From assembly GCF_018847975.1 (NCBI RefSeq), contig NZ_CP072597.1:2829001-2893000 (forward strand): a DNA stretch of 64,000 bases, read 5' to 3'. Position 1 is the stretch's first letter, and each line of letters starts with the position of its first letter. This document shows, one piece after another, positions 1 through 64,000 of this stretch. The notes beneath the pieces were generated by a model, which searched no databases, had not been told where the DNA came from, and was given only the letters and a program-made list of their open reading frames with translations. Source of the DNA: Lysobacter sp. K5869 (GTDB lineage: Bacteria > Pseudomonadota > Gammaproteobacteria > Xanthomonadales > Xanthomonadaceae). The position numbers were made by a program, and so were the translations under genes.

Positions 1-2
1 GA

Positions 3-1793
3 TCACGCGTCGAAGCCCTCCGCGGCCAGCGCCATCAGCGGCGCGACGCCGCTGTCGATCGCGGCCTTGTGCGCCTGGGTGCGCGGCAGCAGGCGGGCGA
101 AGTAGAAACGCGCGGTTTCCAGCTTGGCGTCCTTGAACGCCTGGCTCTGGCCCGACGCGGCGGCCGCGGCGACGCTGCGCGCCCACCAATAGGCGAGGCA
201 GACGTAGCCGGAATAGAACAAGTAGTCGTACGAAGCCGCGCCGACTTCGTCCGCGTTGGCCGCCGCGCGCTTGCCGACCGACATCGTCAGCTGCAGCCAT
301 TCGCCGGCGGCCTGGCGCAGCGGCGCGACGAACTCGGCCACCGCGGCGTTGTTCTCGTTCTGCGCGCAGAAGGCTTCGATCTTGGCCAACATCGCCTGCA
401 AGCCGGCGCCCTGCAGCTGCATGACCTTGCGGCCGAGCAGGTCCAGCGCCTGGATGCCGGTGGTGCCTTCGTACAAGGTGGTGATGCGCGCGTCGCGGGC
501 GAGCTGCTCCATGCCGTGCTCGGCGATGTAGCCGTGGCCGCCGAAGCACTGCAGCGCGTGGTAGGTGCATTCCACGCCCCACTCGGTGAGGCAGGCCTTG
601 ACGATGGGGGTCATGAAACCGATCAGCGCGTCGGCTTCGGCGCGTTCTTTTTCGTCCGGCGCGGCGTGGGCGATGTCGACCAGCAGCGCGGCGTCGTAGC
701 CCATCGCGCGGCCGCCTTCGACCAGCGCCTTGCAGGTCAGCAGCATGCGCCGCACGTCGGGGTGGACGATGATCGGATCGGCCGGCAATTCGGGGAATTT
801 CGGGCCCGACAGCGCGCGCATCTGCAAGCGGTCGCGCGAGTAGCGCAGCGCGTTCTGCAGCGCGCGGTCGCTCAGGCCCAGGCCTTGCAGGCCGACCGCG
901 AGGCGGGCGGTGTTCATCATCGTAAACATCGCCATCAGACCCTTGTTCGGCTGCCCGATCAGATAGCCCTGAGCGCCGTCGAAGTTCATGACGCAGGTGG
1001 CGGAGCCGTGGATGCCCATCTTGTGTTCGAGGCTGCCGCAACGCACCGCGTTGGCTTCGCCGACGCTGCCGTCGCGCGCGACTTTGACCTTGGGCACGAT
1101 GAACAAGGAAATGCCCTTGCTGCCGGCCGGCGCGTCCGGCAGGCGCGCGAGCACCAGATGGATGATGTTGTCGGTGAGGTCGTGCTCGCCGGCGGTGATG
1201 AAGATCTTGGTGCCGCTGATCGCGTACGAACCGTCGGCCTGCGGCTCGGCTTTGGTCTTGAGCAGGCCCAGGTCGGTGCCGCAATGCGGTTCGGTGAGGC
1301 ACATGGTGCCGGTCCAGCGGCCTTCCACCAGCGGCTTGAGGAACACTTCCTGCTGCCACGCCTCGCCGTGGTGCAGCAGCGCCTCGGTGGCGCCGTGCGA
1401 GAGCAGCGGGAAGTTGCCCCAGGCCAGATTGGCCGCGTCGATCATTTCCTTGAGCGGCACGCCGGCCGCGTGCGGCAGGCCTTGGCCGCCGAACTGGATT
1501 TCCGCGGTGAGGCCGGACCAACCGCCATCGACGAACTGGTCGTAGGCCTGCTTGAAGCCCGGCGGCGTGGTCACCGCGCCGGTGGCCTTGTCGTGCTTGC
1601 AGCCGATCTGATCGCCGACCGCGTTGAGCGGCGCGAGCACGGTTTCGTTGAAGCGCGCGCCTTCTTCCAACACCGCGTCGAGCGTGTCGCGGGTGGCGTC
1701 GGCATAACCCAGGCGCTGGAACTGCGCTTCGGCGCCGAGCACGTCGAACAGGACGAAACGCATGTCGGTGAGGGGGGCTTTGTAGGTGCTCAT
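3..1793 (-). CDS. acyl-CoA dehydrogenase, DmdC-like, with C-terminal extension
   Basis: FAD-dependent acyl-CoA dehydrogenase of 596 aa, larger than the usual ~380 aa because it has an extra N-terminal segment and a C-terminal extension, as in the DmdC/FadE-like subfamily. The N-terminal MSTYKAPLTDMRF signature is typical of that group. The FAD/substrate segment TGTMCLTEPHCGTDLG is at residues 161-176. ITTLYEGTTGIQA holds the probable catalytic base E442. The ATG at 1793 was chosen because homologues begin MSTYKAPL; the open frame runs 33 codons further upstream, but only through low-complexity repeat DNA. The gene is complete, with its stop at positions 3-5. The role is probably beta-oxidation of a fatty or methylthio-acyl-CoA; the substrate cannot be told from the sequence. 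Confidence 0.93.
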   Translation of the reverse strand: MSTYKAPLTDMRFVLFDVLGAEAQFQRLGYADATRDTLDAVLEEGARFNETVLAPLNAVGDQIGCKHDKATGAVTTPPGFKQAYDQFVDGGWSGLTAEIQFGGQGLPHAAGVPLKEMIDAANLAWGNFPLLSHGATEALLHHGEAWQQEVFLKPLVEGRWTGTMCLTEPHCGTDLGLLKTKAEPQADGSYAISGTKIFITAGEHDLTDNIIHLVLARLPDAPAGSKGISLFIVPKVKVARDGSVGEANAVRCGSLEHKMGIHGSATCVMNFDGAQGYLIGQPNKGLMAMFTMMNTARLAVGLQGLGLSDRALQNALRYSRDRLQMRALSGPKFPELPADPIIVHPDVRRMLLTCKALVEGGRAMGYDAALLVDIAHAAPDEKERAEADALIGFMTPIVKACLTEWGVECTYHALQCFGGHGYIAEHGMEQLARDARITTLYEGTTGIQALDLLGRKVMQLQGAGLQAMLAKIEAFCAQNENNAAVAEFVAPLRQAAGEWLQLTMSVGKRAAANADEVGAASYDYLFYSGYVCLAYWWARSVAAAAASGQSQAFKDAKLETARFYFARLLPRTQAHKAAIDSGVAPLMALAAEGFDA

Positions 1794-1808
1794 GGGCGTC
1801 TGGGGATA

Positions 1809-1928
1809 GGGAATGAGGGGAATGAAGGGAAAGAGGGGAATGGCTGGAGCGGCGGGGGCGGGGAGGGCGAAGGGCGATGAAGTCGGACGCACCGCGTCCT
1901 CTCCATTCCCTTCATTCCCTTGTGTCCC
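1809..1928. repeat. repeat-armed hairpin H1 (9-nt unit family)
   Basis: The left arm is made of 9-nt units GGGAATGAG, GGGAATGAA and GGGAAAGAG ending in GGGAATGG (1809-1843). The right arm is the inverse, starting CCATTCCC at 1903, with units TTCATTCCC and a degenerate third. The loop is about 59 nt. The element starts about 16 nt past the stop of the upstream minus-strand lipoprotein gene, so it may act as a terminator or mRNA-end stabiliser. It shares its unit with the hairpins at 27993 and 28751. Confidence 0.75.
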
Positions 1929-1943
1929 TGTTCCCCTCGCTCC

Positions 1944-2426
1944 TCAGCGCATCACACCGGGCAAGCCGGGCGCCGGGCTCAGAGCGCTGCTGCGCTCGAC
2001 CTGGAAGGTGCGCTGCTTGGTCTCGCTGGGAGTGGCGACGATGTCGCCCTTGAGGCTGTAAGCGACGCTGCGGCCGCCGGCGAGGGCGTCGGCGATGGCG
2101 AGCTTGGCGCCGGCGGCGGGCTTGAGCGCGACGGTGACGACGTCGGCCGATTCCGGGCCGATCGACAGCGCCGGCTGGGTCTGCAGCTGGCCGGCGGCTT
2201 CCTCGCCGAGCTTGACCTGCAGGTCGATGCGGTCGAACTGCATCGGGATGCTGCTGAAGTTCTCCAGGCGCAGATCCACCGACCAACTGCCGTCGGCCTT
2301 GACCGTGAGCTGCTGGATACGCGCGGCCGGCTCGGACACGCGCCGCACCGGACCGGACTTGCATGCCGCCAGCGAGGCCAACACCAGCGCCGCGCCGAAC
2401 ACCCGCACCCAGACCCCTGCCTTCAT
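1944..2426 (-). CDS. putative lipoprotein, LEA type-2-like fold
   Basis: 160 aa. It starts with a lipoprotein signal peptide (MKAGVWVRVFGAALVLASLAAC) whose lipobox LAAC gives an acylated cysteine at residue 22. The mature part has alternating beta-type segments such as WSVDLRLENFSSIPMQFDRI. These resemble LEA14/WHy domains, which are found in small bacterial lipoproteins, but this link is by pattern only. It lies upstream of the acyl-CoA dehydrogenase on the same strand, separated by the H1 hairpin, so co-transcription is uncertain. Function is unknown; it probably sits at the inner face of the outer membrane. Confidence 0.8.
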   Translation of the reverse strand: MKAGVWVRVFGAALVLASLAACKSGPVRRVSEPAARIQQLTVKADGSWSVDLRLENFSSIPMQFDRIDLQVKLGEEAAGQLQTQPALSIGPESADVVTVALKPAAGAKLAIADALAGGRSVAYSLKGDIVATPSETKQRTFQVERSSALSPAPGLPGVMR

Positions 2427-2659
2427 GCCGCCGCTCCGTTAAAACGCTTGTTGGGATGCCGAGGATACTACGGCGAATGGTGGGGCGGTCAGGGGTGGGG
2501 AGGGCGGTTTTGGGGAGGGTTGGGGCGGCGGTTGGGCGCGGTGGCGGGTGGGGGCGGTCGCGACGCAGGGTGGGCCGGGCGTCGCGCGGCGGGTGGAGCG
2601 TGCAGGCGGTGGCCGGAGATCCGTGGGGTAGGCGGGGGGCGCCGTGGGCGAGGTGGCGC

Positions 2660-2930
2660 GGTCGCGGCTTGCGCCGCTCCTACAGGGGGACACGGACCGG
2701 CCGCAGCGCTTGTAGGAGCGGTGTAAGCCGCGACCGCGAAAACTCAACTACGTCGCAGCTTCCGCAATCGCCGTCTTGTCGCGGTCGCGGCTCACGCCGC
2801 TCCTACACGAGCGATACGAAACGGCCGCAGCCCCTGTAGGAGCGGCGCAAGCCGCGACCGCGAAAACCCAACTACGCCGCAACTCCCGCAATCGCCGTGC
2901 TGCCGCGTTCGCGGCTAACGCCGCTCCTAC
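2660..2930. repeat. cluster of five REP-like palindromic units
   Basis: Five copies of a ~28-bp unit with core TGTAGGAGCGGCGCAAGCCG and trailing CGACCGCG lie at about 2660-2684 (-), 2711-2738 (+), 2780-2807 (-), 2835-2862 (+) and 2903-2930 (-). Orientation alternates strictly, so neighbours can pair into long hairpins. Each unit also folds on itself (GCGGC/GCCGC). The cluster fills the 517-bp gap between the lipoprotein gene and the response regulator; I see no gene there. Such units are common intergenic repeats in Xanthomonadaceae and pseudomonads. Confidence 0.9.
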
Positions 2931-2943
2931 CCGCGACGACGCC

Positions 2944-3591
2944 TCAATCCACCAACCCCTTGCGCGAGGCATACCGCACCAGCTCCGCGCTGTTGCGCAC
3001 GCCGAGCTTGTCGAGCACGCGCGCCCGGTGGTTCTCCGCGGTCTTCACACTGATGGCGAGCCGCCGCGCGATTTCCTTGGTGGTCAGGCCGTCGGCGATC
3101 AGGTGGAACACCTCGCGTTCGCGCGCGGTCAGGCGGCCGTAGGGATCGCCGAGTTCGCGCTCGGGGTGGCGCAGTTGCTCGGCCAGCGCGCGCGCGGCCT
3201 GCGGGCCGAAGTAGCCGCGCCCGGCGTGCACGTCGCGCACCGCGGCGAGCAGTTCCGCGGCGGGGCTGTCCTTGACCACGTAACCGCTGGCGCCGGCGCG
3301 CACGGCTTGCAGGATGTATTCGTCTTCCTGATGCATGGTCAGCACCAGCACGCGCGGCGCGGGCGTTTGTTCGTGCAGGCGGCGGATCACTTCCAGGCCG
3401 TTGAGGCCGGGCATCGACAGGTCGGTGACGACCACGTCCGGATGCAGTTCCTGCGCGCGCTGCAGGGTCTCCACGCCGTCGGCGGCCTGCGCCACCACGT
3501 CGACGCCGGCGCCGCGCAGCAGGCCGGCGAGGCTCTCGCGCACCATGGTGTGATCGTCGGCGATGAGCACGCGCACGCTGGAGTCGGCCAT
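2944..3591 (-). CDS. NarL/FixJ-family response regulator
   Basis: 215 aa DNA-binding response regulator. The receiver domain covers residues ~5-120, with acidic pocket ADDH (11-14) and phospho-acceptor D57 in VVVTDLSMPG. A LuxR-type helix-turn-helix follows at about 150-210 (LTAREREVFHLIADGLTTKE, then VKTAENHRARVLDKLGV). It is the last gene of a four-gene minus-strand operon, 48 bp after the soluble histidine kinase, which is its obvious partner. It probably activates or represses transcription in response to whatever the FHA/kinase genes upstream sense. The target promoter is unknown. Confidence 0.95.
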   Translation of the reverse strand: MADSSVRVLIADDHTMVRESLAGLLRGAGVDVVAQAADGVETLQRAQELHPDVVVTDLSMPGLNGLEVIRRLHEQTPAPRVLVLTMHQEDEYILQAVRAGASGYVVKDSPAAELLAAVRDVHAGRGYFGPQAARALAEQLRHPERELGDPYGRLTAREREVFHLIADGLTTKEIARRLAISVKTAENHRARVLDKLGVRNSAELVRYASRKGLVD

Positions 3592-3639
3592 GCCCGCAGG
3601 GTGCGCAGGGCGGCGCGGGGCGTCAAGCGGCGGGCGCGC

Positions 3640-4356
3640 TCAGGCGTAGTCCAGCGGCACCCGCGCGGTCAGGCGCAGGCCTTGGCCCGGGGCGCTGACC
3701 AGATCGAGCCGGCCGCCGTACAGGCGCAGGCGTTCGCGCATGCCGCTCAGGCCGTTGCCGCCGCTGGCGATCGCGGCGACCGGGTCGCAGCCGCGGCCGT
3801 CGTCGCGCACGTCCAGGTGCAGTTCCTCGCCGCGGCGCTGCAGGCTCAGCGTCACCTTCTGCGCTTGCGAATGGCGCGAGGCGTTGGCGAGCGCTTCCTG
3901 CGCGGTGCGGAACAGCAGGGTCTGCAGTTCGCCGTCGAGTTCGGGCAGCGCGCCCAGTTCCAGTTCGACCCGCGCGCCGCCGCGGCCGTCGTGGCTGCGC
4001 GCCAGCCAGCGCAGCGCGGATTCCAGGCCGAGATCGTCGAGGATCGGCGGGCGCAGCAGGCGCGAGAGTTCGCGCGTGTCTTCCAAGGTGTCGCCGCACA
4101 GCGCCAGCGCCTGGGCGAGGCCGTCGTGCAGCGCGGCCTGGGCCGGGTCGAGCGCGGCCTGCAGTTCGTGCAGGCGCAGCTTGAGCGCGGTGAGGTTCTG
4201 GCCGACGCCGTCGTGCAGCTCGCGGGCGATGCGGCGGCGCTCGTCTTCCTGCACCCGCCACACCGCGCGGCCGAGGCGGCGGAACTCGCGTTCGTTGCGC
4301 TGCAAACGTTGCAGCAGATCGCGGTAGAGCGCGCGCAGTTCCGACGGATCGCTCAT
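3640..4356 (-). CDS. soluble NarL-type sensor histidine kinase (HisKA_3)
   Basis: 238 aa. It has a short coiled N-terminal helix, then a HisKA_3 dimerisation/phospho-acceptor motif RRRIARELHDGVGQNL with H48. The HATPase_c domain shows RTAQEALANASRHSQA (N box), RDDGRGCDP (G1) and GNGLSGMRERL (G2). There is no membrane segment and no recognisable sensor domain, so input must come from a partner. Its ATG overlaps the TGA of the Ser/Thr kinase (ATGA, 4353-4356), so translation is coupled. The response regulator follows. The arrangement suggests that the FHA-GAF protein and/or the Ser/Thr kinase supply the signal; this is inference. Confidence 0.93.
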   Translation of the reverse strand: MSDPSELRALYRDLLQRLQRNEREFRRLGRAVWRVQEDERRRIARELHDGVGQNLTALKLRLHELQAALDPAQAALHDGLAQALALCGDTLEDTRELSRLLRPPILDDLGLESALRWLARSHDGRGGARVELELGALPELDGELQTLLFRTAQEALANASRHSQAQKVTLSLQRRGEELHLDVRDDGRGCDPVAAIASGGNGLSGMRERLRLYGGRLDLVSAPGQGLRLTARVPLDYA

Positions 4357-7300
4357 GGCGCAGGCCGCGGTTTCGGCGCGGCGTTGGCCGCTTGCGCACG
4401 GGCCGGGTCGTAGCCGGCGCGCAAGGCCGGCGGCAGCTGTTCGTGCAGGCGCTGGCGTTCGGCCAGGGCGCGCGCGTCGCTGGCGGCGGCGTCGGTTTCG
4501 CGGCCTTGCGCGCGCTGCGCTTGCGCGGCCAGCGCGTGCAGCGCGCCGGCTTCCAGATGCTCGCCGCGGCGCAGCAGCGGCTGCGCGTCGCGGTAGGCGC
4601 GCAGAGCCACGTCGGCGTCGCCGGCGGCGAGCGCGAGACGCATGCGCACGCGCGCGGCCTGCAGGCGCAGGCCGGCGTGGCCGAGCGCGGCGATGCGTTG
4701 TTCGAGCGTGGAGTCCAAGCGGCCGTCGGCGTCGGCGGTTTGCAGCGCGACCTGCAATTGCAGCAGCCGCACGCCGGATTGCTCGGCCTCGCGCCGCGCT
4801 TGCGCCAGCGCGGCGCGTTCGCCGTTGCGGTCGCCGCCGGCGCCGTCGAGTTGCGCGCGCAGCAGGGCCGCGATGCCGCGTTGTTCGGACGAGGCATGTT
4901 GCAACTGCGGCGCCAGCGCGTCGAGGGTCGAGCGCGCCTGCGCATCGGCGCGCGCGGCGGCCAGCGCCTGCGCGCGCAGCAGGCCGACGTCGGCTTGGCC
5001 GCGCGCGTCTTCGCGCTGGCGGAACAGCGCGGCGGCGGCGTCGAGCTGATCGAGCGCGGCGCCGATGCGGCCCTGCATCAATTCCAGTTCGCCCAGATTG
5101 CGCCGGCCGACCGCGGCCTCTTCCATCATCTGCGCGGCCAGCGCGGCGTCGAGCGAGCCCTGCAGCGCTTCGCGCGCCTGCGGCCACTGCCCGCGCGCGC
5201 TCGCCAGCAAGCCGAGGTTCTGCGCGGTGCGCACCTTGCCGGTGTCGTCGCCGAGCTTGGCGTAGGCCTCGCGCGACTGCACCAGATAGGCCTGGGCGTC
5301 GTCGTAGGCACCGAGTTGGTAATGAGCGAAGCCGATGTCGTTGAGCGCCTGGGCGGTGCCGGCGGCGTCGCCGGCCTGCTGCCATGCCGCCAGCGCGCGC
5401 CGGAACGCGGCCAGCGCGGCGGGGTAGTCGCCGCGTTCCTCGGCGAGCAGGCCGAGTTCGTTTTCGACCGCGGCCAGGCCGTGGCGGTCGTCGAGCGCGG
5501 CATAGAGTTCGCGCGCCTGGCCGAGGCTGCGCGCGGCCTCGTCGAAGCGGCCGGTCAGCGCGAGCACGTTGCCGAGGTTGCGCAGGCTGGTCGCCAGCCC
5601 GCGCCGGTTGCCGACCGCGCGGCGCAGTTCGACCGCGTTGCGGTACTGCGTCAGCGCGTGATCGTTCTGGCCGAGACGGGCGTAGCCGATGCCGAGCGCG
5701 TTCTCGGTTTCGCCTTCGCCGTAGCGGTTGCCGCCGCGCTTGAACTGGACCAGCGCGCGGGTCAGGTAATCGTCGACGGCCGGTTGCGCCTGGCCGTGCA
5801 GGATCGAGAACTTGCCGAGCTCGAACCACGCGCGCGGGTCGTCGGGGTCGCGCGCGGTCAGCGCGCGCAGTTGCGCGATCGCCGCGGCCGCATCGCCGCC
5901 GGCGCCGAGCGCGCGCGCCAGCGCCAGTTGCGCGTAGGCGTCGTCGGGCGCGGCTTGGGCGCGTTTGCGCCAATAGGCGGCGACCGCTTCGGCGTCGCCG
6001 TCGAGCGCGGCGCGTTCGGCGGCGAAGCGCGCGCTCGCCGCGGCGTCGCCGGCCGCGGCGCCTTCGCCGCTTTCCAGCGCGGCGTAGGCGGCGTCGCCGT
6101 CGCCGGCGGCGTTGCGTGCTTCGGCCAAGGCCAGCCATGCGCCGGAGAACGAGGGCGCGGCGGCGCTGGCGCGTTCGAACGCGGCGACGGCGGCGGCGAG
6201 GTCGCCGCTGTCGCGGGCGTTCAAGCCGGCGCCGTAGGCCTCCAGCGCGTTCGCCGGAATCGTCGCCGCCGCGCTGTTCGTCGGCGCTGGCGTGGACGGC
6301 GCGCCGGCCGTTTGTGCGACCGCGCCGAGGCCGAGCGCCGCCTGCAACTGCGGCTGCGCGAGCAGTGCGGCCATCGCCTGCGCCGGGTCCGCGGCTTGCG
6401 CGGCGAATTCCTGCGCGGCCCCGTCGCCCGCGTGCAGGCGCGCGCGCAAGCGCCACTGCGCGCCCTCGCGCGCGAGCGCGAACCCGAGCACGCGGTCGGC
6501 GCGCGCGAGCCGGGCGAGTTGGGTCGCCGGCGGCGGCGCGGCGCCGCTGGGATCGAGTTGGCGCAGCGCTTGCTGGCTGCGTTCGTCGTCGACCACGACC
6601 GCGCCGCGTGCGGCCACGGCCTGACGCAGCGCCGCGGCGAGCGCGCGCGGATAAGCGCGCTCGGCGTCGCCGCCGGACGCGGCGTCGAGCGGCGCGATCA
6701 ACAAACGATGCAGCGGCGCCGCGGCGGGCGCGACGCTCGCGCTGCCGGCGACGGACGGCGCCGCCGGCCGCAACCACCACGCGCCCGCCGCGACCGCGGC
6801 CAACGCGGCCGCGCCGGCCAAGCCGATCCACGCGCCGCGGCTCGGCCGCCAATCGCGCGGCACGTGGCGGCGGTCGATCGCCGCGATCACCGTGGCGGCG
6901 TCGGGCAGACGGTGCGCCGGCTGCGGGCGCAGCAAGCGGTCGGTCAAGCGCACCAGCCACGCCGGCGCGTCGGGGCGCAGGCGGCTCACCGGCGGCGGCG
7001 TGCGCAGCATGCGCTGGGCCAGCACTTCGCTGGCGGTGCCGCCGGCGAAGGGCATTTGCGCGCTGAGCATTTCGTGCAGGATCAAACCGAGCGCGTACAA
7101 GTCGCTGCGCGCGTCGGCGCCTTCGCCGCGCGCCTGTTCGGGCGAGAGGTAATCCGGCGTGCCGACGATCGCGCCGGTCTGGGTCAGGCCGCTGCCGGCC
7201 AGCGAGCGGGCCACGCCGAAGTCGGCGATCAGTGCGTCGCCGTTGCGGTCGAGCAGCACGTTGGCGGGCTTGAGATCGCGATGGACCACGCCGCGCGCGT

Positions 7301-7718
7301 GCGCCGCGGCCAAGCCTTCGGCGATCTGCCGGGCGATGCGCACGGCTTCGTCGACGGGCAGCGCGCCGTCGCGGTCCAGGCGCCGGTCCAGCGCTTCGCC
7401 GTCGATCCAGTCCATGCCGATCAGCCAGTGGCCGTCGTGGCGGAACAGGTCGTGGATGCGCACCACGCGCGGGCTCGACACCTGCCGCGCGGTCAGCAGT
7501 TCCTGGCGGAAGCGCTCGAACGCGTCGCCGCGCGCGGCCAGTTCCGGGCGCAGCAGCTTGAGCGCGACCTGGATGTCGAGCGTGGTGTCGAAGGCGCGGT
7601 AGACCTCGCCCATGCCGCCCAGGCCGATCATCGCCTCGATGCGGAAGCGCCCGGCCAGCAGGCTGCCGGGCGCGAGGCCGCGGCCTCCGTACAGGCCGGT
7701 CGCGGTGGTGTCGCTCAC
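4353..7718 (-). CDS. Ser/Thr protein kinase with transmembrane segment and C-terminal TPR region
   Basis: 1121 aa from a GTG start (7716-7718) overlapping the TGA of the FHA gene. The N-terminal Hanks-type kinase has a glycine loop GLGGMGEVY (32-40), ATP lysine K54, catalytic HRDLKPAN (D148), DFG (D166) and SPEQARGE in the activation region. One transmembrane helix lies at about 287-310 (WIGLAGAAALAAVAAGAWWL). The rest (~320-1121) is Ala-rich with many TPR-like 34-residue helical repeats, e.g. around AWFELGKFSILHGQAQPAVD, and probably faces the periplasm or scaffolds partners. All key kinase residues are present, so activity is expected. It is the central gene of the FHA-kinase-histidine kinase-regulator operon. 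Confidence 0.93.
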   Translation of the reverse strand: MSDTTATGLYGGRGLAPGSLLAGRFRIEAMIGLGGMGEVYRAFDTTLDIQVALKLLRPELAARGDAFERFRQELLTARQVSSPRVVRIHDLFRHDGHWLIGMDWIDGEALDRRLDRDGALPVDEAVRIARQIAEGLAAAHARGVVHRDLKPANVLLDRNGDALIADFGVARSLAGSGLTQTGAIVGTPDYLSPEQARGEGADARSDLYALGLILHEMLSAQMPFAGGTASEVLAQRMLRTPPPVSRLRPDAPAWLVRLTDRLLRPQPAHRLPDAATVIAAIDRRHVPRDWRPSRGAWIGLAGAAALAAVAAGAWWLRPAAPSVAGSASVAPAAAPLHRLLIAPLDAASGGDAERAYPRALAAALRQAVAARGAVVVDDERSQQALRQLDPSGAAPPPATQLARLARADRVLGFALAREGAQWRLRARLHAGDGAAQEFAAQAADPAQAMAALLAQPQLQAALGLGAVAQTAGAPSTPAPTNSAAATIPANALEAYGAGLNARDSGDLAAAVAAFERASAAAPSFSGAWLALAEARNAAGDGDAAYAALESGEGAAAGDAAASARFAAERAALDGDAEAVAAYWRKRAQAAPDDAYAQLALARALGAGGDAAAAIAQLRALTARDPDDPRAWFELGKFSILHGQAQPAVDDYLTRALVQFKRGGNRYGEGETENALGIGYARLGQNDHALTQYRNAVELRRAVGNRRGLATSLRNLGNVLALTGRFDEAARSLGQARELYAALDDRHGLAAVENELGLLAEERGDYPAALAAFRRALAAWQQAGDAAGTAQALNDIGFAHYQLGAYDDAQAYLVQSREAYAKLGDDTGKVRTAQNLGLLASARGQWPQAREALQGSLDAALAAQMMEEAAVGRRNLGELELMQGRIGAALDQLDAAAALFRQREDARGQADVGLLRAQALAAARADAQARSTLDALAPQLQHASSEQRGIAALLRAQLDGAGGDRNGERAALAQARREAEQSGVRLLQLQVALQTADADGRLDSTLEQRIAALGHAGLRLQAARVRMRLALAAGDADVALRAYRDAQPLLRRGEHLEAGALHALAAQAQRAQGRETDAAASDARALAERQRLHEQLPPALRAGYDPARAQAANAAPKPRPAP

Positions 7719-8632
7719 GAGGAGGTGGCCTGCGCGCCGAGAATGCGGGTCCAGCGCAGCGGCGCGGCCGCCGGTTCGAGCGCGTCGAACGCGCGCTGCG
7801 CGAGCAGCCACAGCGCGGCGCTGTCGGCGAAGGCGGCGAGCAGTTCCATGTCGAACTGGCTGATCGCCTCGCCGGCGCCGCGGCGGTCGGCGTAGACCGC
7901 GCCGAGGGTGCGGCCGGCGTGCAGCAGCGGCAGGCAGACCAGACTCTGCAGGCCGCCGGTCACCACCGAGGAGCGCTGCGACAGCCACGGGTCGTCGTCG
8001 ATCCAGTTCACCACCACCGGCTGGCGCTCGTGCAGGCAGCGCTGCACCGCGCCGACGCTGCCGGAGAAGGCGCGGGCGTTGAGGTCGTCGCGTTCCAGCG
8101 ACAGGCTGGCCTGGACCAGGAAGTCCTCGCCCTGGGCCAGCAGCAGGAAGCCGCGGCTGCAGCCGGCCAGTTCGACCACGCCGCGCAGGATGTCGCCGGC
8201 CAGATCGGCGTCGCCGGGCGCGGCGGCTTGAGCGTCGTCGTCGGCGGGCGGTGCGCCTTCCAAGCGGCGCGTCCACGCCGCCGACAGCGCGCGGCGTTCG
8301 CGCTCGCGCGCCTGCCAGACTTCGGCCTCGGCGTCCTCGTGCAGCGAGAACTCGCACAGCACGTCGCCGAAGCGCAGCCAGCCTTCGCTGCGGTCGAGCC
8401 CGGCATGGGCGACCTGCAGGCCGTCGACGTGGGTGCCGTTCTTGCTGCCGAGGTCGACCAGCCGCCAACCTTCGGCGTCGTGGATCAACTCGGCGTGCAG
8501 GCGCGAGATGGAGGGATGGTCGATGCGAAGCTCGCACGCGGGATCGCGGCCGATGCGCAAATGCGAACCGGCGGGTATCCATCGGCTGATGGCTGCGGCT
8601 TCGGGCGGGTAAACGATCAGGCGCGCCGGCAT
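7715..8632 (-). CDS. FHA and GAF domain signalling protein
   Basis: 305 aa. The N-terminal FHA domain (residues ~25-95) has the canonical phosphothreonine-binding residues in GRDPACELRIDHPSISRLHA and DLGSKNGT. A GAF-like domain follows at about 150-290 (SLVCLPLLHAGRTLGAVYAD). FHA domains bind phosphothreonine, so the Ser/Thr kinase encoded next and overlapping by four bases (GTGA) is the likely partner; GAF domains often bind small ligands. It is the first gene of the operon, with its ATG at 8632 and divergent from nothing. It is cytosolic, with no signal peptide or membrane segment. The ligand of the GAF domain cannot be predicted. Confidence 0.93.
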   Translation of the reverse strand: MPARLIVYPPEAAAISRWIPAGSHLRIGRDPACELRIDHPSISRLHAELIHDAEGWRLVDLGSKNGTHVDGLQVAHAGLDRSEGWLRFGDVLCEFSLHEDAEAEVWQARERERRALSAAWTRRLEGAPPADDDAQAAAPGDADLAGDILRGVVELAGCSRGFLLLAQGEDFLVQASLSLERDDLNARAFSGSVGAVQRCLHERQPVVVNWIDDDPWLSQRSSVVTGGLQSLVCLPLLHAGRTLGAVYADRRGAGEAISQFDMELLAAFADSAALWLLAQRAFDALEPAAAPLRWTRILGAQATSS

Positions 8633-8702
8633 GGCCGCATCTTACGCGGAACTCTCGCGCTCGCGACGGCGCCGGCGCGAGCGCGCCGGCGCCGCGTCGG
8701 CA

Positions 8703-9596
8703 TCAAGGACCGTAGTCGCGCAGGTAGGCGACGCTGAAGCGCAGCGTCGCCGCACCGGCGACCAGTTCGCCGGCATCGTTGCGGACGGTGCGAGTGGCCC
8801 GCCATTCGTTGTCGATGAAGCTGCCGCCGCGGGCGACGGCGCGCGCGCGCACCGCGTCGGCGGCGGCCAGCGCGGCGGCGTAGTCGGGCACGGCCAGCGC
8901 GGTTTCGACATCGTCGAGCAGGGCGTCGAAGGCCGGTTGCTCGCTCGGCGGCAGCAGGTCGACGCGCTCGCGCAGGCGCTGCAGCTTGGCGGCGATCACG
9001 ACCGGGGTGGGACGCGCGTCGGCCAGGATCAGGAACTGCGAGAAACCGCCGTAGGTGCCGCGCGCACGCACGCTGCCGGCGGCGATCTCGTCGGTGACGT
9101 CGTAGAACGCGCCGCCCAGCGGCGCCTTGAACAGACGCAGGCGGGTGCCGGCGGCGTAGGGCAGCCAATGGGTGTGGATTTCGGCGCGGCCGCTGCCCTT
9201 GAAGCTGAGGCCGCCGGACAGCGGCGGCTGCACGGTGATCAGCATCGGCAGGCTGGCCGGCAGGGTGGTGAGGTCGGTGTCGGGCAGGCGTGCGAGCAGG
9301 TTCGGGTCGTACAGGCTGACGGTCTTGGCCGAGATGCCGAGGCTGGCCGGGCTGAGCCCGCTGGCGTCCTCGAAATCGAGCAGCAGTTCGGCCACGACCG
9401 GGCCGGGCCAACCCGGCAGGAACGGCAGGCGGACGGTGGCTTCGGCGTGGTCGCCGGCGGCGGCGACGGTCACCGGCAGCGGTATCTGCGCGGCGGCGGC
9501 GCCGGCGCCGAACAACAAGCCGGCGGCGGCGATCCAGGCGGCGAAGCGGGGCAGGGCGCGGCGCGCGGCGCGCCGGATCGGATCGGTGTGGCTCAT
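8703..9596 (-). CDS. secreted protein of unknown function
   Basis: 297 aa with a signal peptide (charged MSHTDPIRRAARR, hydrophobic AAWIAAAGLLFGAGAAAAQ, cleavage near AAAAQ). The mature part is beta-rich for ~180 residues (e.g. GTRLRLFKAPLGGAFYDVTD). A charged helical stretch follows (LQRLRERVDLLPPSEQPAFD) and then another beta-rich tail. I do not recognise a catalytic motif. The ATG at 9596 starts the signal peptide directly; the frame is open far upstream, but only antisense to the subtilase gene. It is divergent from that subtilase with a ~350-bp shared upstream region. Confidence 0.85.
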   Translation of the reverse strand: MSHTDPIRRAARRALPRFAAWIAAAGLLFGAGAAAAQIPLPVTVAAAGDHAEATVRLPFLPGWPGPVVAELLLDFEDASGLSPASLGISAKTVSLYDPNLLARLPDTDLTTLPASLPMLITVQPPLSGGLSFKGSGRAEIHTHWLPYAAGTRLRLFKAPLGGAFYDVTDEIAAGSVRARGTYGGFSQFLILADARPTPVVIAAKLQRLRERVDLLPPSEQPAFDALLDDVETALAVPDYAAALAAADAVRARAVARGGSFIDNEWRATRTVRNDAGELVAGAATLRFSVAYLRDYGP

Positions 9597-9947
9597 TGGC
9601 TGGGCGTCCCCTGTGCGTCGTCGCGGGTGTGCGTTGCTGCGGTCGGTCTGGGTGGAGCGTATTGGGCGGAGCGTTCCAACGCGTCGATTCCAAAGCCTTC
9701 GCCGCGCCGGCCGTCGCGACGGTAACCCGGAACTCGTCGCGTCCGCATGAACCGGCGTCCGGCCCGGCGCCGACGGCCGCGCGGGCGGCCGGTTGCGACG
9801 CCGATCCGAGCCTACTGTGCGGCCGGTCGCCGGTCTGTAGGGGTTTTCCCCCACGCCGGCTGGGCGGTCTCCCGGATGTCGCCGCCGGTCGCGGCCGGGC
9901 CAAGGTGGCTCACCCGGCCGCCGGGCCGCGCAGGGAGTCCGCCCGCT
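9597..9947. other. intergenic region between divergent secreted protein and subtilase genes
   Basis: This 351-bp divergent promoter region has no convincing gene. It contains an inverted GGGG-TTTT-CCCC element at 9840-9851, about 97 bp before the subtilase start, which could be a regulator site. No clear -35/-10 pair was identified. Confidence 0.4.
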
Positions 9948-11339
9948 ATGCAACGCAACCGCCGCACCCTCCTCAAGCTCACCGCGCTGGCCCTGGGCCT
10001 GGCCGCCAGCGGCGTCAGCCTCGGCGCCGCGCGCCTGGACGCCGCCCTCGACCGCGCCCTCGCCACGGCCGACGCCGCCACGCCGCTGGAAGTGGTGGTG
10101 TCCTACAACCAGCCCGGCCCGCTGCGCGCGACCCAGGTGCAGGCGCTGAAGCTGCTCGGCATCGGCCAGGGCGTGAGCATGCGCGCGCTGCCGATCGCCG
10201 GCGCTCTCGCCACGCCCGCGCAGATCCGCGCGCTGGCCCAGCGCGGCGACGTGCTGTCGATCCATTTGAACCGGCCGCTGCGCTACTTCAACCAAGAGGC
10301 GCGCGAGTTGTCGGGCGTCAATCGCGTCCAGGCCAATCCGGGCGACTTCGGCCGCACCGTGCCGTTCACCGGCCGCGGCGTGGCGGTGATGATCAACGAC
10401 TCGGGCATCGACGCCACCCACGCCGATTTGAAATACGGCCAGCGCGTGGTGCAGAACGTGCAGGCGCTGACCAACCTGCATTCGCTGTTCGATTTCCTGC
10501 CGGTGACGGTGCTGGAGAACCAGCTCAACACCGACATCAGCTCGGGCCACGGCACCCATTGCGCCGGCACCGTCGGCGGCAGCGGCGCGCAGTCCGCCGG
10601 TTTGTATCGCGGCGTCGCCACCGGCGCGGATCTGATCGGCTACGGCTCCGGCGCGGTGATCTCGATCCTCGACGCGGTCGGCGGCTACGACTACGCGATC
10701 TCGCACAAGAACAGCTTCGCCTCGCCGATCCGGGTGATCTCCAATTCCTGGGGCACGTCCGGCGCGTTCGATCCCACCGACCCGGTCAATCTGGCCAGCT
10801 ACGAGGCCTACAAGAACGGCATCGTCAGCGTGTTCGCGGCCGGCAACGACGGCCCCAACGCCAATACCCACAATCCGTATGCGCAAGCGCCGTGGGTGAT
10901 CTCGGTCGGCGCCGGCAACAAGGACGGCACGCTCGCCGACTTCTCCTCGCGCGGCAATCCCGGCGAGAGCGGCAGCTTCAGCATGCCCGACGGGCAGAGC
11001 TGGACCTACGTCAACGAGCCGACTTTGGTCGCGACCGGCGTGGACATCGTCTCCACCCGCGCGCTGACCGGCGCGCTGCCGCTGCTGGCCGCGCAGCAGG
11101 ACGTTTCGCTCGGCGCGCGCGCGGCCTTCTACACGCATATGAGCGGCACCTCGATGGCGACTCCGCACGTGGCCGGCATCGTCGCGCTGCTGCTGGAGGC
11201 CAAACCGTCGCTCAAGCCGCTGGAGGTCAAGCAGATCCTCAGCCAGACCGCCAACCCGATGGCGGGGCGGCAGCGCTTCGAGGTCGGCAGCGGCCATGTC
11301 GACGCCTACGAGGCGGTGGGCGTGGCCAACGCCTGGTAG
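9948..11339 (+). CDS. S8 family serine peptidase (subtilase), probable Tat substrate
   Basis: 463 aa. The N-terminus MQRNRRTLLKLTALALGLAA carries a twin-arginine-like motif (NRRTLLK) before the hydrophobic stretch, suggesting Tat export. Residues ~46-118 look like an inhibitor-I9-type prodomain (LEVVVSYN, then ALPIAGALATPAQIRALAQ). The subtilisin-type catalytic domain shows the full triad: D151 (VMINDSGIDATH), H201 (SGHGTHCAGT) and S402 (SGTSMATPH), with the oxyanion Asn in ISNSWGTSG. The ATG at 9948 was chosen because it begins the signal; an open frame reaches 9747 but is Arg/Pro-rich noise. A strong terminator follows at 11499. It is probably a secreted protease, a trait common in Lysobacter. 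Confidence 0.95.
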   Translation: MQRNRRTLLKLTALALGLAASGVSLGAARLDAALDRALATADAATPLEVVVSYNQPGPLRATQVQALKLLGIGQGVSMRALPIAGALATPAQIRALAQRGDVLSIHLNRPLRYFNQEARELSGVNRVQANPGDFGRTVPFTGRGVAVMINDSGIDATHADLKYGQRVVQNVQALTNLHSLFDFLPVTVLENQLNTDISSGHGTHCAGTVGGSGAQSAGLYRGVATGADLIGYGSGAVISILDAVGGYDYAISHKNSFASPIRVISNSWGTSGAFDPTDPVNLASYEAYKNGIVSVFAAGNDGPNANTHNPYAQAPWVISVGAGNKDGTLADFSSRGNPGESGSFSMPDGQSWTYVNEPTLVATGVDIVSTRALTGALPLLAAQQDVSLGARAAFYTHMSGTSMATPHVAGIVALLLEAKPSLKPLEVKQILSQTANPMAGRQRFEVGSGHVDAYEAVGVANAW

Positions 11340-11498
11340 TTCAACGCCGGCCGGCCGCGCGGCGGGTGCGCGCGGGACCGGCCGGCCACAGGTTCGGGTG
11401 GAGTGGCGAACCCCGCCCGTACTTCGCCCGCGGCGCCGCGTCCCCGGCGCCGCGGGCGGTCTCTCCGTGAGCTGGATGCAGTGCAGCGATTGTCATGA

Positions 11499-11535
11499 CG
11501 GATGCCCGGGAACGTGCGGGCATCCGTTTTTTTTT
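11499..11535 (+). terminator. rho-independent terminator of the subtilase gene
   Basis: A perfect 10-bp stem, CGGATGCCCG with CGGGCATCCG, has an 8-nt loop and is followed by nine T residues. It is about 160 bp past the subtilase stop. Confidence 0.93.
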
Positions 11536-11760
11536 GTCTGCTGGCGGAGTGGGCGTGACGGTGCTGGGCGGCCGCGGGAGTGCGTGCCGGGGCGCGTGGA
11601 GGGCGGTCGCACGAGAGGGGCTGCGCGCGTAGGCGCGGAGCGTCGCTAAATGAGCCGGAACCCAGGCGCGGCAGGTCGGCGCGATGAGGTGGGCATTCGG
11701 ATCCGCGCGATGCGCTCGATTCAGCCGCATCGAAGCGTTGTTTCGTAGCGTCGAGTACGA

Positions 11761-11809
11761 CGACCTGCGACCTGCGACCTGCGACCTGCGACCTGCGACC
11801 TGCGACCTG
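11761..11809. repeat. heptanucleotide tandem array, (CGACCTG)7
   Basis: Seven perfect head-to-tail copies of CGACCTG (49 bp), followed by a partial CGAC. The period of 7 is not a multiple of 3 and no gene reads through it. It lies about 65 bp downstream of the 3' end of the small membrane protein gene on the minus strand. Perfect copies imply recent slippage, so copy number is likely variable between strains. Confidence 0.95.
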
Positions 11810-11873
11810 CGACGAGCGAAAGGCATGCCGGCTAAGCGCCGAATCGCCGCTCCGACGAAATGCTATCGCACCG

Positions 11874-12200
11874 TCAGCGCTCGGTAGCCGAGAACGGCGT
11901 CTGCATCGCGCGCGAACGGCGCGAAGAGTCGGCATAGGCGGGCAGGCGCGAATCCGGCCGCAACGGCGCGGGCACGCCCGACTGCAGGGCGAAGGCCGGC
12001 GCCCAAGGCGCGGCCGCAGGCTGCGCCGCAAAGGGCGCCGCGTCTGCGGAAACGAAGGAGTCGGGGAGGGAAGAAGCGGAAGAGACAGAAGAAGGGACCG
12101 CCGCTCGGGCCAACAGCGCCAGCGCCGAGACGGCGGTCAGTACGAAGAGATAGCGCGGCAGCGCGCGGAACGAATCCTGGACCCAGATCGCTGCCTTCAT
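11874..12200 (-). CDS. small membrane-anchored hypothetical protein
   Basis: 108 aa with no recognised family. The N-terminus MKAAIWVQDSFRALPRYL is followed by one hydrophobic helix (FVLTAVSALALLARAAV, ~19-35) and an Ala/Ser/Pro-rich tail, which suggests a single-pass membrane or secreted protein. A good ribosome-binding site (GGGAGG) lies 6-7 nt before the ATG, which supports translation. Coding evidence is otherwise weak because the tail is low complexity. Confidence 0.55.
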   Translation of the reverse strand: MKAAIWVQDSFRALPRYLFVLTAVSALALLARAAVPSSVSSASSLPDSFVSADAAPFAAQPAAAPWAPAFALQSGVPAPLRPDSRLPAYADSSRRSRAMQTPFSATER

Positions 12201-12615
12201 GCACGCCTCCCGCGCACTCCTCGCGGGACCGACCGAGCGGCCGTCCTGGCCGTCGGCGCAACATCCTGTTTGCCGTGCATTCGACTACCCCAACTTCTGT
12301 AATCAGTGGCCCCAGCTCCGCAGCATCGCTTGCTCAAGGCGGCGGCCTCGTCCTTTGCTGAGCGGCGTCCGTGTCGTCGCATGGCCGTGCTGCCGGGGCC
12401 CGCACAGATTGCGCCCGGCGCCGGGGCGGCGCAGTAGGCCGACGGCGCGGCGGCGTGTAGGAATTTTCTGACAATCGTCACGCCGGGAATGCGGAGCCGG
12501 TCGGCGCTGCCTCCGGCGGGCGGCGAAGTACGGGTAGCCGACGGCGCGCGCGATCGAGCCTCGCCCGCCGTCGGCCGCGCACGGTGCGACGGCGAAAAGC
12601 GCGCCCTCGCCGCGA
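12201..12615. other. intergenic region, nothing recognised
   Basis: 415 bp between two minus-strand genes. Short open frames are present on both strands, but none has a ribosome-binding site or family signature. No repeats or terminator were seen. Confidence 0.4.
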
Positions 12616-13131
12616 TCAGGACTTCGGCTCGTCCGGCATCGTTCCGGCCGAACGCATTTCCTTCTGCGCCTGTTTGAGCGCCTTGACGTCGAGCGGCAGG
12701 ATGCGGTCGATGAAGCAAGGAATCTTGATCGACTGCTGCCCGAGCACGATGACCTTGTCGAAGCGGCGATGCACGCTGCCCATCTGATTGGTCACGGTGA
12801 TCGCCTGAGCGAAGTCGAGATCCTGGCAGCGGCCTTGCAACTCCAACAGATAGGCCCGGTTCGGCCGGGTCCACAGCGCCAGAGCGCTGTCGCCGAGCGG
12901 CGTCCAACCGTCGATGCTGCCGAAGTACTGGAAGTGATCGACCGGCGCGCCGGCATGCGCGCGGTACAGCGCAAGACGCTGAGCGTCGTCGAGCTTGGGC
13001 CCGGCGCTGGCGCAACCGGCCAACGCGGCGGCGGCCAGGGCCGCGGCCAACAGCGGCGCGAACCAAGCGCGCGGGCCGCGCGCGGACGCGCTTCGCGGCA
13101 TCCGCGGACCTTGCGAAAACTGGCGTTTCAT
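12616..13131 (-). CDS. conserved lipoprotein (DUF6491-like)
   Basis: 171 aa. The basic N-terminus MKRQFSQGPRMPRSASARGP precedes a hydrophobic stretch and lipobox LAGC (Cys ~40). The mature domain (YFGSIDGWTPLGDSALALW, then GRCQDLDFAQAITVTNQMGS) resembles a small envelope family common in Xanthomonadaceae, annotated I believe as DUF6491; this match is from memory. The start at 13131 was chosen because it begins the signal; the frame extends upstream, but without a signal-like sequence. It is divergent from tRNA-Phe. Function is unknown. Confidence 0.8.
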   Translation of the reverse strand: MKRQFSQGPRMPRSASARGPRAWFAPLLAAALAAAALAGCASAGPKLDDAQRLALYRAHAGAPVDHFQYFGSIDGWTPLGDSALALWTRPNRAYLLELQGRCQDLDFAQAITVTNQMGSVHRRFDKVIVLGQQSIKIPCFIDRILPLDVKALKQAQKEMRSAGTMPDEPKS

Positions 13132-13240
13132 AAGGGTTTCCTTTGACGGCGACGCCGCCGATGGGGCTTGCGCCGCCATCATGCGCTCGCCGCGCGCGGC
13201 CGCCGCATCGGCGGCTCGAATCATTCAGCGTCGGGGAGGC

Positions 13241-13269
13241 TTGCCATCCGTCTCCAGCATCCGTATTAT
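13241..13269 (+). promoter_or_regulatory. sigma-70 promoter of tRNA-Phe
   Basis: -35 TTGCCA (13241-13246), 17-nt spacer, -10 TATTAT (13264-13269). The predicted transcript starts near 13277, about 23 nt before the mature tRNA. Confidence 0.8.
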
Positions 13270-13299
13270 GCCGCCTCTCTCACGGGTTGCCCGTGAAAT

Positions 13300-13375
13300 G
13301 GCCGGGTAGCTCAGTTGGTAGAGCAGGGGATTGAAAATCCCCGTGTCGGGGGTTCAATTCCCTCCCCGGCCACCA
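13300..13375 (+). tRNA. tRNA-Phe (GAA)
   Basis: 76 nt with encoded CCA. The acceptor stem is GGCCGGG paired with CCCGGCC. The D-arm is TAGCTCAGTTGGTAGAGCA, the anticodon stem GGGGA/TCCCC encloses TTGAAAA (anticodon GAA), and the T-arm contains GGTTCAATTCC. All cloverleaf pairs close. It has its own promoter upstream and a terminator downstream. The sequence after it changes to lower GC and poorly known genes. Confidence 0.98.
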
Positions 13376-13782
13376 TTTAAGAACAAGGGCTTAGCAGCGA
13401 TGCTAGGCCCTTTGTTTTTATGCTTGCGCGGAAATTGCACGGACGTCGATCGAAGCGACTCGCGACGCTTCCAAAGCGAGATGATCCGGAGCGAGCTGCG
13501 CGTAGCGCATCGCCGACCGCAACGACTTCCGCCGCCAAGCTTCATCGGCGCGCGCAGGCTTGCGCGGGCGCTTGCATCGTGGAGCCTGAGATCCATCGTT
13601 TCTCGAAATTGAACGCTCGCTTCGTATCGGCGACACCCCAGGTCTTACCAGCCTCCAAGGGCGTCAAACAACTCAGCGGCCCGCGTCTTCGCGCATCGGA
13701 TCGATAAAGACATCACGCTAAGTCCGACGGGGCGAGGCTGCCGGCGCATCGAAGCGGCCGGCAGCTCGGTTTGCCTCTGCGC
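13376..13782. other. intergenic region downstream of tRNA-Phe
   Basis: 407 bp. It holds the tRNA terminator at its start and otherwise nothing I can recognise. No copy of the tRNA 3' end was noticed here. Composition is visibly less GC-rich than upstream. Confidence 0.4.
13385..13419 (+). terminator. terminator of tRNA-Phe
   Basis: Hairpin with AAGGGC/GCCCTT plus TTAGCA/TGCTAG (one wobble), loop GCGA, then TTTGTTTTT. It begins 10 nt past the tRNA. Confidence 0.85.
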
Positions 13783-14349
13783 CTACCAGACTGCCCGTAC
13801 AGGCACGTTCGGTACGAGCTTCTGATTCGGCGCCGTCTGGAAGCCGCACGGGCCCAGCGCGGACTTGAAGACGATCGCTCCGCTGGAATCCATGTATGCG
13901 TTGATGGTGGCGGTGCTGAAGCTGCTGGGGCAGTCGGTGTTGAGAGGGGCGGGAGCACTGAGCCGAACCCCGCCGATCCGGATGAGGTGCAACGGGGCCG
14001 GCAACGTCGGCGCTCCGGCGAATGGCGGATTGACTCCGTTGTACTCGCTTTGCGATGTCGGCCAGGGCAAGTGCTGCGCGACGGTACCGGCGCACGAGAT
14101 GGATCCGCTTTGCGTCATGCCGCTAAAACTGCCCGCCCCGTTCGTCAGTGTGAGCGTCCAGTCCGATATGCAGGGCATCACGATGCCGCCGGACGACAGC
14201 GTTACCTGCCCGGAGTAGCTGACGGTACCGGTATCGACCCAGGCGCCGGCGTTGTACAACTGGAGTCGTTTCTGCGCCGACGCCGCCGGCGACATCGATA
14301 GCGACGATGCGATCAAAAATGCGAAGAGAATTCTTCCGATGCTGGTCAT
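13783..14349 (-). CDS. secreted protein, possibly PraB-like
   Basis: 188 aa with a signal peptide (MTSIGRILFAFLIASSLSM, cleavage near ASAQ). The mature part is beta-rich with at least four cysteines, segments such as DWTLTLTNGAGSFSGMTQSG, and the motif HLPWP. The layout of polar beta segments, the CxGT and LPW motifs and a late Cys pair recall PraB-type secreted proteins of pseudomonads, but the match is weak and uncertain. A strong ribosome-binding site (AAGGAG) lies 9-10 nt before the ATG. GC is lower than in flanking core genes, consistent with a transferred segment. Confidence 0.75.
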   Translation of the reverse strand: MTSIGRILFAFLIASSLSMSPAASAQKRLQLYNAGAWVDTGTVSYSGQVTLSSGGIVMPCISDWTLTLTNGAGSFSGMTQSGSISCAGTVAQHLPWPTSQSEYNGVNPPFAGAPTLPAPLHLIRIGGVRLSAPAPLNTDCPSSFSTATINAYMDSSGAIVFKSALGPCGFQTAPNQKLVPNVPVRAVW

Positions 14350-14601
14350 TGCGTTGATCTCCTTGTAGGCGCCAACGATTCGTTGGGCTTACTTAGTCAC
14401 GACGCAGCAGGGGCGTCGGATCCCGAACGACTATTCCGGGCGCCCTGAGCGTCTCGGCGGAATTGAGGCCGGCATTCAATCGGGAGTGTGACTCTGGACT
14501 TATGGGGCGCATGCCGCTCCATCTCCGCAGAGGCGTCGGCCGTCGCCGACATGCCGATCCGCCACTTTTGCGAGTGGCTTGGCCAACCTCATCGCACAGG
14601 C

Positions 14602-15045
14602 CTACTTGCCTCGCTCGCGCCGCCGCCACTTCGCTTCGGTGAGGGCTATGCAGGCTCCCTCCGCCAATCCGGTAGACAGGGTCAGCGCGGCCAACATTGC
14701 GAGCAGACACGCCAAAGCGCCGAGCCGCGATCCGGTAATGAAGCCGGCTGCAACGAAGGCCAGCCAGATCGCGCCGCACGCGGCCAAGCCGGTCCGGCGT
14801 TCTGAGCGTCTGGAAATTCCATGCCGCTGCTTTCGTTCCGGATTGAAGCCGTAATAGCCCGTGCGCTCAAGGATGGCGCGCCGATAGAGGGCGAAGATCG
14901 CCATGGTTATTCCGGCCCCGATGGCCGCAGCCATCCAGGTCAGCCGACCGATATCGAGCTCAACCGCCAGCCATCCAGCGCCGAGCGCGCAAGCGCAGCC
15001 GATCAGAAGATAGACGACCACCGCTTTTATTTGCTCTCGGTACAT
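14602..15045 (-). CDS. small integral membrane protein of unknown function
   Basis: 147 aa with four predicted transmembrane helices (VVVYLLIGCACALGAGWLAV, TWMAAAIGAGITMAIFAL, LAACGAIWLAFVAAGFI, LGALACLLAMLAALTLSTGL) separated by a basic cytoplasmic loop. No family is recognised. It lies between the PraB-like gene and the acyltransferase, all on the minus strand but with gaps of 135-250 bp, so it is probably a separate transcript. Composition is lower in GC than the core genes. Confidence 0.7.
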   Translation of the reverse strand: MYREQIKAVVVYLLIGCACALGAGWLAVELDIGRLTWMAAAIGAGITMAIFALYRRAILERTGYYGFNPERKQRHGISRRSERRTGLAACGAIWLAFVAAGFITGSRLGALACLLAMLAALTLSTGLAEGACIALTEAKWRRRERGK

Positions 15046-15180
15046 GGCCTATGGCGGCGGTCTTCATCGATGGTGGACGTCGGACTCGAATCTCAGCCCG
15101 TCCGGCCGCCAACGCTACCATGCGGGTCCCGTCGTTGCGCAGGCTCGAAGAGCCCGCCCACAAGCGCTCGCGCTCGCCTC

Positions 15181-16326
15181 TCAAGCGTTGACCCTGACGG
15201 CCTCCCTGGGAGCCATGAGCCGATCCCGCACCCAGTCCGAAAGGCCCCGCTCCAGATAGCGATGCGACAGCATGGCCAGCAGGATCGCGACGGCCGTGGT
15301 CAGGAACAGCATGGGGAAGCCGGCGTCGAAGTACTCCTGCTCCGACCAGCGAACGATGGCTTCCATCCGCTCTTGCGCGAGCGGGTGCAGCAAGTAAAGG
15401 GAGAACGAGATGTTGCCGAGCCACACCAACGGCTTCGGGGCTTCGATCTTGATCGACTTGCTCGCCAAGGCCAGCCCGAACACCAGCAGCAACGCGGAGA
15501 ATCCTCCGGAGAGGATGCCGTGCTCCGCGCGATAGCCGCTGCTGTACTGGAAGGCCCATGCGAACAAGCCCGACAGGGCGAGGAACGGAGCCCAGAACTC
15601 GGACGGCCGCCAGCGGCTCAGGTAGATGCGGCCGATCAGAACGCCGCCGGCGAACAGCCATACCAACGGGCTGGCGGCCAGTTGCAGACAGGCCGGCAGA
15701 GAAGGGTAGAAGCTGCCGGTGGAGAGCGTGGGTTCGGCGCCCGCCAGCAGCGGGAGCGCGATCAGCGTCAGCGCGATCCAGCCCGCGAACGCCGCCCAGC
15801 GCCAGCGGCCGAACAGCAGGGACGCGCCGAAGACGGCATAGAAATACATCTCATAGTTGAGGCTCCAGCCGACTCCCAGCGCCGGGTATTGGATCGACGC
15901 CGGATGGATGGCGGTGATCGGAACGAAGGTGAGCGTGACCAGCAGTTCCTCGATGTGCCCGGGAAACCAGCCCCATCCCCACGTCGCCACGACGTACACG
16001 AGGGAGATCAACACATAGGTCGGCCAAACGCGCGACCAGCGCTTGATCGCGAACTTCAGCGCATAGGCGCGGCTGCCGTCCGATCCGGCCGTGGTATAGG
16101 CCATGATGAAGCCGCTGATGACGAAGAACAGATCGACGCCCATCGCTCCGCCGGCGCCGAACAAGCGAAAGCCCAGCCCTTCGCCGTAGGGGCTGATGAA
16201 GCGCGAGCCGTGATAGAGCACCACCGCCAGAGCGGCCGCGCCGCGCAACGCCTGGATGAAGTCCAGGTTCTTCTCGTCGCGGGCCGGCAGGTCGGCGCTG
16301 CTTGCGGCAAATGAGTTCTGTGTCAT
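15181..16326 (-). CDS. acyltransferase family 3 (OafA/YrhL-like) membrane protein
   Basis: 381 aa integral membrane O-acyltransferase. The N-terminal signature IQALRGAAALAVVLYHGSRF contains the conserved Arg and His of the family, and MGVDLFFVISGFIMAY is diagnostic. About ten transmembrane helices follow. Such enzymes transfer acetyl or other acyl groups to cell-surface sugars, O-antigen or secondary metabolites; the acceptor is not evident here. The ATG at 16326 has an AGAAGGAA-like ribosome-binding site; an in-frame upstream ATG at 16380 adds a non-conserved leader. It is in the low-GC stretch after tRNA-Phe, so it could be acquired. Confidence 0.92.
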   Translation of the reverse strand: MTQNSFAASSADLPARDEKNLDFIQALRGAAALAVVLYHGSRFISPYGEGLGFRLFGAGGAMGVDLFFVISGFIMAYTTAGSDGSRAYALKFAIKRWSRVWPTYVLISLVYVVATWGWGWFPGHIEELLVTLTFVPITAIHPASIQYPALGVGWSLNYEMYFYAVFGASLLFGRWRWAAFAGWIALTLIALPLLAGAEPTLSTGSFYPSLPACLQLAASPLVWLFAGGVLIGRIYLSRWRPSEFWAPFLALSGLFAWAFQYSSGYRAEHGILSGGFSALLLVFGLALASKSIKIEAPKPLVWLGNISFSLYLLHPLAQERMEAIVRWSEQEYFDAGFPMLFLTTAVAILLAMLSHRYLERGLSDWVRDRLMAPREAVRVNA

Positions 16327-17291
16327 CGAAGCGGTTCCTTCTGCTCGACATTCGCGGGCGCGCTCGGTCTTTGCGTGCATGCTCTGCGAATCGTCGTCGG
16401 CGGGATTTGCAACGCGCCGCGGCGAACTCGTTCTTTGCGGCGCGCCAGCCGTCCTGGGCCGTGCATGGTGTTCAAATCCCGGGTTCGTCGCCAGAGCGAT
16501 TCGTGCGCGGGAAGCTTGCTAAGTCGGGCGCTTTGTTCGCGGGCGTTGAGCTGGAGTCTGGACTCGACTCCAGACGTCCTGGGCAAGATCTTCGACCATT
16601 CTCGCGAACTGCATCCTTCGGATACCGCGATTCTTCTCATGGTTCCGCAACGAATGCGAAGACAAACTTGAGCTGCGGCGAGCGTAGCGCCTGCGGGACG
16701 ACTCGGACCGTGCGCTGGATGCCGGATGCCCGCCGTTCCGAGCCGAAAAGCGCGCGGACCACGTGCGGACTTAAGGAGGATTCGACCAGTTGCTTCGATC
16801 GCGGCGCCGCTTGGCGAGGCCGGTCTTGCGTGAGCGGCCATCGCGTCGTCTGCGCCAGCGGTTTCGCCGCAGAACTGGCGCAACGCCGATGCAGGCGCCA
16901 AAACCAACCGCATCGCCGCTGCAGGCGCCAAAACCAACCGCATCGCCGCTGCCAACAACGCCAACAACGAAAGAATTGGCTCGTGGATGCTGATCATGCG
17001 TCCGCCTCCTGTTGCGTCGACCTGCGGCAGGCGCACGGATATCCGGGGCCTCAATGGGTTCAATCGCAAAACGACGGCGGACGCGGACGCGGTTTGGTCG
17101 CGCAAGCTCGGCGGTCTCTTGATCGGCGACCCTGTCGTGGCCGCGAACGAGCCCCCTATCGCAGAACAATGGCCGCCGAAGAAGCGGCGCGGGCGCGCTG
17201 AGGAGGGCGCTGCCACGGTGAGCCGGGCGTCGCGGCATTTCGGTTTGCTGCTATGGTTCGTCGCTGCAAGCAATCGGATCTAGGTGGGCCG
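16327..17291. other. 965-bp region without a convincing gene
   Basis: Several frames are open on both strands, but none shows a family signature, signal peptide or good ribosome-binding site. It contains a perfect 30-bp tandem duplication (16891-16950), which gives repeated peptides in any frame. It may be decayed coding DNA in the post-tRNA segment. Confidence 0.4.
16891..16950. repeat. perfect 30-bp tandem duplication
   Basis: Two identical adjacent 30-bp copies (16891-16920 and 16921-16950), each beginning GCAGGCGCCAAAACC. The length is a multiple of 3, so any reading frame is preserved; one minus-strand frame reads GDAVGFGACS twice. It is followed by a short GCCAACAAC repeat. Confidence 0.95.
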
Positions 17292-17663
17292 ATGTCCGAT
17301 CTCGTCTCCGCGCTCAGCGTCGCCGCGATCGCCCTGTTGCCGGTGGGCGCGACGATGTATGTCGGCTATCGCTACGGGTATCGCCAGCGGATCGGGATCG
17401 CTGGCCTCGTCTGGCGGGCGTTGTTGCTGAGCGTCGCTCTCAGTTGGTCGCTGGTGGGCGGGTCCTCGCACGACGCAGGGTGGGGGTTGATTCTTCCCAA
17501 CGTCCTGATCGCCGCGTTCTTCGGCGTCGCGAGCGCGCAAGGTTACGAGGTGCTGCCGCCGCTCTGGCTCGCGCCGCTGGCGCATCTTTTCGCGTACGCG
17601 CTTTCGGTGAGATACGGTTACAACAGCGCGGAGCGGGAGTACACGAAGCTGCCGCCGGCATGA
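17292..17663 (+). CDS. small membrane protein of unknown function
   Basis: 123 aa. Three to four hydrophobic segments (ALSVAAIALLPVGATMYVGY, LVWRALLLSVALSWSLV, LILPNVLIAAFFGVAS, PLAHLFAYALSV) suggest an inner-membrane protein, with a charged tail ending in YNSAEREYTKLPPA. The ATG at 17292 follows TAGGTGGG, a fair ribosome-binding site. No family is recognised. It stands alone on the plus strand between the empty region and the TopAI locus. Confidence 0.65.
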   Translation: MSDLVSALSVAAIALLPVGATMYVGYRYGYRQRIGIAGLVWRALLLSVALSWSLVGGSSHDAGWGLILPNVLIAAFFGVASAQGYEVLPPLWLAPLAHLFAYALSVRYGYNSAEREYTKLPPA

Positions 17664-17817
17664 GGGCGCGCAGGGTTCGACGTGCGCTGGCGTGAGCCGC
17701 GCGGCCGCCGAAGTGCGGGCCGGCGCGACGCTCGCCGCTTCGACCCGGTGCCGACTGAACGATCTCTCGCGCTCGCCAGCTCGGACCGCGAGGACATGAA
17801 CGCGCCCGGCCGCGCGG

Positions 17818-17846
17818 TTGACACGCGCGCCGCCGCCCACTACGGT
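17818..17846 (+). promoter_or_regulatory. sigma-70 promoter of the topAI-like operon
   Basis: Consensus -35 TTGACA (17818-17823), 17-nt spacer, -10 TACGGT (17841-17846). The predicted start is near 17853. Confidence 0.7.
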
Positions 17847-17893
17847 GCGCTTCCCCGCACTCCCGCCGACCGGCGGTTTCGATAGAGGGAAGC

Positions 17894-17920
17894 ATGTCGG
17901 AGATTGTCGCCACCCGCTGA
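17894..17920 (+). CDS. putative leader peptide MSEIVATR
   Basis: An 8-codon ORF (ATG to TGA) preceded by GAGGGA three bases before the ATG. Its stop codon touches a perfect palindrome (17920-17938). It lies between a good promoter and the topAI-like gene. In E. coli, topAI is controlled by a leader ORF (toiL) through translation-dependent attenuation, so position and architecture match that arrangement. Expression is unproven, and a short ORF can occur by chance. Confidence 0.45.
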   Translation: MSEIVATR

Positions 17921-17938
17921 CCTTCGCTGAGCGAAGGT
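17920..17938 (+). promoter_or_regulatory. perfect 19-bp palindrome at the leader ORF stop
   Basis: ACCTTCGCT-G-AGCGAAGGT. As RNA it forms a 7-8 bp hairpin directly at the stop codon of the leader ORF; as DNA it could be an operator. There is no T-run after it, so it is not a simple intrinsic terminator. Confidence 0.6.
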
Positions 17939-18021
17939 AGGCAACGCGTCGAGTCAGTTCGCCGTCCGCGCAACGCGGATGCGCGTCGTCGCGTTCGTTT
18001 TGGCCACAACCGACTTGCCAA

Positions 18022-18282
18022 ATGAATCTTTCCAAATCCGAGCAGCGCGTCTTGCACGCGCTGGCTCAAGGCGGCTGCATCCAGCACCGCCGGGCCGCCG
18101 ACAGCGCGGCGATCTTCGCCGTGGACTGCTACAACCGCGACGGCTTGCGCCTGGTGGATTGCACCGTGGCGGTGTTCAAGAAACTCAAACGGCGCGGTCT
18201 GATCTGCTCGCTCGACGGGCAGCCTTACCGCATCAGCCATCTGGGCCGCGTCAGCGTGCGCCCGCAACACGACAATCGGTGA
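18022..18282 (+). CDS. topAI: YjhX family topoisomerase I inhibitor toxin (TopAI)
   Basis: 86 aa, matching the UPF0386/YjhX family over its full length. It starts [18 protein letters not shown] and contains [20 protein letters not shown] and the C-terminal GQPYRIS. In E. coli, YjhX (TopAI) binds topoisomerase I and blocks DNA relaxation, and YjhQ counters it. Here a GNAT-type gene follows 71 bp downstream on the same strand, as yjhQ follows yjhX. The upstream leader ORF and palindrome suggest attenuation control. The family is clear; the toxin activity of this copy is inferred. Confidence 0.93.
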
Positions 18283-18353
18283 CGGCCATGCTGAGCTTGT
18301 TGATGTTCGGCTCCGCTCTGGTTCGCGCCGAGCCGTCCGCACTGGAGGACGAT

Positions 18354-18863
18354 ATGCATATTCAAGAAGAAACCAAGGAACAGCGCGCGCAGGTGCACGC
18401 GCTCAACCGCGCCGCGTTCGGGCGCGCTGACGAGGCCGATCTGGTCGAACGCTTGCGCGCCGACGGGTTGGTGCGGCTGTCGCTGGTGGCGGTGGAGGAC
18501 GACGACGTCGTCGGCCACATCCTGTTCACCGAATTGCCGACGCGGCTCGACGGCCGCGCGGTGAAGACGGTGGCGCTCGCGCCGATGGCGGTGGATCCGC
18601 GCCTGCAGCGCGGCGGCGTCGGTTCGGCGCTGGTGCGCGAGGGCTTGGCGCGGTTGGCGCGCGAGGGCTGCGAGGCGGTGGTCGTGCTCGGCCATCCCGC
18701 GTTCTACCCGCGCTTCGGCTTCAGCGCGCAACTCGCCGCCAAGCTCGCGTCGCCGTTCGCGGGCGAGGCGTTCATGGCGCTGGAACTGGTCGACGGAGCC
18801 TTGCGCGGCGAAGCCGGCAGCGTGCGTTATCCGCCGGCGTTCGGCATCGACGACGAGGCTTGA
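18354..18863 (+). CDS. GNAT N-acetyltransferase (YhbS/YjhQ-like), possible TopAI partner
   Basis: 169 aa GNAT fold. The acetyl-CoA motif is VDPRLQRGGVGSALVREGLA (R/Q-x-x-G-x-G/A type). VVLGHPAFYPRFGF is typical of the YhbS subgroup. The C-terminal end PFAGEAFMALELVDGAL is also characteristic. The start at 18354 has a good GGAGGAC ribosome-binding site; an earlier in-frame ATG at 18288 adds a non-family leader. In E. coli the acetyltransferase-like YjhQ is encoded next to YjhX/TopAI and acts as its antitoxin, so this gene is a candidate antitoxin. It could instead be an unrelated acetyltransferase. Confidence 0.9.
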   Translation: MHIQEETKEQRAQVHALNRAAFGRADEADLVERLRADGLVRLSLVAVEDDDVVGHILFTELPTRLDGRAVKTVALAPMAVDPRLQRGGVGSALVREGLARLAREGCEAVVVLGHPAFYPRFGFSAQLAAKLASPFAGEAFMALELVDGALRGEAGSVRYPPAFGIDDEA

Positions 18864-18874
18864 ACCAAGCCGCG

Positions 18875-18905
18875 TCGCGGGCCCGGCATCGCGCCGGGCC
18901 CGCGA
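18875..18905. terminator. hairpin between convergent genes
   Basis: A perfect 13-bp GC-rich stem (TCGCGGGCCCGGC pairs with GCCGGGCCCGCGA) with a 5-nt loop lies 12 bp after the GNAT stop and before the stop of the convergent gene. It lacks a T-run, so it may act bidirectionally or only protect 3' ends. Confidence 0.6.
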
Positions 18906-18930
18906 TGTTGCTGCGTGCCGCCGAAGGCGA

Positions 18931-19176
18931 TTACGGCAGACCGTCGCCGCAAACGACCTTGGTCAGGGTGAAGTAGCGGGTGTGCTCGCCCCAGTCGAAG
19001 GACTCGCCGCAATTGCCGTAGGAGCGTTCGCCGACGAGGTTGGTGCGCGCGGCGTCGGAGTAGTAGTGCTGGATGTAGCCTTCGCCCGGATTCGGATAGG
19101 GCAGCGCGCTGGCGCCCAGCGACAGCGCCATGCCGGCGGCGAAGGCGATCAGGGCGAGTTTGCTCTTGGACTGCAT
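18931..19176 (-). CDS. small secreted protein (DUF6289-like)
   Basis: 81 aa with a signal peptide (MQSKSKLALIAFAAGMALSL, cleavage near ASA-LP). The mature part is ~57 residues with HYYSDAARTNLVGERSYGNC and two cysteines (Cys in YGNCGESFDWG and VVCGDG) likely forming a disulfide. It resembles small secreted proteins with a YYSDA-type motif found in Xanthomonadaceae (DUF6289 from memory). It has an AAGGAG ribosome-binding site and convergent orientation to the GNAT gene. Function is unknown. Confidence 0.8.
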   Translation of the reverse strand: MQSKSKLALIAFAAGMALSLGASALPYPNPGEGYIQHYYSDAARTNLVGERSYGNCGESFDWGEHTRYFTLTKVVCGDGLP

Positions 19177-19433
19177 GTTCGACTCTCCTTGTGATGGAGC
19201 GCGATGGCGCGACGCAGCCGCCGGCTGCGGCGGTACGCCGCGTTCCTGCGCAGTTGGGAGGTCCGCCGAGGCTGGCGGACCGGGATTCCCGCGGCGCCGT
19301 GCCGATCCGTTTAAGGCGACGCCGTCGGCGATTCAACACCAAGCGCGCCGCGCGGCAACGTGCCTGCGGCGTGCGGTGGTTCGCAGTTTCGCGGTGCGCG
19401 CGTTCGCGCCCGCCGTTCAGGCGCGCGCGGCGC

Positions 19434-19703
19434 TCAGGCTTCGGGCACGTAGCCGGCCGGCTTGTCGGCGCCGCCGCCGAACAGGAACTTCTCCATCTCG
19501 GCTTCGAGGAAGGCGCGATGCTTCGGGTCCATCGGCGAGAGCCGGTTCTCGTTGATGAGCATGGTCTGGTGCGCCAGCCACGCCGCCCAGGCGGCCTTGC
19601 CGATGTGGGCGAAGATGCGCTTGCCCATCTCGCCCGGCCAGGGGATGAAGTCGAGGCCTTCGGTCTCGCGCTGTTCGTACTGGCAGAAAACGCTGCGGCT
19701 CAT
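19434..19703 (-). CDS. yggX: YggX family Fe(2+)-trafficking / oxidative-damage protection protein
   Basis: 89 aa, full length for the family. [19 protein letters not shown] carries the conserved Cys7, and [20 protein letters not shown] is the family core. YggX is a small cytosolic protein that protects iron-sulfur enzymes and DNA from oxidative damage, probably by handling labile iron. It is the last gene of the minus-strand ftsY-asmA-like-mutY-yggX run. The mutY-yggX adjacency is also seen in E. coli and supports the call. Confidence 0.97.
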
Positions 19704-19742
19704 CGGGAATCCTGGTGCGTAACGGGGAGTGTGGAGCGCGCT

Positions 19743-20861
19743 TCAAACCGCGGCTTCGATCAGCTTGCGGATCGGCGCGGGAATGCCGAGCGCGGCCAGT
19801 TCGGCGCGCGCGACCCAGCGCAAGCCGTCATTGTCGCCGACCCGCGCGCGCAGCGCGACCGCGCGCCAGCGCCGCGGCTGCAGTTCCAGTTTGTAGTGGC
19901 TGAAGGCGTGCGCGACCGGCGCCAGCGCTTCGCCGTCGGCGTACTCGGCTTCGATGTGGGTCTCGAACCAGCGCTCGGCGGCTTCCTCGTCGTCGTGCTG
20001 CGGCAGCGTCCACAGCGCCGCCCACACGCCGGTCGGCGGCCGCCGCTGCAGCAGCACGCGGCCGCCGCGGTCGAGCAGCCACAGCACCTGCGCGTAACGC
20101 TGCGGCACCGCCTTGCCGGGCTTGGGCACCGGCAGTTCGGCGGTGCGGCCGTGGATGCGGGCGACGCAGTCGCTTTGCACCGGGCACAGGATGCAGGCGG
20201 GATCGGCGCGCGTGCACACCGTCGCGCCGAGGTCCATCTGCGCTTGGGTGTAGTCGGTCATGCGCGCGGGCGGCAGATGCGATTCGGCCAGCGCCCACAA
20301 CTGCCGCTCCACCGCTGGTAGGCCGGGGAAACCGTCGACGCCGTGGTAGCGCGAGAGCACGCGCTTGACGTTGCCGTCGAGGATCGCGTGGCGGTCGCCC
20401 CAGGCTTGCGAGAGGATCGCCGCGGCGGTGCTGCGGCCGATGCCGGGCAGCGCGGTCAGCGCGTCGATGTCGCGCGGCAACTCGCCGCCGTGGCGCTCCA
20501 CGCACAGCTTCGCCGCGGCGTGCAGGTTGCGGGCGCGGGCGTAGTAGCCCAGGCCCGACCACAGGCCGAGCACGTTGTCCTGCTCGGCCGCGGCCAGCGC
20601 GGGCAGATCGGGCAGGGTGGCGACGAAGCGTTCGAAGTAGGGCGCGGCGGTCTTGACCTGGGTCTGCTGCAGCATGATTTCCGACAGCCACACCCGGTAT
20701 GGCGTGCGCGGGTGCTGCCAAGGCAGGTCGTGGCGGCCGCTGACGTCGAACCACGCCAGCAGGCGCGCGGCGAAGGCGTCGGCGGCCGTCGCCGGCGTCG
20801 TCGGCGCGGCGGCGGGTTTGCGGCGGGCGGAGGTTTTGGCGCTTTGGCTACGGGCGTTCAT
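19743..20861 (-). CDS. mutY: A/G-specific adenine glycosylase MutY
   Basis: 372 aa base-excision repair enzyme that removes adenine mispaired with 8-oxoguanine. The N-terminal helix-hairpin-helix glycosylase domain shows WLSEIMLQQTQV (catalytic Glu), LPGIGRSTAAAILS (HhH) and the catalytic Asp in ILDGNVKRVLSRY. The [4Fe-4S] cluster ligands are in CTRADPACILCPVQSDC (C-x6-C-x2-C-x5-C). A C-terminal NUDIX-like domain for 8-oxoG recognition covers ~235-370. The Ala/Thr-rich first ~25 residues are not conserved. It starts 7 bp after the AsmA-like gene and so is probably co-transcribed. Confidence 0.97.
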   Translation of the reverse strand: MNARSQSAKTSARRKPAAAPTTPATAADAFAARLLAWFDVSGRHDLPWQHPRTPYRVWLSEIMLQQTQVKTAAPYFERFVATLPDLPALAAAEQDNVLGLWSGLGYYARARNLHAAAKLCVERHGGELPRDIDALTALPGIGRSTAAAILSQAWGDRHAILDGNVKRVLSRYHGVDGFPGLPAVERQLWALAESHLPPARMTDYTQAQMDLGATVCTRADPACILCPVQSDCVARIHGRTAELPVPKPGKAVPQRYAQVLWLLDRGGRVLLQRRPPTGVWAALWTLPQHDDEEAAERWFETHIEAEYADGEALAPVAHAFSHYKLELQPRRWRAVALRARVGDNDGLRWVARAELAALGIPAPIRKLIEAAV

Positions 20862-20868
20862 TGCGATG

Positions 20869-22158
20869 TCAGGAGCCCGGCGCGGCTGCGGCGGCGGGCG
20901 GGTCGTCTTCGATTTGCACTTCCACGCCTTCCAGCGCGGCGCCGGAGATTTCGATCTTCGGCGTACTCACCGCGCCGCTCAGCGGCGGCAGCGGCGAGCC
21001 GTCCTTGGCGTCGATCCAGGCGAGCATCTGCGGTAGGCGGAAGCGGCCGTCGAAGCTCGTACCGTCGCGTTGCGCGCGCAGCGCGACGGCGTCGGACAGA
21101 TCGGCTTTGCCGTCGTAATCGAGCTGGAAATCCAGCGGCGTCTTCGATTGCCCGAGCGGCGGCGGCAACGCCGGCCAGACTTGCGGCCAGGCATGGATGC
21201 GGCCTTGCCAGTGCAATCCCAAGGCCGCGCCGAAACCGAAGCGGCCGCCGGCGTCGAGGTTGGGCACGGCGCTGTCGGCGGCGGCGCGCAGCGCGGCGCC
21301 CATCGGCGCGAGGCTCAATTCGCCGTCGCGATAACGCAGCGGGCCGGCGACGCCGTAAGCGAACGGCAGATCGGTGTCGCCGCTGCGGTAACGCGCGTCG
21401 GCGCCCAAACGCAGCGCGTCCAGGCCGAGGCCGTCGGCGCCGGCGTGCAGGCGCGCGCCGGCGCGCACGCGCATCGGCAAGCGCCAGTCCCGGGCTTCGA
21501 CCGCGACCGCGCCGGACAGGCCGAGGCCGCGCGCCGCGGTGGGACGATGCAAGGTCGCGGCCAGATCGAACGGCACTGCGACGCCCGCGGTCAGCGCGCG
21601 TCCGCGCACGCGGCCGCGCAGCGGTTTGTCGGGATCGAGCTCGGCGAAATCCAGGCCGATGTTTTCCACCGACCAGCCTTCGCCGATGGCGCGTCCGTCG
21701 CTCACGCGCGCGCCGCGGCTCAGGCGCGGGATGCGCGTGGGGCCGGGCGAGGGCGGGCGCGTGGCGAGCCAGCGGTTGAGTTCGCCGATGTCGAGTTGCG
21801 GCGCGTCGAGTTCGATGCGTTCGATGTCGAGCACCGAGCCGGCGGCGCGGATCGTCGACCACGGTGCGGCCAGATAGACGCGGCCGGCGCGCAGCAGCGG
21901 TTTGTCGCTGCCGGGCACGCGCGCGACGAGGTCGCGCACTTCCAGCATCGGCGTGCCGCGCAGGCGGTATTCGCTGGCGCCGCTGGCGCTGATCTGAAGG
22001 CCGAGCGCGCGGCCGGTCTGGGCCAGCGCGATCCAGCTGATCTGGCTCGGCCGCGACACCCAGCGCAAGCCGATCAGCGCCGCCAGCAGCAGCGCCAGGA
22101 CGATCCAGAGCCGCTTGCGCGAGCGGCGGGCGGGCGCCGTCGTATCGGCGGCGGCCAT
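20869..22158 (-). CDS. AsmA-like envelope protein
   Basis: 429 aa. One N-terminal transmembrane helix (LWIVLALLLAALIGLRWV, ~17-34) anchors a large periplasmic beta-rich part. Motifs such as LEVRDLVARVPGSDKPLLRA and ERIELDAPQLDIGELNRW (x-ID-x-P-x-I/L-D) are typical of AsmA/TamB-like lipid-transport or outer-membrane biogenesis proteins. It is shorter than E. coli AsmA (617 aa). It lies 5 bp after ftsY and 7 bp before mutY, clearly inside that operon. The exact role is not known. Confidence 0.8.
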   Translation of the reverse strand: MAAADTTAPARRSRKRLWIVLALLLAALIGLRWVSRPSQISWIALAQTGRALGLQISASGASEYRLRGTPMLEVRDLVARVPGSDKPLLRAGRVYLAAPWSTIRAAGSVLDIERIELDAPQLDIGELNRWLATRPPSPGPTRIPRLSRGARVSDGRAIGEGWSVENIGLDFAELDPDKPLRGRVRGRALTAGVAVPFDLAATLHRPTAARGLGLSGAVAVEARDWRLPMRVRAGARLHAGADGLGLDALRLGADARYRSGDTDLPFAYGVAGPLRYRDGELSLAPMGAALRAAADSAVPNLDAGGRFGFGAALGLHWQGRIHAWPQVWPALPPPLGQSKTPLDFQLDYDGKADLSDAVALRAQRDGTSFDGRFRLPQMLAWIDAKDGSPLPPLSGAVSTPKIEISGAALEGVEVQIEDDPPAAAAAPGS

Positions 22159-22163
22159 CGGCC

Positions 22164-23579
22164 TCAGCCGCCGAGCGCTTCGGGCAGCAAGGCGTCGACG
22201 AAGGCTTCGGCGTCGAACACGCGCAGGTCTTCCGGGCGCTCGCCGATGCCGGCGAAGCGGATCGGAATGCCGAACTCGCGCGCCAGCGCGAACACCACGC
22301 CGCCCTTGGCGGTGCCGTCGAGCTTGGTCACCACCAAGCCGGTGACGCCGACCGCGGCGTGGAACTGGCGCAGCTGCGACAGCGCGTTCTGGCCGGTGGT
22401 GCCGTCGATGACCATCAGCACTTCGTGCGGCGCGGTCGGATCGACCTTGCCGAGCACGCGGCGGATCTTGCCGAGCTCGGCCATCAGGCCTTGCTGGGTG
22501 TGCAGGCGGCCGGCGGTGTCGGCGATCAGCACCTGGGTGCCGCGCGCCTTGGCCGCGGCCAGCGCGTCGTAGGCGACCGAGGCGGCGTCGGCGTTCTGGC
22601 CCTGCGCCACCACCGGCACGCCGTTGCGTTCGCCCCAGGCTTGCAACTGGGCGACCGCGGCGGCGCGGAAGGTGTCGCCGGCGGCCAGCATCAGCGGGCG
22701 GTTTTCGTCGCGGAAGCGCTTGGCGAGCTTGCCGATGGTGGTGGTCTTGCCGACGCCGTTGACGCCGACGGTGAGCACCACGAAAGGTTTGGCGGCGGTG
22801 TCGATCACCAGCGGCTTGGCCACCGGCTGCAACATGCCGATCAAGTCCGCGCGCAGCGCCGTCAGCAGCGCGTTCGCGTCGGCGAACTCGCGCGACTTCA
22901 TGCGCTTGCGCAGGTTCTCGACCAGCGCGGTGGTGGCGGTGACGCCGACGTCGGCGGTGATCAGCGCGGTTTCGATTTCGTCGAGCAGGTCGTCGTCCAG
23001 GCGCGGGTTGCGCGAGAACAGGCCGCCGAAGCTGCGGGCGAAGGCGCTGTTGCGCAGGCGTTCGCGCCAGCCGCTCTTGCCGGCGGGGGCGGCGGGCTTG
23101 TCGACGTATTCGATCGGGGTGGTTTCGATCGGGGCGGCTTCGACCAGCGCGGTTCCGACCGGCGCGATCGCGGGCGCGACGATTTCGGCCGGTGCGGCCG
23201 CGCTCGGTTGCGGCTGCGTGGGTTGGACGGGCGCGGCGGCGGCTTGCGCGGGCGCGGCCGGCGCGAGCGCGACGGCGGGAGCGGCTTCCACGCGCGCGGC
23301 TTCGGCGACGGGCGCGGCCGGCGAGGGCGCAGCGGCGGGTTCGGCGACGGACGCGACGGGAGCGGGCGCGACGGCCGGCGGCGCGGCTTCCGCGCGAGGC
23401 TCGGCGACGGCCGGCGTCGGCGCATCGGCCGGCGGCGCGGCTACGGGCGCTTCGGCGTTCGCCTCGGCACCGGCTTCGGACTGCGCGCCGGGAATGGCCG
23501 CGGCCAGTTCCTCAACGCTGTATTCGCGCTCGGACGGCTTGCCGGCGTCGGGCTTCTTGCGGCGGAAAAAACTGAGCAT
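22164..23579 (-). CDS. ftsY: signal recognition particle receptor FtsY
   Basis: 471 aa SRP receptor GTPase that docks ribosome-SRP complexes at the inner membrane. The start MLSFFRRKKPD (ATG 23579) matches the family. Residues ~25-170 are an Ala/Pro/Glu-rich linker. The NG domain covers ~180-471, with P-loop VGVNGVGKTTTIGKLAKRF, ADTAGR (G3) and TKLDGTAKGG (G4). An earlier ATG 36 bp upstream adds only a non-conserved leader. It leads the ftsY-asmA-like-mutY-yggX operon and is divergent from rsmD, 82 bp apart, as in many gammaproteobacteria. Confidence 0.97.
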   Translation of the reverse strand: MLSFFRRKKPDAGKPSEREYSVEELAAAIPGAQSEAGAEANAEAPVAAPPADAPTPAVAEPRAEAAPPAVAPAPVASVAEPAAAPSPAAPVAEAARVEAAPAVALAPAAPAQAAAAPVQPTQPQPSAAAPAEIVAPAIAPVGTALVEAAPIETTPIEYVDKPAAPAGKSGWRERLRNSAFARSFGGLFSRNPRLDDDLLDEIETALITADVGVTATTALVENLRKRMKSREFADANALLTALRADLIGMLQPVAKPLVIDTAAKPFVVLTVGVNGVGKTTTIGKLAKRFRDENRPLMLAAGDTFRAAAVAQLQAWGERNGVPVVAQGQNADAASVAYDALAAAKARGTQVLIADTAGRLHTQQGLMAELGKIRRVLGKVDPTAPHEVLMVIDGTTGQNALSQLRQFHAAVGVTGLVVTKLDGTAKGGVVFALAREFGIPIRFAGIGERPEDLRVFDAEAFVDALLPEALGG

Positions 23580-23661
23580 GAGACGGAAGATGGGGGCATG
23601 CGCGAGAATCCGCACATGCTAGCACCGCCCCCTCTCCGGCCCCGATGAACCCACGCTTCCC

Positions 23662-25025
<1,364 letters not shown>

Positions 25026-25071
25026 TCGCAACCTCCATTCCAAGTCACACCGATACCCAAGGGGCCTAACG

Positions 25072-25566
25072 ATGAAAACTTCCTCCCGTCTGATGCTGAT
25101 CGCCTGCCTGGCGCTGCCGTTCGTCGCCGCTTGCCAGAAAGAGGAGAAGAAGGAGGCCGTCGTCGAGGCCGCCCCGCTGTCGGCGCCGAAGACCGGCGAC
25201 GAAAACGCCTGGAACGCCTACCTGACCGACGTCATCAAGCGCAATCTCGACGGCGTCACCGGCAGCACCTACGTCTACACCCTGCCGGCGCCGGACGCGC
25301 CGACCTTCCAGGGCGACTACGAGCGCATGCTGGAAAAGGCCCAGGCCGACATGAGCCGCGGCGTGCTGGAAGGCAATCTGGTCGCGTTCGGCTCGCCGGA
25401 TTCGGCCAAGTCGGCCGATCTGGCCGTGGCCTCGTTCTCCAAGGTCGACCCGAACACCATGAAGGGCGTGAAGTTCATCTTCGTCGGCGCGTCCGCCGAC
25501 AGCGAGCGCGTCAAGGCCGCGGTGACTCCGGCCGGCGTGAACTACAACTTCATCGAAGCCAAGTAA
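25072..25566 (+). CDS. putative lipoprotein of unknown function
   Basis: 164 aa with lipoprotein signal MKTSSRLMLIACLALPFVAA and lipobox VAAC (Cys ~21), followed by a charged QKEEKKEAVVEA linker. The mature domain (WNAYLTDVIKRNLDGVTGST, FIFVGASADSERVKAAV) is mixed alpha/beta; no family is recognised. It starts 46 bp after coaD, so it may be co-transcribed with it. A perfect terminator (25617-25651) follows. The similar position in related genomes suggests a conserved envelope protein, but this cannot be checked here. Confidence 0.8.
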   Translation: MKTSSRLMLIACLALPFVAACQKEEKKEAVVEAAPLSAPKTGDENAWNAYLTDVIKRNLDGVTGSTYVYTLPAPDAPTFQGDYERMLEKAQADMSRGVLEGNLVAFGSPDSAKSADLAVASFSKVDPNTMKGVKFIFVGASADSERVKAAVTPAGVNYNFIEAK

Positions 25567-25616
25567 GCCCGCGTCGCGCCCGCGCGGCGCGGCTGCGGCC
25601 GAAGCGACGATGTGCC

Positions 25617-25651
25617 GATTCGGGCCGCTCATGAGCGGCCCGAATCTTTTT
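25617..25651 (+). terminator. rho-independent terminator
   Basis: A perfect 13-bp stem (GATTCGGGCCGCT with AGCGGCCCGAATC), loop CATG, then TTTTT. It lies 50 bp after the lipoprotein stop. Confidence 0.95.
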
Positions 25652-25702
25652 CGGGCGCCGGCGGCGCGTTCGCGGCCCGAATCTTCGCGCGTCGGCGGGC
25701 CG

Positions 25703-25780
25703 CTTACGCGCGATCCGGGTCTTGCGGGCGCCATCGGGCACCTTACGGGCGATCCGGGTCTTGCGGGCGCCGTCGGACAC
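25703..25780. repeat. 39-bp tandem duplication
   Basis: Two adjacent 39-bp copies (25703-25741, 25742-25780) differing at three positions, each beginning CTTACG and containing GATCCGGGTCTTGCGGGCGC. It is in intergenic DNA after the terminator. The length is a multiple of 3, but no plausible gene covers it. Confidence 0.9.
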
Positions 25781-25976
25781 CCGGCGCGGCCGGGACTTTC
25801 CACGCCGGGCCGGCGGCTTTCGCCCCAAGCCCAAACCCCGCCGAACCGCGGGATTGCCCACTACGGCACGCAGCATCCCGGCGCGGCGCTATGCCCCGGG
25901 CCGGCGTCGGCCTAAACTGCCCGCTGAGCCGGCCACCCCCTTCGCGCCTTATCGCGCCGGCGCCTCAGAACCGCCC

Positions 25977-26225
25977 ATGTCGCTGAAGATCAACGAACTC
26001 TGCGTCAACTGCGACGTCTGCGAGCCGGCCTGCCCGAATCAGGCCATCGCCCAGGGCGAGAGCATCTATGTCATCGATCCCGCGCGCTGCACCGAATGCG
26101 TCGGCCATTACGACGAGCCGCAGTGCGTGATGGTGTGTCCGGTCGAGTGCATCGACAAAGATCCCGAATTCGTCGAATCCGAAACGCAGTTGCTCGACAA
26201 GCTGCGCCGTCTACAACAGGAGTGA
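25977..26225 (+). CDS. YfhL-type 2[4Fe-4S] ferredoxin
   Basis: 82 aa. The first cluster motif is CVNCDVCEPACP (C-x2-C-x2-C-x3-CP) and the second CTECVGHYDEPQCVMVCP, with the longer loop typical of YfhL/Fdx2-like ferredoxins, then VECI. It is a cytosolic electron carrier; the partner is unknown. The ATG at 25977 begins MSLKINELCVNCD as in the family. It starts ~950 bp after coaD, near which this ferredoxin is often found. It ends 5 bp before the gamma-glutamyltransferase start, suggesting co-transcription. Confidence 0.95.
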   Translation: MSLKINELCVNCDVCEPACPNQAIAQGESIYVIDPARCTECVGHYDEPQCVMVCPVECIDKDPEFVESETQLLDKLRRLQQE

Positions 26226-26230
26226 ACCCG

Positions 26231-27985
26231 ATGCGCAAGGCGCCGCGGCCGCGAGCCGGTCTGATGTCCCCCTGGTTGCTGGCCTCGCTGCTGCTGATCG
26301 CCGCTCCCGCGTATTGCGAAGCGCCGGCCAAGCCTGCGCGCGCGCAAGCCGCCAAGCCCGCCGCCGCGCATCCGCCGGGCACCGCCATCGCCAGCGCGCA
26401 TTCGCTGTCCACGCAAGCGGGTTTGGAGATCGTGCGCCAGGGCGGCAACGCCTTCGACGCCGCGGTCGCGGTGTCCTCGACCTTGTCGGTGGTCGAACCG
26501 ATCAGTTCCGGCATCGGCGGCGGCGGGTTCTTCCTGCTGCACGACGCCAAGAGCGGCCGCGACGTGTTCGTCGACGCGCGCGAAACCGCGCCGACCGCGG
26601 CCACGCCGGCCGCGTTCCTCGACGCCAAGGGCGAACTCAACCGCGACCGCGCCACCAACGGCCCGTGGTCGGCCGGCATTCCCGGCTTGCCGGCGGCGCT
26701 GGTGCACCTCGCGCAGAAGTACGGCAAGTTGCCGCTGAAGACTTCCTTGGCGCCGGCGATCCGCATCGCCCGCGAAGGCTTCGCGGTGTATCCGCGCCTG
26801 GAGAAGGGTTACGGCAGCCGGCGCGAAGTGATGGAGCGCTACCGCGGCACCCGCGAGGTGTTCCTCGCCGACGGCAGCCCGCCCAAGGCCGGCGAAATCC
26901 TCAAGCAGCCCGATCTGGCGCGCACGCTGGAACTGCTGGCGGCCAAGGGCTTCGACGGTTTCTATCGCGGCGAAGTCGGCGCCAAGCTGCTGGCCGCGGT
27001 GAAGGAAGAAGGCGGGCAGTGGAAGCCGGAGGAACTGTCCGGCTACAAGGTGGTCGAGCGCGAACCGCTGCGGCTCAAGTACCGCGGCTGGGACATCGTC
27101 ACCGCGCCGCCGCCGTCGTCGGGCGGGGTGGCGTTCGCCGAAATCCTGCAGATGCTCGAAGGCTGGGACCTGAGCAAGCTCGATCCGGCCCACCGCACCC
27201 ACATCATCGCCGAGGCCATGCGCCGCGCGTACCGCGACCGCACCATCTACCTGGGCGATCCGGATTTCGTGAAGATCCCGCTGCGCCGCCTGACCAGCGC
27301 CGACTATGCCGCCGGCCTGCGCGCCACCATCCACCCGGACAAGGCCACGCCCAGCGATCTGCTGCCGGGCCAGCCGGCGCCGCTGGAGGACGACGAGACT
27401 ACGCATTTCTCGATCATCGATCGCGAAGGCAACCGGGTGTCGGCGACCCAGACGGTCAACCTGCTGTACGGCTCGGGCATGGTCGCGCCGGGCACCGGCG
27501 TGCTGCTCAACAACGAAATGGACGACTTCGCCCTGCGCCCCGGCACGCCCAACGCCTTCGGCGTGATGGGCTTCGCCGCCAACGCGCCGGAACCGGGCAA
27601 GCGCATGCTCAGCTCGATGACGCCGAGCTTCCTGGAATCCAAGGACAAGGTGATCGCGGTCGGCGCGCCCGGCGGCAGCCGCATCATCACCCAGGTGTTG
27701 CTGGCGGTGCTGGCTTACGACGCGGGGCTGTCGCCGCAGCAGGTCGCCGCGCAGCCGCGCATCCACCATCAGTGGATGCCCGACGTGATCTCCGCCGAAG
27801 CCGGCGCGCTCGACGCCGACACCGTGGCCAAGCTGCAGGCGATGGGCCACAAGGTCAACGCCGGCGAATCGACCTGGGGCAATCTGCAGACGGTGATGTG
27901 GGACAAGCGCGCGAACGCGCTGTCCGGCGGTACCGATCCGCGCAATCCGGTCGGGCAGGCGGACGTGGTGTTGAGCCGGCCCTGA
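26231..27985 (+). CDS. ggt: gamma-glutamyltransferase
   Basis: 584 aa periplasmic Ntn-hydrolase that cleaves or transfers the gamma-glutamyl group of glutathione. It has a signal peptide at ~1-30 (LASLLLIAAPAYCEA). The large-subunit part includes GGNAFDAAVAVSSTLSVVEP and GIGGGGFFLLHDA. The autoprocessing site is DDETTHFSIID, where the nucleophilic Thr begins the small subunit. GSGMVAPGTGVLLNNEMDDF and SSMTPSF are family motifs. The gene follows the ferredoxin by 5 bp. Hairpin H2 begins 8 bp after its stop. Confidence 0.96.
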   Translation: MRKAPRPRAGLMSPWLLASLLLIAAPAYCEAPAKPARAQAAKPAAAHPPGTAIASAHSLSTQAGLEIVRQGGNAFDAAVAVSSTLSVVEPISSGIGGGGFFLLHDAKSGRDVFVDARETAPTAATPAAFLDAKGELNRDRATNGPWSAGIPGLPAALVHLAQKYGKLPLKTSLAPAIRIAREGFAVYPRLEKGYGSRREVMERYRGTREVFLADGSPPKAGEILKQPDLARTLELLAAKGFDGFYRGEVGAKLLAAVKEEGGQWKPEELSGYKVVEREPLRLKYRGWDIVTAPPPSSGGVAFAEILQMLEGWDLSKLDPAHRTHIIAEAMRRAYRDRTIYLGDPDFVKIPLRRLTSADYAAGLRATIHPDKATPSDLLPGQPAPLEDDETTHFSIIDREGNRVSATQTVNLLYGSGMVAPGTGVLLNNEMDDFALRPGTPNAFGVMGFAANAPEPGKRMLSSMTPSFLESKDKVIAVGAPGGSRIITQVLLAVLAYDAGLSPQQVAAQPRIHHQWMPDVISAEAGALDADTVAKLQAMGHKVNAGESTWGNLQTVMWDKRANALSGGTDPRNPVGQADVVLSRP

Positions 27986-27992
27986 CGGGCCG

Positions 27993-28079
27993 GGGAATGA
28001 AGGGAAAAAGGGGAATGAAGGCAATGGAGGGGGCGGTGCGACTTCCATTGCCTTCATTCCCCTTTTTCCCCTCATTCCC
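27993..28079. repeat. repeat-armed hairpin H2 (9-nt unit family)
   Basis: The left arm 27993-28028 is four 9-nt units (GGGAATGAA, GGGAAAAAG, GGGAATGAA, GGCAATGGA). The right arm 28044-28079 is its inverse with one mismatch in 36. The loop is 15 nt. On the plus strand the right arm contains CTTTTTCCCC. It sits directly after the ggt stop and probably acts as a terminator. Confidence 0.9.
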
Positions 28080-28154
28080 GATTCCGCCTTCCCAGGTTAG
28101 ATTGCGCCGCAGAAGCGCCGCATCCGGACGCGGCCGCACAGGGGACCCAAGGCA

Positions 28155-28745
28155 GTGAGCGACGACAACGACAAGCGCTGGTATACCCGCGTGCCCGCGA
28201 TTTCGGTCGCGATGGTGGCTTTCCTCGTCGCCCTGACCACGCTGGTCAACAACGTGCGCGAGATCGGCGGACTCAAGGACAAGTCGCCGGCGACGCCGGC
28301 CGCGGCCGCGCCCGCGACGCCCGCGCCGGCGGTCAAGCCGGCTGCGCCTGCAGCGCCGACGCGCTATTCGGTGGTGTTGACCCTGGAGAAGATCGAAGTC
28401 GTCAACGACGGCACCAGCGGCAGCACCGCGTGGACCTTCGATGTCAGCGCCGGCGGCCAGGATCTGTTCGAGCTGCCCTCGCGCGACTACAACGACGCCG
28501 AGGACAGCCGCATCGCCACGCCGCGCACCAGCGATCCGTCGATGGGCCGGGTCACCCTGGTGCCCGGTCAGGAAATGCTGGTGAAAATCGCCGGCCGCTC
28601 CGGCGGCCTGATCAGCAAGCTCTCGGTCGCCGGCACCGGCACCTTGGTCGCCGAACGCGCGCTGGCGCCGATCAAGGTGGTCGCGGCGGATCCGCGGGAT
28701 GGGGAGTTCGTGTTTTATTTCGGCACGGCGGCGACGGCGCAGTGA
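28155..28745 (+). CDS. membrane-anchored protein of unknown function
   Basis: 196 aa from a GTG at 28155. A short charged N-terminus ([13 protein letters not shown]) precedes one transmembrane helix ([20 protein letters not shown], ~16-35) and an Ala/Pro-rich linker. A beta-rich domain of ~125 residues follows ([40 protein letters not shown]). It is probably a periplasmic domain tethered to the inner membrane. No family is recognised. Repeat-armed hairpins flank it on both sides (H2 before, H3 immediately after its stop), so it looks like an isolated transcription unit. Confidence 0.75.
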
Positions 28746-28750
28746 GGCCA

Positions 28751-28875
28751 GGGAAAGAGGGGAATCAAGGGAATCAAGGGAACCAAGGGAACCAAGGGAA
28801 TGGACGGTGCGCGGGATCGCTCGTCGACCCAGCGCCCCCACCATTCCCTTGGTTCCCTTGATTCCCCTCTTTCCC
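28751..28875. repeat. repeat-armed hairpin H3 with unequal arms
   Basis: The left arm (28751-28803) is GGGAAAGAG, GGGAATCAA x2, GGGAACCAA x2, GGGAATGG. The right arm (28841-28875) is the inverse of GGGAAAGAG, GGGAATCAA, GGGAACCAA, GGGAATGG. So the left arm has exactly one extra copy of each internal unit. It starts 6 bp after the stop of the preceding gene. Confidence 0.92.
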
Positions 28876-28959
28876 GGCTCCCAACTAACTTCCCGCTTAA
28901 CGGTCCTCCCCCTAAAATCGCCCCACACTCCCCCCGACGCCCGCGAGGGCGATGCAGCC

Positions 28960-29846
<887 letters not shown>

Positions 29847-29850
<4 letters not shown>

Positions 29851-30635
29851 AGCCCATCGCCGCGGCGCGCGCGTTGTTCGCACTCGCGCTGGCGGCGATG
29901 TTGGGCGTGGCCGCGCCGGCGGCGGCGCAGGACGAGGACAGCGGCGAACCGGTCGGCGAACCGGTCGCGGGCACGAGCCTGCGCGACCGCGATTTCGGCG
30001 TGCTCACCCGCCAGTTCGGCCTGGACCGGCGGGTCGAGATGTACCAATGGCGCCGCGCCGCCGATCCGTCCGCGGGGCAGGGCGGTTACGAGCGCATCTG
30101 GAATTCAGCGCCGATCGACTCGACCCACTTCGCGCCCGGCCACGTCAATCCGACCCGCCTGCCGCTGGAGAACCGGCGCTGGTGGTCGGATTCGGCGACG
30201 CTCGACGGCCGCGCGCTCGACAGCGAAGTGCTGCGCGCGCTCGGCGAATGGAAAGTGTTCCGGCCCAACTTCAGCCGGTTGCCGTCGAATCTGGCGGCGA
30301 CGTTCCAGCCCGAGGGCGACGGCCTGGGCAGCTCGGAAAACCCGCTCGCGCCGCAGATCGGCGACCTGCGCGTGACCTGGCGCGAACTGCGTTTGCCGGC
30401 GTTGGAAGGCAAGCTGGAACTGCGCGACGCTGCGTGGCGGCTCAAGCCCGAGGCGGCCGCGGCGGCGCTGAATGCCGCACCGCCGCGTTCGAATGCGACG
30501 GTGTTGGGCGAGCGGCCGCGCGACGAGCGTTGGTCGTGGGGTTGGTTGGTCGCGGGCGTGGCTTTGGCAGCGGCGTTGTTGCTGTGGCTGCGCGGCCGGC
30601 GGCGGCGTGCGGCGCGGGTGGACTCGGCGTCGTAG
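29847..30635 (+). CDS. TMEM43 family membrane protein
   Basis: 262 aa. It has a signal peptide or first transmembrane helix ([20 protein letters not shown]). The extracytoplasmic domain has [19 protein letters not shown] and [20 protein letters not shown]. One C-terminal transmembrane helix ([18 protein letters not shown]) is followed by a basic tail RRRRAARV. The layout and the N-P/H-x-N segments match bacterial TMEM43-like proteins. Function is unknown; the human homologue is an inner nuclear envelope protein. It is coupled by ATGA overlap to the MBL hydrolase. Confidence 0.82.
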
Positions 30636-30686
30636 GCGTGGGGTGGGGCGGCGTGGGGTAGCCGGTTGCGTCGTGGTTGGATTGGC

Positions 30687-30859
30687 GCGGTCGCGGCTTG
30701 CGCCGCTCCTACAGGGCTTGGGTGCGGCCCCGCCGACGTGCGCCGATCTCTTACCGTAAATCGGTTCACTACCTGTAGGAGCGGCGCAAGCCGCGACTGC
30801 GGGGTAGCCGTTCGCGCCGTATCCGCGGTGTCGCGGTCGCGGCCCGCGCCGCGCTTACA
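30687..30859. repeat. three REP-like units
   Basis: Copies at about 30687-30713 (-), 30774-30802 (+) and 30831-30859 (-, degenerate) of the TGTAGGAGCGGCGCAAGCCG-type unit. Orientation alternates. Confidence 0.88.
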
Positions 30860-30895
30860 GGGCTCGGGTGTGGGTTCGCTTTGAACGGGAAAGGA

Positions 30896-30926
30896 AAAAG
30901 GCTCCGGCGAGAACGCGGAGCCTTTT
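30896..30926. terminator. bidirectional terminator between TMEM43 gene and upp
   Basis: An 11-bp stem (AAAAGGCTCCG with CGGAGCCTTTT) with a 9-nt loop; A-run on one side and T-run on the other, so it can serve both convergent genes. Confidence 0.88.
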
Positions 30927-30968
30927 CTTCGTGCATCGATTTCGCGCTGTCGGCCGGCGGACACTGGC

Positions 30969-31054
30969 TGTAGGAGCGGCGTGAGCCGCGACCGCAGGGC
31001 GGCCGTTTGCGCCGTAAGCGCGGTATCGCGGTCGCGGCTCGCGCCGCTCCTACA
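30969..31054. repeat. two REP-like units in inverted orientation
   Basis: Copies at 30969-30996 (+) and 31027-31054 (-) face each other and can form one long hairpin. The second ends 10 bp before the upp stop, so it probably lies in the upp mRNA 3' end. Confidence 0.88.
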
Positions 31055-31063
31055 AAGAGCGGA

Positions 31064-31699
31064 TCAGGTGTAGTGCTTGGTCCCGAAAATCTTGTCGCCC
31101 GCATCGCCCAAGCCCGGCAGGATGTAGCCGACTTCGTTGAGCCGCTCGTCGACCGAGGCGGTGAACACTTCCACGTCCGGGTGCTTGGCTTCCAGCGCCT
31201 TCAAACCTTCCGGCGCGGCGACCAGGAACAGGCCCTTGATGCGCTTGCAGCCGGCGTTCTTGAGCAGGTCGACGGTGGCGATCAGGCTGCCGCCGGTGGC
31301 CAGCATCGGGTCGAGGATCAGCGCGGTGCGCTCGTCCATGCGGCCGCTGAGCTTCTCGTAGTAGCCGACCGGCTGCAGGGTGTCCTCGTCGCGCTGCAGG
31401 CCGACCACGCCGACCTTGGCTGCGGGAATCAGCTCCAGCACGCCCGGCAGCATGCCCAGGCCGGCGCGCAGGATCGGCACCAGGGTGACCTTGGCGCCCT
31501 TGATCTTGCGGGTGACCACCGGGCCGGCCCAGCCGTCGACCACGGCTTCCTCGGTTTCCAGGTCCGCGGTGGCTTCGTAGGTGAGCAGGGTGGCCACTTC
31601 CGAGGCCAGTTCGCGGAACGACTTGGTGCTGTTGTCGGCGCGGCGCATCAGGCCGAGCTTGTGTTGGACCAAGGGGTGGCGGACTTCGACGATTTTCAT
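31064..31699 (-). CDS. upp: uracil phosphoribosyltransferase
   Basis: 211 aa pyrimidine-salvage enzyme converting uracil + PRPP to UMP. It begins [19 protein letters not shown] as in the family. The PRPP-binding loop is [20 protein letters not shown], the uracil site is near the C-terminus ([17 protein letters not shown]), and [14 protein letters not shown] is conserved. It is cytosolic. A GC-rich hairpin (31758-31779) separates it from the upstream gene, and the convergent TMEM43 side has a shared terminator. Confidence 0.97.
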
Positions 31700-31757
31700 G
31701 GGCGGGGCCGGACGCGGGAAGTGGGAGGCGATGGGCGCAAAAGATCGGCGCTTAGGC

Positions 31758-31779
31758 CGCCGCGCGCAAGCGCGCGGCG
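31758..31779. other. strong GC hairpin
   Basis: Perfect inverted repeat CGCCGCGCGC-AA-GCGCGCGGCG between the end of the secreted-protein gene and the upp start (both minus strand). It has no T-run. It could be an inefficient terminator or influence upp translation. Confidence 0.5.
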
Positions 31780-31796
31780 AGGCGGTTGGCGAAGTT

Positions 31797-32225
31797 TCAG
31801 CCCTCGTCGGGTTCCAGGCACAGTTCCTGGGCGACCTCGCGCAGACTGTCGCGCTTGAAATCCAGGACCTTCTTGGCGGCCTGCGCGTCGCCTTCGCCGA
31901 CGAACCGGTCGTAGACCTCGAAGCTTTCGTCGTAAATGACGTTGCTGGCGTAGTTGGCGAAAAACGCCTTCGAGGCCAGCTGATCCGGCTTGAGCGCGGC
32001 GATGGCGTCCTGCGCCGTGCGCTTGCGGTCGCGCACGCGCAGATCGAATTCCTGCGCCGCCCAGTCGCCCGCGCGCTTGCAGTAGGCCGCATCGCGCCCG
32101 GGCTTGGCCGGGGCCGCGACGGCGGCGAAGCAAAGCGACGCGCCGATCAGCGCCGCGAGCGCGCGAGGCAGCCGGTGCGCGCTTGCGCGATGTCCGTTCG
32201 TGCGGAGGAAAAGGGCCGTTCTCAT
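31797..32225 (-). CDS. small secreted protein of unknown function
   Basis: 142 aa. A long n-region ([20 protein letters not shown]) precedes hydrophobic [17 protein letters not shown] with probable cleavage after AVAA. The mature part is helical and charged, with two cysteines ([20 protein letters not shown], and LCLEP near the end). No family is recognised. The start at 32225 fits the signal; the open frame runs to 32714, but only antisense-like Arg-rich sequence lies upstream. Confidence 0.68.
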
Positions 32226-32458
32226 GCGCTTGGGTTCCTGGCTGCGGGGGCGCGGGCGGCGGGGCCGCGAATGGATGGAATCAGCGGCATCGCCGTGTGT
32301 CAATGCGGGATCGGCGCGGTGGCGGGCGCGTTCGGGCGTTGGGGCGGCCGTCGGGCCCGGACGCAGCGAGCGCGTCGCGCGGCCGGTTCGGCGCGCGGCG
32401 CAAGAATGGAGGGCCGGCGCCATCGTCGTCGACGGCCGCGCGCGGCCGATGCGGAGTT

Positions 32459-32770
32459 TCAATCGGCGGTGGCGTAGATATTGTCGCCGTCGGCGATGGC
32501 CTGCTCGACGAAGCGCGAAAACGCGCGGATCTGCGTGCGTTCGGTGAACTGGTCGGTCATCCCGTCCAGTTCCGCGAGCAGCCGCGGCAACTCGCCGAGC
32601 AGCAGCGTGGTGTCGGCGTAGTAGTCGCGCAGCTTGAGCAGCAGCGGATACTCGCGGCCCGGGCGCGCGCGGGCCAGCAACTGGGCGTGGAAACGTTCGT
32701 CGAGGGCGAAGCACTTGCGCGAGACGTGGATCTCGCTCTCGTGCCGGGCCTGGATCAGATCGAGCGCCAT
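32459..32770 (-). CDS. conserved hypothetical protein
   Basis: 103 aa from ATG 32770 (a GTG at 32815 would add 15 Arg/Pro-rich residues; neither has a clear ribosome-binding site). It is all-helical and charged (ALDLIQARHESEIHVSRKCF, YPLLLKLRDYYADTTLLLGE), probably cytosolic. It lies just downstream of another small gene (32825-33067) on the same strand, so the two are likely co-transcribed. No family or catalytic motif is recognised. Confidence 0.68.
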   Translation of the reverse strand: MALDLIQARHESEIHVSRKCFALDERFHAQLLARARPGREYPLLLKLRDYYADTTLLLGELPRLLAELDGMTDQFTERTQIRAFSRFVEQAIADGDNIYATAD

Positions 32771-32824
32771 CGACGGGGCCGCGTTGGCCGGACCGCGTCG
32801 CCGCGGCCGGCCCACGCCTGGGCT

Positions 32825-33067
32825 TCAGGCCGTGCGCACGTACTGGATTTCGATGCCGTCGCTCTCGCCGATCGCCGCGCGCAGCACGGTGATCAGCGAA
32901 CCGGCGTTGAGATGATCGATCTCGATCATGTCCACGGTGGCGTGGTCGATCCAGTAGTCCTGGTCCTGGCTGTCTTCTTCTTCCAGCGCCAGCACCAGGA
33001 TCTGCAGTTCTTCCTCGCTGATCTCGCCGATGTCGGCGCCGGTTTCCTTGTTGGACAGACGGATCAT
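32825..33067 (-). CDS. conserved small acidic protein
   Basis: 80 aa and strongly acidic (EISEEELQILVLALEEEDSQ, DQDYWIDHATVDMIEID). I recall short Xanthomonadaceae proteins of this type being carried under the name galactosyldiacylglycerol synthase. At 80 residues without a glycosyltransferase motif that name is not credible. It is probably cytosolic. TCCTTGG-type sequence before its ATG (33067) reads CCAAGGAAACC, a fair ribosome-binding site. It is followed by the 103-aa hypothetical gene. Confidence 0.78.
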   Translation of the reverse strand: MIRLSNKETGADIGEISEEELQILVLALEEEDSQDQDYWIDHATVDMIEIDHLNAGSLITVLRAAIGESDGIEIQYVRTA

Positions 33068-33114
33068 GCGGTTTCCTTGGGAGCTGGAAGATAGAGAAAC
33101 AGAATCTAGATAGA

Positions 33115-33173
33115 AGTTAGCGAAAGCAAGAGCGTTGCTTTTCGCTAACTCCTAACTCCTATTCGCTAACTCC
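33115..33173. repeat. repeat-armed hairpin H4 (GGAGTTAG family)
   Basis: The inner stem AGTTAGCGAAAGCAA (33115-33129) pairs with TTGCTTTTCGCTAACT (33135-33150) with one bulge and a 5-nt loop. The right arm continues as CCTAACTCCTATTCGCTAAC to 33173, while the left arm is degenerate. It ends 6 bp before the aminotransferase stop codon (minus strand). It shares its units with the hairpin at 51612. Confidence 0.8.
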
Positions 33174-33178
33174 CGTTC

Positions 33179-34678
33179 TTAGGCCGCCGCCGCCTGCTGC
33201 GCCCGCGGCCCTTCGCGCAGCGCGCGGCCGACCATCGACACCAGCAGTTCCAACTCGTCGCTGCCGATGGTGAAGTTCGGGGTGAAGCGCAGCGAGTTGG
33301 CGCCGCCGTGGATCACGCCGATGCCGCGCTCGCGCAGCCATTCCTCGGTGGAGCCGGCGCCGAAGCACTTGAACTGCGGAGCCAGTTCGCAGGAGAACAG
33401 CAGGCCGGTGCCTTGGACCTTGGTGATCAGGCCGCCGAGTTCGTGCTTGAGCTTCTCCAGCTTCTCGATCGCCTCGGCGCCGCGCGCGCGGATGTTGGCG
33501 CGCAGCTGCGGGGTGACCTGTTCGAGCACGGCGACGGCGACATCGAGCGCGCGCGGGTTGCTGGTCATGGTGTTGCCGTACAAGCCCTTGCGGTACAGCG
33601 AGGCCGCGCGTTCGCCGACGGCGAGCACCGACAGCGGGTACTGGCCGGCGTTGAGCGCCTTGGAGTAGGTCTCCATGTCCGGCGCGTCCAGGCCTTCGAA
33701 GCCCGGATAATCGACGATGGACAGCACGCCGTGGGCGCGCAGGCCGGCCTGGATCGAATCGACCAGCAGCAGCGAGCCGTGGTCGCGGGTGAGTTCGCGC
33801 GCCAGGGCGTAGAACGACGCCGGCACGCCGCGGCCCGGGTCGCCTTCGCCCATCACCGGTTCCAGGAACATCGCTTCGATGAACCAGCCCTTGGCGTCGG
33901 CGTCGGCGAAGGCCTGCTTCAGCGCTTGCGCGTCGTAGGGCTCGATCGCGATCACCGAGTCCTCGCCGCGGAAGCTGGCCAGGTGCTGGGTGTAGGCCTT
34001 GCGCGAGGAATCCGAGTACAGCGCCGGGCGCTCGGTGCGGCCGTGGAAGCTGCCCTTGATGACCAGGCGCTTGATCGCGCGGCCGGCGTGGCGGGCGCCG
34101 GCGTCGGTCATCAGCTTGCTGTTGACGTCGGCGATGCGCGCGGCCAGCGAGACCGATTCGGAACCCGAGTTGAGGCAGAAGAAGCGCTCGTACGGGCAGC
34201 CGCCGCGTTCCACGCCGATGGCCCCGCGCAGGGCGCGCTCGAAGCGCAGCTGCGACAGCGACGGGGTCATGATGTTGGCCATCACCTGCGGCTTGGCCAT
34301 CGCGGCGATCACCGCCGAGGGGGTGTGGCCGAAACCGAGCATGCCGTAGCCGCCGGAGTCGTGCAGGACCGCGCCCTTGAGGGTGACGACCCAGGGGCCG
34401 CGCGCGGTCAGGGCGACGTACGGGTTGACGCCGTCGTCGGGGTAGAAATTGACGTAGCCGGCCTGGATGGCCTGGATCTGCGCGTCCTCGTCGAGGTCGA
34501 GCAGGTCGGCGTGGAGGTCGCGGATCAGCGCGTATTCGGCGGCGGCGGCGGCGATGGCCTCGCCCAGTTCCGGATGGGTGACGGCGAAGCGGGCGACGGT
34601 CTCGTCGTCCAGGCCGACGGTGCGGCGTTTGCCGGCGTGGGCGCGCAGCGGCGCGAGTTGGGCGAGCAGGTGGGTCAT
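33179..34678 (-). CDS. class III PLP-dependent aminotransferase
   Basis: 499 aa. It is a fold-type I aminotransferase of the class III (ornithine/acetylornithine) type. NSGSESVSLAARIA is the PLP phosphate-binding region and IKGSFHGRTERPA the conserved SFHGRT. LLVDSIQAGLRAHG holds the Asp that contacts the PLP nitrogen. The Schiff-base Lys is in YSKALNAGQYPLS, and NTMTSNPRALDVA is also typical. It is longer than most (~400-450 aa), with an extra ~75-residue N-terminal part. The ATG at 34678 has a clear AGGAG site. The substrate is unknown; omega-amino acids or lysine-like amines are usual for the class. It has a long structured leader. Confidence 0.92.
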   Translation of the reverse strand: MTHLLAQLAPLRAHAGKRRTVGLDDETVARFAVTHPELGEAIAAAAAEYALIRDLHADLLDLDEDAQIQAIQAGYVNFYPDDGVNPYVALTARGPWVVTLKGAVLHDSGGYGMLGFGHTPSAVIAAMAKPQVMANIMTPSLSQLRFERALRGAIGVERGGCPYERFFCLNSGSESVSLAARIADVNSKLMTDAGARHAGRAIKRLVIKGSFHGRTERPALYSDSSRKAYTQHLASFRGEDSVIAIEPYDAQALKQAFADADAKGWFIEAMFLEPVMGEGDPGRGVPASFYALARELTRDHGSLLLVDSIQAGLRAHGVLSIVDYPGFEGLDAPDMETYSKALNAGQYPLSVLAVGERAASLYRKGLYGNTMTSNPRALDVAVAVLEQVTPQLRANIRARGAEAIEKLEKLKHELGGLITKVQGTGLLFSCELAPQFKCFGAGSTEEWLRERGIGVIHGGANSLRFTPNFTIGSDELELLVSMVGRALREGPRAQQAAAA

Positions 34679-34850
34679 GGCGATCTCCTGTGGTCGGTGT
34701 CGTCGGCGTCCTGCCGGTTGTTGCGTGAGCAGACCGGTCCGCCCCCTGGCCGGACCCTCGCAGTTGCAGCGGCCCCCCAAGGGCCGCCAAGCGCCATCTC
34801 TCACAACGGGAATGGGTGGTTCAGCTAACTCCTTGAAACGCCGGAAAACC

Positions 34851-34881
34851 ACGCAAAAATTTTGCGTAAGGCCTAGGCCTT
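34851..34881. promoter_or_regulatory. two adjacent palindromes in AT-rich DNA
   Basis: ACGCAAAAATTTTGCGT (34851-34867) abuts AAGGCCTAGGCCTT (34868-34881). Next to them on the plus strand is TTGACG (34882-34887). The stretch is strikingly AT-rich for this genome and lies 173 bp upstream of the aminotransferase start; it could be an operator. Confidence 0.45.
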
Positions 34882-35115
34882 TTGACGATTTTTCGTTTCA
34901 TTTCAATGATTTATGGGAGTCTATCACGTCCGTTCGGGCTCGATAACCCCCTGGTCGGGCGTCCCGATTCGGCCGCCGCGGGCGGCGATTGGCGACGCTG
35001 ATGACGCTTGTCACCGGCGATCGGTGGCTGCGCGCACTGCCGTGCAACGCCGGCGGAACCGACAGTGGCGGCGAACTTCGAGCCCCCAGCGAGCCGGCCC
35101 CAGCGAGGCAGCCCC

Positions 35116-35331
35116 ATGAGCGCGATCCATCCTTTCCATAACGTCGTCGCCGCGGCCGCGCGTCAGCCGCGCCCGGCCGCGCCGGCGAAGCTGCCGGCGT
35201 ATGCCCGCGCCGCCTGGAGCGCGGGCCGCGCGGCGGCGCCGCGCGCCGGCGAGCGCGAGGGCGCACCAGCGCGCGCGCGCCGCGTCGCGGCCGTGCGCGC
35301 CGACCCGGCCGCGCCGGCCGAACTCCGTTAA
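35116..35331 (+). CDS. possible small protein of unknown function
   Basis: 71 aa, basic and very Ala/Arg-rich (MSAIHPFHNVVAAAARQPRP, then ARRVAAVRADPAAPAEL). A GAGGCA sequence lies about 7 nt before the ATG. There is no family, signal or membrane segment. It may be real because it has a start with a partial ribosome-binding site in a long gap, but composition alone could produce such a frame. Confidence 0.3.
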   Translation: MSAIHPFHNVVAAAARQPRPAAPAKLPAYARAAWSAGRAAAPRAGEREGAPARARRVAAVRADPAAPAELR

Positions 35332-35507
35332 AGTCCGCATCGTTCGTGGCCAGCGTGCATCCGACCCGCTCATTTCCCGCTGACGCGCCGCGCACCGAGG
35401 AGGGATCGTCGGGCCGTGCCGCCTCCGCCGCGATCTTCGCCGCCATCGCCGCCCGCTATGGCGGAACGCAAGGCGCGCCGCGCCCGACTTCCAGGATCGA
35501 CACCCTC

Positions 35508-36692
35508 ATGCGCACGCCCGGCCCACCGCTCGACGCCCACGACAACTTGCTGGGTTGGCATCTGGCCTCGCTGCTGTACCTGAGTTTCGTGTTCATCCCG
35601 GTGTTCAACTTCCCGGCGCCGTGGTGGATCCTGGCCATGGCGGTGGCTTCGGTGCTGGTGTTCCTGCCGCTGTACTGGGCGTTCTATCGCGGCGGCGCGA
35701 CCTTGCGGCTGTGGCTGGTGCTGGCGGTGGCGGGGCTGGGCTTCGTCACCGTGCCGTTCGGGATCGGCGGCGGCACCTATCTGATTTTCTCCGCCGGCAT
35801 GATCGCCAGCTTCCTGCCGCTGTGGCGCGGGCTGAGCCTGACCGTGGCGCTGTTCGCGCTGTTCGCGGCCGAATCCATCGCCACCTTGCCGGCGCAGGGC
35901 GCGCCGGTGTTCAGCGTGCTGATCCAGTCGCTGGTCGGCGCGATCGTGTTCACCGGCGTGCTCGCCGCGCGCTCGCGCGAGCGCCGCAACGCCGAGCTGC
36001 GTTTGACCCAGGAAGAAGTGCGGCGCTTGGCCAGCCTGGCCGAGCGCGAGCGCATCGGCCGCGACCTGCACGATTTGCTCGGCCACACCTTGTCGGTGGT
36101 GGTGCTCAAGTCGCAACTGGCGGCGCGTTTGATCGAACACGACAAGTGCGCGGCGCAAGACCAGATCAGCGAAGTCGAGCGGGTCGCGCGCGAAGCGCTG
36201 ACCCAGGTGCGCGAAGCCGTCGCCGGCATCCGCGCCAACGGCTTGCAGGCCGAACTGGCGGCGGCGCGGCTGGCGCTGCTCGGCGGCGAGATCAGCCTCG
36301 ACCACCGGCTCGACCCGGTGGACCTGCCGATGGCGGTGGAAACCGCGCTGGCGCTGGCGCTGCGCGAATCGGTCACCAACGTGCTGCGGCATGCGCGCGC
36401 GCGCCGGGTCGAGGTGGAGCTGACCCAGGACGCGCGCGGCAGCATCGCCCTGCGCATCGTCGACGACGGCCGCGGCGGCGTGTCCGCCGAGGGCCACGGC
36501 CTGACCGGCATGCGCGAACGCCTGCGCTCGGTCGGCGGCGTGCTGGAAATCGAAAGTCCTCCCGGCGCGGGCACGCGCTTGAGCCTGCTGGTGTCGCGCG
36601 AGGCGCTCAGCGCCGCGCGCCGCCTGCCGGCTTCCGCCGCTCCGACCGGGTCCGTGCGCCAGCCGGCGCTGCTCGAACGAGGTACCGCATGA
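35508..36692 (+). CDS. DesK-like sensor histidine kinase
   Basis: 394 aa. Five or so transmembrane helices at residues ~18-155 (e.g. WWILAMAVASVLVFLPLYW, LWLVLAVAGLGFVTVPFGI) form a membrane sensor of the DesK type. The HisKA_3 motif ERIGRDLHDLLGHTLSVV gives H188. HATPase_c motifs are ALRESVTNVLRHA, RIVDDGRGG and GLTGMRERL. In Bacillus, DesK senses membrane thickness and fluidity; here the stimulus is inferred only. The stop overlaps the ATG of its response regulator (36689-36692). The ATG at 35508 is preferred; the frame extends upstream to 35346 without conserved sequence. Confidence 0.94.
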   Translation: MRTPGPPLDAHDNLLGWHLASLLYLSFVFIPVFNFPAPWWILAMAVASVLVFLPLYWAFYRGGATLRLWLVLAVAGLGFVTVPFGIGGGTYLIFSAGMIASFLPLWRGLSLTVALFALFAAESIATLPAQGAPVFSVLIQSLVGAIVFTGVLAARSRERRNAELRLTQEEVRRLASLAERERIGRDLHDLLGHTLSVVVLKSQLAARLIEHDKCAAQDQISEVERVAREALTQVREAVAGIRANGLQAELAAARLALLGGEISLDHRLDPVDLPMAVETALALALRESVTNVLRHARARRVEVELTQDARGSIALRIVDDGRGGVSAEGHGLTGMRERLRSVGGVLEIESPPGAGTRLSLLVSREALSAARRLPASAAPTGSVRQPALLERGTA

Positions 36693-37291
36693 TCCGTTTG
36701 CTGCTTGCCGAAGACCAAGCCTTGGTGCGCGGCGCCCTGGCCGCGTTGTTGAACCTGGAACCCGACATCGAGGTGGTCGCCGAAGCCGGCGACGGCGCCC
36801 AAGCCTGGGAGGCGGTCAAGCGGGTGCAACCGGACGTGGTGGTCACCGACATCGAGATGCCGGGCATGACCGGCATCGATCTGGCGATGCGGGTGCGCGA
36901 TTCGGGCATGCCGACGCGGGTGGTGATCGTCACCACCTTCGGCCGCGCCGGCTACCTGCGCCGGGCGATGGACGCCGGCGTGCGCGGCTACCTGCTCAAG
37001 GACGCGCCGGCCGGGCAGTTGGCCGAAGCGCTGCGGCAGGTGCACCGCGGCGGCCGCGCCATCGACCCGCAGCTGGCGGTGGCGGCGTGGAGCGACGAGG
37101 ACCCGTTGACCGAGCGCGAGCGGCAGGTGCTGCGGCTGGCCGGCGAGGGGCTGTCGACCGCGGAGATCGGCGAGCGGCTGCACCTGAGCCAAGGCACGGT
37201 GCGCAACTATTTGTCCGAAGCGATCGGCAAGCTCGACAGCAGCAACCGGATCGAGGCGTACCGCCGGGCCCGCCAGAACGGCTGGCTGTAA
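36689..37291 (+). CDS. DesR-like NarL-family response regulator
   Basis: 200 aa. The receiver domain has acidic pocket AEDQ and phospho-acceptor D54 (VVVTDIEMPG). LKDAPAGQLAEALRQVHRGG links to a LuxR-type helix-turn-helix (LTERERQVLRLAGEGLSTAE, LSQGTVRNYLSEAIGKL). SQGTVRNYLSEAI is the DesR-type recognition helix. It overlaps the kinase gene by four bases (ATGA), a typical desKR arrangement. It may control membrane lipid genes, but no target is in the window. Confidence 0.95.
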   Translation: MIRLLLAEDQALVRGALAALLNLEPDIEVVAEAGDGAQAWEAVKRVQPDVVVTDIEMPGMTGIDLAMRVRDSGMPTRVVIVTTFGRAGYLRRAMDAGVRGYLLKDAPAGQLAEALRQVHRGGRAIDPQLAVAAWSDEDPLTERERQVLRLAGEGLSTAEIGERLHLSQGTVRNYLSEAIGKLDSSNRIEAYRRARQNGWL

Positions 37292-37790
37292 GTTCCCAGC
37301 GAATACGGCCGAAGCCCCTGTAGGAGCGGCGCAAGCCGCGACCGCGGGGTATCCGTTCGCGGCGAAAGCTCCGGTGCGAGCGGCGCAGCCGGCCTGGGCC
37401 TTCGCGCAATCGATTGAGAGTCAACGGCTCTACCGAAGACCGGGCGAACGGAACGCGAGCGAGGGTTCTCGCCCGGTTGGAGCGCTTCGGCGCTGACAGG
37501 GCCGCGTCGCGGCTTGCGCCGCTCCTACAGTCGGGAGTGCGGGGTTCGCGGCTGGGGGAGGCGCCAACGCGGCGTTTTCGGGGTTGGCGGGTCGCGGCTT
37601 ACGCCGCTCCTACAGGGGGCTGGAGACCGAGCCCCGGCCGGGCTGAACTGCGGTTTTGGCGCTCGCGGGCCAGACCCGGGATAATGGCCCGTTCTCCTCC
37701 TCGATCCGATCCGGCCGCTGGGCCGGGATGGCGGCCGGTTGGCCGAGCTTCGGACGGGGCGGCGCTTCGCGCTCACACCTCCGGTTTCCT
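37292..37790. other. intergenic region before queA
   Basis: 499 bp with three REP-like units (37319-37614) and no gene. A GATAAT box (37680-37685) about 105 bp before the queA start could be its -10, without a good -35. Confidence 0.5.
37319..37614. repeat. three REP-like units
   Basis: Copies at 37319-37347 (+), 37505-37529 (-) and 37590-37614 (-) of the TGTAGGAGCGGCG unit. The last two are in direct orientation, unlike the alternating clusters elsewhere. Confidence 0.88.
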
Positions 37791-38831
37791 TTGAAAAAAT
37801 CCGACTTCCATTACGACCTCCCGCCCGAGCTGATCGCCCAGGCGCCGCTGGCCGAACGTTCGGCCAGCCGGCTGTTGTTGGTGCCGCCGGCGCCGGCCGC
37901 GCTCGAGGACCGCACCTTCCGCGATCTGCCGCAGTTGCTGCAGCCGGGCGATTTGTTGGTGTTCAACGACACCCGGGTGATCCCGGCGCGGCTGTTCGGC
38001 AACAAGAGCACCGGCGGGCGGGTCGAGATCCTGATCGAGCGCCTGCTCGGTTCCAACGAAGCGCGCGCGCAGCTCGGCGTGAGCAAGTCGCCGAAGGAGG
38101 GCGCGCGCATCGCCCTGGACGCCGGCGGCGAGGCCGAGGTGCTCGGCCGCGACGGCGAGTTCTACCGCCTGCGCTTCCACGTGCCCGAATCGCTGGAGCA
38201 GTGGCTGCTGCACGCCGGCCGCCTGCCGCTGCCGCCGTACATCCAGCGCGAGCCGGGCCAGGACGATGCCGAGCGCTACCAGACCGTGTTCGCGCGCGAA
38301 GTCGGCGCGGTGGCCGCGCCGACCGCCGGCCTGCATTTCGACGAGACCTTGCTGCAAGCGCTGCGCGAGCGCGGCGTGCAGTTCGGCCAGGTGACCCTGC
38401 ACGTCGGCGCCGGCACCTTCCAGCCGGTGCGCGCGGACGACTTGTCCCAGCACGTGATGCACAGCGAATGGCTCAACGTCGGCGCCGGGCTGGTCGAGCA
38501 GATCCGCCGCACCCGCGCCGCCGGCGGCCGTGTGGTCGCGGTCGGCACGACCGTGGTGCGCGCGCTGGAAAGCGCGACCCATCAGGGCGGCGGCGAATTG
38601 CAGCCGTTCGCCGGCGAGACCCGCTTGTTCATCCTGCCGGGCTACCGCATCCGCTCGGTCGATGCGATGGTCACCAACTTCCATCTGCCGGAAAGCACCT
38701 TGCTGATGATGGTGTCGGCCTTCGCCGGCAAGGGCCGGGTGTTCGAGGCCTATGCGCATGCGATCGCGCAGCGGTATCGGTTCTTTTCGTACGGCGATGC
38801 GATGTTGTTGTCGCCGAGCGACGCCGAGTAG
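37791..38831 (+). CDS. queA: S-adenosylmethionine:tRNA ribosyltransferase-isomerase QueA
   Basis: 346 aa enzyme that adds the ribosyl part of SAM to preQ1-tRNA in queuosine synthesis. It begins KKSDFHYDLPPELIAQAPL as in the family. GDLLVFNDTRVIPARLFG and APTAGLHFDETLL are diagnostic, and TNFHLPESTLLMMVSAFAG is near the end. The family start corresponds to a TTG codon (37791); upstream in-frame ATGs (e.g. 37728) would add ~21 non-conserved residues. tgt follows 235 bp downstream, with yajC-secD-secF beyond: the standard queA-tgt-yajC-secDF order. Confidence 0.96.
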   Translation: MKKSDFHYDLPPELIAQAPLAERSASRLLLVPPAPAALEDRTFRDLPQLLQPGDLLVFNDTRVIPARLFGNKSTGGRVEILIERLLGSNEARAQLGVSKSPKEGARIALDAGGEAEVLGRDGEFYRLRFHVPESLEQWLLHAGRLPLPPYIQREPGQDDAERYQTVFAREVGAVAAPTAGLHFDETLLQALRERGVQFGQVTLHVGAGTFQPVRADDLSQHVMHSEWLNVGAGLVEQIRRTRAAGGRVVAVGTTVVRALESATHQGGGELQPFAGETRLFILPGYRIRSVDAMVTNFHLPESTLLMMVSAFAGKGRVFEAYAHAIAQRYRFFSYGDAMLLSPSDAE

Positions 38832-38864
38832 CGCCGCGGCATCCCGAAACCGAGAACCCTCAAG

Positions 38865-40173
<1,309 letters not shown>

Positions 40174-40404
40174 TACGCCGTTCGCCCGCGCGGCGGGCGG
40201 ACGCCCTGTCCGCCTCTCCCGGCCGCGGGAGAGGGCGGGGCGAAGGCCGTCGCCGCCACCGCCCGCCGCCCCCGGTCCAAGGGGGAGCGGGCGAGACCGG
40301 CCCCGGCCCGCCCGCGAAAACGTGCGCCCCGGCTCAGATCCGGCCTGGAATCCATCGATTCCGGGCCCCGATCCGGGCCGGCCGTAGCCCCGGCCCGGCC
40401 GTGG

Positions 40405-40410
40405 CATAAT
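40405..40410 (+). promoter_or_regulatory. possible -10 box for yajC
   Basis: TGGCATAAT reads as an extended -10 (CATAAT, 40405-40410) 31 bp before the yajC ATG. No matching -35 is seen, so support is weak. Confidence 0.35.
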
Positions 40411-40441
40411 CCCCGGCTATTTTTAGTTCCAGGACTTCCAG

Positions 40442-40780
40442 ATGAACCTGATCGACCTCCTGATCGCTCCCGCCTATGCCCAGGGCGCGGCTCCGCAAAG
40501 CGGCGGCGGCCTGACCACGCTGGTCCTGCCGCTGATCCTGATCGCGGTGATGTACTTCCTGATCTTCCGCCCGCAGATGAAGCGCGCCAAGGAACACCGC
40601 GGCATGCTGGAAAAGCTGTCCAAGGGCGACGAAGTGCTGACCAACGGCGGCATCGCCGGCACCGTCACCAACATCGGCGAGAACTTCATCACCGTCGAAA
40701 TCGCGCCGAACGTGAGCGTCCGCATCCAGCGCGGCGCCATTTCCAACGTGCTGCCCAAGGGCACCTTGAAGTCGGCCTGA
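40442..40780 (+). CDS. yajC: preprotein translocase accessory subunit YajC
   Basis: 112 aa. One transmembrane helix (GLTTLVLPLILIAVMYFLIF, ~22-41) is followed by the cytosolic motif RPQMKRAKEHRGMLEKLSKG. GDEVLTNGGIAGTVTNIGEN is diagnostic of the family. YajC associates with SecD and SecF, whose genes follow at 40839 and 42714 in the same direction. The gene starts MNLIDLLIAPAYAQ, typical of gammaproteobacterial YajC. Confidence 0.97.
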   Translation: MNLIDLLIAPAYAQGAAPQSGGGLTTLVLPLILIAVMYFLIFRPQMKRAKEHRGMLEKLSKGDEVLTNGGIAGTVTNIGENFITVEIAPNVSVRIQRGAISNVLPKGTLKSA

Positions 40781-40838
40781 GCCGACGCCACGCCACTTTG
40801 AGAAGCGGCGGCCGGGGAGGCCGCCGTAGGGGTTATCG

Positions 40839-42698
40839 ATGCTGACCTTCGCGCGCTGGAAATACTTCGCCATTGTGGCGGTCCTGATCCTCAGCGTGAT
40901 TTACGCGCTGCCCAACGCCTATCCGCAGGATCCTTCGGTCCAGGTGTCCGCCGCCAAGGCCGGCACCACCGCCATCGACGCGCCGCTGGCCAAGCGGATC
41001 GAGGGCATCCTGGCCGAGGCCAAGATTCCGTCCAAGTCGATCAAGGTCGAAGAGCAGGGCAACTTGCTGGTGCGCCTGGCCGACACCGAACAACAGACCC
41101 GCGCCGCCGACTTGCTGCGCCCGCGCCTGGGCAGCGACTACGTGGTCGCGCTGAGCCTGGCCCCGACCGCGCCGAAGTGGCTGGAATCGCTGGCCGCCAA
41201 GCCGATGCCGCGCGGCCTGGACTTGCAGGGCGGCGTCCACTTCGTCATGCAGGTCGACCAGAACGCCGCGCTCGACAAGCGCCTGGACGCCTACGTCGAA
41301 GACATCCGCTCGACCCTGCGCGACGCCGGCGTGCCCTACACCTCGGTGGTGCGCCGCGGCAACGAAGCCCTGGTCGCCACGCTCGGCGTCAACGCCGACA
41401 AGGCCAAGGCCCAGCAGCGCCTGCGCGCCTCGTTCCCGAACCTGGGCCTGAGCCTCGACGGCCAGACCGTGACCCTGGACGTGCCGCAGTCCGAGCTCAA
41501 CCGCATCTCGCTGGAAGCCATCGAGCAGAACCTCAACACCCTGCGCAACCGCATCAACGCCTTCGGCGTGGCCGAGCCGGTGATCCAGCGCCAGGGCACC
41601 GACCGCATCGTGATCCAGCTGCCGGGCCTGCAGGACACCGCCGAGGCCAAGCGCCAGATCGGCGCGACCGCGACCCTGGAGTTCCGCGCCGTGGTCGGCG
41701 ACGAAGCCGCCGCCGCCGCCGCCGTGCGCGACCGCAGCGTGCCGCCGGACGCGCGCGTCTACTACACCGAGAACAAGGTCCCGCTGCTGCTGTCCAAGCG
41801 CCTGCTGGTGTCGGGCGATCAGCTGGTCAACGCCCAGCCGATGACCGATCCGCAGACTGGCCGCCAGGGCGTGTCGATCAACCTCAACAGCGTCGGCGGC
41901 CAGCGCATGCTCGACCACACGCTGGAGAACGTCGGCAAGCGCCTGGGCATCGTCTACGTCGAGCAGATCCCGACCACCTCCATCGTCGACGGCAAGGAAG
42001 TGCAGTCGATCCGCACCGACGAGCGCGTGATCAACTCCGCGACCATCCAGGGCGTGTTCGGCAAGAGCTTCCAGACCACCGGCCTGAGCGCGGAAGAGTC
42101 CAAGTCGCTGGCCAACCAGCTCAAGTCCGGCGCCCTGGCCGCGCCGATGGTGTTCGTCGAAGAACGCGTGGTCGGCCCGAGCCTGGGCGCGGAGAACGTC
42201 AAGCGCGGCACCACCGCGGTGCTGTACTCGTTCGTGTTCGCGCTGACCTTCTTCCTGATCTACTACCGCATGTTCGGCCTGATCACCTGTCTGGCGCTGC
42301 TGCTGAACCTGCTGATGGTGATCGCGCTGATGTCGCTGATGGGCGCCACGATGAGCTTGCCGGGCTTCGCCGGCCTGGCCTTGTCGGTGGGCATGTCGGT
42401 GGACGCCAACGTGCTGATCAACGAACGCATACGCGAGGAATTGCGCGCCGGGGTGCCGCCGCAGGCGGCGATCGCCACCGGCTACGACAAGGCCTCCGGC
42501 ACCATCTTCGACTCCAACATGACCGCGCTGCTCGCCGGCGTCGCGTTGTGGGCGTTCGGCACCGGCCCGCTGCAGGGCTTCGCGATGACCATGATCATCG
42601 GCATCCTGACCTCGGTGTTCACCGCGGTCACCGTGTCGCGCGGCATCGCCACCCTGCTGTACGGCGGCCGCCGCAAGCTCAAGTCCATCGCGATCTGA
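40839..42698 (+). CDS. secD: protein translocase subunit SecD
   Basis: 619 aa inner-membrane RND-type subunit that uses proton motive force to pull proteins out of the Sec channel. One N-terminal transmembrane helix (FAIVAVLILSVIYALPNAYP) precedes a large periplasmic P1 domain with GLDLQGGVHFVMQVD. C-terminal helices include SFVFALTFFLIYYRMFGLIT and LSVGMSVDANVLINERIREE (conserved Asp of motif D). It is 58 bp after yajC and 15 bp before secF. Length matches E. coli SecD (615 aa). Confidence 0.98.
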   Translation: MLTFARWKYFAIVAVLILSVIYALPNAYPQDPSVQVSAAKAGTTAIDAPLAKRIEGILAEAKIPSKSIKVEEQGNLLVRLADTEQQTRAADLLRPRLGSDYVVALSLAPTAPKWLESLAAKPMPRGLDLQGGVHFVMQVDQNAALDKRLDAYVEDIRSTLRDAGVPYTSVVRRGNEALVATLGVNADKAKAQQRLRASFPNLGLSLDGQTVTLDVPQSELNRISLEAIEQNLNTLRNRINAFGVAEPVIQRQGTDRIVIQLPGLQDTAEAKRQIGATATLEFRAVVGDEAAAAAAVRDRSVPPDARVYYTENKVPLLLSKRLLVSGDQLVNAQPMTDPQTGRQGVSINLNSVGGQRMLDHTLENVGKRLGIVYVEQIPTTSIVDGKEVQSIRTDERVINSATIQGVFGKSFQTTGLSAEESKSLANQLKSGALAAPMVFVEERVVGPSLGAENVKRGTTAVLYSFVFALTFFLIYYRMFGLITCLALLLNLLMVIALMSLMGATMSLPGFAGLALSVGMSVDANVLINERIREELRAGVPPQAAIATGYDKASGTIFDSNMTALLAGVALWAFGTGPLQGFAMTMIIGILTSVFTAVTVSRGIATLLYGGRRKLKSIAI

Positions 42699-42713
42699 CG
42701 GGAGAACCCAGAC

Positions 42714-43679
42714 ATGAAGATTTTCCCGCTGACCCTGCTGCCCAACGACGCCAACATCGACTTCATGCGCCTGCGATGGGTCTCCATCGCGGTCGCCGCC
42801 ATCATCATGTTCGTGGCGATCGGCGCAATGGGCACCCGCGGCTTCAACTACGCCCTGGACTTCACCGGCGGCAACCTGATCGAAGCGCACCTGGACAAGC
42901 CGATGCCGCTGGACACGGTGCGCGAGAAGCTCGCCGCCGACGGCTACGACAGCGCCCAGGTGCAGACCTACGGTTCGGGCAACCAGTTGCTGATCCGCCT
43001 GCAGCCGCGCGAGGGCGAGAGCGGCGACGTCGCCACCAAGCACGCCGCCGACGCGGTGAGCAAGGCGGTGACCGACGCCGGCAACAAGGCCCAGATCGTG
43101 CGCAACGAGTTCGTCGGCCCGCAGGTCGGCAAGGAGCTCGCGCTCAAGGGCCTGTACGCGCTGCTGTTCGTGGTGGTGGGCTTCCTGATCTACATCGCCT
43201 TCCGCTTCGAATGGAAGTTCGCGGTGGCGGCGATCATCACCACCTTGCACGACGTGGTCGTGGTCGCCGGCTGGTTCGCCATCACCGGCCACGAGTTCGA
43301 CCTGACCGTGCTGGCCGGCATCCTGTCGGTGATGGGCTACTCGATCAACGACACCATCGTGGTGTTCGACCGCGTCCGCGAGAACTTCCGCTCGATGCGC
43401 GCCGACCCCGAGGCGGTGCTGAACAAGTCGATCAACCAGACCCTGTCGCGTACCGTCATCACCTCGTTCGTGGCCTTCCTGACCGTGGTGGCGCTGTACA
43501 TCTACGGCGGCGGTTCGCTGCGCGGCATGGCCGAATCGCAGATGCTCGGCATCATCATCGGTACCTTGTCCTCGATCTTCGTCGCCTGCCCGCTGCTGAC
43601 CCTGGGCCTGCTGAAGGTCACCAAGCAGGACCTGATGCCGAAGGCGAAGGACGAAGCGGCGCTGGCGCGTCGCCCGTAA
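42714..43679 (+). CDS. secF: protein translocase subunit SecF
   Basis: 321 aa partner of SecD. The first helix (WVSIAVAAIIMFVAIGAMG) is followed by GFNYALDFTGGNLIEAHLDK, the family signature. The C-terminal helices contain GILSVMGYSINDTIVVFDRVRE (conserved SINDTIVVFDR) and RTVITSFVAFLTVVALYIYG. It is 15 bp after secD. A good terminator at 43705 closes the yajC-secDF operon. Confidence 0.98.
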   Translation: MKIFPLTLLPNDANIDFMRLRWVSIAVAAIIMFVAIGAMGTRGFNYALDFTGGNLIEAHLDKPMPLDTVREKLAADGYDSAQVQTYGSGNQLLIRLQPREGESGDVATKHAADAVSKAVTDAGNKAQIVRNEFVGPQVGKELALKGLYALLFVVVGFLIYIAFRFEWKFAVAAIITTLHDVVVVAGWFAITGHEFDLTVLAGILSVMGYSINDTIVVFDRVRENFRSMRADPEAVLNKSINQTLSRTVITSFVAFLTVVALYIYGGGSLRGMAESQMLGIIIGTLSSIFVACPLLTLGLLKVTKQDLMPKAKDEAALARRP

Positions 43680-43704
43680 GTCCTCTTTGTTGCCGCACTC
43701 CGGG

Positions 43705-43732
43705 AAAGGCCGCGCATCCGCGCGGCCTTTTT
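43705..43732 (+). terminator. terminator of the yajC-secDF operon
   Basis: A 10-bp stem (AAAGGCCGCG with CGCGGCCTTT), a 6-nt loop and a T-run (TTTTT). It begins 26 bp past the secF stop. Confidence 0.92.
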
Positions 43733-43902
43733 CGTTTTCGTCCGCGCGCCGAATGCCGTCGGCGCGGCCGGGAGCGGCCGCCCGCGGCGCCATGCCGCGC
43801 CGCGCCGCCGCATTCGGCACAGTCAGGCTCGCACTGCCGATTGACCCCGCCGCCGCCACGCGAAAGACTTCGTGGGTCGCGACCACACGAAGGATCATCG
43901 GT

Positions 43903-44343
43903 ATGCGCTCGAACACCCAAGCCGCGCTGTGGCTCGCGCTGGTGCTGTCCGTCGGCGTCGGCGCCGCGTTCGCGCAGACGCGCGACGAGGCGTTCCTCAA
44001 GCGCGACATCGCCTATTTCCAGGAGCGCTCGGCGGTCAGCGTGCATGCGCGCCTGCTCGGCGCCGAGCCCCTCGGCGACCACGGCGCCGGCGAAGGCCTG
44101 GGGGGCTATCCGCTGTTCCGGGTCCGCGCCCGCGCGCTGGAAACCTTCAAGGGCGCGCCGCTGGGCGAGTTCGCGTTCGATGTCGCGCTGGAATCCCCGG
44201 GCCGCCCGCCCGAGGGCGGCGACTACATCCTCAACCTGAGCCGCACGCCCGAAGGCCGGCTGTATCCGACCGACGAGAGCGTCGGCTGGATCCGCGCCAC
44301 GCCCGGCTTGCTCGCCCACGCCCGCCGCCTCCCGCGCCGCTGA
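43903..44343 (+). CDS. small secreted protein of unknown function
   Basis: 146 aa with a signal peptide (MRSNTQAALWLALVLSVGVG, cleavage near AFAQ). The mature part has LLGAEPLGDHGAGEGLGGYP and a beta-rich stretch (FRVRARALETFKGAPLGEFA). ETFKGAPLG resembles segments of small secreted proteins that bind or report on metals, but no family can be named. It is followed after ~20 bp by the methyltransferase gene on the same strand. Confidence 0.72.
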   Translation: MRSNTQAALWLALVLSVGVGAAFAQTRDEAFLKRDIAYFQERSAVSVHARLLGAEPLGDHGAGEGLGGYPLFRVRARALETFKGAPLGEFAFDVALESPGRPPEGGDYILNLSRTPEGRLYPTDESVGWIRATPGLLAHARRLPRR

Positions 44344-44364
44344 GCGCCGACCCAGGAGATCGCC

Positions 44365-45240
44365 TTGAACGTTCCCGCTCCCGCCGCGCCGCCCAACGCC
44401 GAACAGATCGACTACTGGAACGGCCCGGTCGGCCAGCGCTGGCTGACCTACAACGATTGGCTCGACGAACGCACCGCCGCCTACGGCCGCGCCGCGTTCG
44501 AGGCCGCCGCGCCGCAGCCCGGCGAGGCGGTGCTCGACATCGGCTGCGGCGCCGGCGCGACCTCGTTCGAACTCGCTCGCGCGGTCGGCGCGAGCGGCGC
44601 GGTGACCGGCGTGGACATCTCCGCGCCGCTGCTCGGTCGCGCGCGCGAACGCGCCGCCGCGCAAGGGCTGGCGGTGGAGTTCCGCGAAGCCGACGCCAGC
44701 CGGCCGGGCTTCGCGCCGCAGAGTTTCGACTTGCTGTTCTCGCGCTTCGGCGTGATGTTCTTCGACGATCCGACCGCCGCCTTCGCCGAACTGCGCAAGA
44801 CGCTGAAGCCCGGCGGCCGTCTCGCCTTCGCCTGCTGGCAGGGGCCCGAGCTCAACGATTGGTACGAACGGCCGCTGGCCGCGATCGCGCACATCCTCGA
44901 ACGCACGCCGGTGGATACGCGCCAGCCCGGGCCGTTCGCGTTCAGCGATCCCGACCACATCCGCGAAGTGCTGACCGACGCCGGTTTCGCCGGCGTCGAA
45001 CTCAAGCCGTTCGCCACGCCGTTCTACCTCGGCCGCGGCGCCACCCGCGAGGCGATGGCCGACGACGCGATGGAGCAAGTGTTCCGGGTCGGGCCGATCG
45101 CGCGCTTGCTGGAACCGCAGAGCGAGGAGATCAATGCGCGGGCGCGCGCGGCGATCCGCGCATCTTTGCTGGAACTGGCCGGCGATGACCGCCTCGAGGT
45201 CGGCGGTGCGGTGTGGGTGGTGACCGCGCGGGCGGGTTGA
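44365..45240 (+). CDS. class I SAM-dependent methyltransferase
   Basis: 291 aa. The Rossmann-fold motif I is VLDIGCGAGATSFELARAVG; motif II is VTGVDISAPLLGRAR; the post-motif is DLLFSRFGVMFFDDP. ELRKTLKPGGRLAFACWQGP is typical of UbiE/Methyltransf_11-type enzymes. It starts at TTG 44365 with a strong AGGAG site 7-8 nt before. The substrate is unknown. It is probably co-transcribed with the small secreted-protein gene 21 bp upstream. A GC hairpin follows. Confidence 0.9.
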   Translation: MNVPAPAAPPNAEQIDYWNGPVGQRWLTYNDWLDERTAAYGRAAFEAAAPQPGEAVLDIGCGAGATSFELARAVGASGAVTGVDISAPLLGRARERAAAQGLAVEFREADASRPGFAPQSFDLLFSRFGVMFFDDPTAAFAELRKTLKPGGRLAFACWQGPELNDWYERPLAAIAHILERTPVDTRQPGPFAFSDPDHIREVLTDAGFAGVELKPFATPFYLGRGATREAMADDAMEQVFRVGPIARLLEPQSEEINARARAAIRASLLELAGDDRLEVGGAVWVVTARAG

Positions 45241-45247
45241 GCGGGCA

Positions 45248-45273
45248 GGCCGCATCGCGATGGCGATGCGGCC
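45248..45273. terminator. hairpin between convergent genes
   Basis: A perfect 11-bp stem (GGCCGCATCGC with GCGATGCGGCC) and loop GATG lie 8 bp after the methyltransferase stop. It has no T-run, so termination strength is uncertain. Confidence 0.55.
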
Positions 45274-45324
45274 GCGTGCCGGGTGTTCGCGTCGGCTATC
45301 CGTGTCCGATGTTCGTGCCGGATT

Positions 45325-46173
45325 TCAGGGGCAGGCCGTCGGCCGCCCGTTGCCGGTCGGGTCGGCGCCGCAGGACGCCAGCGGCCGGCCGCCTTCGTTG
45401 AGCCCGACCAAGTCCAGGTAGTTGGTCGAGTGCTCCGGATCCACGGCTTTTTGCTGAAACTCGCTGTAGACCGTGGCCATGAACCGCCTCAGCGCCTCGG
45501 CATCGTAGCCGCGGGTGGCGATCAGGCCCTGGCACACCTGCGCATAGTTGCGTCCGCGCTGGCCCGGGTAGTCGGTCTTCCACTTGGCGATGATGTTGCG
45601 CACGATGGTGTCATACAGCGTTTCATCGCTCCGCTCGACGTAGATGTTGTACTGCGCGCCGACCAGCGAGGCCTTGCCGTTGCCGGTCAGCGCGCAGCCG
45701 ACCACGCCGCCGTCGAGGCGGGAAATGCCGTTGCAATACGCGGTATTGACCTTCTTGAGCAAGCTGTTGGGGCCGGCGCCGGAGCTGCACACCGCGAAGA
45801 ACACGCTGTGTGGCGTGGCCGGGCGGGCCGCGCGCAGGGCGATGGCGAATGCGTCGTGAGTCATCTTCGAAATGCTGTTGGAGGCGCCGTGGGCGGCGAC
45901 AAACAGCTGCGGGTAAGCCGGCAGCCCGCGTGCGTCGGCGCCTTCGATCGGCGCGACGCTGCCGTCGTCGCGCATCAGGAACGCGGCGGTCACGCCGTGA
46001 TTGGCGCGCGACCATTGGTAATCGAACACGGCCGCCGGGTCGTCGCACATGTCCGACATGACGATCATCGCCTGAGCGTCGGCGGCGCGCGGCGCGAGCG
46101 TGCCGAGGGCGAGGCAGGCGCTGGCCAGCAGGGACAGCAGGGGAAACGGACGCGAGTGCGATGCGACGGTCAT
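45325..46173 (-). CDS. secreted protein with clan-CD-like His/Cys motifs
   Basis: 282 aa. The signal peptide MTVASHSRPFPLLSLLASAC...AADAQA is probably cleaved near 35. Two hydrophobic-strand motifs follow: PQLFVAAHGASN (H95-G) and HSVFFAVCSSGAG (C129). A His-Gly after a hydrophobic strand and a Cys after a second strand ~34 residues later is the catalytic pattern of clan CD cysteine peptidases (caspase, gingipain, clostripain types). No other family feature is certain, so peptidase activity is a hypothesis. Several more cysteines suggest disulfides. The ATG at 46173 fits the signal; the frame starts at 46227. Confidence 0.75.
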   Translation of the reverse strand: MTVASHSRPFPLLSLLASACLALGTLAPRAADAQAMIVMSDMCDDPAAVFDYQWSRANHGVTAAFLMRDDGSVAPIEGADARGLPAYPQLFVAAHGASNSISKMTHDAFAIALRAARPATPHSVFFAVCSSGAGPNSLLKKVNTAYCNGISRLDGGVVGCALTGNGKASLVGAQYNIYVERSDETLYDTIVRNIIAKWKTDYPGQRGRNYAQVCQGLIATRGYDAEALRRFMATVYSEFQQKAVDPEHSTNYLDLVGLNEGGRPLASCGADPTGNGRPTACP

Positions 46174-46361
46174 GGCGAAGGCCTCGGCAGAAGGGGATGG
46201 GCGCGGAGCCGGGCGGCGCCCGCACACACCCCGTTCAACGTCGCCGCATCACGGCGGTGAAGCGGCTTTCATCCGCAGGCTCGGGCGCTGGCGGTTGCGC
46301 TGCCGATAAATTCGGGGCGATTCGCGCGCTCCGGCGAGTTCATGCCGACAAGCGCGCGCAA

Positions 46362-46390
46362 ACGAAAAACGCCGCGACAAGCGCGGCATT
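46362..46390 (-). terminator. terminator of suhB
   Basis: On the minus strand GCCGCG/CGCGGC forms a stem with a 5-nt loop, followed by TTTTTCG. It is about 40 bp past the suhB stop. Confidence 0.7.
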
Positions 46391-46429
46391 TTCGGCATGC
46401 TCGGCAATCGCGCCGGCCGGCGCGCCGGT

Positions 46430-47248
46430 TCAATCGAACGCGGCGGCGTAACCGGTGTTGACGATGCGCTGCTGCAGCGCCTCGGCCAGACGCAGGTTGC
46501 CGGCGACGATCTGGCGCGGCTGCAGGCCGCGGTTGTCCATCGGCCCGGTCGGGCGGCCCTTGAAGTCGGTGACCTTGCCGCCGGCCTCGCGCACCATCAG
46601 CACGCCGGCCGCGACGTCCCACGGTTTCAGGCCGGCTTCGAAGTAGGCGTCGGCGCGGCCGCAGGCGACATAGGCCAAATCCAGCGCGGCCGAACCGGTG
46701 CGGCGCACGTCCTCGGCGTCGACCAGCAGATTGTCCAGGCACTTGAGGTGGGCGCTGGCGCGCGCGCGTTCGCGCGGCGGGAAGCCGGTGATCAGCATGG
46801 CGCCGCCCATCTCCTTGCGGTCGGCGATGCGCACGCGCTTTTCGTTGAGCTGCATGCCGCTGCCGCGGCTGGCGGTGAACAGGTCGTTGCGCAGCGGATC
46901 GAAGATCACGCCGTGGGTCGGTTCGCCGTTTTCGCACAGCGCGATCGACACGCAGAAATGCGGGATGCCGTGCAGGTAGTTGCTGGTGCCGTCGAGCGGG
47001 TCGATGACCCAGGTGTTGCGCGACTGGCCGAGCGGGCCGTGTTCTTCGCCGAGGATGGCGTAGTCGGGCGTGGCGCGGCGGAATTCTTTGATGATTTCGG
47101 CTTCGGCCAGGCGATCGACTTCGCTGGCGTAGTCCATGCGGTCCTTCTCCACCACGTTGAGCGCGTCCAGGCGGTGCATGTGGCGCAACAGGATGTTGCC
47201 GGCGGCGCGGGCGGCCTTGACCATGAGGGTGACGGCGGGTTTCTGCAT
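46430..47248 (-). CDS. suhB: inositol-1-monophosphatase SuhB
   Basis: 272 aa Mg2+-dependent phosphatase of the inositol monophosphatase family, which in E. coli also works in rRNA transcription antitermination. Metal motifs are LGEEHG (Glu), [20 protein letters not shown] and [17 protein letters not shown], all intact. The ATG at 47248 matches the family start [20 protein letters not shown]. It is divergent from trmJ across 96 bp, the same arrangement as in E. coli and xanthomonads. Confidence 0.96.
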
Positions 47249-47344
47249 GGCTTTACGGCCTCGAACGGATGAGGTGGGGACGGCTGACGGGGGGAAAGAA
47301 CGGACCGGCGCCTGTGGCCGGGGCGGGGAGTTTACCATTTGCGC

Positions 47345-48193
47345 ATGAACCACGATCCCCGCGAATCCGACGAAGGCGCCCAGGCGCCTCAAAACGCCAA
47401 CTCACTTGAGGCAGCGTCCACCCCCCTTGCCGAGCCGGCCGACCCGGCGGCGGCCCGCATCCGCATCGTCCTGGTCGGCACCCAGCACCCCGGCAACATC
47501 GGCTCGGCGGCGCGGGCGATGAAGACCATGGGCCTGTCGCGGCTGATCCTGGCCGCGCCGGAAAAGGCCCCGGACCGCGACAGTTACGCCCTGGCCGCCG
47601 GCGCCGACGACGTGCTGGCGGCCGCCGCGATCGTTCCCGATCTCGCCGCGGCGGTGGCCGATTGCCACTTCGTGTTGGGTTGCACCGCGCGCAGTCGGCG
47701 CATCGCCCTGGAGCAGTTCGACCCGCGTCGGGCCGCCGCGCTGTGCGACGCGCGCGCCCGCGCCGGCGGCGAGGTGGCGCTGGTGTTCGGGCGCGAGCGC
47801 ACCGGCCTGGAGAACGAAGAACTGCAGCTGTGCCACGCGGCCGTGCACATCCCGGCCAATCCGGCGTACAGCTCGCTGAACCTGGCCGCCGCCGTGCAGG
47901 TGCTGAGCTACGAACTGCGCATGGCCGCGCTGGCCGCGGCCGGCGGCGAGGGCGAGGCGGGCGAACGGCGCGAGCCGCCGGCCAGCCACGCCCAGATGGA
48001 AGGTTTCTTCGGCCAACTCGGGCAAGCGCTGGACGCGATCGACTTCCACAAGGGCCGGGTGCCCGAGGCGGCGATGCACAAGCTGCGCCGCTTGTTCCTG
48101 CGCGCCGAGCTGGACGAGCGCGAGGTGCGCCTGTTGCGCGGCGTGCTGGCCGATGTGGAGCGCACCGCGATGCTGGCCGGATTCCGCCGCTGA
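47345..48193 (+). CDS. trmJ: tRNA (cytidine/uridine-2'-O-)-methyltransferase TrmJ
   Basis: 282 aa SPOUT-class enzyme modifying position 32 of tRNAs. It begins after a ~35-residue variable leader with [20 protein letters not shown]. Knot motifs are [19 protein letters not shown] and [19 protein letters not shown], all canonical. The C-terminal helical region (~190-282) is typical of TrmJ. The ATG at 47345 is preferred to the TTG two codons earlier. It is divergent from suhB. Confidence 0.96.
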
Positions 48194-48480
48194 GGTCCGC
48201 CGGCGCGGCGTCCGTGGGCTTGGCTGCGGCGGTATTGGCGGCCGGCGCGCTTGGGCGAACGGATCGTCGGCGCGTTCGTCTTCGGCGCCGCCGCGAAGCG
48301 GGCCGCGCACGGGTGCGACGCGCCGCGTCCGCCGCCGCTGCGCCGCCGGCCGGCCACCGGCGCCGCGACCGCGCCGGCCCGCGCGTCCCAGCGTTGCGTC
48401 CGCGCGCCAGCCCCGAGGTATCGGCGCGGACGCGGTTTCGATTACGCTGCCGCTGCGGTTGGCCGATCCGCTCGGCGAGG

Positions 48481-49458
48481 ATGAAGCGATTGATCGCTGC
48501 TAGGGCTTGGCGTTGGGGGTGGTTGTTCGGGCTGGCCCTGATCGGGGTCTTGGGCCCGGCCGTGGCGGCGCCCGCGCCGCACGAACGCGCCAGCCATTCC
48601 CACAGCGAGGACCCCGACGCCCACGTGCTGGTGCTCGGGCGGATCAGCGACGATCCCAAGGCCCATTACGAACAGCTCAAGCCGCTGCTGGACTACGTGG
48701 TCCCGCGCATGGCGAACGTCGGCATCCGCGAGGGCCGCATCCTGATGGCCAAGGACGTGCAGCAGATGGGCAGCTACCTGCGCCGCGGCCGGGTCGATTG
48801 GGTCAGCGAGACCGCCGGCACCGCGATGCTGCTGCACCAGCGCGCCGGCGCGCGGCCGCTGCTGCTGACCGAGCGCGACGGCGTCAGCCACTACCACAGC
48901 GTGTTCTTCGCCCGCCGCGACAGCGGGCTGCGCTCGCTCGACGACCTCAGCGGCCACAACGTCGCCTTCCAGCGCCCGTCCTCGACCAGCGCCTACTTCG
49001 TGCCCGCCGCGACCTTGCTCGAACGCGGCCTGCGCCTGGAAATCCTGTTGTCGCCGACCGACCGCATCAACCGCGGCGCGGTCGGTTATCTGTTCGCGCG
49101 CTCGGAGCTCAACATCGCCACCTGGGTGCACAAGCGATTGGTCGACGCCGGCGTCACCAGCAATCTGGATTGGGACAACCCGCGCCGCGTGCCCGAGGCG
49201 TTCCGCCGCGACTTCGTCCAGATCGGCCGCAGCGCCGACTACCCGCGCGCGCTGGAGCTGGTGCGCGGCGACATGGACGCGAAGGTCGCCGCGCGCCTGC
49301 GCGAGGTGCTGCTGGACGCGGCCGAAGATCCCGACGCCGGCGAGGCGCTGCTGCGCTTCTTCAAGACCACCCGCTTCATGCCGGTGGACCCGGCCTCGCA
49401 ACGCGCGCTCGACCACATCGGCGAAGGCGTGGCGCGGGTGCGCGCGGACGTCGAATGA
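48481..49458 (+). CDS. PhnD-like periplasmic substrate-binding protein
   Basis: 325 aa. The signal peptide MKRLIAARAWRWGWLFGLAL is cleaved near AVAAPAP. The mature protein has the PhnD/PBP2 pattern: VLVLGRISDDPKAHYEQLKP, VDWVSETAGTAMLLHQRAGA, HYHSVFFARRDSGLRSLDDL and VAFQRPSSTSAYFVPAATLL (the SSTS ligand loop). Classical PhnD proteins feed phosphonate ABC transporters, but no permease or ATPase genes are nearby. Instead a membrane GGDEF-EAL gene starts 10 bp after this stop, so it is more likely a ligand sensor for that protein. Confidence 0.9.
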   Translation: MKRLIAARAWRWGWLFGLALIGVLGPAVAAPAPHERASHSHSEDPDAHVLVLGRISDDPKAHYEQLKPLLDYVVPRMANVGIREGRILMAKDVQQMGSYLRRGRVDWVSETAGTAMLLHQRAGARPLLLTERDGVSHYHSVFFARRDSGLRSLDDLSGHNVAFQRPSSTSAYFVPAATLLERGLRLEILLSPTDRINRGAVGYLFARSELNIATWVHKRLVDAGVTSNLDWDNPRRVPEAFRRDFVQIGRSADYPRALELVRGDMDAKVAARLREVLLDAAEDPDAGEALLRFFKTTRFMPVDPASQRALDHIGEGVARVRADVE

Positions 49459-49468
49459 AGAGGCCTCG

Positions 49469-51607
49469 ATGAAGTCGCCGCGCGGGTTGCAGGCCAAGTT
49501 CCTGGCGATCATGGGCCTGGCCTTGGCCGTGGTGGCGGTGTTGATCCTGTTGCTGCTGCACCGGCAGGAGCGGATCCAGAGCGAAGTGGTCGGCGTCAGC
49601 CGCGACGCCATGCGCGACAGCTTCGTCGCCAGCCTGCGCCGCCACGGCGAGGGCGAGGTCGCGCAACTCGCCGGTTCGCTGACCAACCCGCTGTACTACT
49701 TCGACCTCGACGCGGTCGGCGAACTCAGCCGCGCGGCGATGACCAACCCGGGCGTGCGCTACGTCGTGGTCTACGACAACGACGGCAACGTCGTCCACGA
49801 CGGCAGCGAGGAGATCCCGAGCTACGGCAAGCGCATGGACGATCCGCTCGCGGCCAAGATCGTCGCCGCGCCGGCGCTGCTGGGGCAGTGGGGCGAGAAC
49901 ACCTTCGACGTGTCCGCGCCGATCAAGATCGGCCAGCAGCGCTTGGGCGGCGTGCGCGTGGGTTACGACCTCAAGGCCATGCGCGCGTATCAGGACAGCG
50001 CGCTGCAGGAACTGCGCCGGCGCCTGGACGCGCTCGGCCGCTTGCAATTGCTGTGGGTGGGCTTGCTGAGCCTGGGCCTGCTGGCGCTGGGCGCGGCGAT
50101 GCTGTGGCTGATCCAGCGCTGGCTGGTCAAGCCGATCCGCGATCTGGCCGAGGCCGCGCACGCGATCGAGGACGGCCGCTTCGGCCAGTTCGACGATTCC
50201 GACGCGGCCCGTCACAACGACGAAGTCGGCGACCTGATGCGTGCCTTCAGCCGCATGAGCCAGTCGCTGGCGCGCCACGACCGCGACATCCGCCGCATGG
50301 CCTACACCGATTCGCTGACCGGGCTGGCCAACCGGCTGGCGTTCCGCGAAGCCTTGGACGAGCGCCTGCAGCAGTTCGGCGGCGGCCGCGGGCAGTTGGC
50401 GCTGCTGTTCGCCGACATCGACGATTTCAAGCGGGTCAACGACACCCTCGGCCACGACGCCGGCGACGAGGTGCTGCTGCAGTGCGCGCAGCGCATCGCC
50501 CACACCGTCGAGCGGGTCGGCGGGCAGCGCGCGCTACTGGCGCGGTTCGGCGGCGACGAGTTCGTGATTCTGGTCGAAGGCGGGCATCACCGCCCGGGCG
50601 AGGCGCGCCATCTGGCGACCCATCTGGCCGAAGTGCTGGTGACCGAACTCGGCCAGCCGATCGCCGTGCACGAGCGGCAGGTGTTCCTCGGCACCTCCAT
50701 CGGCGTCACCTTGTATCCCGAGGACGCCAACGGCGCGACGTCGCTGATGAAGAATGGCGACATCGCCATGTATCAGGCGAAAGTCGCCGGCAAGAATTGC
50801 TATCGCTTCTACAGCCGGGCGATGGATCAGGCGGTGGAGCGGCGCGTGCATCTGGAACACGCGTTGCGCGGCGCCTGGGATCGCGGCGAGTTGAGTCTGG
50901 TCTATCAGCCGGTGTTCCGTTTGGGCGACGGCGCGATGGTCGGCGCCGAGGCGCTGCTGCGCTGGAAGCACCCCGAGCAAGGGCTGATCGCGCCGTCGGT
51001 GTTCATCGACGTGGCCGAGCAGAGCGGGTTGATCGAAACCCTCGGCCCGCAAGTGCTGCGCGCCGCTTGCGAAGACGCGGTGGTGTGGCAGCGCGCGCGC
51101 GCCGGCGGCGAGCCGCTGTTCGTGTCGGTCAACGTCTCGCCGCGGCAGTTGCGCAACGGCGATCTGCCCAACGTGGTCGCCGCTTGCCTGCAGGAAACCC
51201 GGCTGCCGCCGTGGCTGCTGCATCTGGAACTGACCGAGACCGCGGTGATCGGCGACGAAGTCCACGCCAGCGCCTTGCTGTCGCGGCTGCGCGCGAGCGG
51301 GGTGAAAGTCTGGCTGGACGATTTCGGCACCGGCTTCTCCGGCCTGAGCCATCTGCGCCGGGTGCCGGTGGACGGCGTCAAGATCGACCGCAGCTTCGTC
51401 GCCGACGTGCTGCGCGACCCCGACGATCTGGCCCTGACTACGGCGATCATCGCCATGGCCCATTCGCTGGGCGTGACCGTGGTGGCCGAGGGCGTGGAGA
51501 AGGAAGGCCAGTACGCGGTGCTGCGCGAGCGCGGCTGTGATCTGGCGCAGGGCTATTGGCTCGGGCATCCGGTGCCGGCGGGGGAGTTTTTGGCGTTGTT
51601 GGCTTGA
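49469..51607 (+). CDS. membrane GGDEF-EAL c-di-GMP protein with HAMP
   Basis: 712 aa. Helix 1 (FLAIMGLALAVVAVLILLLL, ~11-30), a periplasmic sensor of ~160 aa, helix 2 (LLWVGLLSLGLLALGAAMLW), HAMP (IRDLAEAAHAIEDGRFGQFD), then GGDEF with an intact ARFGGDEFVIL and EAL with an intact GAEALLRWKHPE. DDFGTGFSGLSHLRRVPVDG, KIDRSFV and AEGVEKEGQ are intact too, so phosphodiesterase activity is expected. No RxxD I-site precedes GGDEF. It can make and break the second messenger in principle. It is next to the PhnD-like gene (10 bp gap). Hairpin H5 follows its stop. Confidence 0.96.
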   Translation: MKSPRGLQAKFLAIMGLALAVVAVLILLLLHRQERIQSEVVGVSRDAMRDSFVASLRRHGEGEVAQLAGSLTNPLYYFDLDAVGELSRAAMTNPGVRYVVVYDNDGNVVHDGSEEIPSYGKRMDDPLAAKIVAAPALLGQWGENTFDVSAPIKIGQQRLGGVRVGYDLKAMRAYQDSALQELRRRLDALGRLQLLWVGLLSLGLLALGAAMLWLIQRWLVKPIRDLAEAAHAIEDGRFGQFDDSDAARHNDEVGDLMRAFSRMSQSLARHDRDIRRMAYTDSLTGLANRLAFREALDERLQQFGGGRGQLALLFADIDDFKRVNDTLGHDAGDEVLLQCAQRIAHTVERVGGQRALLARFGGDEFVILVEGGHHRPGEARHLATHLAEVLVTELGQPIAVHERQVFLGTSIGVTLYPEDANGATSLMKNGDIAMYQAKVAGKNCYRFYSRAMDQAVERRVHLEHALRGAWDRGELSLVYQPVFRLGDGAMVGAEALLRWKHPEQGLIAPSVFIDVAEQSGLIETLGPQVLRAACEDAVVWQRARAGGEPLFVSVNVSPRQLRNGDLPNVVAACLQETRLPPWLLHLELTETAVIGDEVHASALLSRLRASGVKVWLDDFGTGFSGLSHLRRVPVDGVKIDRSFVADVLRDPDDLALTTAIIAMAHSLGVTVVAEGVEKEGQYAVLRERGCDLAQGYWLGHPVPAGEFLALLA

Positions 51608-51611
51608 AGCC

Positions 51612-51687
51612 AGGAGATAGCGGATAGGAGTTAGGAGATAGCAAAAGCGGCTCTTCGCTATCTCCTAACTCCTATCCGCTATCTCCT
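51612..51687. repeat. perfect 31-bp inverted repeat H5 at convergent gene ends
   Basis: The left arm (51612-51642), beginning AGGAGATAGCGGATAGGAG, is perfectly complementary to the right arm (51657-51687); the loop is 14 nt. It begins 5 bp after the GGDEF-EAL stop, and its right end supplies part of the exoD stop codon (CTA at 51686-51688). The arms are made of GGAGATAG/GGAGTTAG units, the same units as hairpin H4. It probably terminates both convergent genes. Confidence 0.95.
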
Positions 51688-52378
51688 AGCCTAGCTTCGC
51701 TTGCGCCATCGCCACCCACTCCGCCACCGCCTGCACCAAGCTGCCCGACAGAATCCCGAACACCACCACCGCCGCGGCGCCCGCGGCCCAGGCGATCAGC
51801 ATCAGCTTGCCGTCGCGTTCCAGCAGGGCGAAGGCGAACAACAGCAGCAGCGCGCCGAACAGGAAGTTGGTGAAGGGGATCGGCAGCGACAGCAGGACGC
51901 CGACCAGGACCACGAGCAAACCGGTCAGCGCGCTGGCGGCGCGGTGATCGAGCAAGGCCGGCAGGCGCGGGCTGACGAAGCGTTCCAGCCGGGTCAGCCA
52001 CGGCGCCAGCAGATTGCGGAACTTGCCCAGCGCGCTGCGGTGCGGGCCGCGCTTGGCGATGAAGCCCGGCAGCCACGGCCGGCGCAGGCCGATCAGCAGT
52101 TGCAGGCCGACCAGGATCACCAGCGGCCCGCTGATCGCGCCGCCGACGCCCGGAATCGGAATGAAGGCGGGCAGGGTGGAGACGAACAGCAACATGCCGA
52201 ACGAGCGGTTGCCCAGGCCGTTGAATACGTCGCCGAAGCGCACCGCCTCGTTCGGGTCGCCGGCGACGATGGCGTCGAGCAGGGCGCGGGTGCCGGCCTC
52301 GTGCGCGTCGCGCGCGTGGGAACGGCGGTCGCCGTCCCCACGCGGCGCGTCGCCGCGATCAGCCGCTGGTGGCGTCAT
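51686..52378 (-). CDS. exoD: ExoD-family exopolysaccharide synthesis protein
   Basis: 230 aa integral membrane protein of the ExoD family (exopolysaccharide-related in rhizobia; function poorly known). The family motif region is FGMLLFVSTLPAFIPIPGVG. Four or more helices include SALTGLLVVLVGVLLSLPIP and FLFGALLLLFAFALL. The N-terminal 35 residues are charged and variable. It overlaps the upstream CorC-like gene by 20 bp, so translation is coupled. Its stop codon lies inside hairpin H5. Confidence 0.9.
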   Translation of the reverse strand: MTPPAADRGDAPRGDGDRRSHARDAHEAGTRALLDAIVAGDPNEAVRFGDVFNGLGNRSFGMLLFVSTLPAFIPIPGVGGAISGPLVILVGLQLLIGLRRPWLPGFIAKRGPHRSALGKFRNLLAPWLTRLERFVSPRLPALLDHRAASALTGLLVVLVGVLLSLPIPFTNFLFGALLLLFAFALLERDGKLMLIAWAAGAAAVVVFGILSGSLVQAVAEWVAMAQAKLG

Positions 52379-53693
52379 CTTCGCCGGACTCCGCGGGCTT
52401 GGCCTGTTGCGGTTGCAGCAGCAGCTTGTCGATGCGCGGGCCGTCCAGATCGATCACCTCGATCCGCCAGCCCGGCCAGGAGAAATGCTCGCCCACGTGC
52501 GGGATGCGGCCGAAGTGGGCGATGACCATGCCCGCGGCGGTGTGGAAGTCGTGTTCGTCTTCGTTCGGCAAGCGGCCGCCGCCGACGGTTTCGCGCAGTT
52601 CTTCCAGCGGCAGCGCGCCGTCGACCAGATAGCTGCCGTCCTCGCGCTGCACCACCGGGCCGGGCTGGTCGTCGGATTCGGCGTTCTGCACGCGGCCGAT
52701 CACCGCGCCCATCAGGTCGTTGACCGTGATCAGGCCGGTGACGTCGCCGTATTCGTCCACCACCAGCGCCAGCGACTGCTGTTCCTCGCGGAAGATCTCC
52801 AGCAGCTTCAGCGCGTGGGTGGATTCGGACACGAACAGCGCGTCCTTGAGCTGGCCGAACAGATCCGGCACGCGGCCCTGGACCAGATCGGCCAGCAGCG
52901 CCTTGGCCTCGAGCACGCCGAGCACGTCCTGATCGCTGCCGCGGTAGACCGGGAAGCGCGAGAACGGCGATTCGCGCATCGTCGCCAGGTTCTCGTCCAG
53001 CGAGGCGGACGCGTCGAGCCAGGCGATGCGGGTGCGCGGCGTCATCAGGCTGTCGGCGGTGCGGTCGCCCAGGCTCAGCACCCGGTTGACCATCTTGCGC
53101 TCGTCGGCGTCGATCACGCCCTGCTCGTGGCTTTCGCTGACCAGCAGGCGGATTTCCTCTTCGCTGATCTCGCTGCGCGCGTCGTCCTTGATGCCGAGCA
53201 GGCGCAGCACGAAGCGGTTGATCGTGCCCAGCACCCACACCGCCGGCTTGGCCGCGCGGGCCAGGCCGTTGAGCACGATCGCCACGTTGCTGGCGATGCG
53301 TTCGGGATTGGTCAGGGCCAGGCGCTTGGGCACCAGTTCGCCGAAGATCACCTGGGCCGAGGCGATCAGCACCACCGCGGTGCCGATGCCCAGGGTGTGG
53401 GCGTAGCGGGTGGCGTCGCCGGGCAGCAGGAAGTCGAACCAGCCGGCGATGATCAGGCCGATCGACTCGCCGCCGAACAGGCCGGTGAGGATGCCGATCA
53501 GGGTGATGCCGATCTGCACGGTCGACAGCAGGTTGTCGGGCTGCTCGGCCAGCGCCAGCGCGGTGCGCGCGCCCTTGCTGGTCTCGGCCATTTGCTTGAG
53601 GCGCAGCTTGCGCGAGGTCATCAGCGCCATCTCCGACATCGCGAAGAAGGCGTTGACGACGATCAGAGCCACGACGATCAGAAGTTCCAGCAT
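52359..53693 (-). CDS. HlyC/CorC family transporter (CNNM/DUF21 with CBS pair)
   Basis: 444 aa. The N-terminal DUF21/CNNM membrane domain (MLELLIVVALIVVNAFFAMS; SAQVIFGELVPKRLAL) is followed by a linker with SEEEIRLLVSESHEQGVID. A CBS pair covers ~205-330 (MTPRTRIAWLDASASLDENL; LALVVDEYGDVTGLITVND), and a C-terminal CorC_HlyC domain is at ~345-430. Members are implicated in Mg2+/Co2+ efflux or, as named, haemolysin-like export. It is the first gene of a pair with exoD (20-bp overlap). Confidence 0.93.
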   Translation of the reverse strand: MLELLIVVALIVVNAFFAMSEMALMTSRKLRLKQMAETSKGARTALALAEQPDNLLSTVQIGITLIGILTGLFGGESIGLIIAGWFDFLLPGDATRYAHTLGIGTAVVLIASAQVIFGELVPKRLALTNPERIASNVAIVLNGLARAAKPAVWVLGTINRFVLRLLGIKDDARSEISEEEIRLLVSESHEQGVIDADERKMVNRVLSLGDRTADSLMTPRTRIAWLDASASLDENLATMRESPFSRFPVYRGSDQDVLGVLEAKALLADLVQGRVPDLFGQLKDALFVSESTHALKLLEIFREEQQSLALVVDEYGDVTGLITVNDLMGAVIGRVQNAESDDQPGPVVQREDGSYLVDGALPLEELRETVGGGRLPNEDEHDFHTAAGMVIAHFGRIPHVGEHFSWPGWRIEVIDLDGPRIDKLLLQPQQAKPAESGEDDATSG

Positions 53694-54137
53694 CGGCAGT
53701 GCCTCCTGTGGCCGGCGGACCGCGGCGCGGTCGATTCACGGAAAGGGGCGGTGCGGTGCGGGATGGCCGGCAGTGCGCGGCCGGGCGGCGGTTTTGGGTC
53801 GTCGTCCATGGTGTGGTGCGGGGAAAGGAAGGGTCGCCGCGGCCGGCGCCTGGGGCGCGGGACGGGGCGGGGCCGATCTTAGCAGGCCCGCGCGGCGCCC
53901 CTTCGTGAAAAGCCGGCCGGCGCGCGGAACCGCCAACTCGGTGCGGGTCCATACCGACTTGGGGGCGGGCGGATGGCGCGTCAAGGTGGGCGGGCCGTCG
54001 TCAAACCGTCATAATCGCGCCCGCACGCCCCGTTCCGGCTTTCCGGCGCGGCCGCGCGCGGCGCCGGCCCGGCCGGTCGCCGACCCCTTTCGAAACCCGC
54101 CGGACGGCAGCGCCGCGTCGGCCCAGAGGCTCCCCGC
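53694..54137. other. divergent intergenic region between corC-like and phoU-like genes
   Basis: 444 bp, GC-rich, no gene recognised. A CATAAT box (54010-54015) could be a -10 for the phosphate genes, without a -35. I see no PhoB box with confidence. Confidence 0.4.
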
Positions 54138-54764
54138 ATGTTCTCCCTGCAGACGATTTTCGGCCAAGGCAACCAGTTCTACACCCTGCTGGAGGAGGCG
54201 GCCGTCGCCGCCCACGACGCCACCCGGGCGCTGCACGAGATGCTCAAGGCCTCCGACCGCCAGCCCGCGCTGGACGCGTTCAAGCTCGCCCGCCAGCGCG
54301 AGCGCGAGACCTCCGACAAGATCAGCCAGGAGCTGGTCGACAGCTTCATCACCCCGATCGAGCGCGAGGACATCGAAGCGCTGTCGACCGCGCTGTACAA
54401 GATTCCCAAGCAGGTCGAGAAGTTCGCCGACCGCTACTCGCTGGCGACCCGCCACCTGGAACACATCGACTTCGCCCCGCGCGCGGCGATGCTGGAACAG
54501 GCCGCCGGCGTGGTGGTGAAGATGGTCCACCAACTGCGCCACCTGAAGCTGGAGCCGATGAAGGCGCTCAACGACCAGCTGCGCGCGCTGGAGAACGAAG
54601 CCGACCGGCTGATGCTGGAGCTGTACCGCGACATCTACTCCGGCCAGCTCGACAACCTGCAGATGTTCTTGCTGAAGGAGTTCTTCGAGATCCTGGAAAA
54701 GGCCATCGACCGCTGCCGCGAGGCCGGCGTGGTCGCCTATCAGATCGTCCTGAAAAACTCCTGA
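54138..54764 (+). CDS. DUF47 family (PhoU-like) phosphate transport regulator
   Basis: 208 aa, all-helical. It matches TIGR00153/DUF47: MFSLQTIFGQGNQFYTLLEE at the start, REDIEALSTALYKIPKQVEK in the middle and CREAGVVAYQIVLKNS at the end. Such PhoU-like proteins pair with PiT transporters and are thought to modulate them. The Pit gene starts 10 bp downstream, a very common pairing. Confidence 0.95.
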   Translation: MFSLQTIFGQGNQFYTLLEEAAVAAHDATRALHEMLKASDRQPALDAFKLARQRERETSDKISQELVDSFITPIEREDIEALSTALYKIPKQVEKFADRYSLATRHLEHIDFAPRAAMLEQAAGVVVKMVHQLRHLKLEPMKALNDQLRALENEADRLMLELYRDIYSGQLDNLQMFLLKEFFEILEKAIDRCREAGVVAYQIVLKNS

Positions 54765-54774
54765 GGCGCGCGCG

Positions 54775-55902
54775 ATGCTTACGCTCGTCCTGGTGGTCAT
54801 CCTGGCCGCGTTGATCTTCGAATACGTCAACGGCTTCCACGACACCGCCAATTCCATCGCCACGGTGGTGGCGACCAAGGTGCTCTCGCCGATGCAGGCG
54901 GTGGCGCTGGCCGCTTCGACCAATCTGATCGGCGCGCTGTGGGGCACCGCGGTGGCCAAGACCATCGCCTCGGGCCTGATCGACGCCGGCGTGGTCGAAG
55001 TCGGTTCGCAGCTGATCCTGTGCGCGCTGCTCGGCGGCATCATCTGGAACCTCATCACCTGGTGGCTGGGCCTGCCGTCCTCGTCCTCGCACGCCTTGAT
55101 CGGCGGCCTGTGCGGCGCGGCCATCGCCGCGGCCTCCAACAACTGGCACGCGGTGGTGTGGTCGCACCCGGCCGAACCGATCTGGAAGAGCGCCGGCGTG
55201 CTGTGGAAGGTGGTGGTGCCGATGTTCACCTCGCCGGTGCTCGGCTTCGCCGCCGGCTTCCTGGTGATGGGCGTGCTGTTCGCGATCATCTCGGCGATGG
55301 CCTCCAGCGGCGGCGTGTTGCGGCGGATGGCGCGGCCGCGCTGGGTCAACGGCTTCTTCGGCAAGGCGCAGCTGCTCAGCGCCGCCGGCATGGGCTTCGC
55401 CCACGGCATGAACGACGCGCAGAAGACCATGGGCATCATCGCCCTGGCCCTGGTCAGCGCGCAGCAGGCCGGCACCCTCGACAACCTGCCGGCGTGGCTG
55501 GCCTTCCTGCACCCCTCGCCGGGCGCGCTGGCCAACAACGACATCGACACCTGGATCAAGCTGACCTGCGCCGTGGTGATGGCGGCCGGCACCGCCGCCG
55601 GCGGCTGGCGCATCATCAAGACGCTCGGCCACAAGCTGGTCAAGCTGCACCCGATCCACGGCTTCGCCGCCGAGACCAGCGCCGCCTCGGTCATCATGGC
55701 CGCGTCCTCGCTCGGCATCCCGGTGTCGACCACGCACAACATCTCCGCCGCGATCATGGGCGTGGGCACGGCCAAGCGCTTCAACTCGATCAAGTGGACC
55801 GTGGTGGAGAAGATGATCTGGGCGTGGATCCTGACCATTCCCGCCGCGGGCGGTATCGCTTATGCGTTGTTCGAACTGATGCGGTTCATGGGCTGGATCT
55901 GA
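54775..55902 (+). CDS. pit: inorganic phosphate transporter, PiT family
   Basis: 375 aa. PHO4-family signature motifs are FEYVNGFHDTANSIATVVAT (GFHDxANxIAT) and the second copy MGFAHGMNDAQKTMGIIALA. About ten transmembrane helices are present, e.g. LLGGIIWNLITWWLGLPSSS. It takes up phosphate, probably as a metal-phosphate complex with H+. It lies 10 bp after the PhoU-like gene. A strong terminator follows (55918). Confidence 0.96.
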   Translation: MLTLVLVVILAALIFEYVNGFHDTANSIATVVATKVLSPMQAVALAASTNLIGALWGTAVAKTIASGLIDAGVVEVGSQLILCALLGGIIWNLITWWLGLPSSSSHALIGGLCGAAIAAASNNWHAVVWSHPAEPIWKSAGVLWKVVVPMFTSPVLGFAAGFLVMGVLFAIISAMASSGGVLRRMARPRWVNGFFGKAQLLSAAGMGFAHGMNDAQKTMGIIALALVSAQQAGTLDNLPAWLAFLHPSPGALANNDIDTWIKLTCAVVMAAGTAAGGWRIIKTLGHKLVKLHPIHGFAAETSAASVIMAASSLGIPVSTTHNISAAIMGVGTAKRFNSIKWTVVEKMIWAWILTIPAAGGIAYALFELMRFMGWI

Positions 55903-55917
55903 GGTCCGGCGATGGAT

Positions 55918-55951
55918 ACGAAAAAGGCCCGTGGATGCGGGCCTTTTTCGT
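55918..55951 (+). terminator. terminator of the pit operon
   Basis: A 14-bp stem ACGAAAAAGGCCCG with CGGGCCTTTTTCGT, loop TGGATG. It is 16 bp past the pit stop. Confidence 0.93.
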
Positions 55952-55987
55952 TGCGCGGGATGGGAGGTCGCGTCGTTGTTGGGGGTT

Positions 55988-56070
55988 CGCGGTCGCGGCT
56001 TACGCCGCTCCTACAGGTAGCGCATGCGGCATCCGCAGCCCCTGTAGGAGCGGCGTAAGCCGCGACCGCG
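55988..56070. repeat. two REP-like units in inverted orientation
   Basis: Copies at 55988-56015 (-) and 56043-56070 (+) of the TGTAGGAGCGGCGTAAGCCG unit. They lie between the convergent ends of pit and the 134-aa hypothetical gene. Confidence 0.9.
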
Positions 56071-56107
56071 TATCCTCAACAACGACGAACCCGACCTTCG
56101 CGCGAAA

Positions 56108-56512
56108 TCAGAGCAAATCGCCGTTCGCCGACAACACCCGCTCCATGCTGTCGCCGACACCGCCGATCTCCAGCACCAGCCGCTGCAGTTCGGCCGAGTC
56201 CAGCGTATCCAGCGGACGGTTCTCGCACAGTTGCAGATACGGCACGCCGTCGAGATTGCCGATGGCGAGATAGCCGACGTGGCTTTCCCAGTTGAACGCC
56301 AGCGCGCGGCGCGCGTCCAGGCCGGTGGTCGGGGCGATCGCGGTGCTCACGCGCAGGAAGCCGCGGCCGTCGTCGTCCTCTTGTTCGGACAGGAAGATCG
56401 ACTGATGGCGGGTGCCTTGTTCGAGCGACAGCTCGACGCAGATCACGCTGTCGTGGACGGAAAGGCGGAACCCGGCTTGGGTGAGATGCTTTTGGATGTG
56501 GTCGAACTGCAT
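56108..56512 (-). CDS. conserved hypothetical cytosolic protein
   Basis: 134 aa from ATG 56512 with an AGGAG site 10 nt before. It has two-layer alpha/beta appearance (HIQKHLTQAGFRLSVHDSVI, LVLEIGGVGDSMERVLSANG), reminiscent of YbjN/type III-chaperone-like folds, with LNFNWESHVGYLA-like strands. I cannot assign a function. It is divergent from the alkyltransferase-like gene across 40 bp. Confidence 0.75.
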   Translation of the reverse strand: MQFDHIQKHLTQAGFRLSVHDSVICVELSLEQGTRHQSIFLSEQEDDDGRGFLRVSTAIAPTTGLDARRALAFNWESHVGYLAIGNLDGVPYLQLCENRPLDTLDSAELQRLVLEIGGVGDSMERVLSANGDLL

Positions 56513-56552
56513 GGGGGCGACTCCTGCGCGCAACAGGGCATATGCTACCGCG

Positions 56553-56888
56553 ATGGACAGCGAAACTGCCGCCAAGCGGATCCTCGCCGCGATCCGCGCG
56601 ATTCCCCGGGGCGAAGTCGCCGGCTACGGCGAGGTCGCGCGCCGCGCCGGACTGCCCGGACGCGCCCGTCTGGTCGCGCGCCTGCTCAGCGGGAACGACG
56701 ACGCCCAGCTGCCCTGGCACCGGGTGCTGCGCTCCGACGGCCGCATCGCGTTCCCGGAAGGCTCCAAGCAGTGGCGCGAACAGTCCCAACGTTTGCGCGC
56801 GGAAGGCGTGAAGGTCGAGAAGGGGCGGGTGCGCGGCCAGCGCGCGGCGGCGACGATGGACGAGCAGATCTGGGGGCCGGCCGAGTAA
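56553..56888 (+). CDS. alkyltransferase-like protein (ATL), PWHR variant
   Basis: 111 aa, homologous to the DNA-binding C-terminal domain of O6-alkylguanine-DNA alkyltransferase. IRAIPRGEVAGYGEVARRAG is the family helix-turn-helix. The active-site motif is PWHRVLR at residues 54-60 where true alkyltransferases have PCHRV: the reactive Cys is replaced by Trp55. Such ATL proteins bind alkylated guanine and flag it for nucleotide excision repair rather than repairing it themselves. There are no nearby repair genes. Confidence 0.93.
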   Translation: MDSETAAKRILAAIRAIPRGEVAGYGEVARRAGLPGRARLVARLLSGNDDAQLPWHRVLRSDGRIAFPEGSKQWREQSQRLRAEGVKVEKGRVRGQRAAATMDEQIWGPAE

Positions 56889-57136
56889 GCCGGCACGCTA
56901 AGCCGGCCTGGCGAGCCGGCGCTCAGCCGGAGCGCCGAGCCCGCGTATCGGATCGGCGCATCGAGCGGGCCGCCGGAGCCCGGCGCGCCGAACGCGAGGC
57001 GCGCGCCGCGAACCGCCCGGCGGCGACCGCGACCGCGGCCACGTTCCGATCTGAACGGCCGGCGCGATCTGCACGCCGCGCTCACCTCGCGGCCCGGCGC
57101 GCGCGGCTACCATAGCGCCCGGTTCGAGGAGTCGCG

Positions 57137-57850
57137 ATGTTTTCCAGTATCCCGCCGGTCACGCGCAAGCTGCTGATCGCCAACGTTGCCGTTTTCCTGT
57201 TGCAGTCCATCGCCAGCGCCAGCGAAACCGCGCGCCTGTGGCCGCTGTGGTTCGAGCTGTGGCCGTGGGTGCCTTCGCAGTTCATCGTCGACGGGCCGGG
57301 CTTCATGCCCTGGCAGCTGATCACCTCCGGCTTCATGCACGGCGGCCTCGGCCATCTGGTCTTCAACATGCTCGCCCTGGTGATGTTCGGCTCGTCCATC
57401 GAGTACGAATGGGGCGCGCGCCGCTACGCGATCTACTACTTCGTCTGCTTGCTCGGCTCGGCGCTGCTGCAACTGGTGGCGGCGACCTACGCCATCTACG
57501 AAGGGCAACTGATCCTGACCCTCGGCGCGTCCGGCGCGATCTACGGCCTGCTGCTGGCCTACGGCATGCTGTTCCCGAACCGCAAGGTGACCCTGCTGCC
57601 GTTCCCGATCGTGCTCAAGGCGCGCACCCTGGTGATCGTCTACGTCGCCGCCTCGCTGTTCTACGGCGTGTTCACCACCGGCACCGGCGTCGCCCACTTC
57701 GCCCACCTCGGCGGCATGATCGTCGGCTGGTTGCTGATCCGCTCCTGGCGCTCGCACCCGCCGCGCAACGGCGGCGGCCCGCGCCGCGACCCGCGCGCGG
57801 ACGCGCTGCGCGAGCGGCGCAAGGCGTCGAAGTTGCGGGTGGTGAAGTAG
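57137..57850 (+). CDS. rhomboid family intramembrane serine protease
   Basis: 237 aa with six predicted helices. The rhomboid core is HGGLGHLVFNMLALVMFG, the catalytic Ser is in TLGASGAIYGLLLAYG (GASGA), and the catalytic His is in TGVAHFAHLGGMIVGWLLIR. A basic cytoplasmic tail (RNGGGPRRDPRADALRERRK) ends the protein. It cleaves transmembrane substrates; none can be named. It starts MFSSIPPVTRKLLIANVAVF as in related bacterial rhomboids. Confidence 0.95.
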   Translation: MFSSIPPVTRKLLIANVAVFLLQSIASASETARLWPLWFELWPWVPSQFIVDGPGFMPWQLITSGFMHGGLGHLVFNMLALVMFGSSIEYEWGARRYAIYYFVCLLGSALLQLVAATYAIYEGQLILTLGASGAIYGLLLAYGMLFPNRKVTLLPFPIVLKARTLVIVYVAASLFYGVFTTGTGVAHFAHLGGMIVGWLLIRSWRSHPPRNGGGPRRDPRADALRERRKASKLRVVK

Positions 57851-58031
57851 CGCGCTCCTCGGGGATTAAAGATGGCCGCGACGCCGATGCCGTCGCTGCC
57901 GCCGCAATCTCTTTGCGGCGCATGAGGTTGCCGACTCAAGGATGAGTAGAAAATGAGCCTTGTTTTGGCGGATGCATCGAGGAATGATGTTTCCAGCGCA
58001 TCGGCATCCGCCGATGTTCCAGGGAGGGGAC

Positions 58032-58964
58032 ATGAAAAAGGCCGCCGCGGGTTTCTCGTTCCTGTCGCTTCTGCTCGCGACGCATAGTGGGTTGGCGCAG
58101 ACTACGATCGAATACGTCCATACCGATGCGCTCGGCAGCCCGGTAGCGGTCACCGATGCGGCCCAGAATGTGGTCGAGCGGTTGCAGTACGAGCCTTATG
58201 GATGGACGCTGGATGCCGTGGTCGATGGCCCTGGGTATACGGGGCATCTGACCGATGCTGCGACCGGGCTCGTATACATGCAGCAGCGCTATTACGATGC
58301 GTCGATGGGCATTTTCCTGTCGATAGACCCTGTGACGGCCCTGGCGGCCCCCTTAGTGGGCTTCAATCGTTATCGGTATGCGCTAAGCAATCCATACGGA
58401 TTCAAGGACCCGGACGGGCGTTGGGTCTGCAACGGCGAATCCTGCGCCAAATTCGAGAAAGCGCTGGAGCGCGTCGTCGCAGCGGCCAGCAATCCTCGAT
58501 TGACCGATGACCAGCGTGGTGTCATGCGGCAGGTGGTCTCGTTTTACGGTCCTAAAGGCGACGCCAACGTTCGAGTGTCGTTCAACGAGTCGATGAGTAC
58601 CGACGGCTCCGCGGCCATGCGGAAGAGCGGCGGTCACGATATTCAATTCAATATGAGCAGACTCTCCCACCGCTCGGGCGATAACTTCATTCCGAATTTT
58701 GCCCGCCAGACTGCGCATGAAGGACAGCACGGGGTGGATGATATGGATCGCAGGCGCCCCGTCGCCACGCTTGCCGAGCGAAAAGCGACGGAGGTCAACT
58801 CCTATCGCGCAGCGGCGATCTACCAGAAGGCCGACCAAGTCGTGTTCAGTAGTGTCGATGGGTGGACTCCGTGGGGAGGCGTCAACGAACAGGCGATTCG
58901 CACGCAAGCGGACCTCTCTGTTGCCGCTGCTTGTCGGGGCGTCGCCGAAGGCAGTTGCCAATGA
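58032..58964 (+). CDS. short secreted RHS-core protein with C-terminal HExxH domain
   Basis: 310 aa. It has a signal peptide (MKKAAAGFSFLSLLLATHSG, cleavage near GLAQ) and a good GGGAGGGGA ribosome-binding site. Residues 24-130 carry only the terminal RHS core (YVHTDALGSPVAVTD, YMQQRYYDASMGIFLSIDP, NPYGFKDPDGRW), far shorter than normal RHS proteins. The C-terminal domain (131-310) has HEGQH (H229-x3-H233) and E254 about 20 residues on, the zinc-metallopeptidase pattern. Four cysteines flank it. Its TGA overlaps the next ATG (58961-58964). GC is near 55% in the sampled stretch against ~70% nearby, so it is probably acquired. The toxin role is inferred. Confidence 0.88.
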   Translation: MKKAAAGFSFLSLLLATHSGLAQTTIEYVHTDALGSPVAVTDAAQNVVERLQYEPYGWTLDAVVDGPGYTGHLTDAATGLVYMQQRYYDASMGIFLSIDPVTALAAPLVGFNRYRYALSNPYGFKDPDGRWVCNGESCAKFEKALERVVAAASNPRLTDDQRGVMRQVVSFYGPKGDANVRVSFNESMSTDGSAAMRKSGGHDIQFNMSRLSHRSGDNFIPNFARQTAHEGQHGVDDMDRRRPVATLAERKATEVNSYRAAAIYQKADQVVFSSVDGWTPWGGVNEQAIRTQADLSVAAACRGVAEGSCQ

Positions 58965-59470
58965 GCGGCCGGCGTCGGATGCGACTAGTTGCGTTTGCGC
59001 TATTCGTAGCCGTCTCGCTTTTGTGCGCTATCGGTTGTGCAAGTCGAGCGAGTCTTCTGGGAAACCAAGCGGCGACGTTGGGATCGGGTTGGGATCCGCC
59101 TTCTTTTTTCTTCAAGCCCGGGCTGCCAAAAGTGGGAGACCGCTTGTCCGGCTCCACCGACGAGCGTTTCACAAGAACCGAGGCGATGCTGCTCGATACG
59201 ATCCGGATGATGAAGGCATTCCCGGATTGGCGCTTCGAGATCAGGGCGTCCACCGATAACGAGGAGTGCGTCGGGTCGGCCTGTGCCGAACTTTCGTTGC
59301 GGCGGGCTATCGTCGTGCGCGATTGGCTGCTTGAGCATGGCGCTCCGGCGGCGTCGCTGAAGCCATTGAAGGCATTGGGCTCGATGGAGCCGCTGGCGGA
59401 CAATTCCACCGAGGACGGACGCCGCATCAATCGGCGCGTCGAGTTCGCGGTGGAATTGCCCAGCGGCTGA
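58961..59470 (+). CDS. OmpA-like domain lipoprotein (first of tandem pair)
   Basis: 169 aa. A lipoprotein-type signal (MSGRRRMRLVAFALFVAVSL, Cys ~26 in AIGC) is followed by a linker and an OmpA C-terminal-like peptidoglycan-binding domain. The latter shows RASTDNEECVGSACAELSLR, RAIVVRDWLLEHG and the ending RRINRRVEF. A Cys pair (EEC...SAC) is shared with the next protein. It overlaps the RHS gene by four bases, so the two are made together. It is probably anchored in the outer membrane and bound to peptidoglycan. It could be an immunity protein for the RHS toxin or a structural partner; neither is proven. Confidence 0.83.
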   Translation: MSGRRRMRLVAFALFVAVSLLCAIGCASRASLLGNQAATLGSGWDPPSFFFKPGLPKVGDRLSGSTDERFTRTEAMLLDTIRMMKAFPDWRFEIRASTDNEECVGSACAELSLRRAIVVRDWLLEHGAPAASLKPLKALGSMEPLADNSTEDGRRINRRVEFAVELPSG

Positions 59471-59478
59471 TTTCGTCG

Positions 59479-59973
59479 ATGACGGACAATCGAGCGCAGC
59501 TCCAGCCAATCGTAGGAACGTTTCTGGTTCTTCTTCTGACGGCTTGCGTCAACGGATCGGAGCGCCTCGGAAAAAACGGCGGCTTGGCGTCGGGGCCGGA
59601 TCTGCCCCCGGTTTTTTTCAGGTCTGGTTTGCCGGCGAGCGAAGGTGGGTTGATGGATGCGCTGGACGACCGGATCACCGATCCGAGCGGGGCGCTCCGG
59701 AATGCTCTGCAGGCGGCAAACGCCAATTCCAAGGTTAAGCTCGAAATCGGCGGCCATGCCGACCTTGAAGAGTGCGAAACCACGGATTGCTACGCTTTGT
59801 CGCGGCGCAGGGCAGCGGCGGTCCATGCCTGGTTGGTCGGCCATGGGATTTCAGAGCGCGCGTTGTCGGCTCCGAAAGGATATGGCCATGACCGGGCCAT
59901 TGCCGCGGACTCGACGGATTCCGAGAGGAGGTACAACCGTCGCGTCGAATTCAGTTTGGTTGGGCCCCGCTAG
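59479..59973 (+). CDS. OmpA-like domain lipoprotein (second of tandem pair)
   Basis: 164 aa with signal and lipobox LTAC (Cys 23). The OmpA-like domain shows GGHADLEECETTDCYALSRR, RAAAVHAWLVGHG and the ending RRYNRRVEFSL. It clearly resembles the preceding protein in order and motifs (including PP-x-FF-x-x-GLP near residue 45-53 in both), so the pair probably arose by duplication. It begins 8 bp after the previous stop. Both are lower in GC than the flanks, like the RHS gene. Confidence 0.83.
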   Translation: MTDNRAQLQPIVGTFLVLLLTACVNGSERLGKNGGLASGPDLPPVFFRSGLPASEGGLMDALDDRITDPSGALRNALQAANANSKVKLEIGGHADLEECETTDCYALSRRRAAAVHAWLVGHGISERALSAPKGYGHDRAIAADSTDSERRYNRRVEFSLVGPR

Positions 59974-60137
59974 CCTTTGATGGCGACGTGCCGTTGCAAG
60001 ATGGCTCGAACGAAGATGGCCGGTGCGCCAATCTTCGGGCGGAGCTGGCCGCCGAATGGCCTTGATCGATGGAACATGCGTTCGACGTTGCGGGTCGAAG
60101 CTCGCAACGTTCCATGCGGTCGTGCTGGCGGCGGCGA

Positions 60138-61070
60138 TCAGAAGCCCGGCCGTAGTCGCACCTGCTCCAGTTCCTTGCGCACCGACCGCCAAAACAACGT
60201 CGGCGCGATCCAGGTATACGCGCAAAACACCAGCCAGCCGTACGACAGCGGACCGACCCACTGCGGCAACCCTTGCTGCGGCAGCGCGATCAGGGCGATG
60301 CGGTAGAGCAGGAACATCGCCAGCAGCAACACCACCATGCGTGTGCGCGAGCCGCCGCTGAGGAAGCTCTGCAAGCGCCACCACAGGCCCAGCAGCGGGC
60401 TTTGCCGCGCTTTGACCGCGGCCAGCAGGGTCAGCGCGTCGGCGTCGCCGGGATCGATCTGCAAGGCCCAAGCGGCGTGTTCGCGCGCGCGCTCGGGCTC
60501 GCCGCGGGCGAGTTCGCAGTGGCCGAGCACGCACAGCGCCTCGACGTGTTCGGGGTGCGCGCGCAGCACCTCGCGCGCGAGTTCCTCGGCGCGCGCGCGT
60601 TCGCCGCGGCGCAGTTCCAGCCAGGCCAGCAGGGCCGGGTAATCGGGATCGTCGGGGTCGAGTTCGCAGGCGCGGCGCGCGTGTTCCAAGGCCTGCGCGT
60701 CGCGGCCCCAGGCGCGGTAGAGGCGGGCGAAGGCGTCGGCGACCGCGGCCGATTCGGGCGCGAGTTCGCGCGCCGATTGTAGATGCGCCTGCGCGGCGGG
60801 AAAGCGGCGCTGGGCGATGGCGGCCACCGCCGAGGCCAGATGCGCGAACGCCGATTCGGGTTCCAGCTCCAGCGCGCGTTGCGCTTCCAGCGCGGCCGCG
60901 TGCAGGCGCTTGCGCTTGATCAGGCACAGGGCGAGGAAGGCGTGCGCGTCGCTGTGGTCGGCGTCTTCGCCGAGCAGGCGCAGCAGCGCGTCGATGGCCG
61001 CGTCGATCTGGCCGTGCGCGTAGTAGCGCTCGGCCATGCGGTAGCGCGCTTCGGACGAGGACGCGCTCAT
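60138..61070 (-). CDS. TPR protein with C-terminal transmembrane helices
   Basis: 310 aa. Residues ~1-225 are TPR repeats (YYAHGQIDAAIDALLRLLGE, LALCLIKRKRLHAAALEAQR, ALCVLGHCELARGEPERARE). The last ~80 residues carry two hydrophobic helices (MVVLLLAMFLLYRIALIAL, LSYGWLVFCAYTWIAPTLF). It probably anchors a cytosolic TPR scaffold at the inner membrane. Its ATG overlaps the stop of the 159-aa membrane protein gene upstream (61067-61070), so it is the third gene of the AAA+ operon. Confidence 0.85.
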   Translation of the reverse strand: MSASSSEARYRMAERYYAHGQIDAAIDALLRLLGEDADHSDAHAFLALCLIKRKRLHAAALEAQRALELEPESAFAHLASAVAAIAQRRFPAAQAHLQSARELAPESAAVADAFARLYRAWGRDAQALEHARRACELDPDDPDYPALLAWLELRRGERARAEELAREVLRAHPEHVEALCVLGHCELARGEPERAREHAAWALQIDPGDADALTLLAAVKARQSPLLGLWWRLQSFLSGGSRTRMVVLLLAMFLLYRIALIALPQQGLPQWVGPLSYGWLVFCAYTWIAPTLFWRSVRKELEQVRLRPGF

Positions 61071-61546
61071 TGCAGCGCCGCGCGCAGCAGCGGCGGCAGC
61101 GCCGCCAGATCGAGCGCGCCGCGTCCGACCACCGCCAGCAGAACCATCAGCGGCAGGCCGTTGCGCGGCTCGCCGCCGTAGTGCTCCCACACCTCGAAGG
61201 TGTGTTGCTGCATCAGATACAGCGCGTAGGCCACCGCGACCTTGAGCGCCAGCACCGACAGCAGCGCGTACGGCGCCATCGCCGGCGCCAGCCAGCCGAA
61301 GCCGACGGCGATCATGACCGCCGCGGTCAGCGCGGGCGAGCCCAGCGCGCTCAGCGCGACGCAGCCCCATTCGCGCCAGCGCGTCGGGCTGCCGAGCGCG
61401 GCGGCGTTGAAGGCGAACCACAGCAGGCCGAAGCCGCCGCCGGCCAGCATCAGGGTCAGCAGCGGCCACAGCGGATCGGTGGCGTAGCGGCTGAGGCCCG
61501 AGGGCAAGGGTTCGTCGGGCAGACGGTAGTAAGCGCGTTGCGCCAT
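61067..61546 (-). CDS. integral membrane protein of AAA+ operon
   Basis: 159 aa with four predicted helices (WPLLTLMLAGGGFGLLWFAF, CVALSALGSPALTAAVMIAV, YALLSVLALKVAVAYALYLM, LMVLLAVVGRGALDLAAL). No family is recognised. It overlaps by single/four bases both the AAA+ gene upstream (TGATG at 61544-61548) and the TPR gene downstream, so the three are translated as a unit and likely form one complex. Confidence 0.82.
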   Translation of the reverse strand: MAQRAYYRLPDEPLPSGLSRYATDPLWPLLTLMLAGGGFGLLWFAFNAAALGSPTRWREWGCVALSALGSPALTAAVMIAVGFGWLAPAMAPYALLSVLALKVAVAYALYLMQQHTFEVWEHYGGEPRNGLPLMVLLAVVGRGALDLAALPPLLRAALQ

Positions 61547-62910
61547 CAGCCGGCTCCGTGGCGTTTGAGGAACTCCAGCACTTCGTCGTACTGGCCGCCC
61601 TGATTGGCGTAGCGCGCGTGGTTGCGCGCCGTGGTCAGCCATTCCAGCGTGGTCGCGCGGGTGTCCTTGAGCGCGGCGCGCAGGTGGGCCATGGTCAGCG
61701 GCGCTTCGCGGCCTTGTTCGATCGAGGCCTCGATGGCTTCGTCGATCGCGGTTTCGACCAGATGGCCGAGGTCGGCGCCGGAGAAACCCGAGGTCAGCCG
61801 CGCCAGTTCGCCGACGTCGATGTCGTCGGCGCACGGCCGTTCGCGCAGTTGCAGTTCCAGGATCGCGCGCCGCGCCGGTTCGTCCGGCGGCGGCACGAAC
61901 AGCACGCGGTCGAAGCGGCCGGGACGGCGGAACGCGGCGTCGACCGCCCACGGCACGTTGGTCGCGCCGAGGATCAGCACGCCGCTGTTGTTCTGGGCGA
62001 AGCCGTCGAGCTCGGTCAGGAATTGGCTCACCAACTTCGCCGAGGCCGACTCGCGCGAGTACTGGCGCTTGCCGCCGATGGCCTCGACCTCGTCGAAGAA
62101 CACCACGGCCGGCGCCTGCTTGCGCGCGGTCTCGAAGATCGCATGCAGCTTGCGCTCGGATTCGCCGATATACATGTCCAGCACATCGGTGATCGCGACG
62201 TTGAAGAAGCGCGCGCCGCATTCGCCGGCGGTGGCGCGGGCGAGCAGGGTCTTGCCGCAGCCCGGCGGGCCGTACAGCAGGATGCCGCCGCCGGAGCGGC
62301 GCTTGAAGCGCTCGAACAGCGAGGGCTTGAGGAACGGGGTGACGATGCGGCGGCGGATCTGCTGCTTGACCTCGTCCAGCCCGCCGACTTCGGCGAAGCC
62401 GATGCGCGCCTGCGCCGGTTGCAGCAGGCGGACCACGTCCTGCGCGTCGGTGTCGTCGTTGGCGATGCTGGTTTGCGCGCCCGCGCCGGGGCGGCGCGCG
62501 GCGGCGAGCGAGATCACCTTGCCGCTGAGTTCCGACGCCAGCGCCGCGTCTTCCAGCGCCGGGTTGAGCGCGACGGCCTGTTGATAGAGCGAGCGCGCTT
62601 CCTCGCGCGCGCCGTCGCCCAGGCGCAGGCGCGCGCGGGCGAACAGCGCGGCGGCCGAGTCGGGCGCGGCGACGAGCAGCACGCGTTCGTCGTCGCCTTG
62701 GCGCAGCAGCAAGGCCAGCGCAGCGTCGCGGCGGGCCGGGTCGGCGAGCAGGGCGGGGCCGGACAGGTCCAGCGCGCGGCCCAGCGCGGCGGCGTCCGGC
62801 GTGTTTAGGCAGGCGTCCACCACCAGCGTCGCCAGCGCCGGATTGGCCGGGCTGGCGGCGAGGGCGGCGAGCAGGCCGTCGAGCAATTCGTTCGGGGGCG
62901 TATCGGGCAT
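61546..62910 (-). CDS. classical AAA+ ATPase with helical N-terminal region
   Basis: 454 aa. Residues ~1-135 are Ala-rich helical repeats (e.g. AREEARSLYQQAVALNPALE, TPR-like). The AAA+ domain begins FAEVGGLDEVKQQIRRRI, with Walker A GPPGCGKT (214-221), Walker B VVFFDEVEAIGG and the Arg-finger region FRRPGRFDRVLFVPPP. The C-terminal helical part has TSGFSGADLGHLVETAIDEA (sensor 2). It is of the FtsH/Cdc48/spastin-like classical clade, but without a protease domain. It is the first gene of a coupled operon with two membrane genes and is divergent from a MoxR ATPase. Confidence 0.93.
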   Translation of the reverse strand: MPDTPPNELLDGLLAALAASPANPALATLVVDACLNTPDAAALGRALDLSGPALLADPARRDAALALLLRQGDDERVLLVAAPDSAAALFARARLRLGDGAREEARSLYQQAVALNPALEDAALASELSGKVISLAAARRPGAGAQTSIANDDTDAQDVVRLLQPAQARIGFAEVGGLDEVKQQIRRRIVTPFLKPSLFERFKRRSGGGILLYGPPGCGKTLLARATAGECGARFFNVAITDVLDMYIGESERKLHAIFETARKQAPAVVFFDEVEAIGGKRQYSRESASAKLVSQFLTELDGFAQNNSGVLILGATNVPWAVDAAFRRPGRFDRVLFVPPPDEPARRAILELQLRERPCADDIDVGELARLTSGFSGADLGHLVETAIDEAIEASIEQGREAPLTMAHLRAALKDTRATTLEWLTTARNHARYANQGGQYDEVLEFLKRHGAG

Positions 62911-63183
62911 GGCGGCATCCGGGCCGGCGAGGCGTGATCGAAAGGGCGGGGCGCAACGGGATCGCTAGGGTAACCAACCGCGCCGCCGGCCGGCGAGGCG
63001 CGCACAGCGCTGCGACGCTCACGATCCTAACGCGACGCGAGTTGCGGTTTCGCGCGGCCGGCGCCTACAGTGCGCGCGTGGCCGGCGCACGCGCGCGGCC
63101 GTTCCGATCAAACCCCAACGCCACGCCGCCGCGGCCGTTCCCGCCGCCGCCGCGCGCCGCCAAGGACTCAGGCCGCTCCCGTC

Positions 63184-64000
63184 ATGACTTCCAGTTCCGC
63201 CGCCCCGAACCCGGCCGCTCCCGATTCCGCCGCCCAGCAAGCCGCGGCCCGCGTCCGCGACGCCGCGCACGCGGCCACCGCCGGGCTGGTCGAGCGCGAA
63301 CAACTCGCCGAACTGATCGTGCTGGCGGCGGTGGCGCAAGAGCATCTGCTGATCCTCGGCCCGCCCGGCACCGCCAAGAGCGCGGTGGTGCGGCGTGTCG
63401 CCGCGGCGCTGGGCGGACGCTATTTCGAATACCTGCTGGGCCGCTTCACCGAACCCTCGGAACTGTTCGGCCCGGTCGATCTGCGCCGCCTGCGCGAGGG
63501 CGTGGTCGAGACCGACGTCAGCGGCATGCTGCCCGAAGCCGAGGTCGCCTTCCTCGACGAAGTGTTCCTGGGCTCGACCGCGATCCTCAACACCTTGCTC
63601 GGCGTGCTCAACGAGCGTCGCTTCCGCCGCGGCCACACCCAGATCGCGTGCCCGCTGCGCGTTTGCGTCGGCGCGTCGAACGCGCTGCCCGACGACGAAT
63701 CGCTGGCCGCGTTCGCCGACCGTTTCTTGCTGCACCTGTTCGTCGAACCGGTGCCGGACCATCAGCTCGAAGCGCTGCTCGCCGGCGGCTGGCAGGCCGA
63801 GCGCGCGGCCTTGTCGCATCAGGCCGAACTCAGCGACATCGACGAACTGAGCCGGCGCGTGCCGATGGTGGCGATGGAGCGCGCGCGCGGTTTGTTGGCG
63901 CAGGCGATCCGCAAATTGCGCGGCGCCGGGCTGAGCTTGTCGGACCGGCGCATCGTCAAAGTGCAGCGTCTGATCGCCGCGGCCACGGTGCTGGCCGGGC
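63184..64000 (+). CDS. MoxR family AAA+ ATPase (partial, runs off window)
   Basis: The start is complete; at least 272 residues are present and no stop is reached by 64000. The ~30-residue leader is Ala-rich. Walker A is LGPPGTAKSAVVR (59-66), Walker B VAFLDEVFLG (D125-E126), sensor/box VGASNALPDDESLAAFADRF. RFTEPSELFGPVDLRRLREG is typical of RavA/MoxR-type ATPases. These usually act as chaperone-like partners of von Willebrand A-domain proteins encoded just downstream, which would lie outside this window. It is divergent from the AAA+/TPR operon across 273 bp. Confidence 0.95.
   Translation, partial: MTSSSAAPNPAAPDSAAQQAAARVRDAAHAATAGLVEREQLAELIVLAAVAQEHLLILGPPGTAKSAVVRRVAAALGGRYFEYLLGRFTEPSELFGPVDLRRLREGVVETDVSGMLPEAEVAFLDEVFLGSTAILNTLLGVLNERRFRRGHTQIACPLRVCVGASNALPDDESLAAFADRFLLHLFVEPVPDHQLEALLAGGWQAERAALSHQAELSDIDELSRRVPMVAMERARGLLAQAIRKLRGAGLSLSDRRIVKVQRLIAAATVLAG

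Follow-up and report, generated by a model that had tools for sequence, protein, structure and literature searches.

Positions 58032–59973 of the 64,000-nt stretch of the Lysobacter sp. K5869 genome analysed here (hereafter, the window) carry three genes that we consider likely to constitute an acquired polymorphic cassette, in which an exported RHS protein with a metallopeptidase toxin domain would be paired with OmpA-like lipoproteins conferring immunity. The features on which this reading is based are as follows:

58032..58964, + strand: short exported RHS protein, 310 aa from its ATG, putative toxin (ORF call)
58032..58097, + strand: putative signal peptide, MKK...GLA (from the sequence, cleavage site placed by eye; AlphaFold2 (AF2) helix at residues 2–20)
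58188..58418, + strand: single RHS-associated core, residues 53–129, no shell-forming repeats (TIGR03696, E=4.4e-18)
58422..58961, + strand: C-terminal domain of type CT1, residues 131–310 (180 aa), predicted zincin metallopeptidase (alignment, AF2 and structure search)
58716..58730, + strand: HEGQH motif, residues 229–233 (H229, E230, H233; kept in 55/55 aligned sequences)
58791..58793, + strand: E254, candidate third zinc ligand (kept in 55/55 aligned sequences)
58961..59470, + strand: OmpA-like lipoprotein 1, 169 aa, putative cognate immunity protein (PF00691; next gene after CT1 in 10/10 loci; co-divergence with the C-terminal domain)
59255..59305, + strand: D99 to R115 segment of lipoprotein 1, presumed peptidoglycan-peptide site, with the C103/C108 pair (invariance; alignment to OmpA-domain structures)
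59479..59973, + strand: OmpA-like lipoprotein 2, 164 aa, tandem paralogue, putative second immunity gene (PF00691; 35 % identity to lipoprotein 1)
57851..60137, no strand: inserted stretch separating the rhomboid and TPR genes, about 2.3 kb (comparison with congeneric genomes)

Organization and insertion of the cassette

The three genes lie where the original prediction had placed them: the stop codon of the RHS gene overlaps the start codon of the first OmpA-like gene (ATGA), and the second OmpA-like gene follows after a gap of 8 bp. The low GC content reported for this stretch is also real; however, the figure of 55–57 % was too low, the 60-bp samples from which it came having overstated the dip. 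Taken individually, the cassette genes have a GC content of 60–62 % and a GC3 of 0.69–0.72, compared with 67.5 % and 0.95 for the rhomboid gene and 69.7 % GC for the window. A site scan found no promoter-like sites, and an Rfam search gave no match at gathering thresholds; five terminator-like sites were detected, with 2.4 expected.

Comparison with congeneric genomes supports the proposal that the cassette was acquired. The rhomboid gene is present in 20/20 genomes of the genus, and in 13 of the 19 genomes other than K5869 the TPR gene adjoins it at a distance of 22–668 nt, with no RHS or OmpA match between the two genes, showing that the cassette interrupts a site that is otherwise intact. 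In the remaining six genomes, the first flank examined lacked the TPR gene; five of these were read further without encountering either the TPR gene or the cassette, and one ends with its contig. At one locus (L148, genome G173), the region 3′ of the rhomboid gene is rearranged, with an AAA-ATPase-like frame in place of the TPR gene.

A short RHS protein with a single core

The RHS core expected ahead of the C-terminal domain was borne out by TIGR03696, which scored 65.6 bits against the 310-aa protein (cut-off 32.5); PF03527 reached 17.7 bits, below its cut-off of 27.9, and the AF2 pLDDT is mostly <50 across residues 51–130. RHS/YD repeats of the kind that form a toxin-enclosing shell are absent from the window protein, which has one core only, and a lone core cannot build the shell of full RHS toxins. 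An N-terminal hydrophobic segment, as scored by a crude hydrophobicity rule, is present in 74/84 short RHS frames of our survey.

Short exported RHS proteins bear many other C-terminal domains. Among the 120 protein matches listed, six (P0087, P0091, P0092, P0097, P0100 and P0105) come with a precomputed assignment to a Pfam domain other than RHS (PF01551, PF14410, PF14859, PF14891, PF05951/PF08291 and PF01844/PF14279), several of which we take from their names to be peptidoglycan- or peptidase-related. One CT1-type short RHS protein, P0008, comes from an 8.7-kb contig with the source label Pseudomonas aeruginosa and is possibly mislabelled or contaminating.

The C-terminal domain is probably a zincin

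Judging from its sequence and predicted structure, the C-terminal domain (CT) is probably a zincin-type metallopeptidase domain. The HEGQH motif and E254 are present as originally described, and H229, E230, H233 and E254 are retained in all 55 aligned sequences (the window copy included), with a spacing of 20–30 residues from the first histidine to the glutamate, i.e. the HExxH + distal E arrangement. AF2, which had been proposed as a check for a gluzincin fold, produced a confident model of the CT, and 47 of the 50 matches listed from a structure search are zincin peptidases, with middling scores.

Pfam assigned no family to the window CT, and a profile search of solved structures using the CT alignment returned nothing at E values up to 10. 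Likewise, Peptidase_M91, which we take to be the NleD–HopH1 family, was not matched when 16 CTs were compared with Pfam by hmmscan (E values up to 10; sensitivity bounded by the HMMER filters). Matches to the ISL3 transposase family PF01610 (the window CT and 16 CTs; E 0.09–0.23, far below its cut-off) and to NF033550 (E 0.036) were at chance level and were discarded. Since a protein search with the CT alone as a single sequence reached just six proteins, CT relatives were taken from another protein search and from genomes.

The OmpA-like lipoproteins

Both of the predicted OmpA-like lipoproteins, at 33.3 and 35.1 bits, exceed the cut-off of the Pfam OmpA family (27.2 bits), and no NCBIfam equivalog reached its cut-off for either. 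As OmpA domains were found in 297/297 family genomes, the fold by itself is no evidence. A lipobox pattern follows the signal peptide in both window lipoproteins according to a regular expression alone, an expression that failed for the relatives L030, L031, L047 and L121 copy 3. The AF2 model of lipoprotein 1 consists of alternating strands and helices, with a mean pLDDT of 87.

Residues D99, E102, C103, C108 and R115 are invariant across 17 aligned members of the OmpA-like family, and the D-to-R motif is present in 19/19 ORFs (one gene, present in two overlapping loci, is counted twice). D99 and R115 align with the corresponding aspartate and arginine in structures of OmpA domains, presumably the residues that bind the peptidoglycan peptide; hence, on alignment, the peptidoglycan-peptide site of the lipoproteins seems to be intact. 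The OmpA-like genes also occur as tandem copies, with up to four near one CT1 (L121).

OmpA-like genes are linked to, and co-diverge with, CT1

CT relatives occur in 21/297 family genomes and split into two sister clades, CT1 (that of the window) and CT2; K5869 itself encodes a further short RHS protein, of the CT2 type (L021, G000:C1:5800000-5813000). With CT classes assigned from the CT sequence alone, our survey comprised, among the matches listed, 111 distinct RHS hosts: 10 with CT1, 15 with CT2 and 86 with other CTs behind related cores. A variable C-terminal domain behind a conserved core is the arrangement expected of RHS polymorphic toxins. Control loci were drawn from the matches listed with open frames of less than about 600 aa, a selection that favours short RHS proteins and under-represents long ones, and further rows were dropped for identical CT ends, frames running off the sequence or CTs of <60 aa.

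Downstream genes were counted for the 107 hosts with at least 700 nt of downstream sequence (the four dropped were three with other CTs and one with CT2). An OmpA-like gene is the first gene after the RHS gene in 10/10 CT1 loci, 0/14 CT2 loci and 0/83 loci with other CTs among the matches listed (Fisher p=2.8e-14, a value that ignores shared ancestry), the last figure leading us to reject OmpA genes as general companions of RHS loci. The original prediction had reasoned that the pairing would fail if most homologues lacked the lipoproteins; for the window-type CT, each of the 10 loci has one. In 2/10 CT1 proteins (L029 and L031) the C terminus is shortened, and the OmpA gene is still there. 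The gene following CT2 encodes a different small exported protein, with no Pfam match in the two examples scanned. Many copies of this CT2 partner (L021, L032-L043) have an RHG-like motif.

The CT1 loci belong to Lysobacter, Luteimonas, Chiayiivirga, an uncultured Xanthomonadaceae bacterium and, from another family, Tahibacter caeni. A scan of named genomes gave seven loci, of which six repeated loci already in our set and one, that of T. caeni, was new. A class-wide search with the CT1 profile found one positive among 369 genomes, K5869 itself. No record in a plasmid search had a single place covering at least 80 % of the RHS protein.

Across nine CT1 loci (L047 was left out), distances between CTs closely track those between their OmpA partners (Mantel r=0.93, p<=1e-4), whereas RHS core distances follow neither the OmpA distances (r=0.01, p=0.46; n=9) nor the CT distances (r=0.19, p=0.25; n=9). 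A CT that diverges with its OmpA partner and not with its carrier behaves as a toxin–immunity module exchanged as a unit. This co-divergence, together with a clade-specific downstream neighbour in 10/10 loci, is what a cognate immunity gene directly downstream of its toxin would be expected to present, and gives strong comparative support to the toxin–immunity reading put forward originally. The same evidence makes it highly improbable that the locus encodes an ordinary exported peptidase with hitchhiking lipoproteins and no role in conflict. Such a reading would accord with the lack of a known phenotype and of a Pfam family for the CT; however, it does not account for linkage and co-divergence that are specific to the CT and its partner and not to the carrier, for the patchy distribution of CT1 and CT2 or for the insertion pattern.

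CT1 is carried by short RHS proteins in four loci and by frames of 1046–1670 aa in three, the carrier being incomplete or ambiguous in 3/10 (L047, L049 and L052); full-length RHS relatives with CT1 are found at L026, L030 and L031. Given that the OmpA gene accompanies CT1 on short and long carriers alike, the short RHS gene might be no weapon itself, but a silent store of CT and immunity genes that recombines into full-length RHS genes; orphan CT modules at RHS loci are mentioned in the available part of PMC5361080. A silent store would have no need of the hydrophobic N terminus that the crude rule assigns to most short frames, and the site of the window copy is isolated, without an adjoining long RHS gene, so we regard this explanation as very unlikely.

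OmpA-like partners in the absence of CT1

Searching 297 family genomes for full-type OmpA matches (at least 150 bits) returned 20, of which 14 are at CT1 loci (many of these being members of the search profile itself), three are in an array in the K5869 genome and three are at L153, L154 and L155. The K5869 array (1159061-1161271) sits behind another short RHS gene, with an unrelated HExxH CT, and a gene for a 171-aa exported protein; one of its OmpA proteins has 71 % identity to the CT1 partner of Lysobacter enzymogenes, above any other aligned member. The locus as a whole (L020, G000:C1:1159061-1163000), a second RHS cluster in K5869, comprises a long RHS gene, the short RHS gene with its HEIHH-containing CT, the gene for the 171-aa exported protein and the OmpA-like genes, one of which encodes two fused OmpA domains.

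At L155, an orphan OmpA-like gene lies behind a long RHS gene with another CT. Directly before its start, in the right frame and at the right distance, is a relic of the CT1 3′ end (AACQGSTEGSCR followed by a stop codon), which is the best-scoring of 26,912 places in the locus. The orphan OmpA at L153 has 58 % identity to the L031 partner and lies among 25 copies of a repeat that we take to be attC-like, and another contig of that genome encodes an integron integrase. At both L153 and L154, the OmpA partner occurs without any RHS core in the sequence examined around the locus.

Weaker OmpA relatives, at about 96–115 bits, were found in G058, G006, G271, G269, G040:C6 and G291; in G271, a more distant relative and an integron integrase gene are separated by a few hundred bases. 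At L153, L156 and L158, from two genera, integron-type arrays have OmpA-like genes next to or between attC-like repeats. Behind RHS genes with other CTs, OmpA-like genes occur further downstream than the first position at L020 (two genes on from the HEIHH CT), L155 (2.2 kb on) and L160. The last (L160:2-6148), which fell outside the survey on account of a low core score, consists of a long RHS gene ending in a CT that contains HEMGH, a small lipoprotein-like ORF and then, as the second gene, a distant OmpA relative of the weaker type (100.7 bits).

Partners found without CT1, whether in an array, behind a CT1 relic or in an integron array, fit immunity genes better than display anchors. The original prediction had also allowed for retention of the RHS product at the outer membrane by the lipoproteins, which would in that case tether an exported surface protease to the outer membrane and cell wall. 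Peptidoglycan anchoring is established for OmpA domains, D99 and R115 are kept and the operon is tight, with its ATGA overlap, all of which would suit a tether. Nevertheless, this proposal is weakened by the occurrence of the same OmpA family without the toxin, in the K5869 array, without any RHS core in the sequence examined (L153 and L154), behind the CT1 relic and among attC-like repeats. In addition, the homologous CT2 has a different small exported partner and no OmpA neighbour in 14/14 loci, and tandem OmpA copies would be unnecessary for a tether. We therefore consider display unlikely.

Proposed mechanism

In the toxin–immunity reading that we favour, the RHS protein would be exported by Sec, and its CT would be a disulphide-stabilized zincin metallopeptidase (HExxH + E) acting extracytoplasmically, its most likely site being the periplasm of related competitors. 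The OmpA-like lipoproteins would reside at the outer membrane, held by their lipid and by the peptidoglycan-binding OmpA domain, and would there neutralize incoming or self-made toxin. Lipoprotein 1 would be the cognate partner, and its paralogue, lipoprotein 2, may broaden protection. With regard to delivery, a type II secretin scored over its cut-off in the K5869 genome; a search with one model gave no match there to the T6SS protein TssC, making T6SS delivery unlikely in this strain.

The OmpA domain could contribute to immunity either as a scaffold keeping the inhibitor in place on the wall or as a mimic of the toxin target. We put forward a more specific form of the latter tentatively, as a possibility with a modest chance of being correct: the metallopeptidase would attack the link between outer membrane and peptidoglycan in the prey, and the immunity genes would be toxin-specific duplicates of that target class, whose products bind the enzyme at the cell wall or outcompete it there. 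Possible targets for such mimicry are domains of the OmpA/Pal type, the peptidoglycan peptide that these domains bind, and lipoprotein linkers. If so, integron arrays and RHS loci of Lysobacterales would spread a pool of OmpA decoys, and the pair would point to a Gram-negative envelope target.

If the toxin–immunity reading holds, the cassette would exemplify an unusual immunity protein family built on a housekeeping peptidoglycan-binding fold and linked to a metallopeptidase toxin domain that has no Pfam family. The putative toxin and its partner form a small pair amenable to experiment, with natural controls (CT2 with its different partner, the orphan array partners and the integron-borne copies), and bring into view a large set of Lysobacterales RHS proteins that are short, exported and have a single core.

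Comparison with known systems

In the literature available to us, in part and with few subscription journals covered, our searches turned up neither an immunity family based on the OmpA domain nor any description of these short exported RHS proteins. According to the accessible part of the polymorphic-toxin survey PMC3482391, OmpA is a toxin domain rather than an immunity domain, and TpeV of Vibrio cholerae, which may carry an OmpA-like domain, would likewise place it on the toxin side (PMC8386463, accessible part).

The closest experimental analogue found, going by the available part of PMC6899460, is VgrG2b-PA0261 (Tpe1-Tpi1), a T6SS periplasmic metallopeptidase toxin with an envelope immunity protein, in which the toxin lowered the amount of lipoproteins in membranes. 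The likeness, drawn from the published description, extends to a periplasmic HExxH-type peptidase toxin (predicted in our case), an invariable gene pair and an envelope immunity protein that is a lipoprotein in some species. Unlike VgrG2b, the window carrier is an RHS protein putatively exported by Sec, and TssC was not detected in its genome; unlike PA0261, the window immunity candidate is a peptidoglycan-binding domain of the OmpA type.

RHS polymorphic toxins with Tox-MPTase1-5 or HopH1-type C-terminal domains, as described in the accessible part of PMC3482391, share with the window protein an RHS carrier and a variable C-terminal zincin domain (again, predicted here). They differ in that the window CT matches no Pfam family and follows a single RHS core, and in that these families are listed in that part of the source without an immunity partner.

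The OmpA partners found without CT1 recall the V. cholerae T6SS, in which orphan immunity genes are left by displaced toxins (PMC5361080, available part); in both cases, old immunity genes (candidates, in our loci) are kept downstream once a new toxin module has come in, and resemble partners from other strains. The candidates described here differ in being OmpA-like lipoproteins, some of which lie among integron-type repeats. Finally, the window lipoproteins share with Pal, OmpA, YfiB and YiaD an OmpA domain with conserved D and R residues, and are set apart from these proteins by their short length, their linkage to a putative toxin and their invariant C103/C108 pair.
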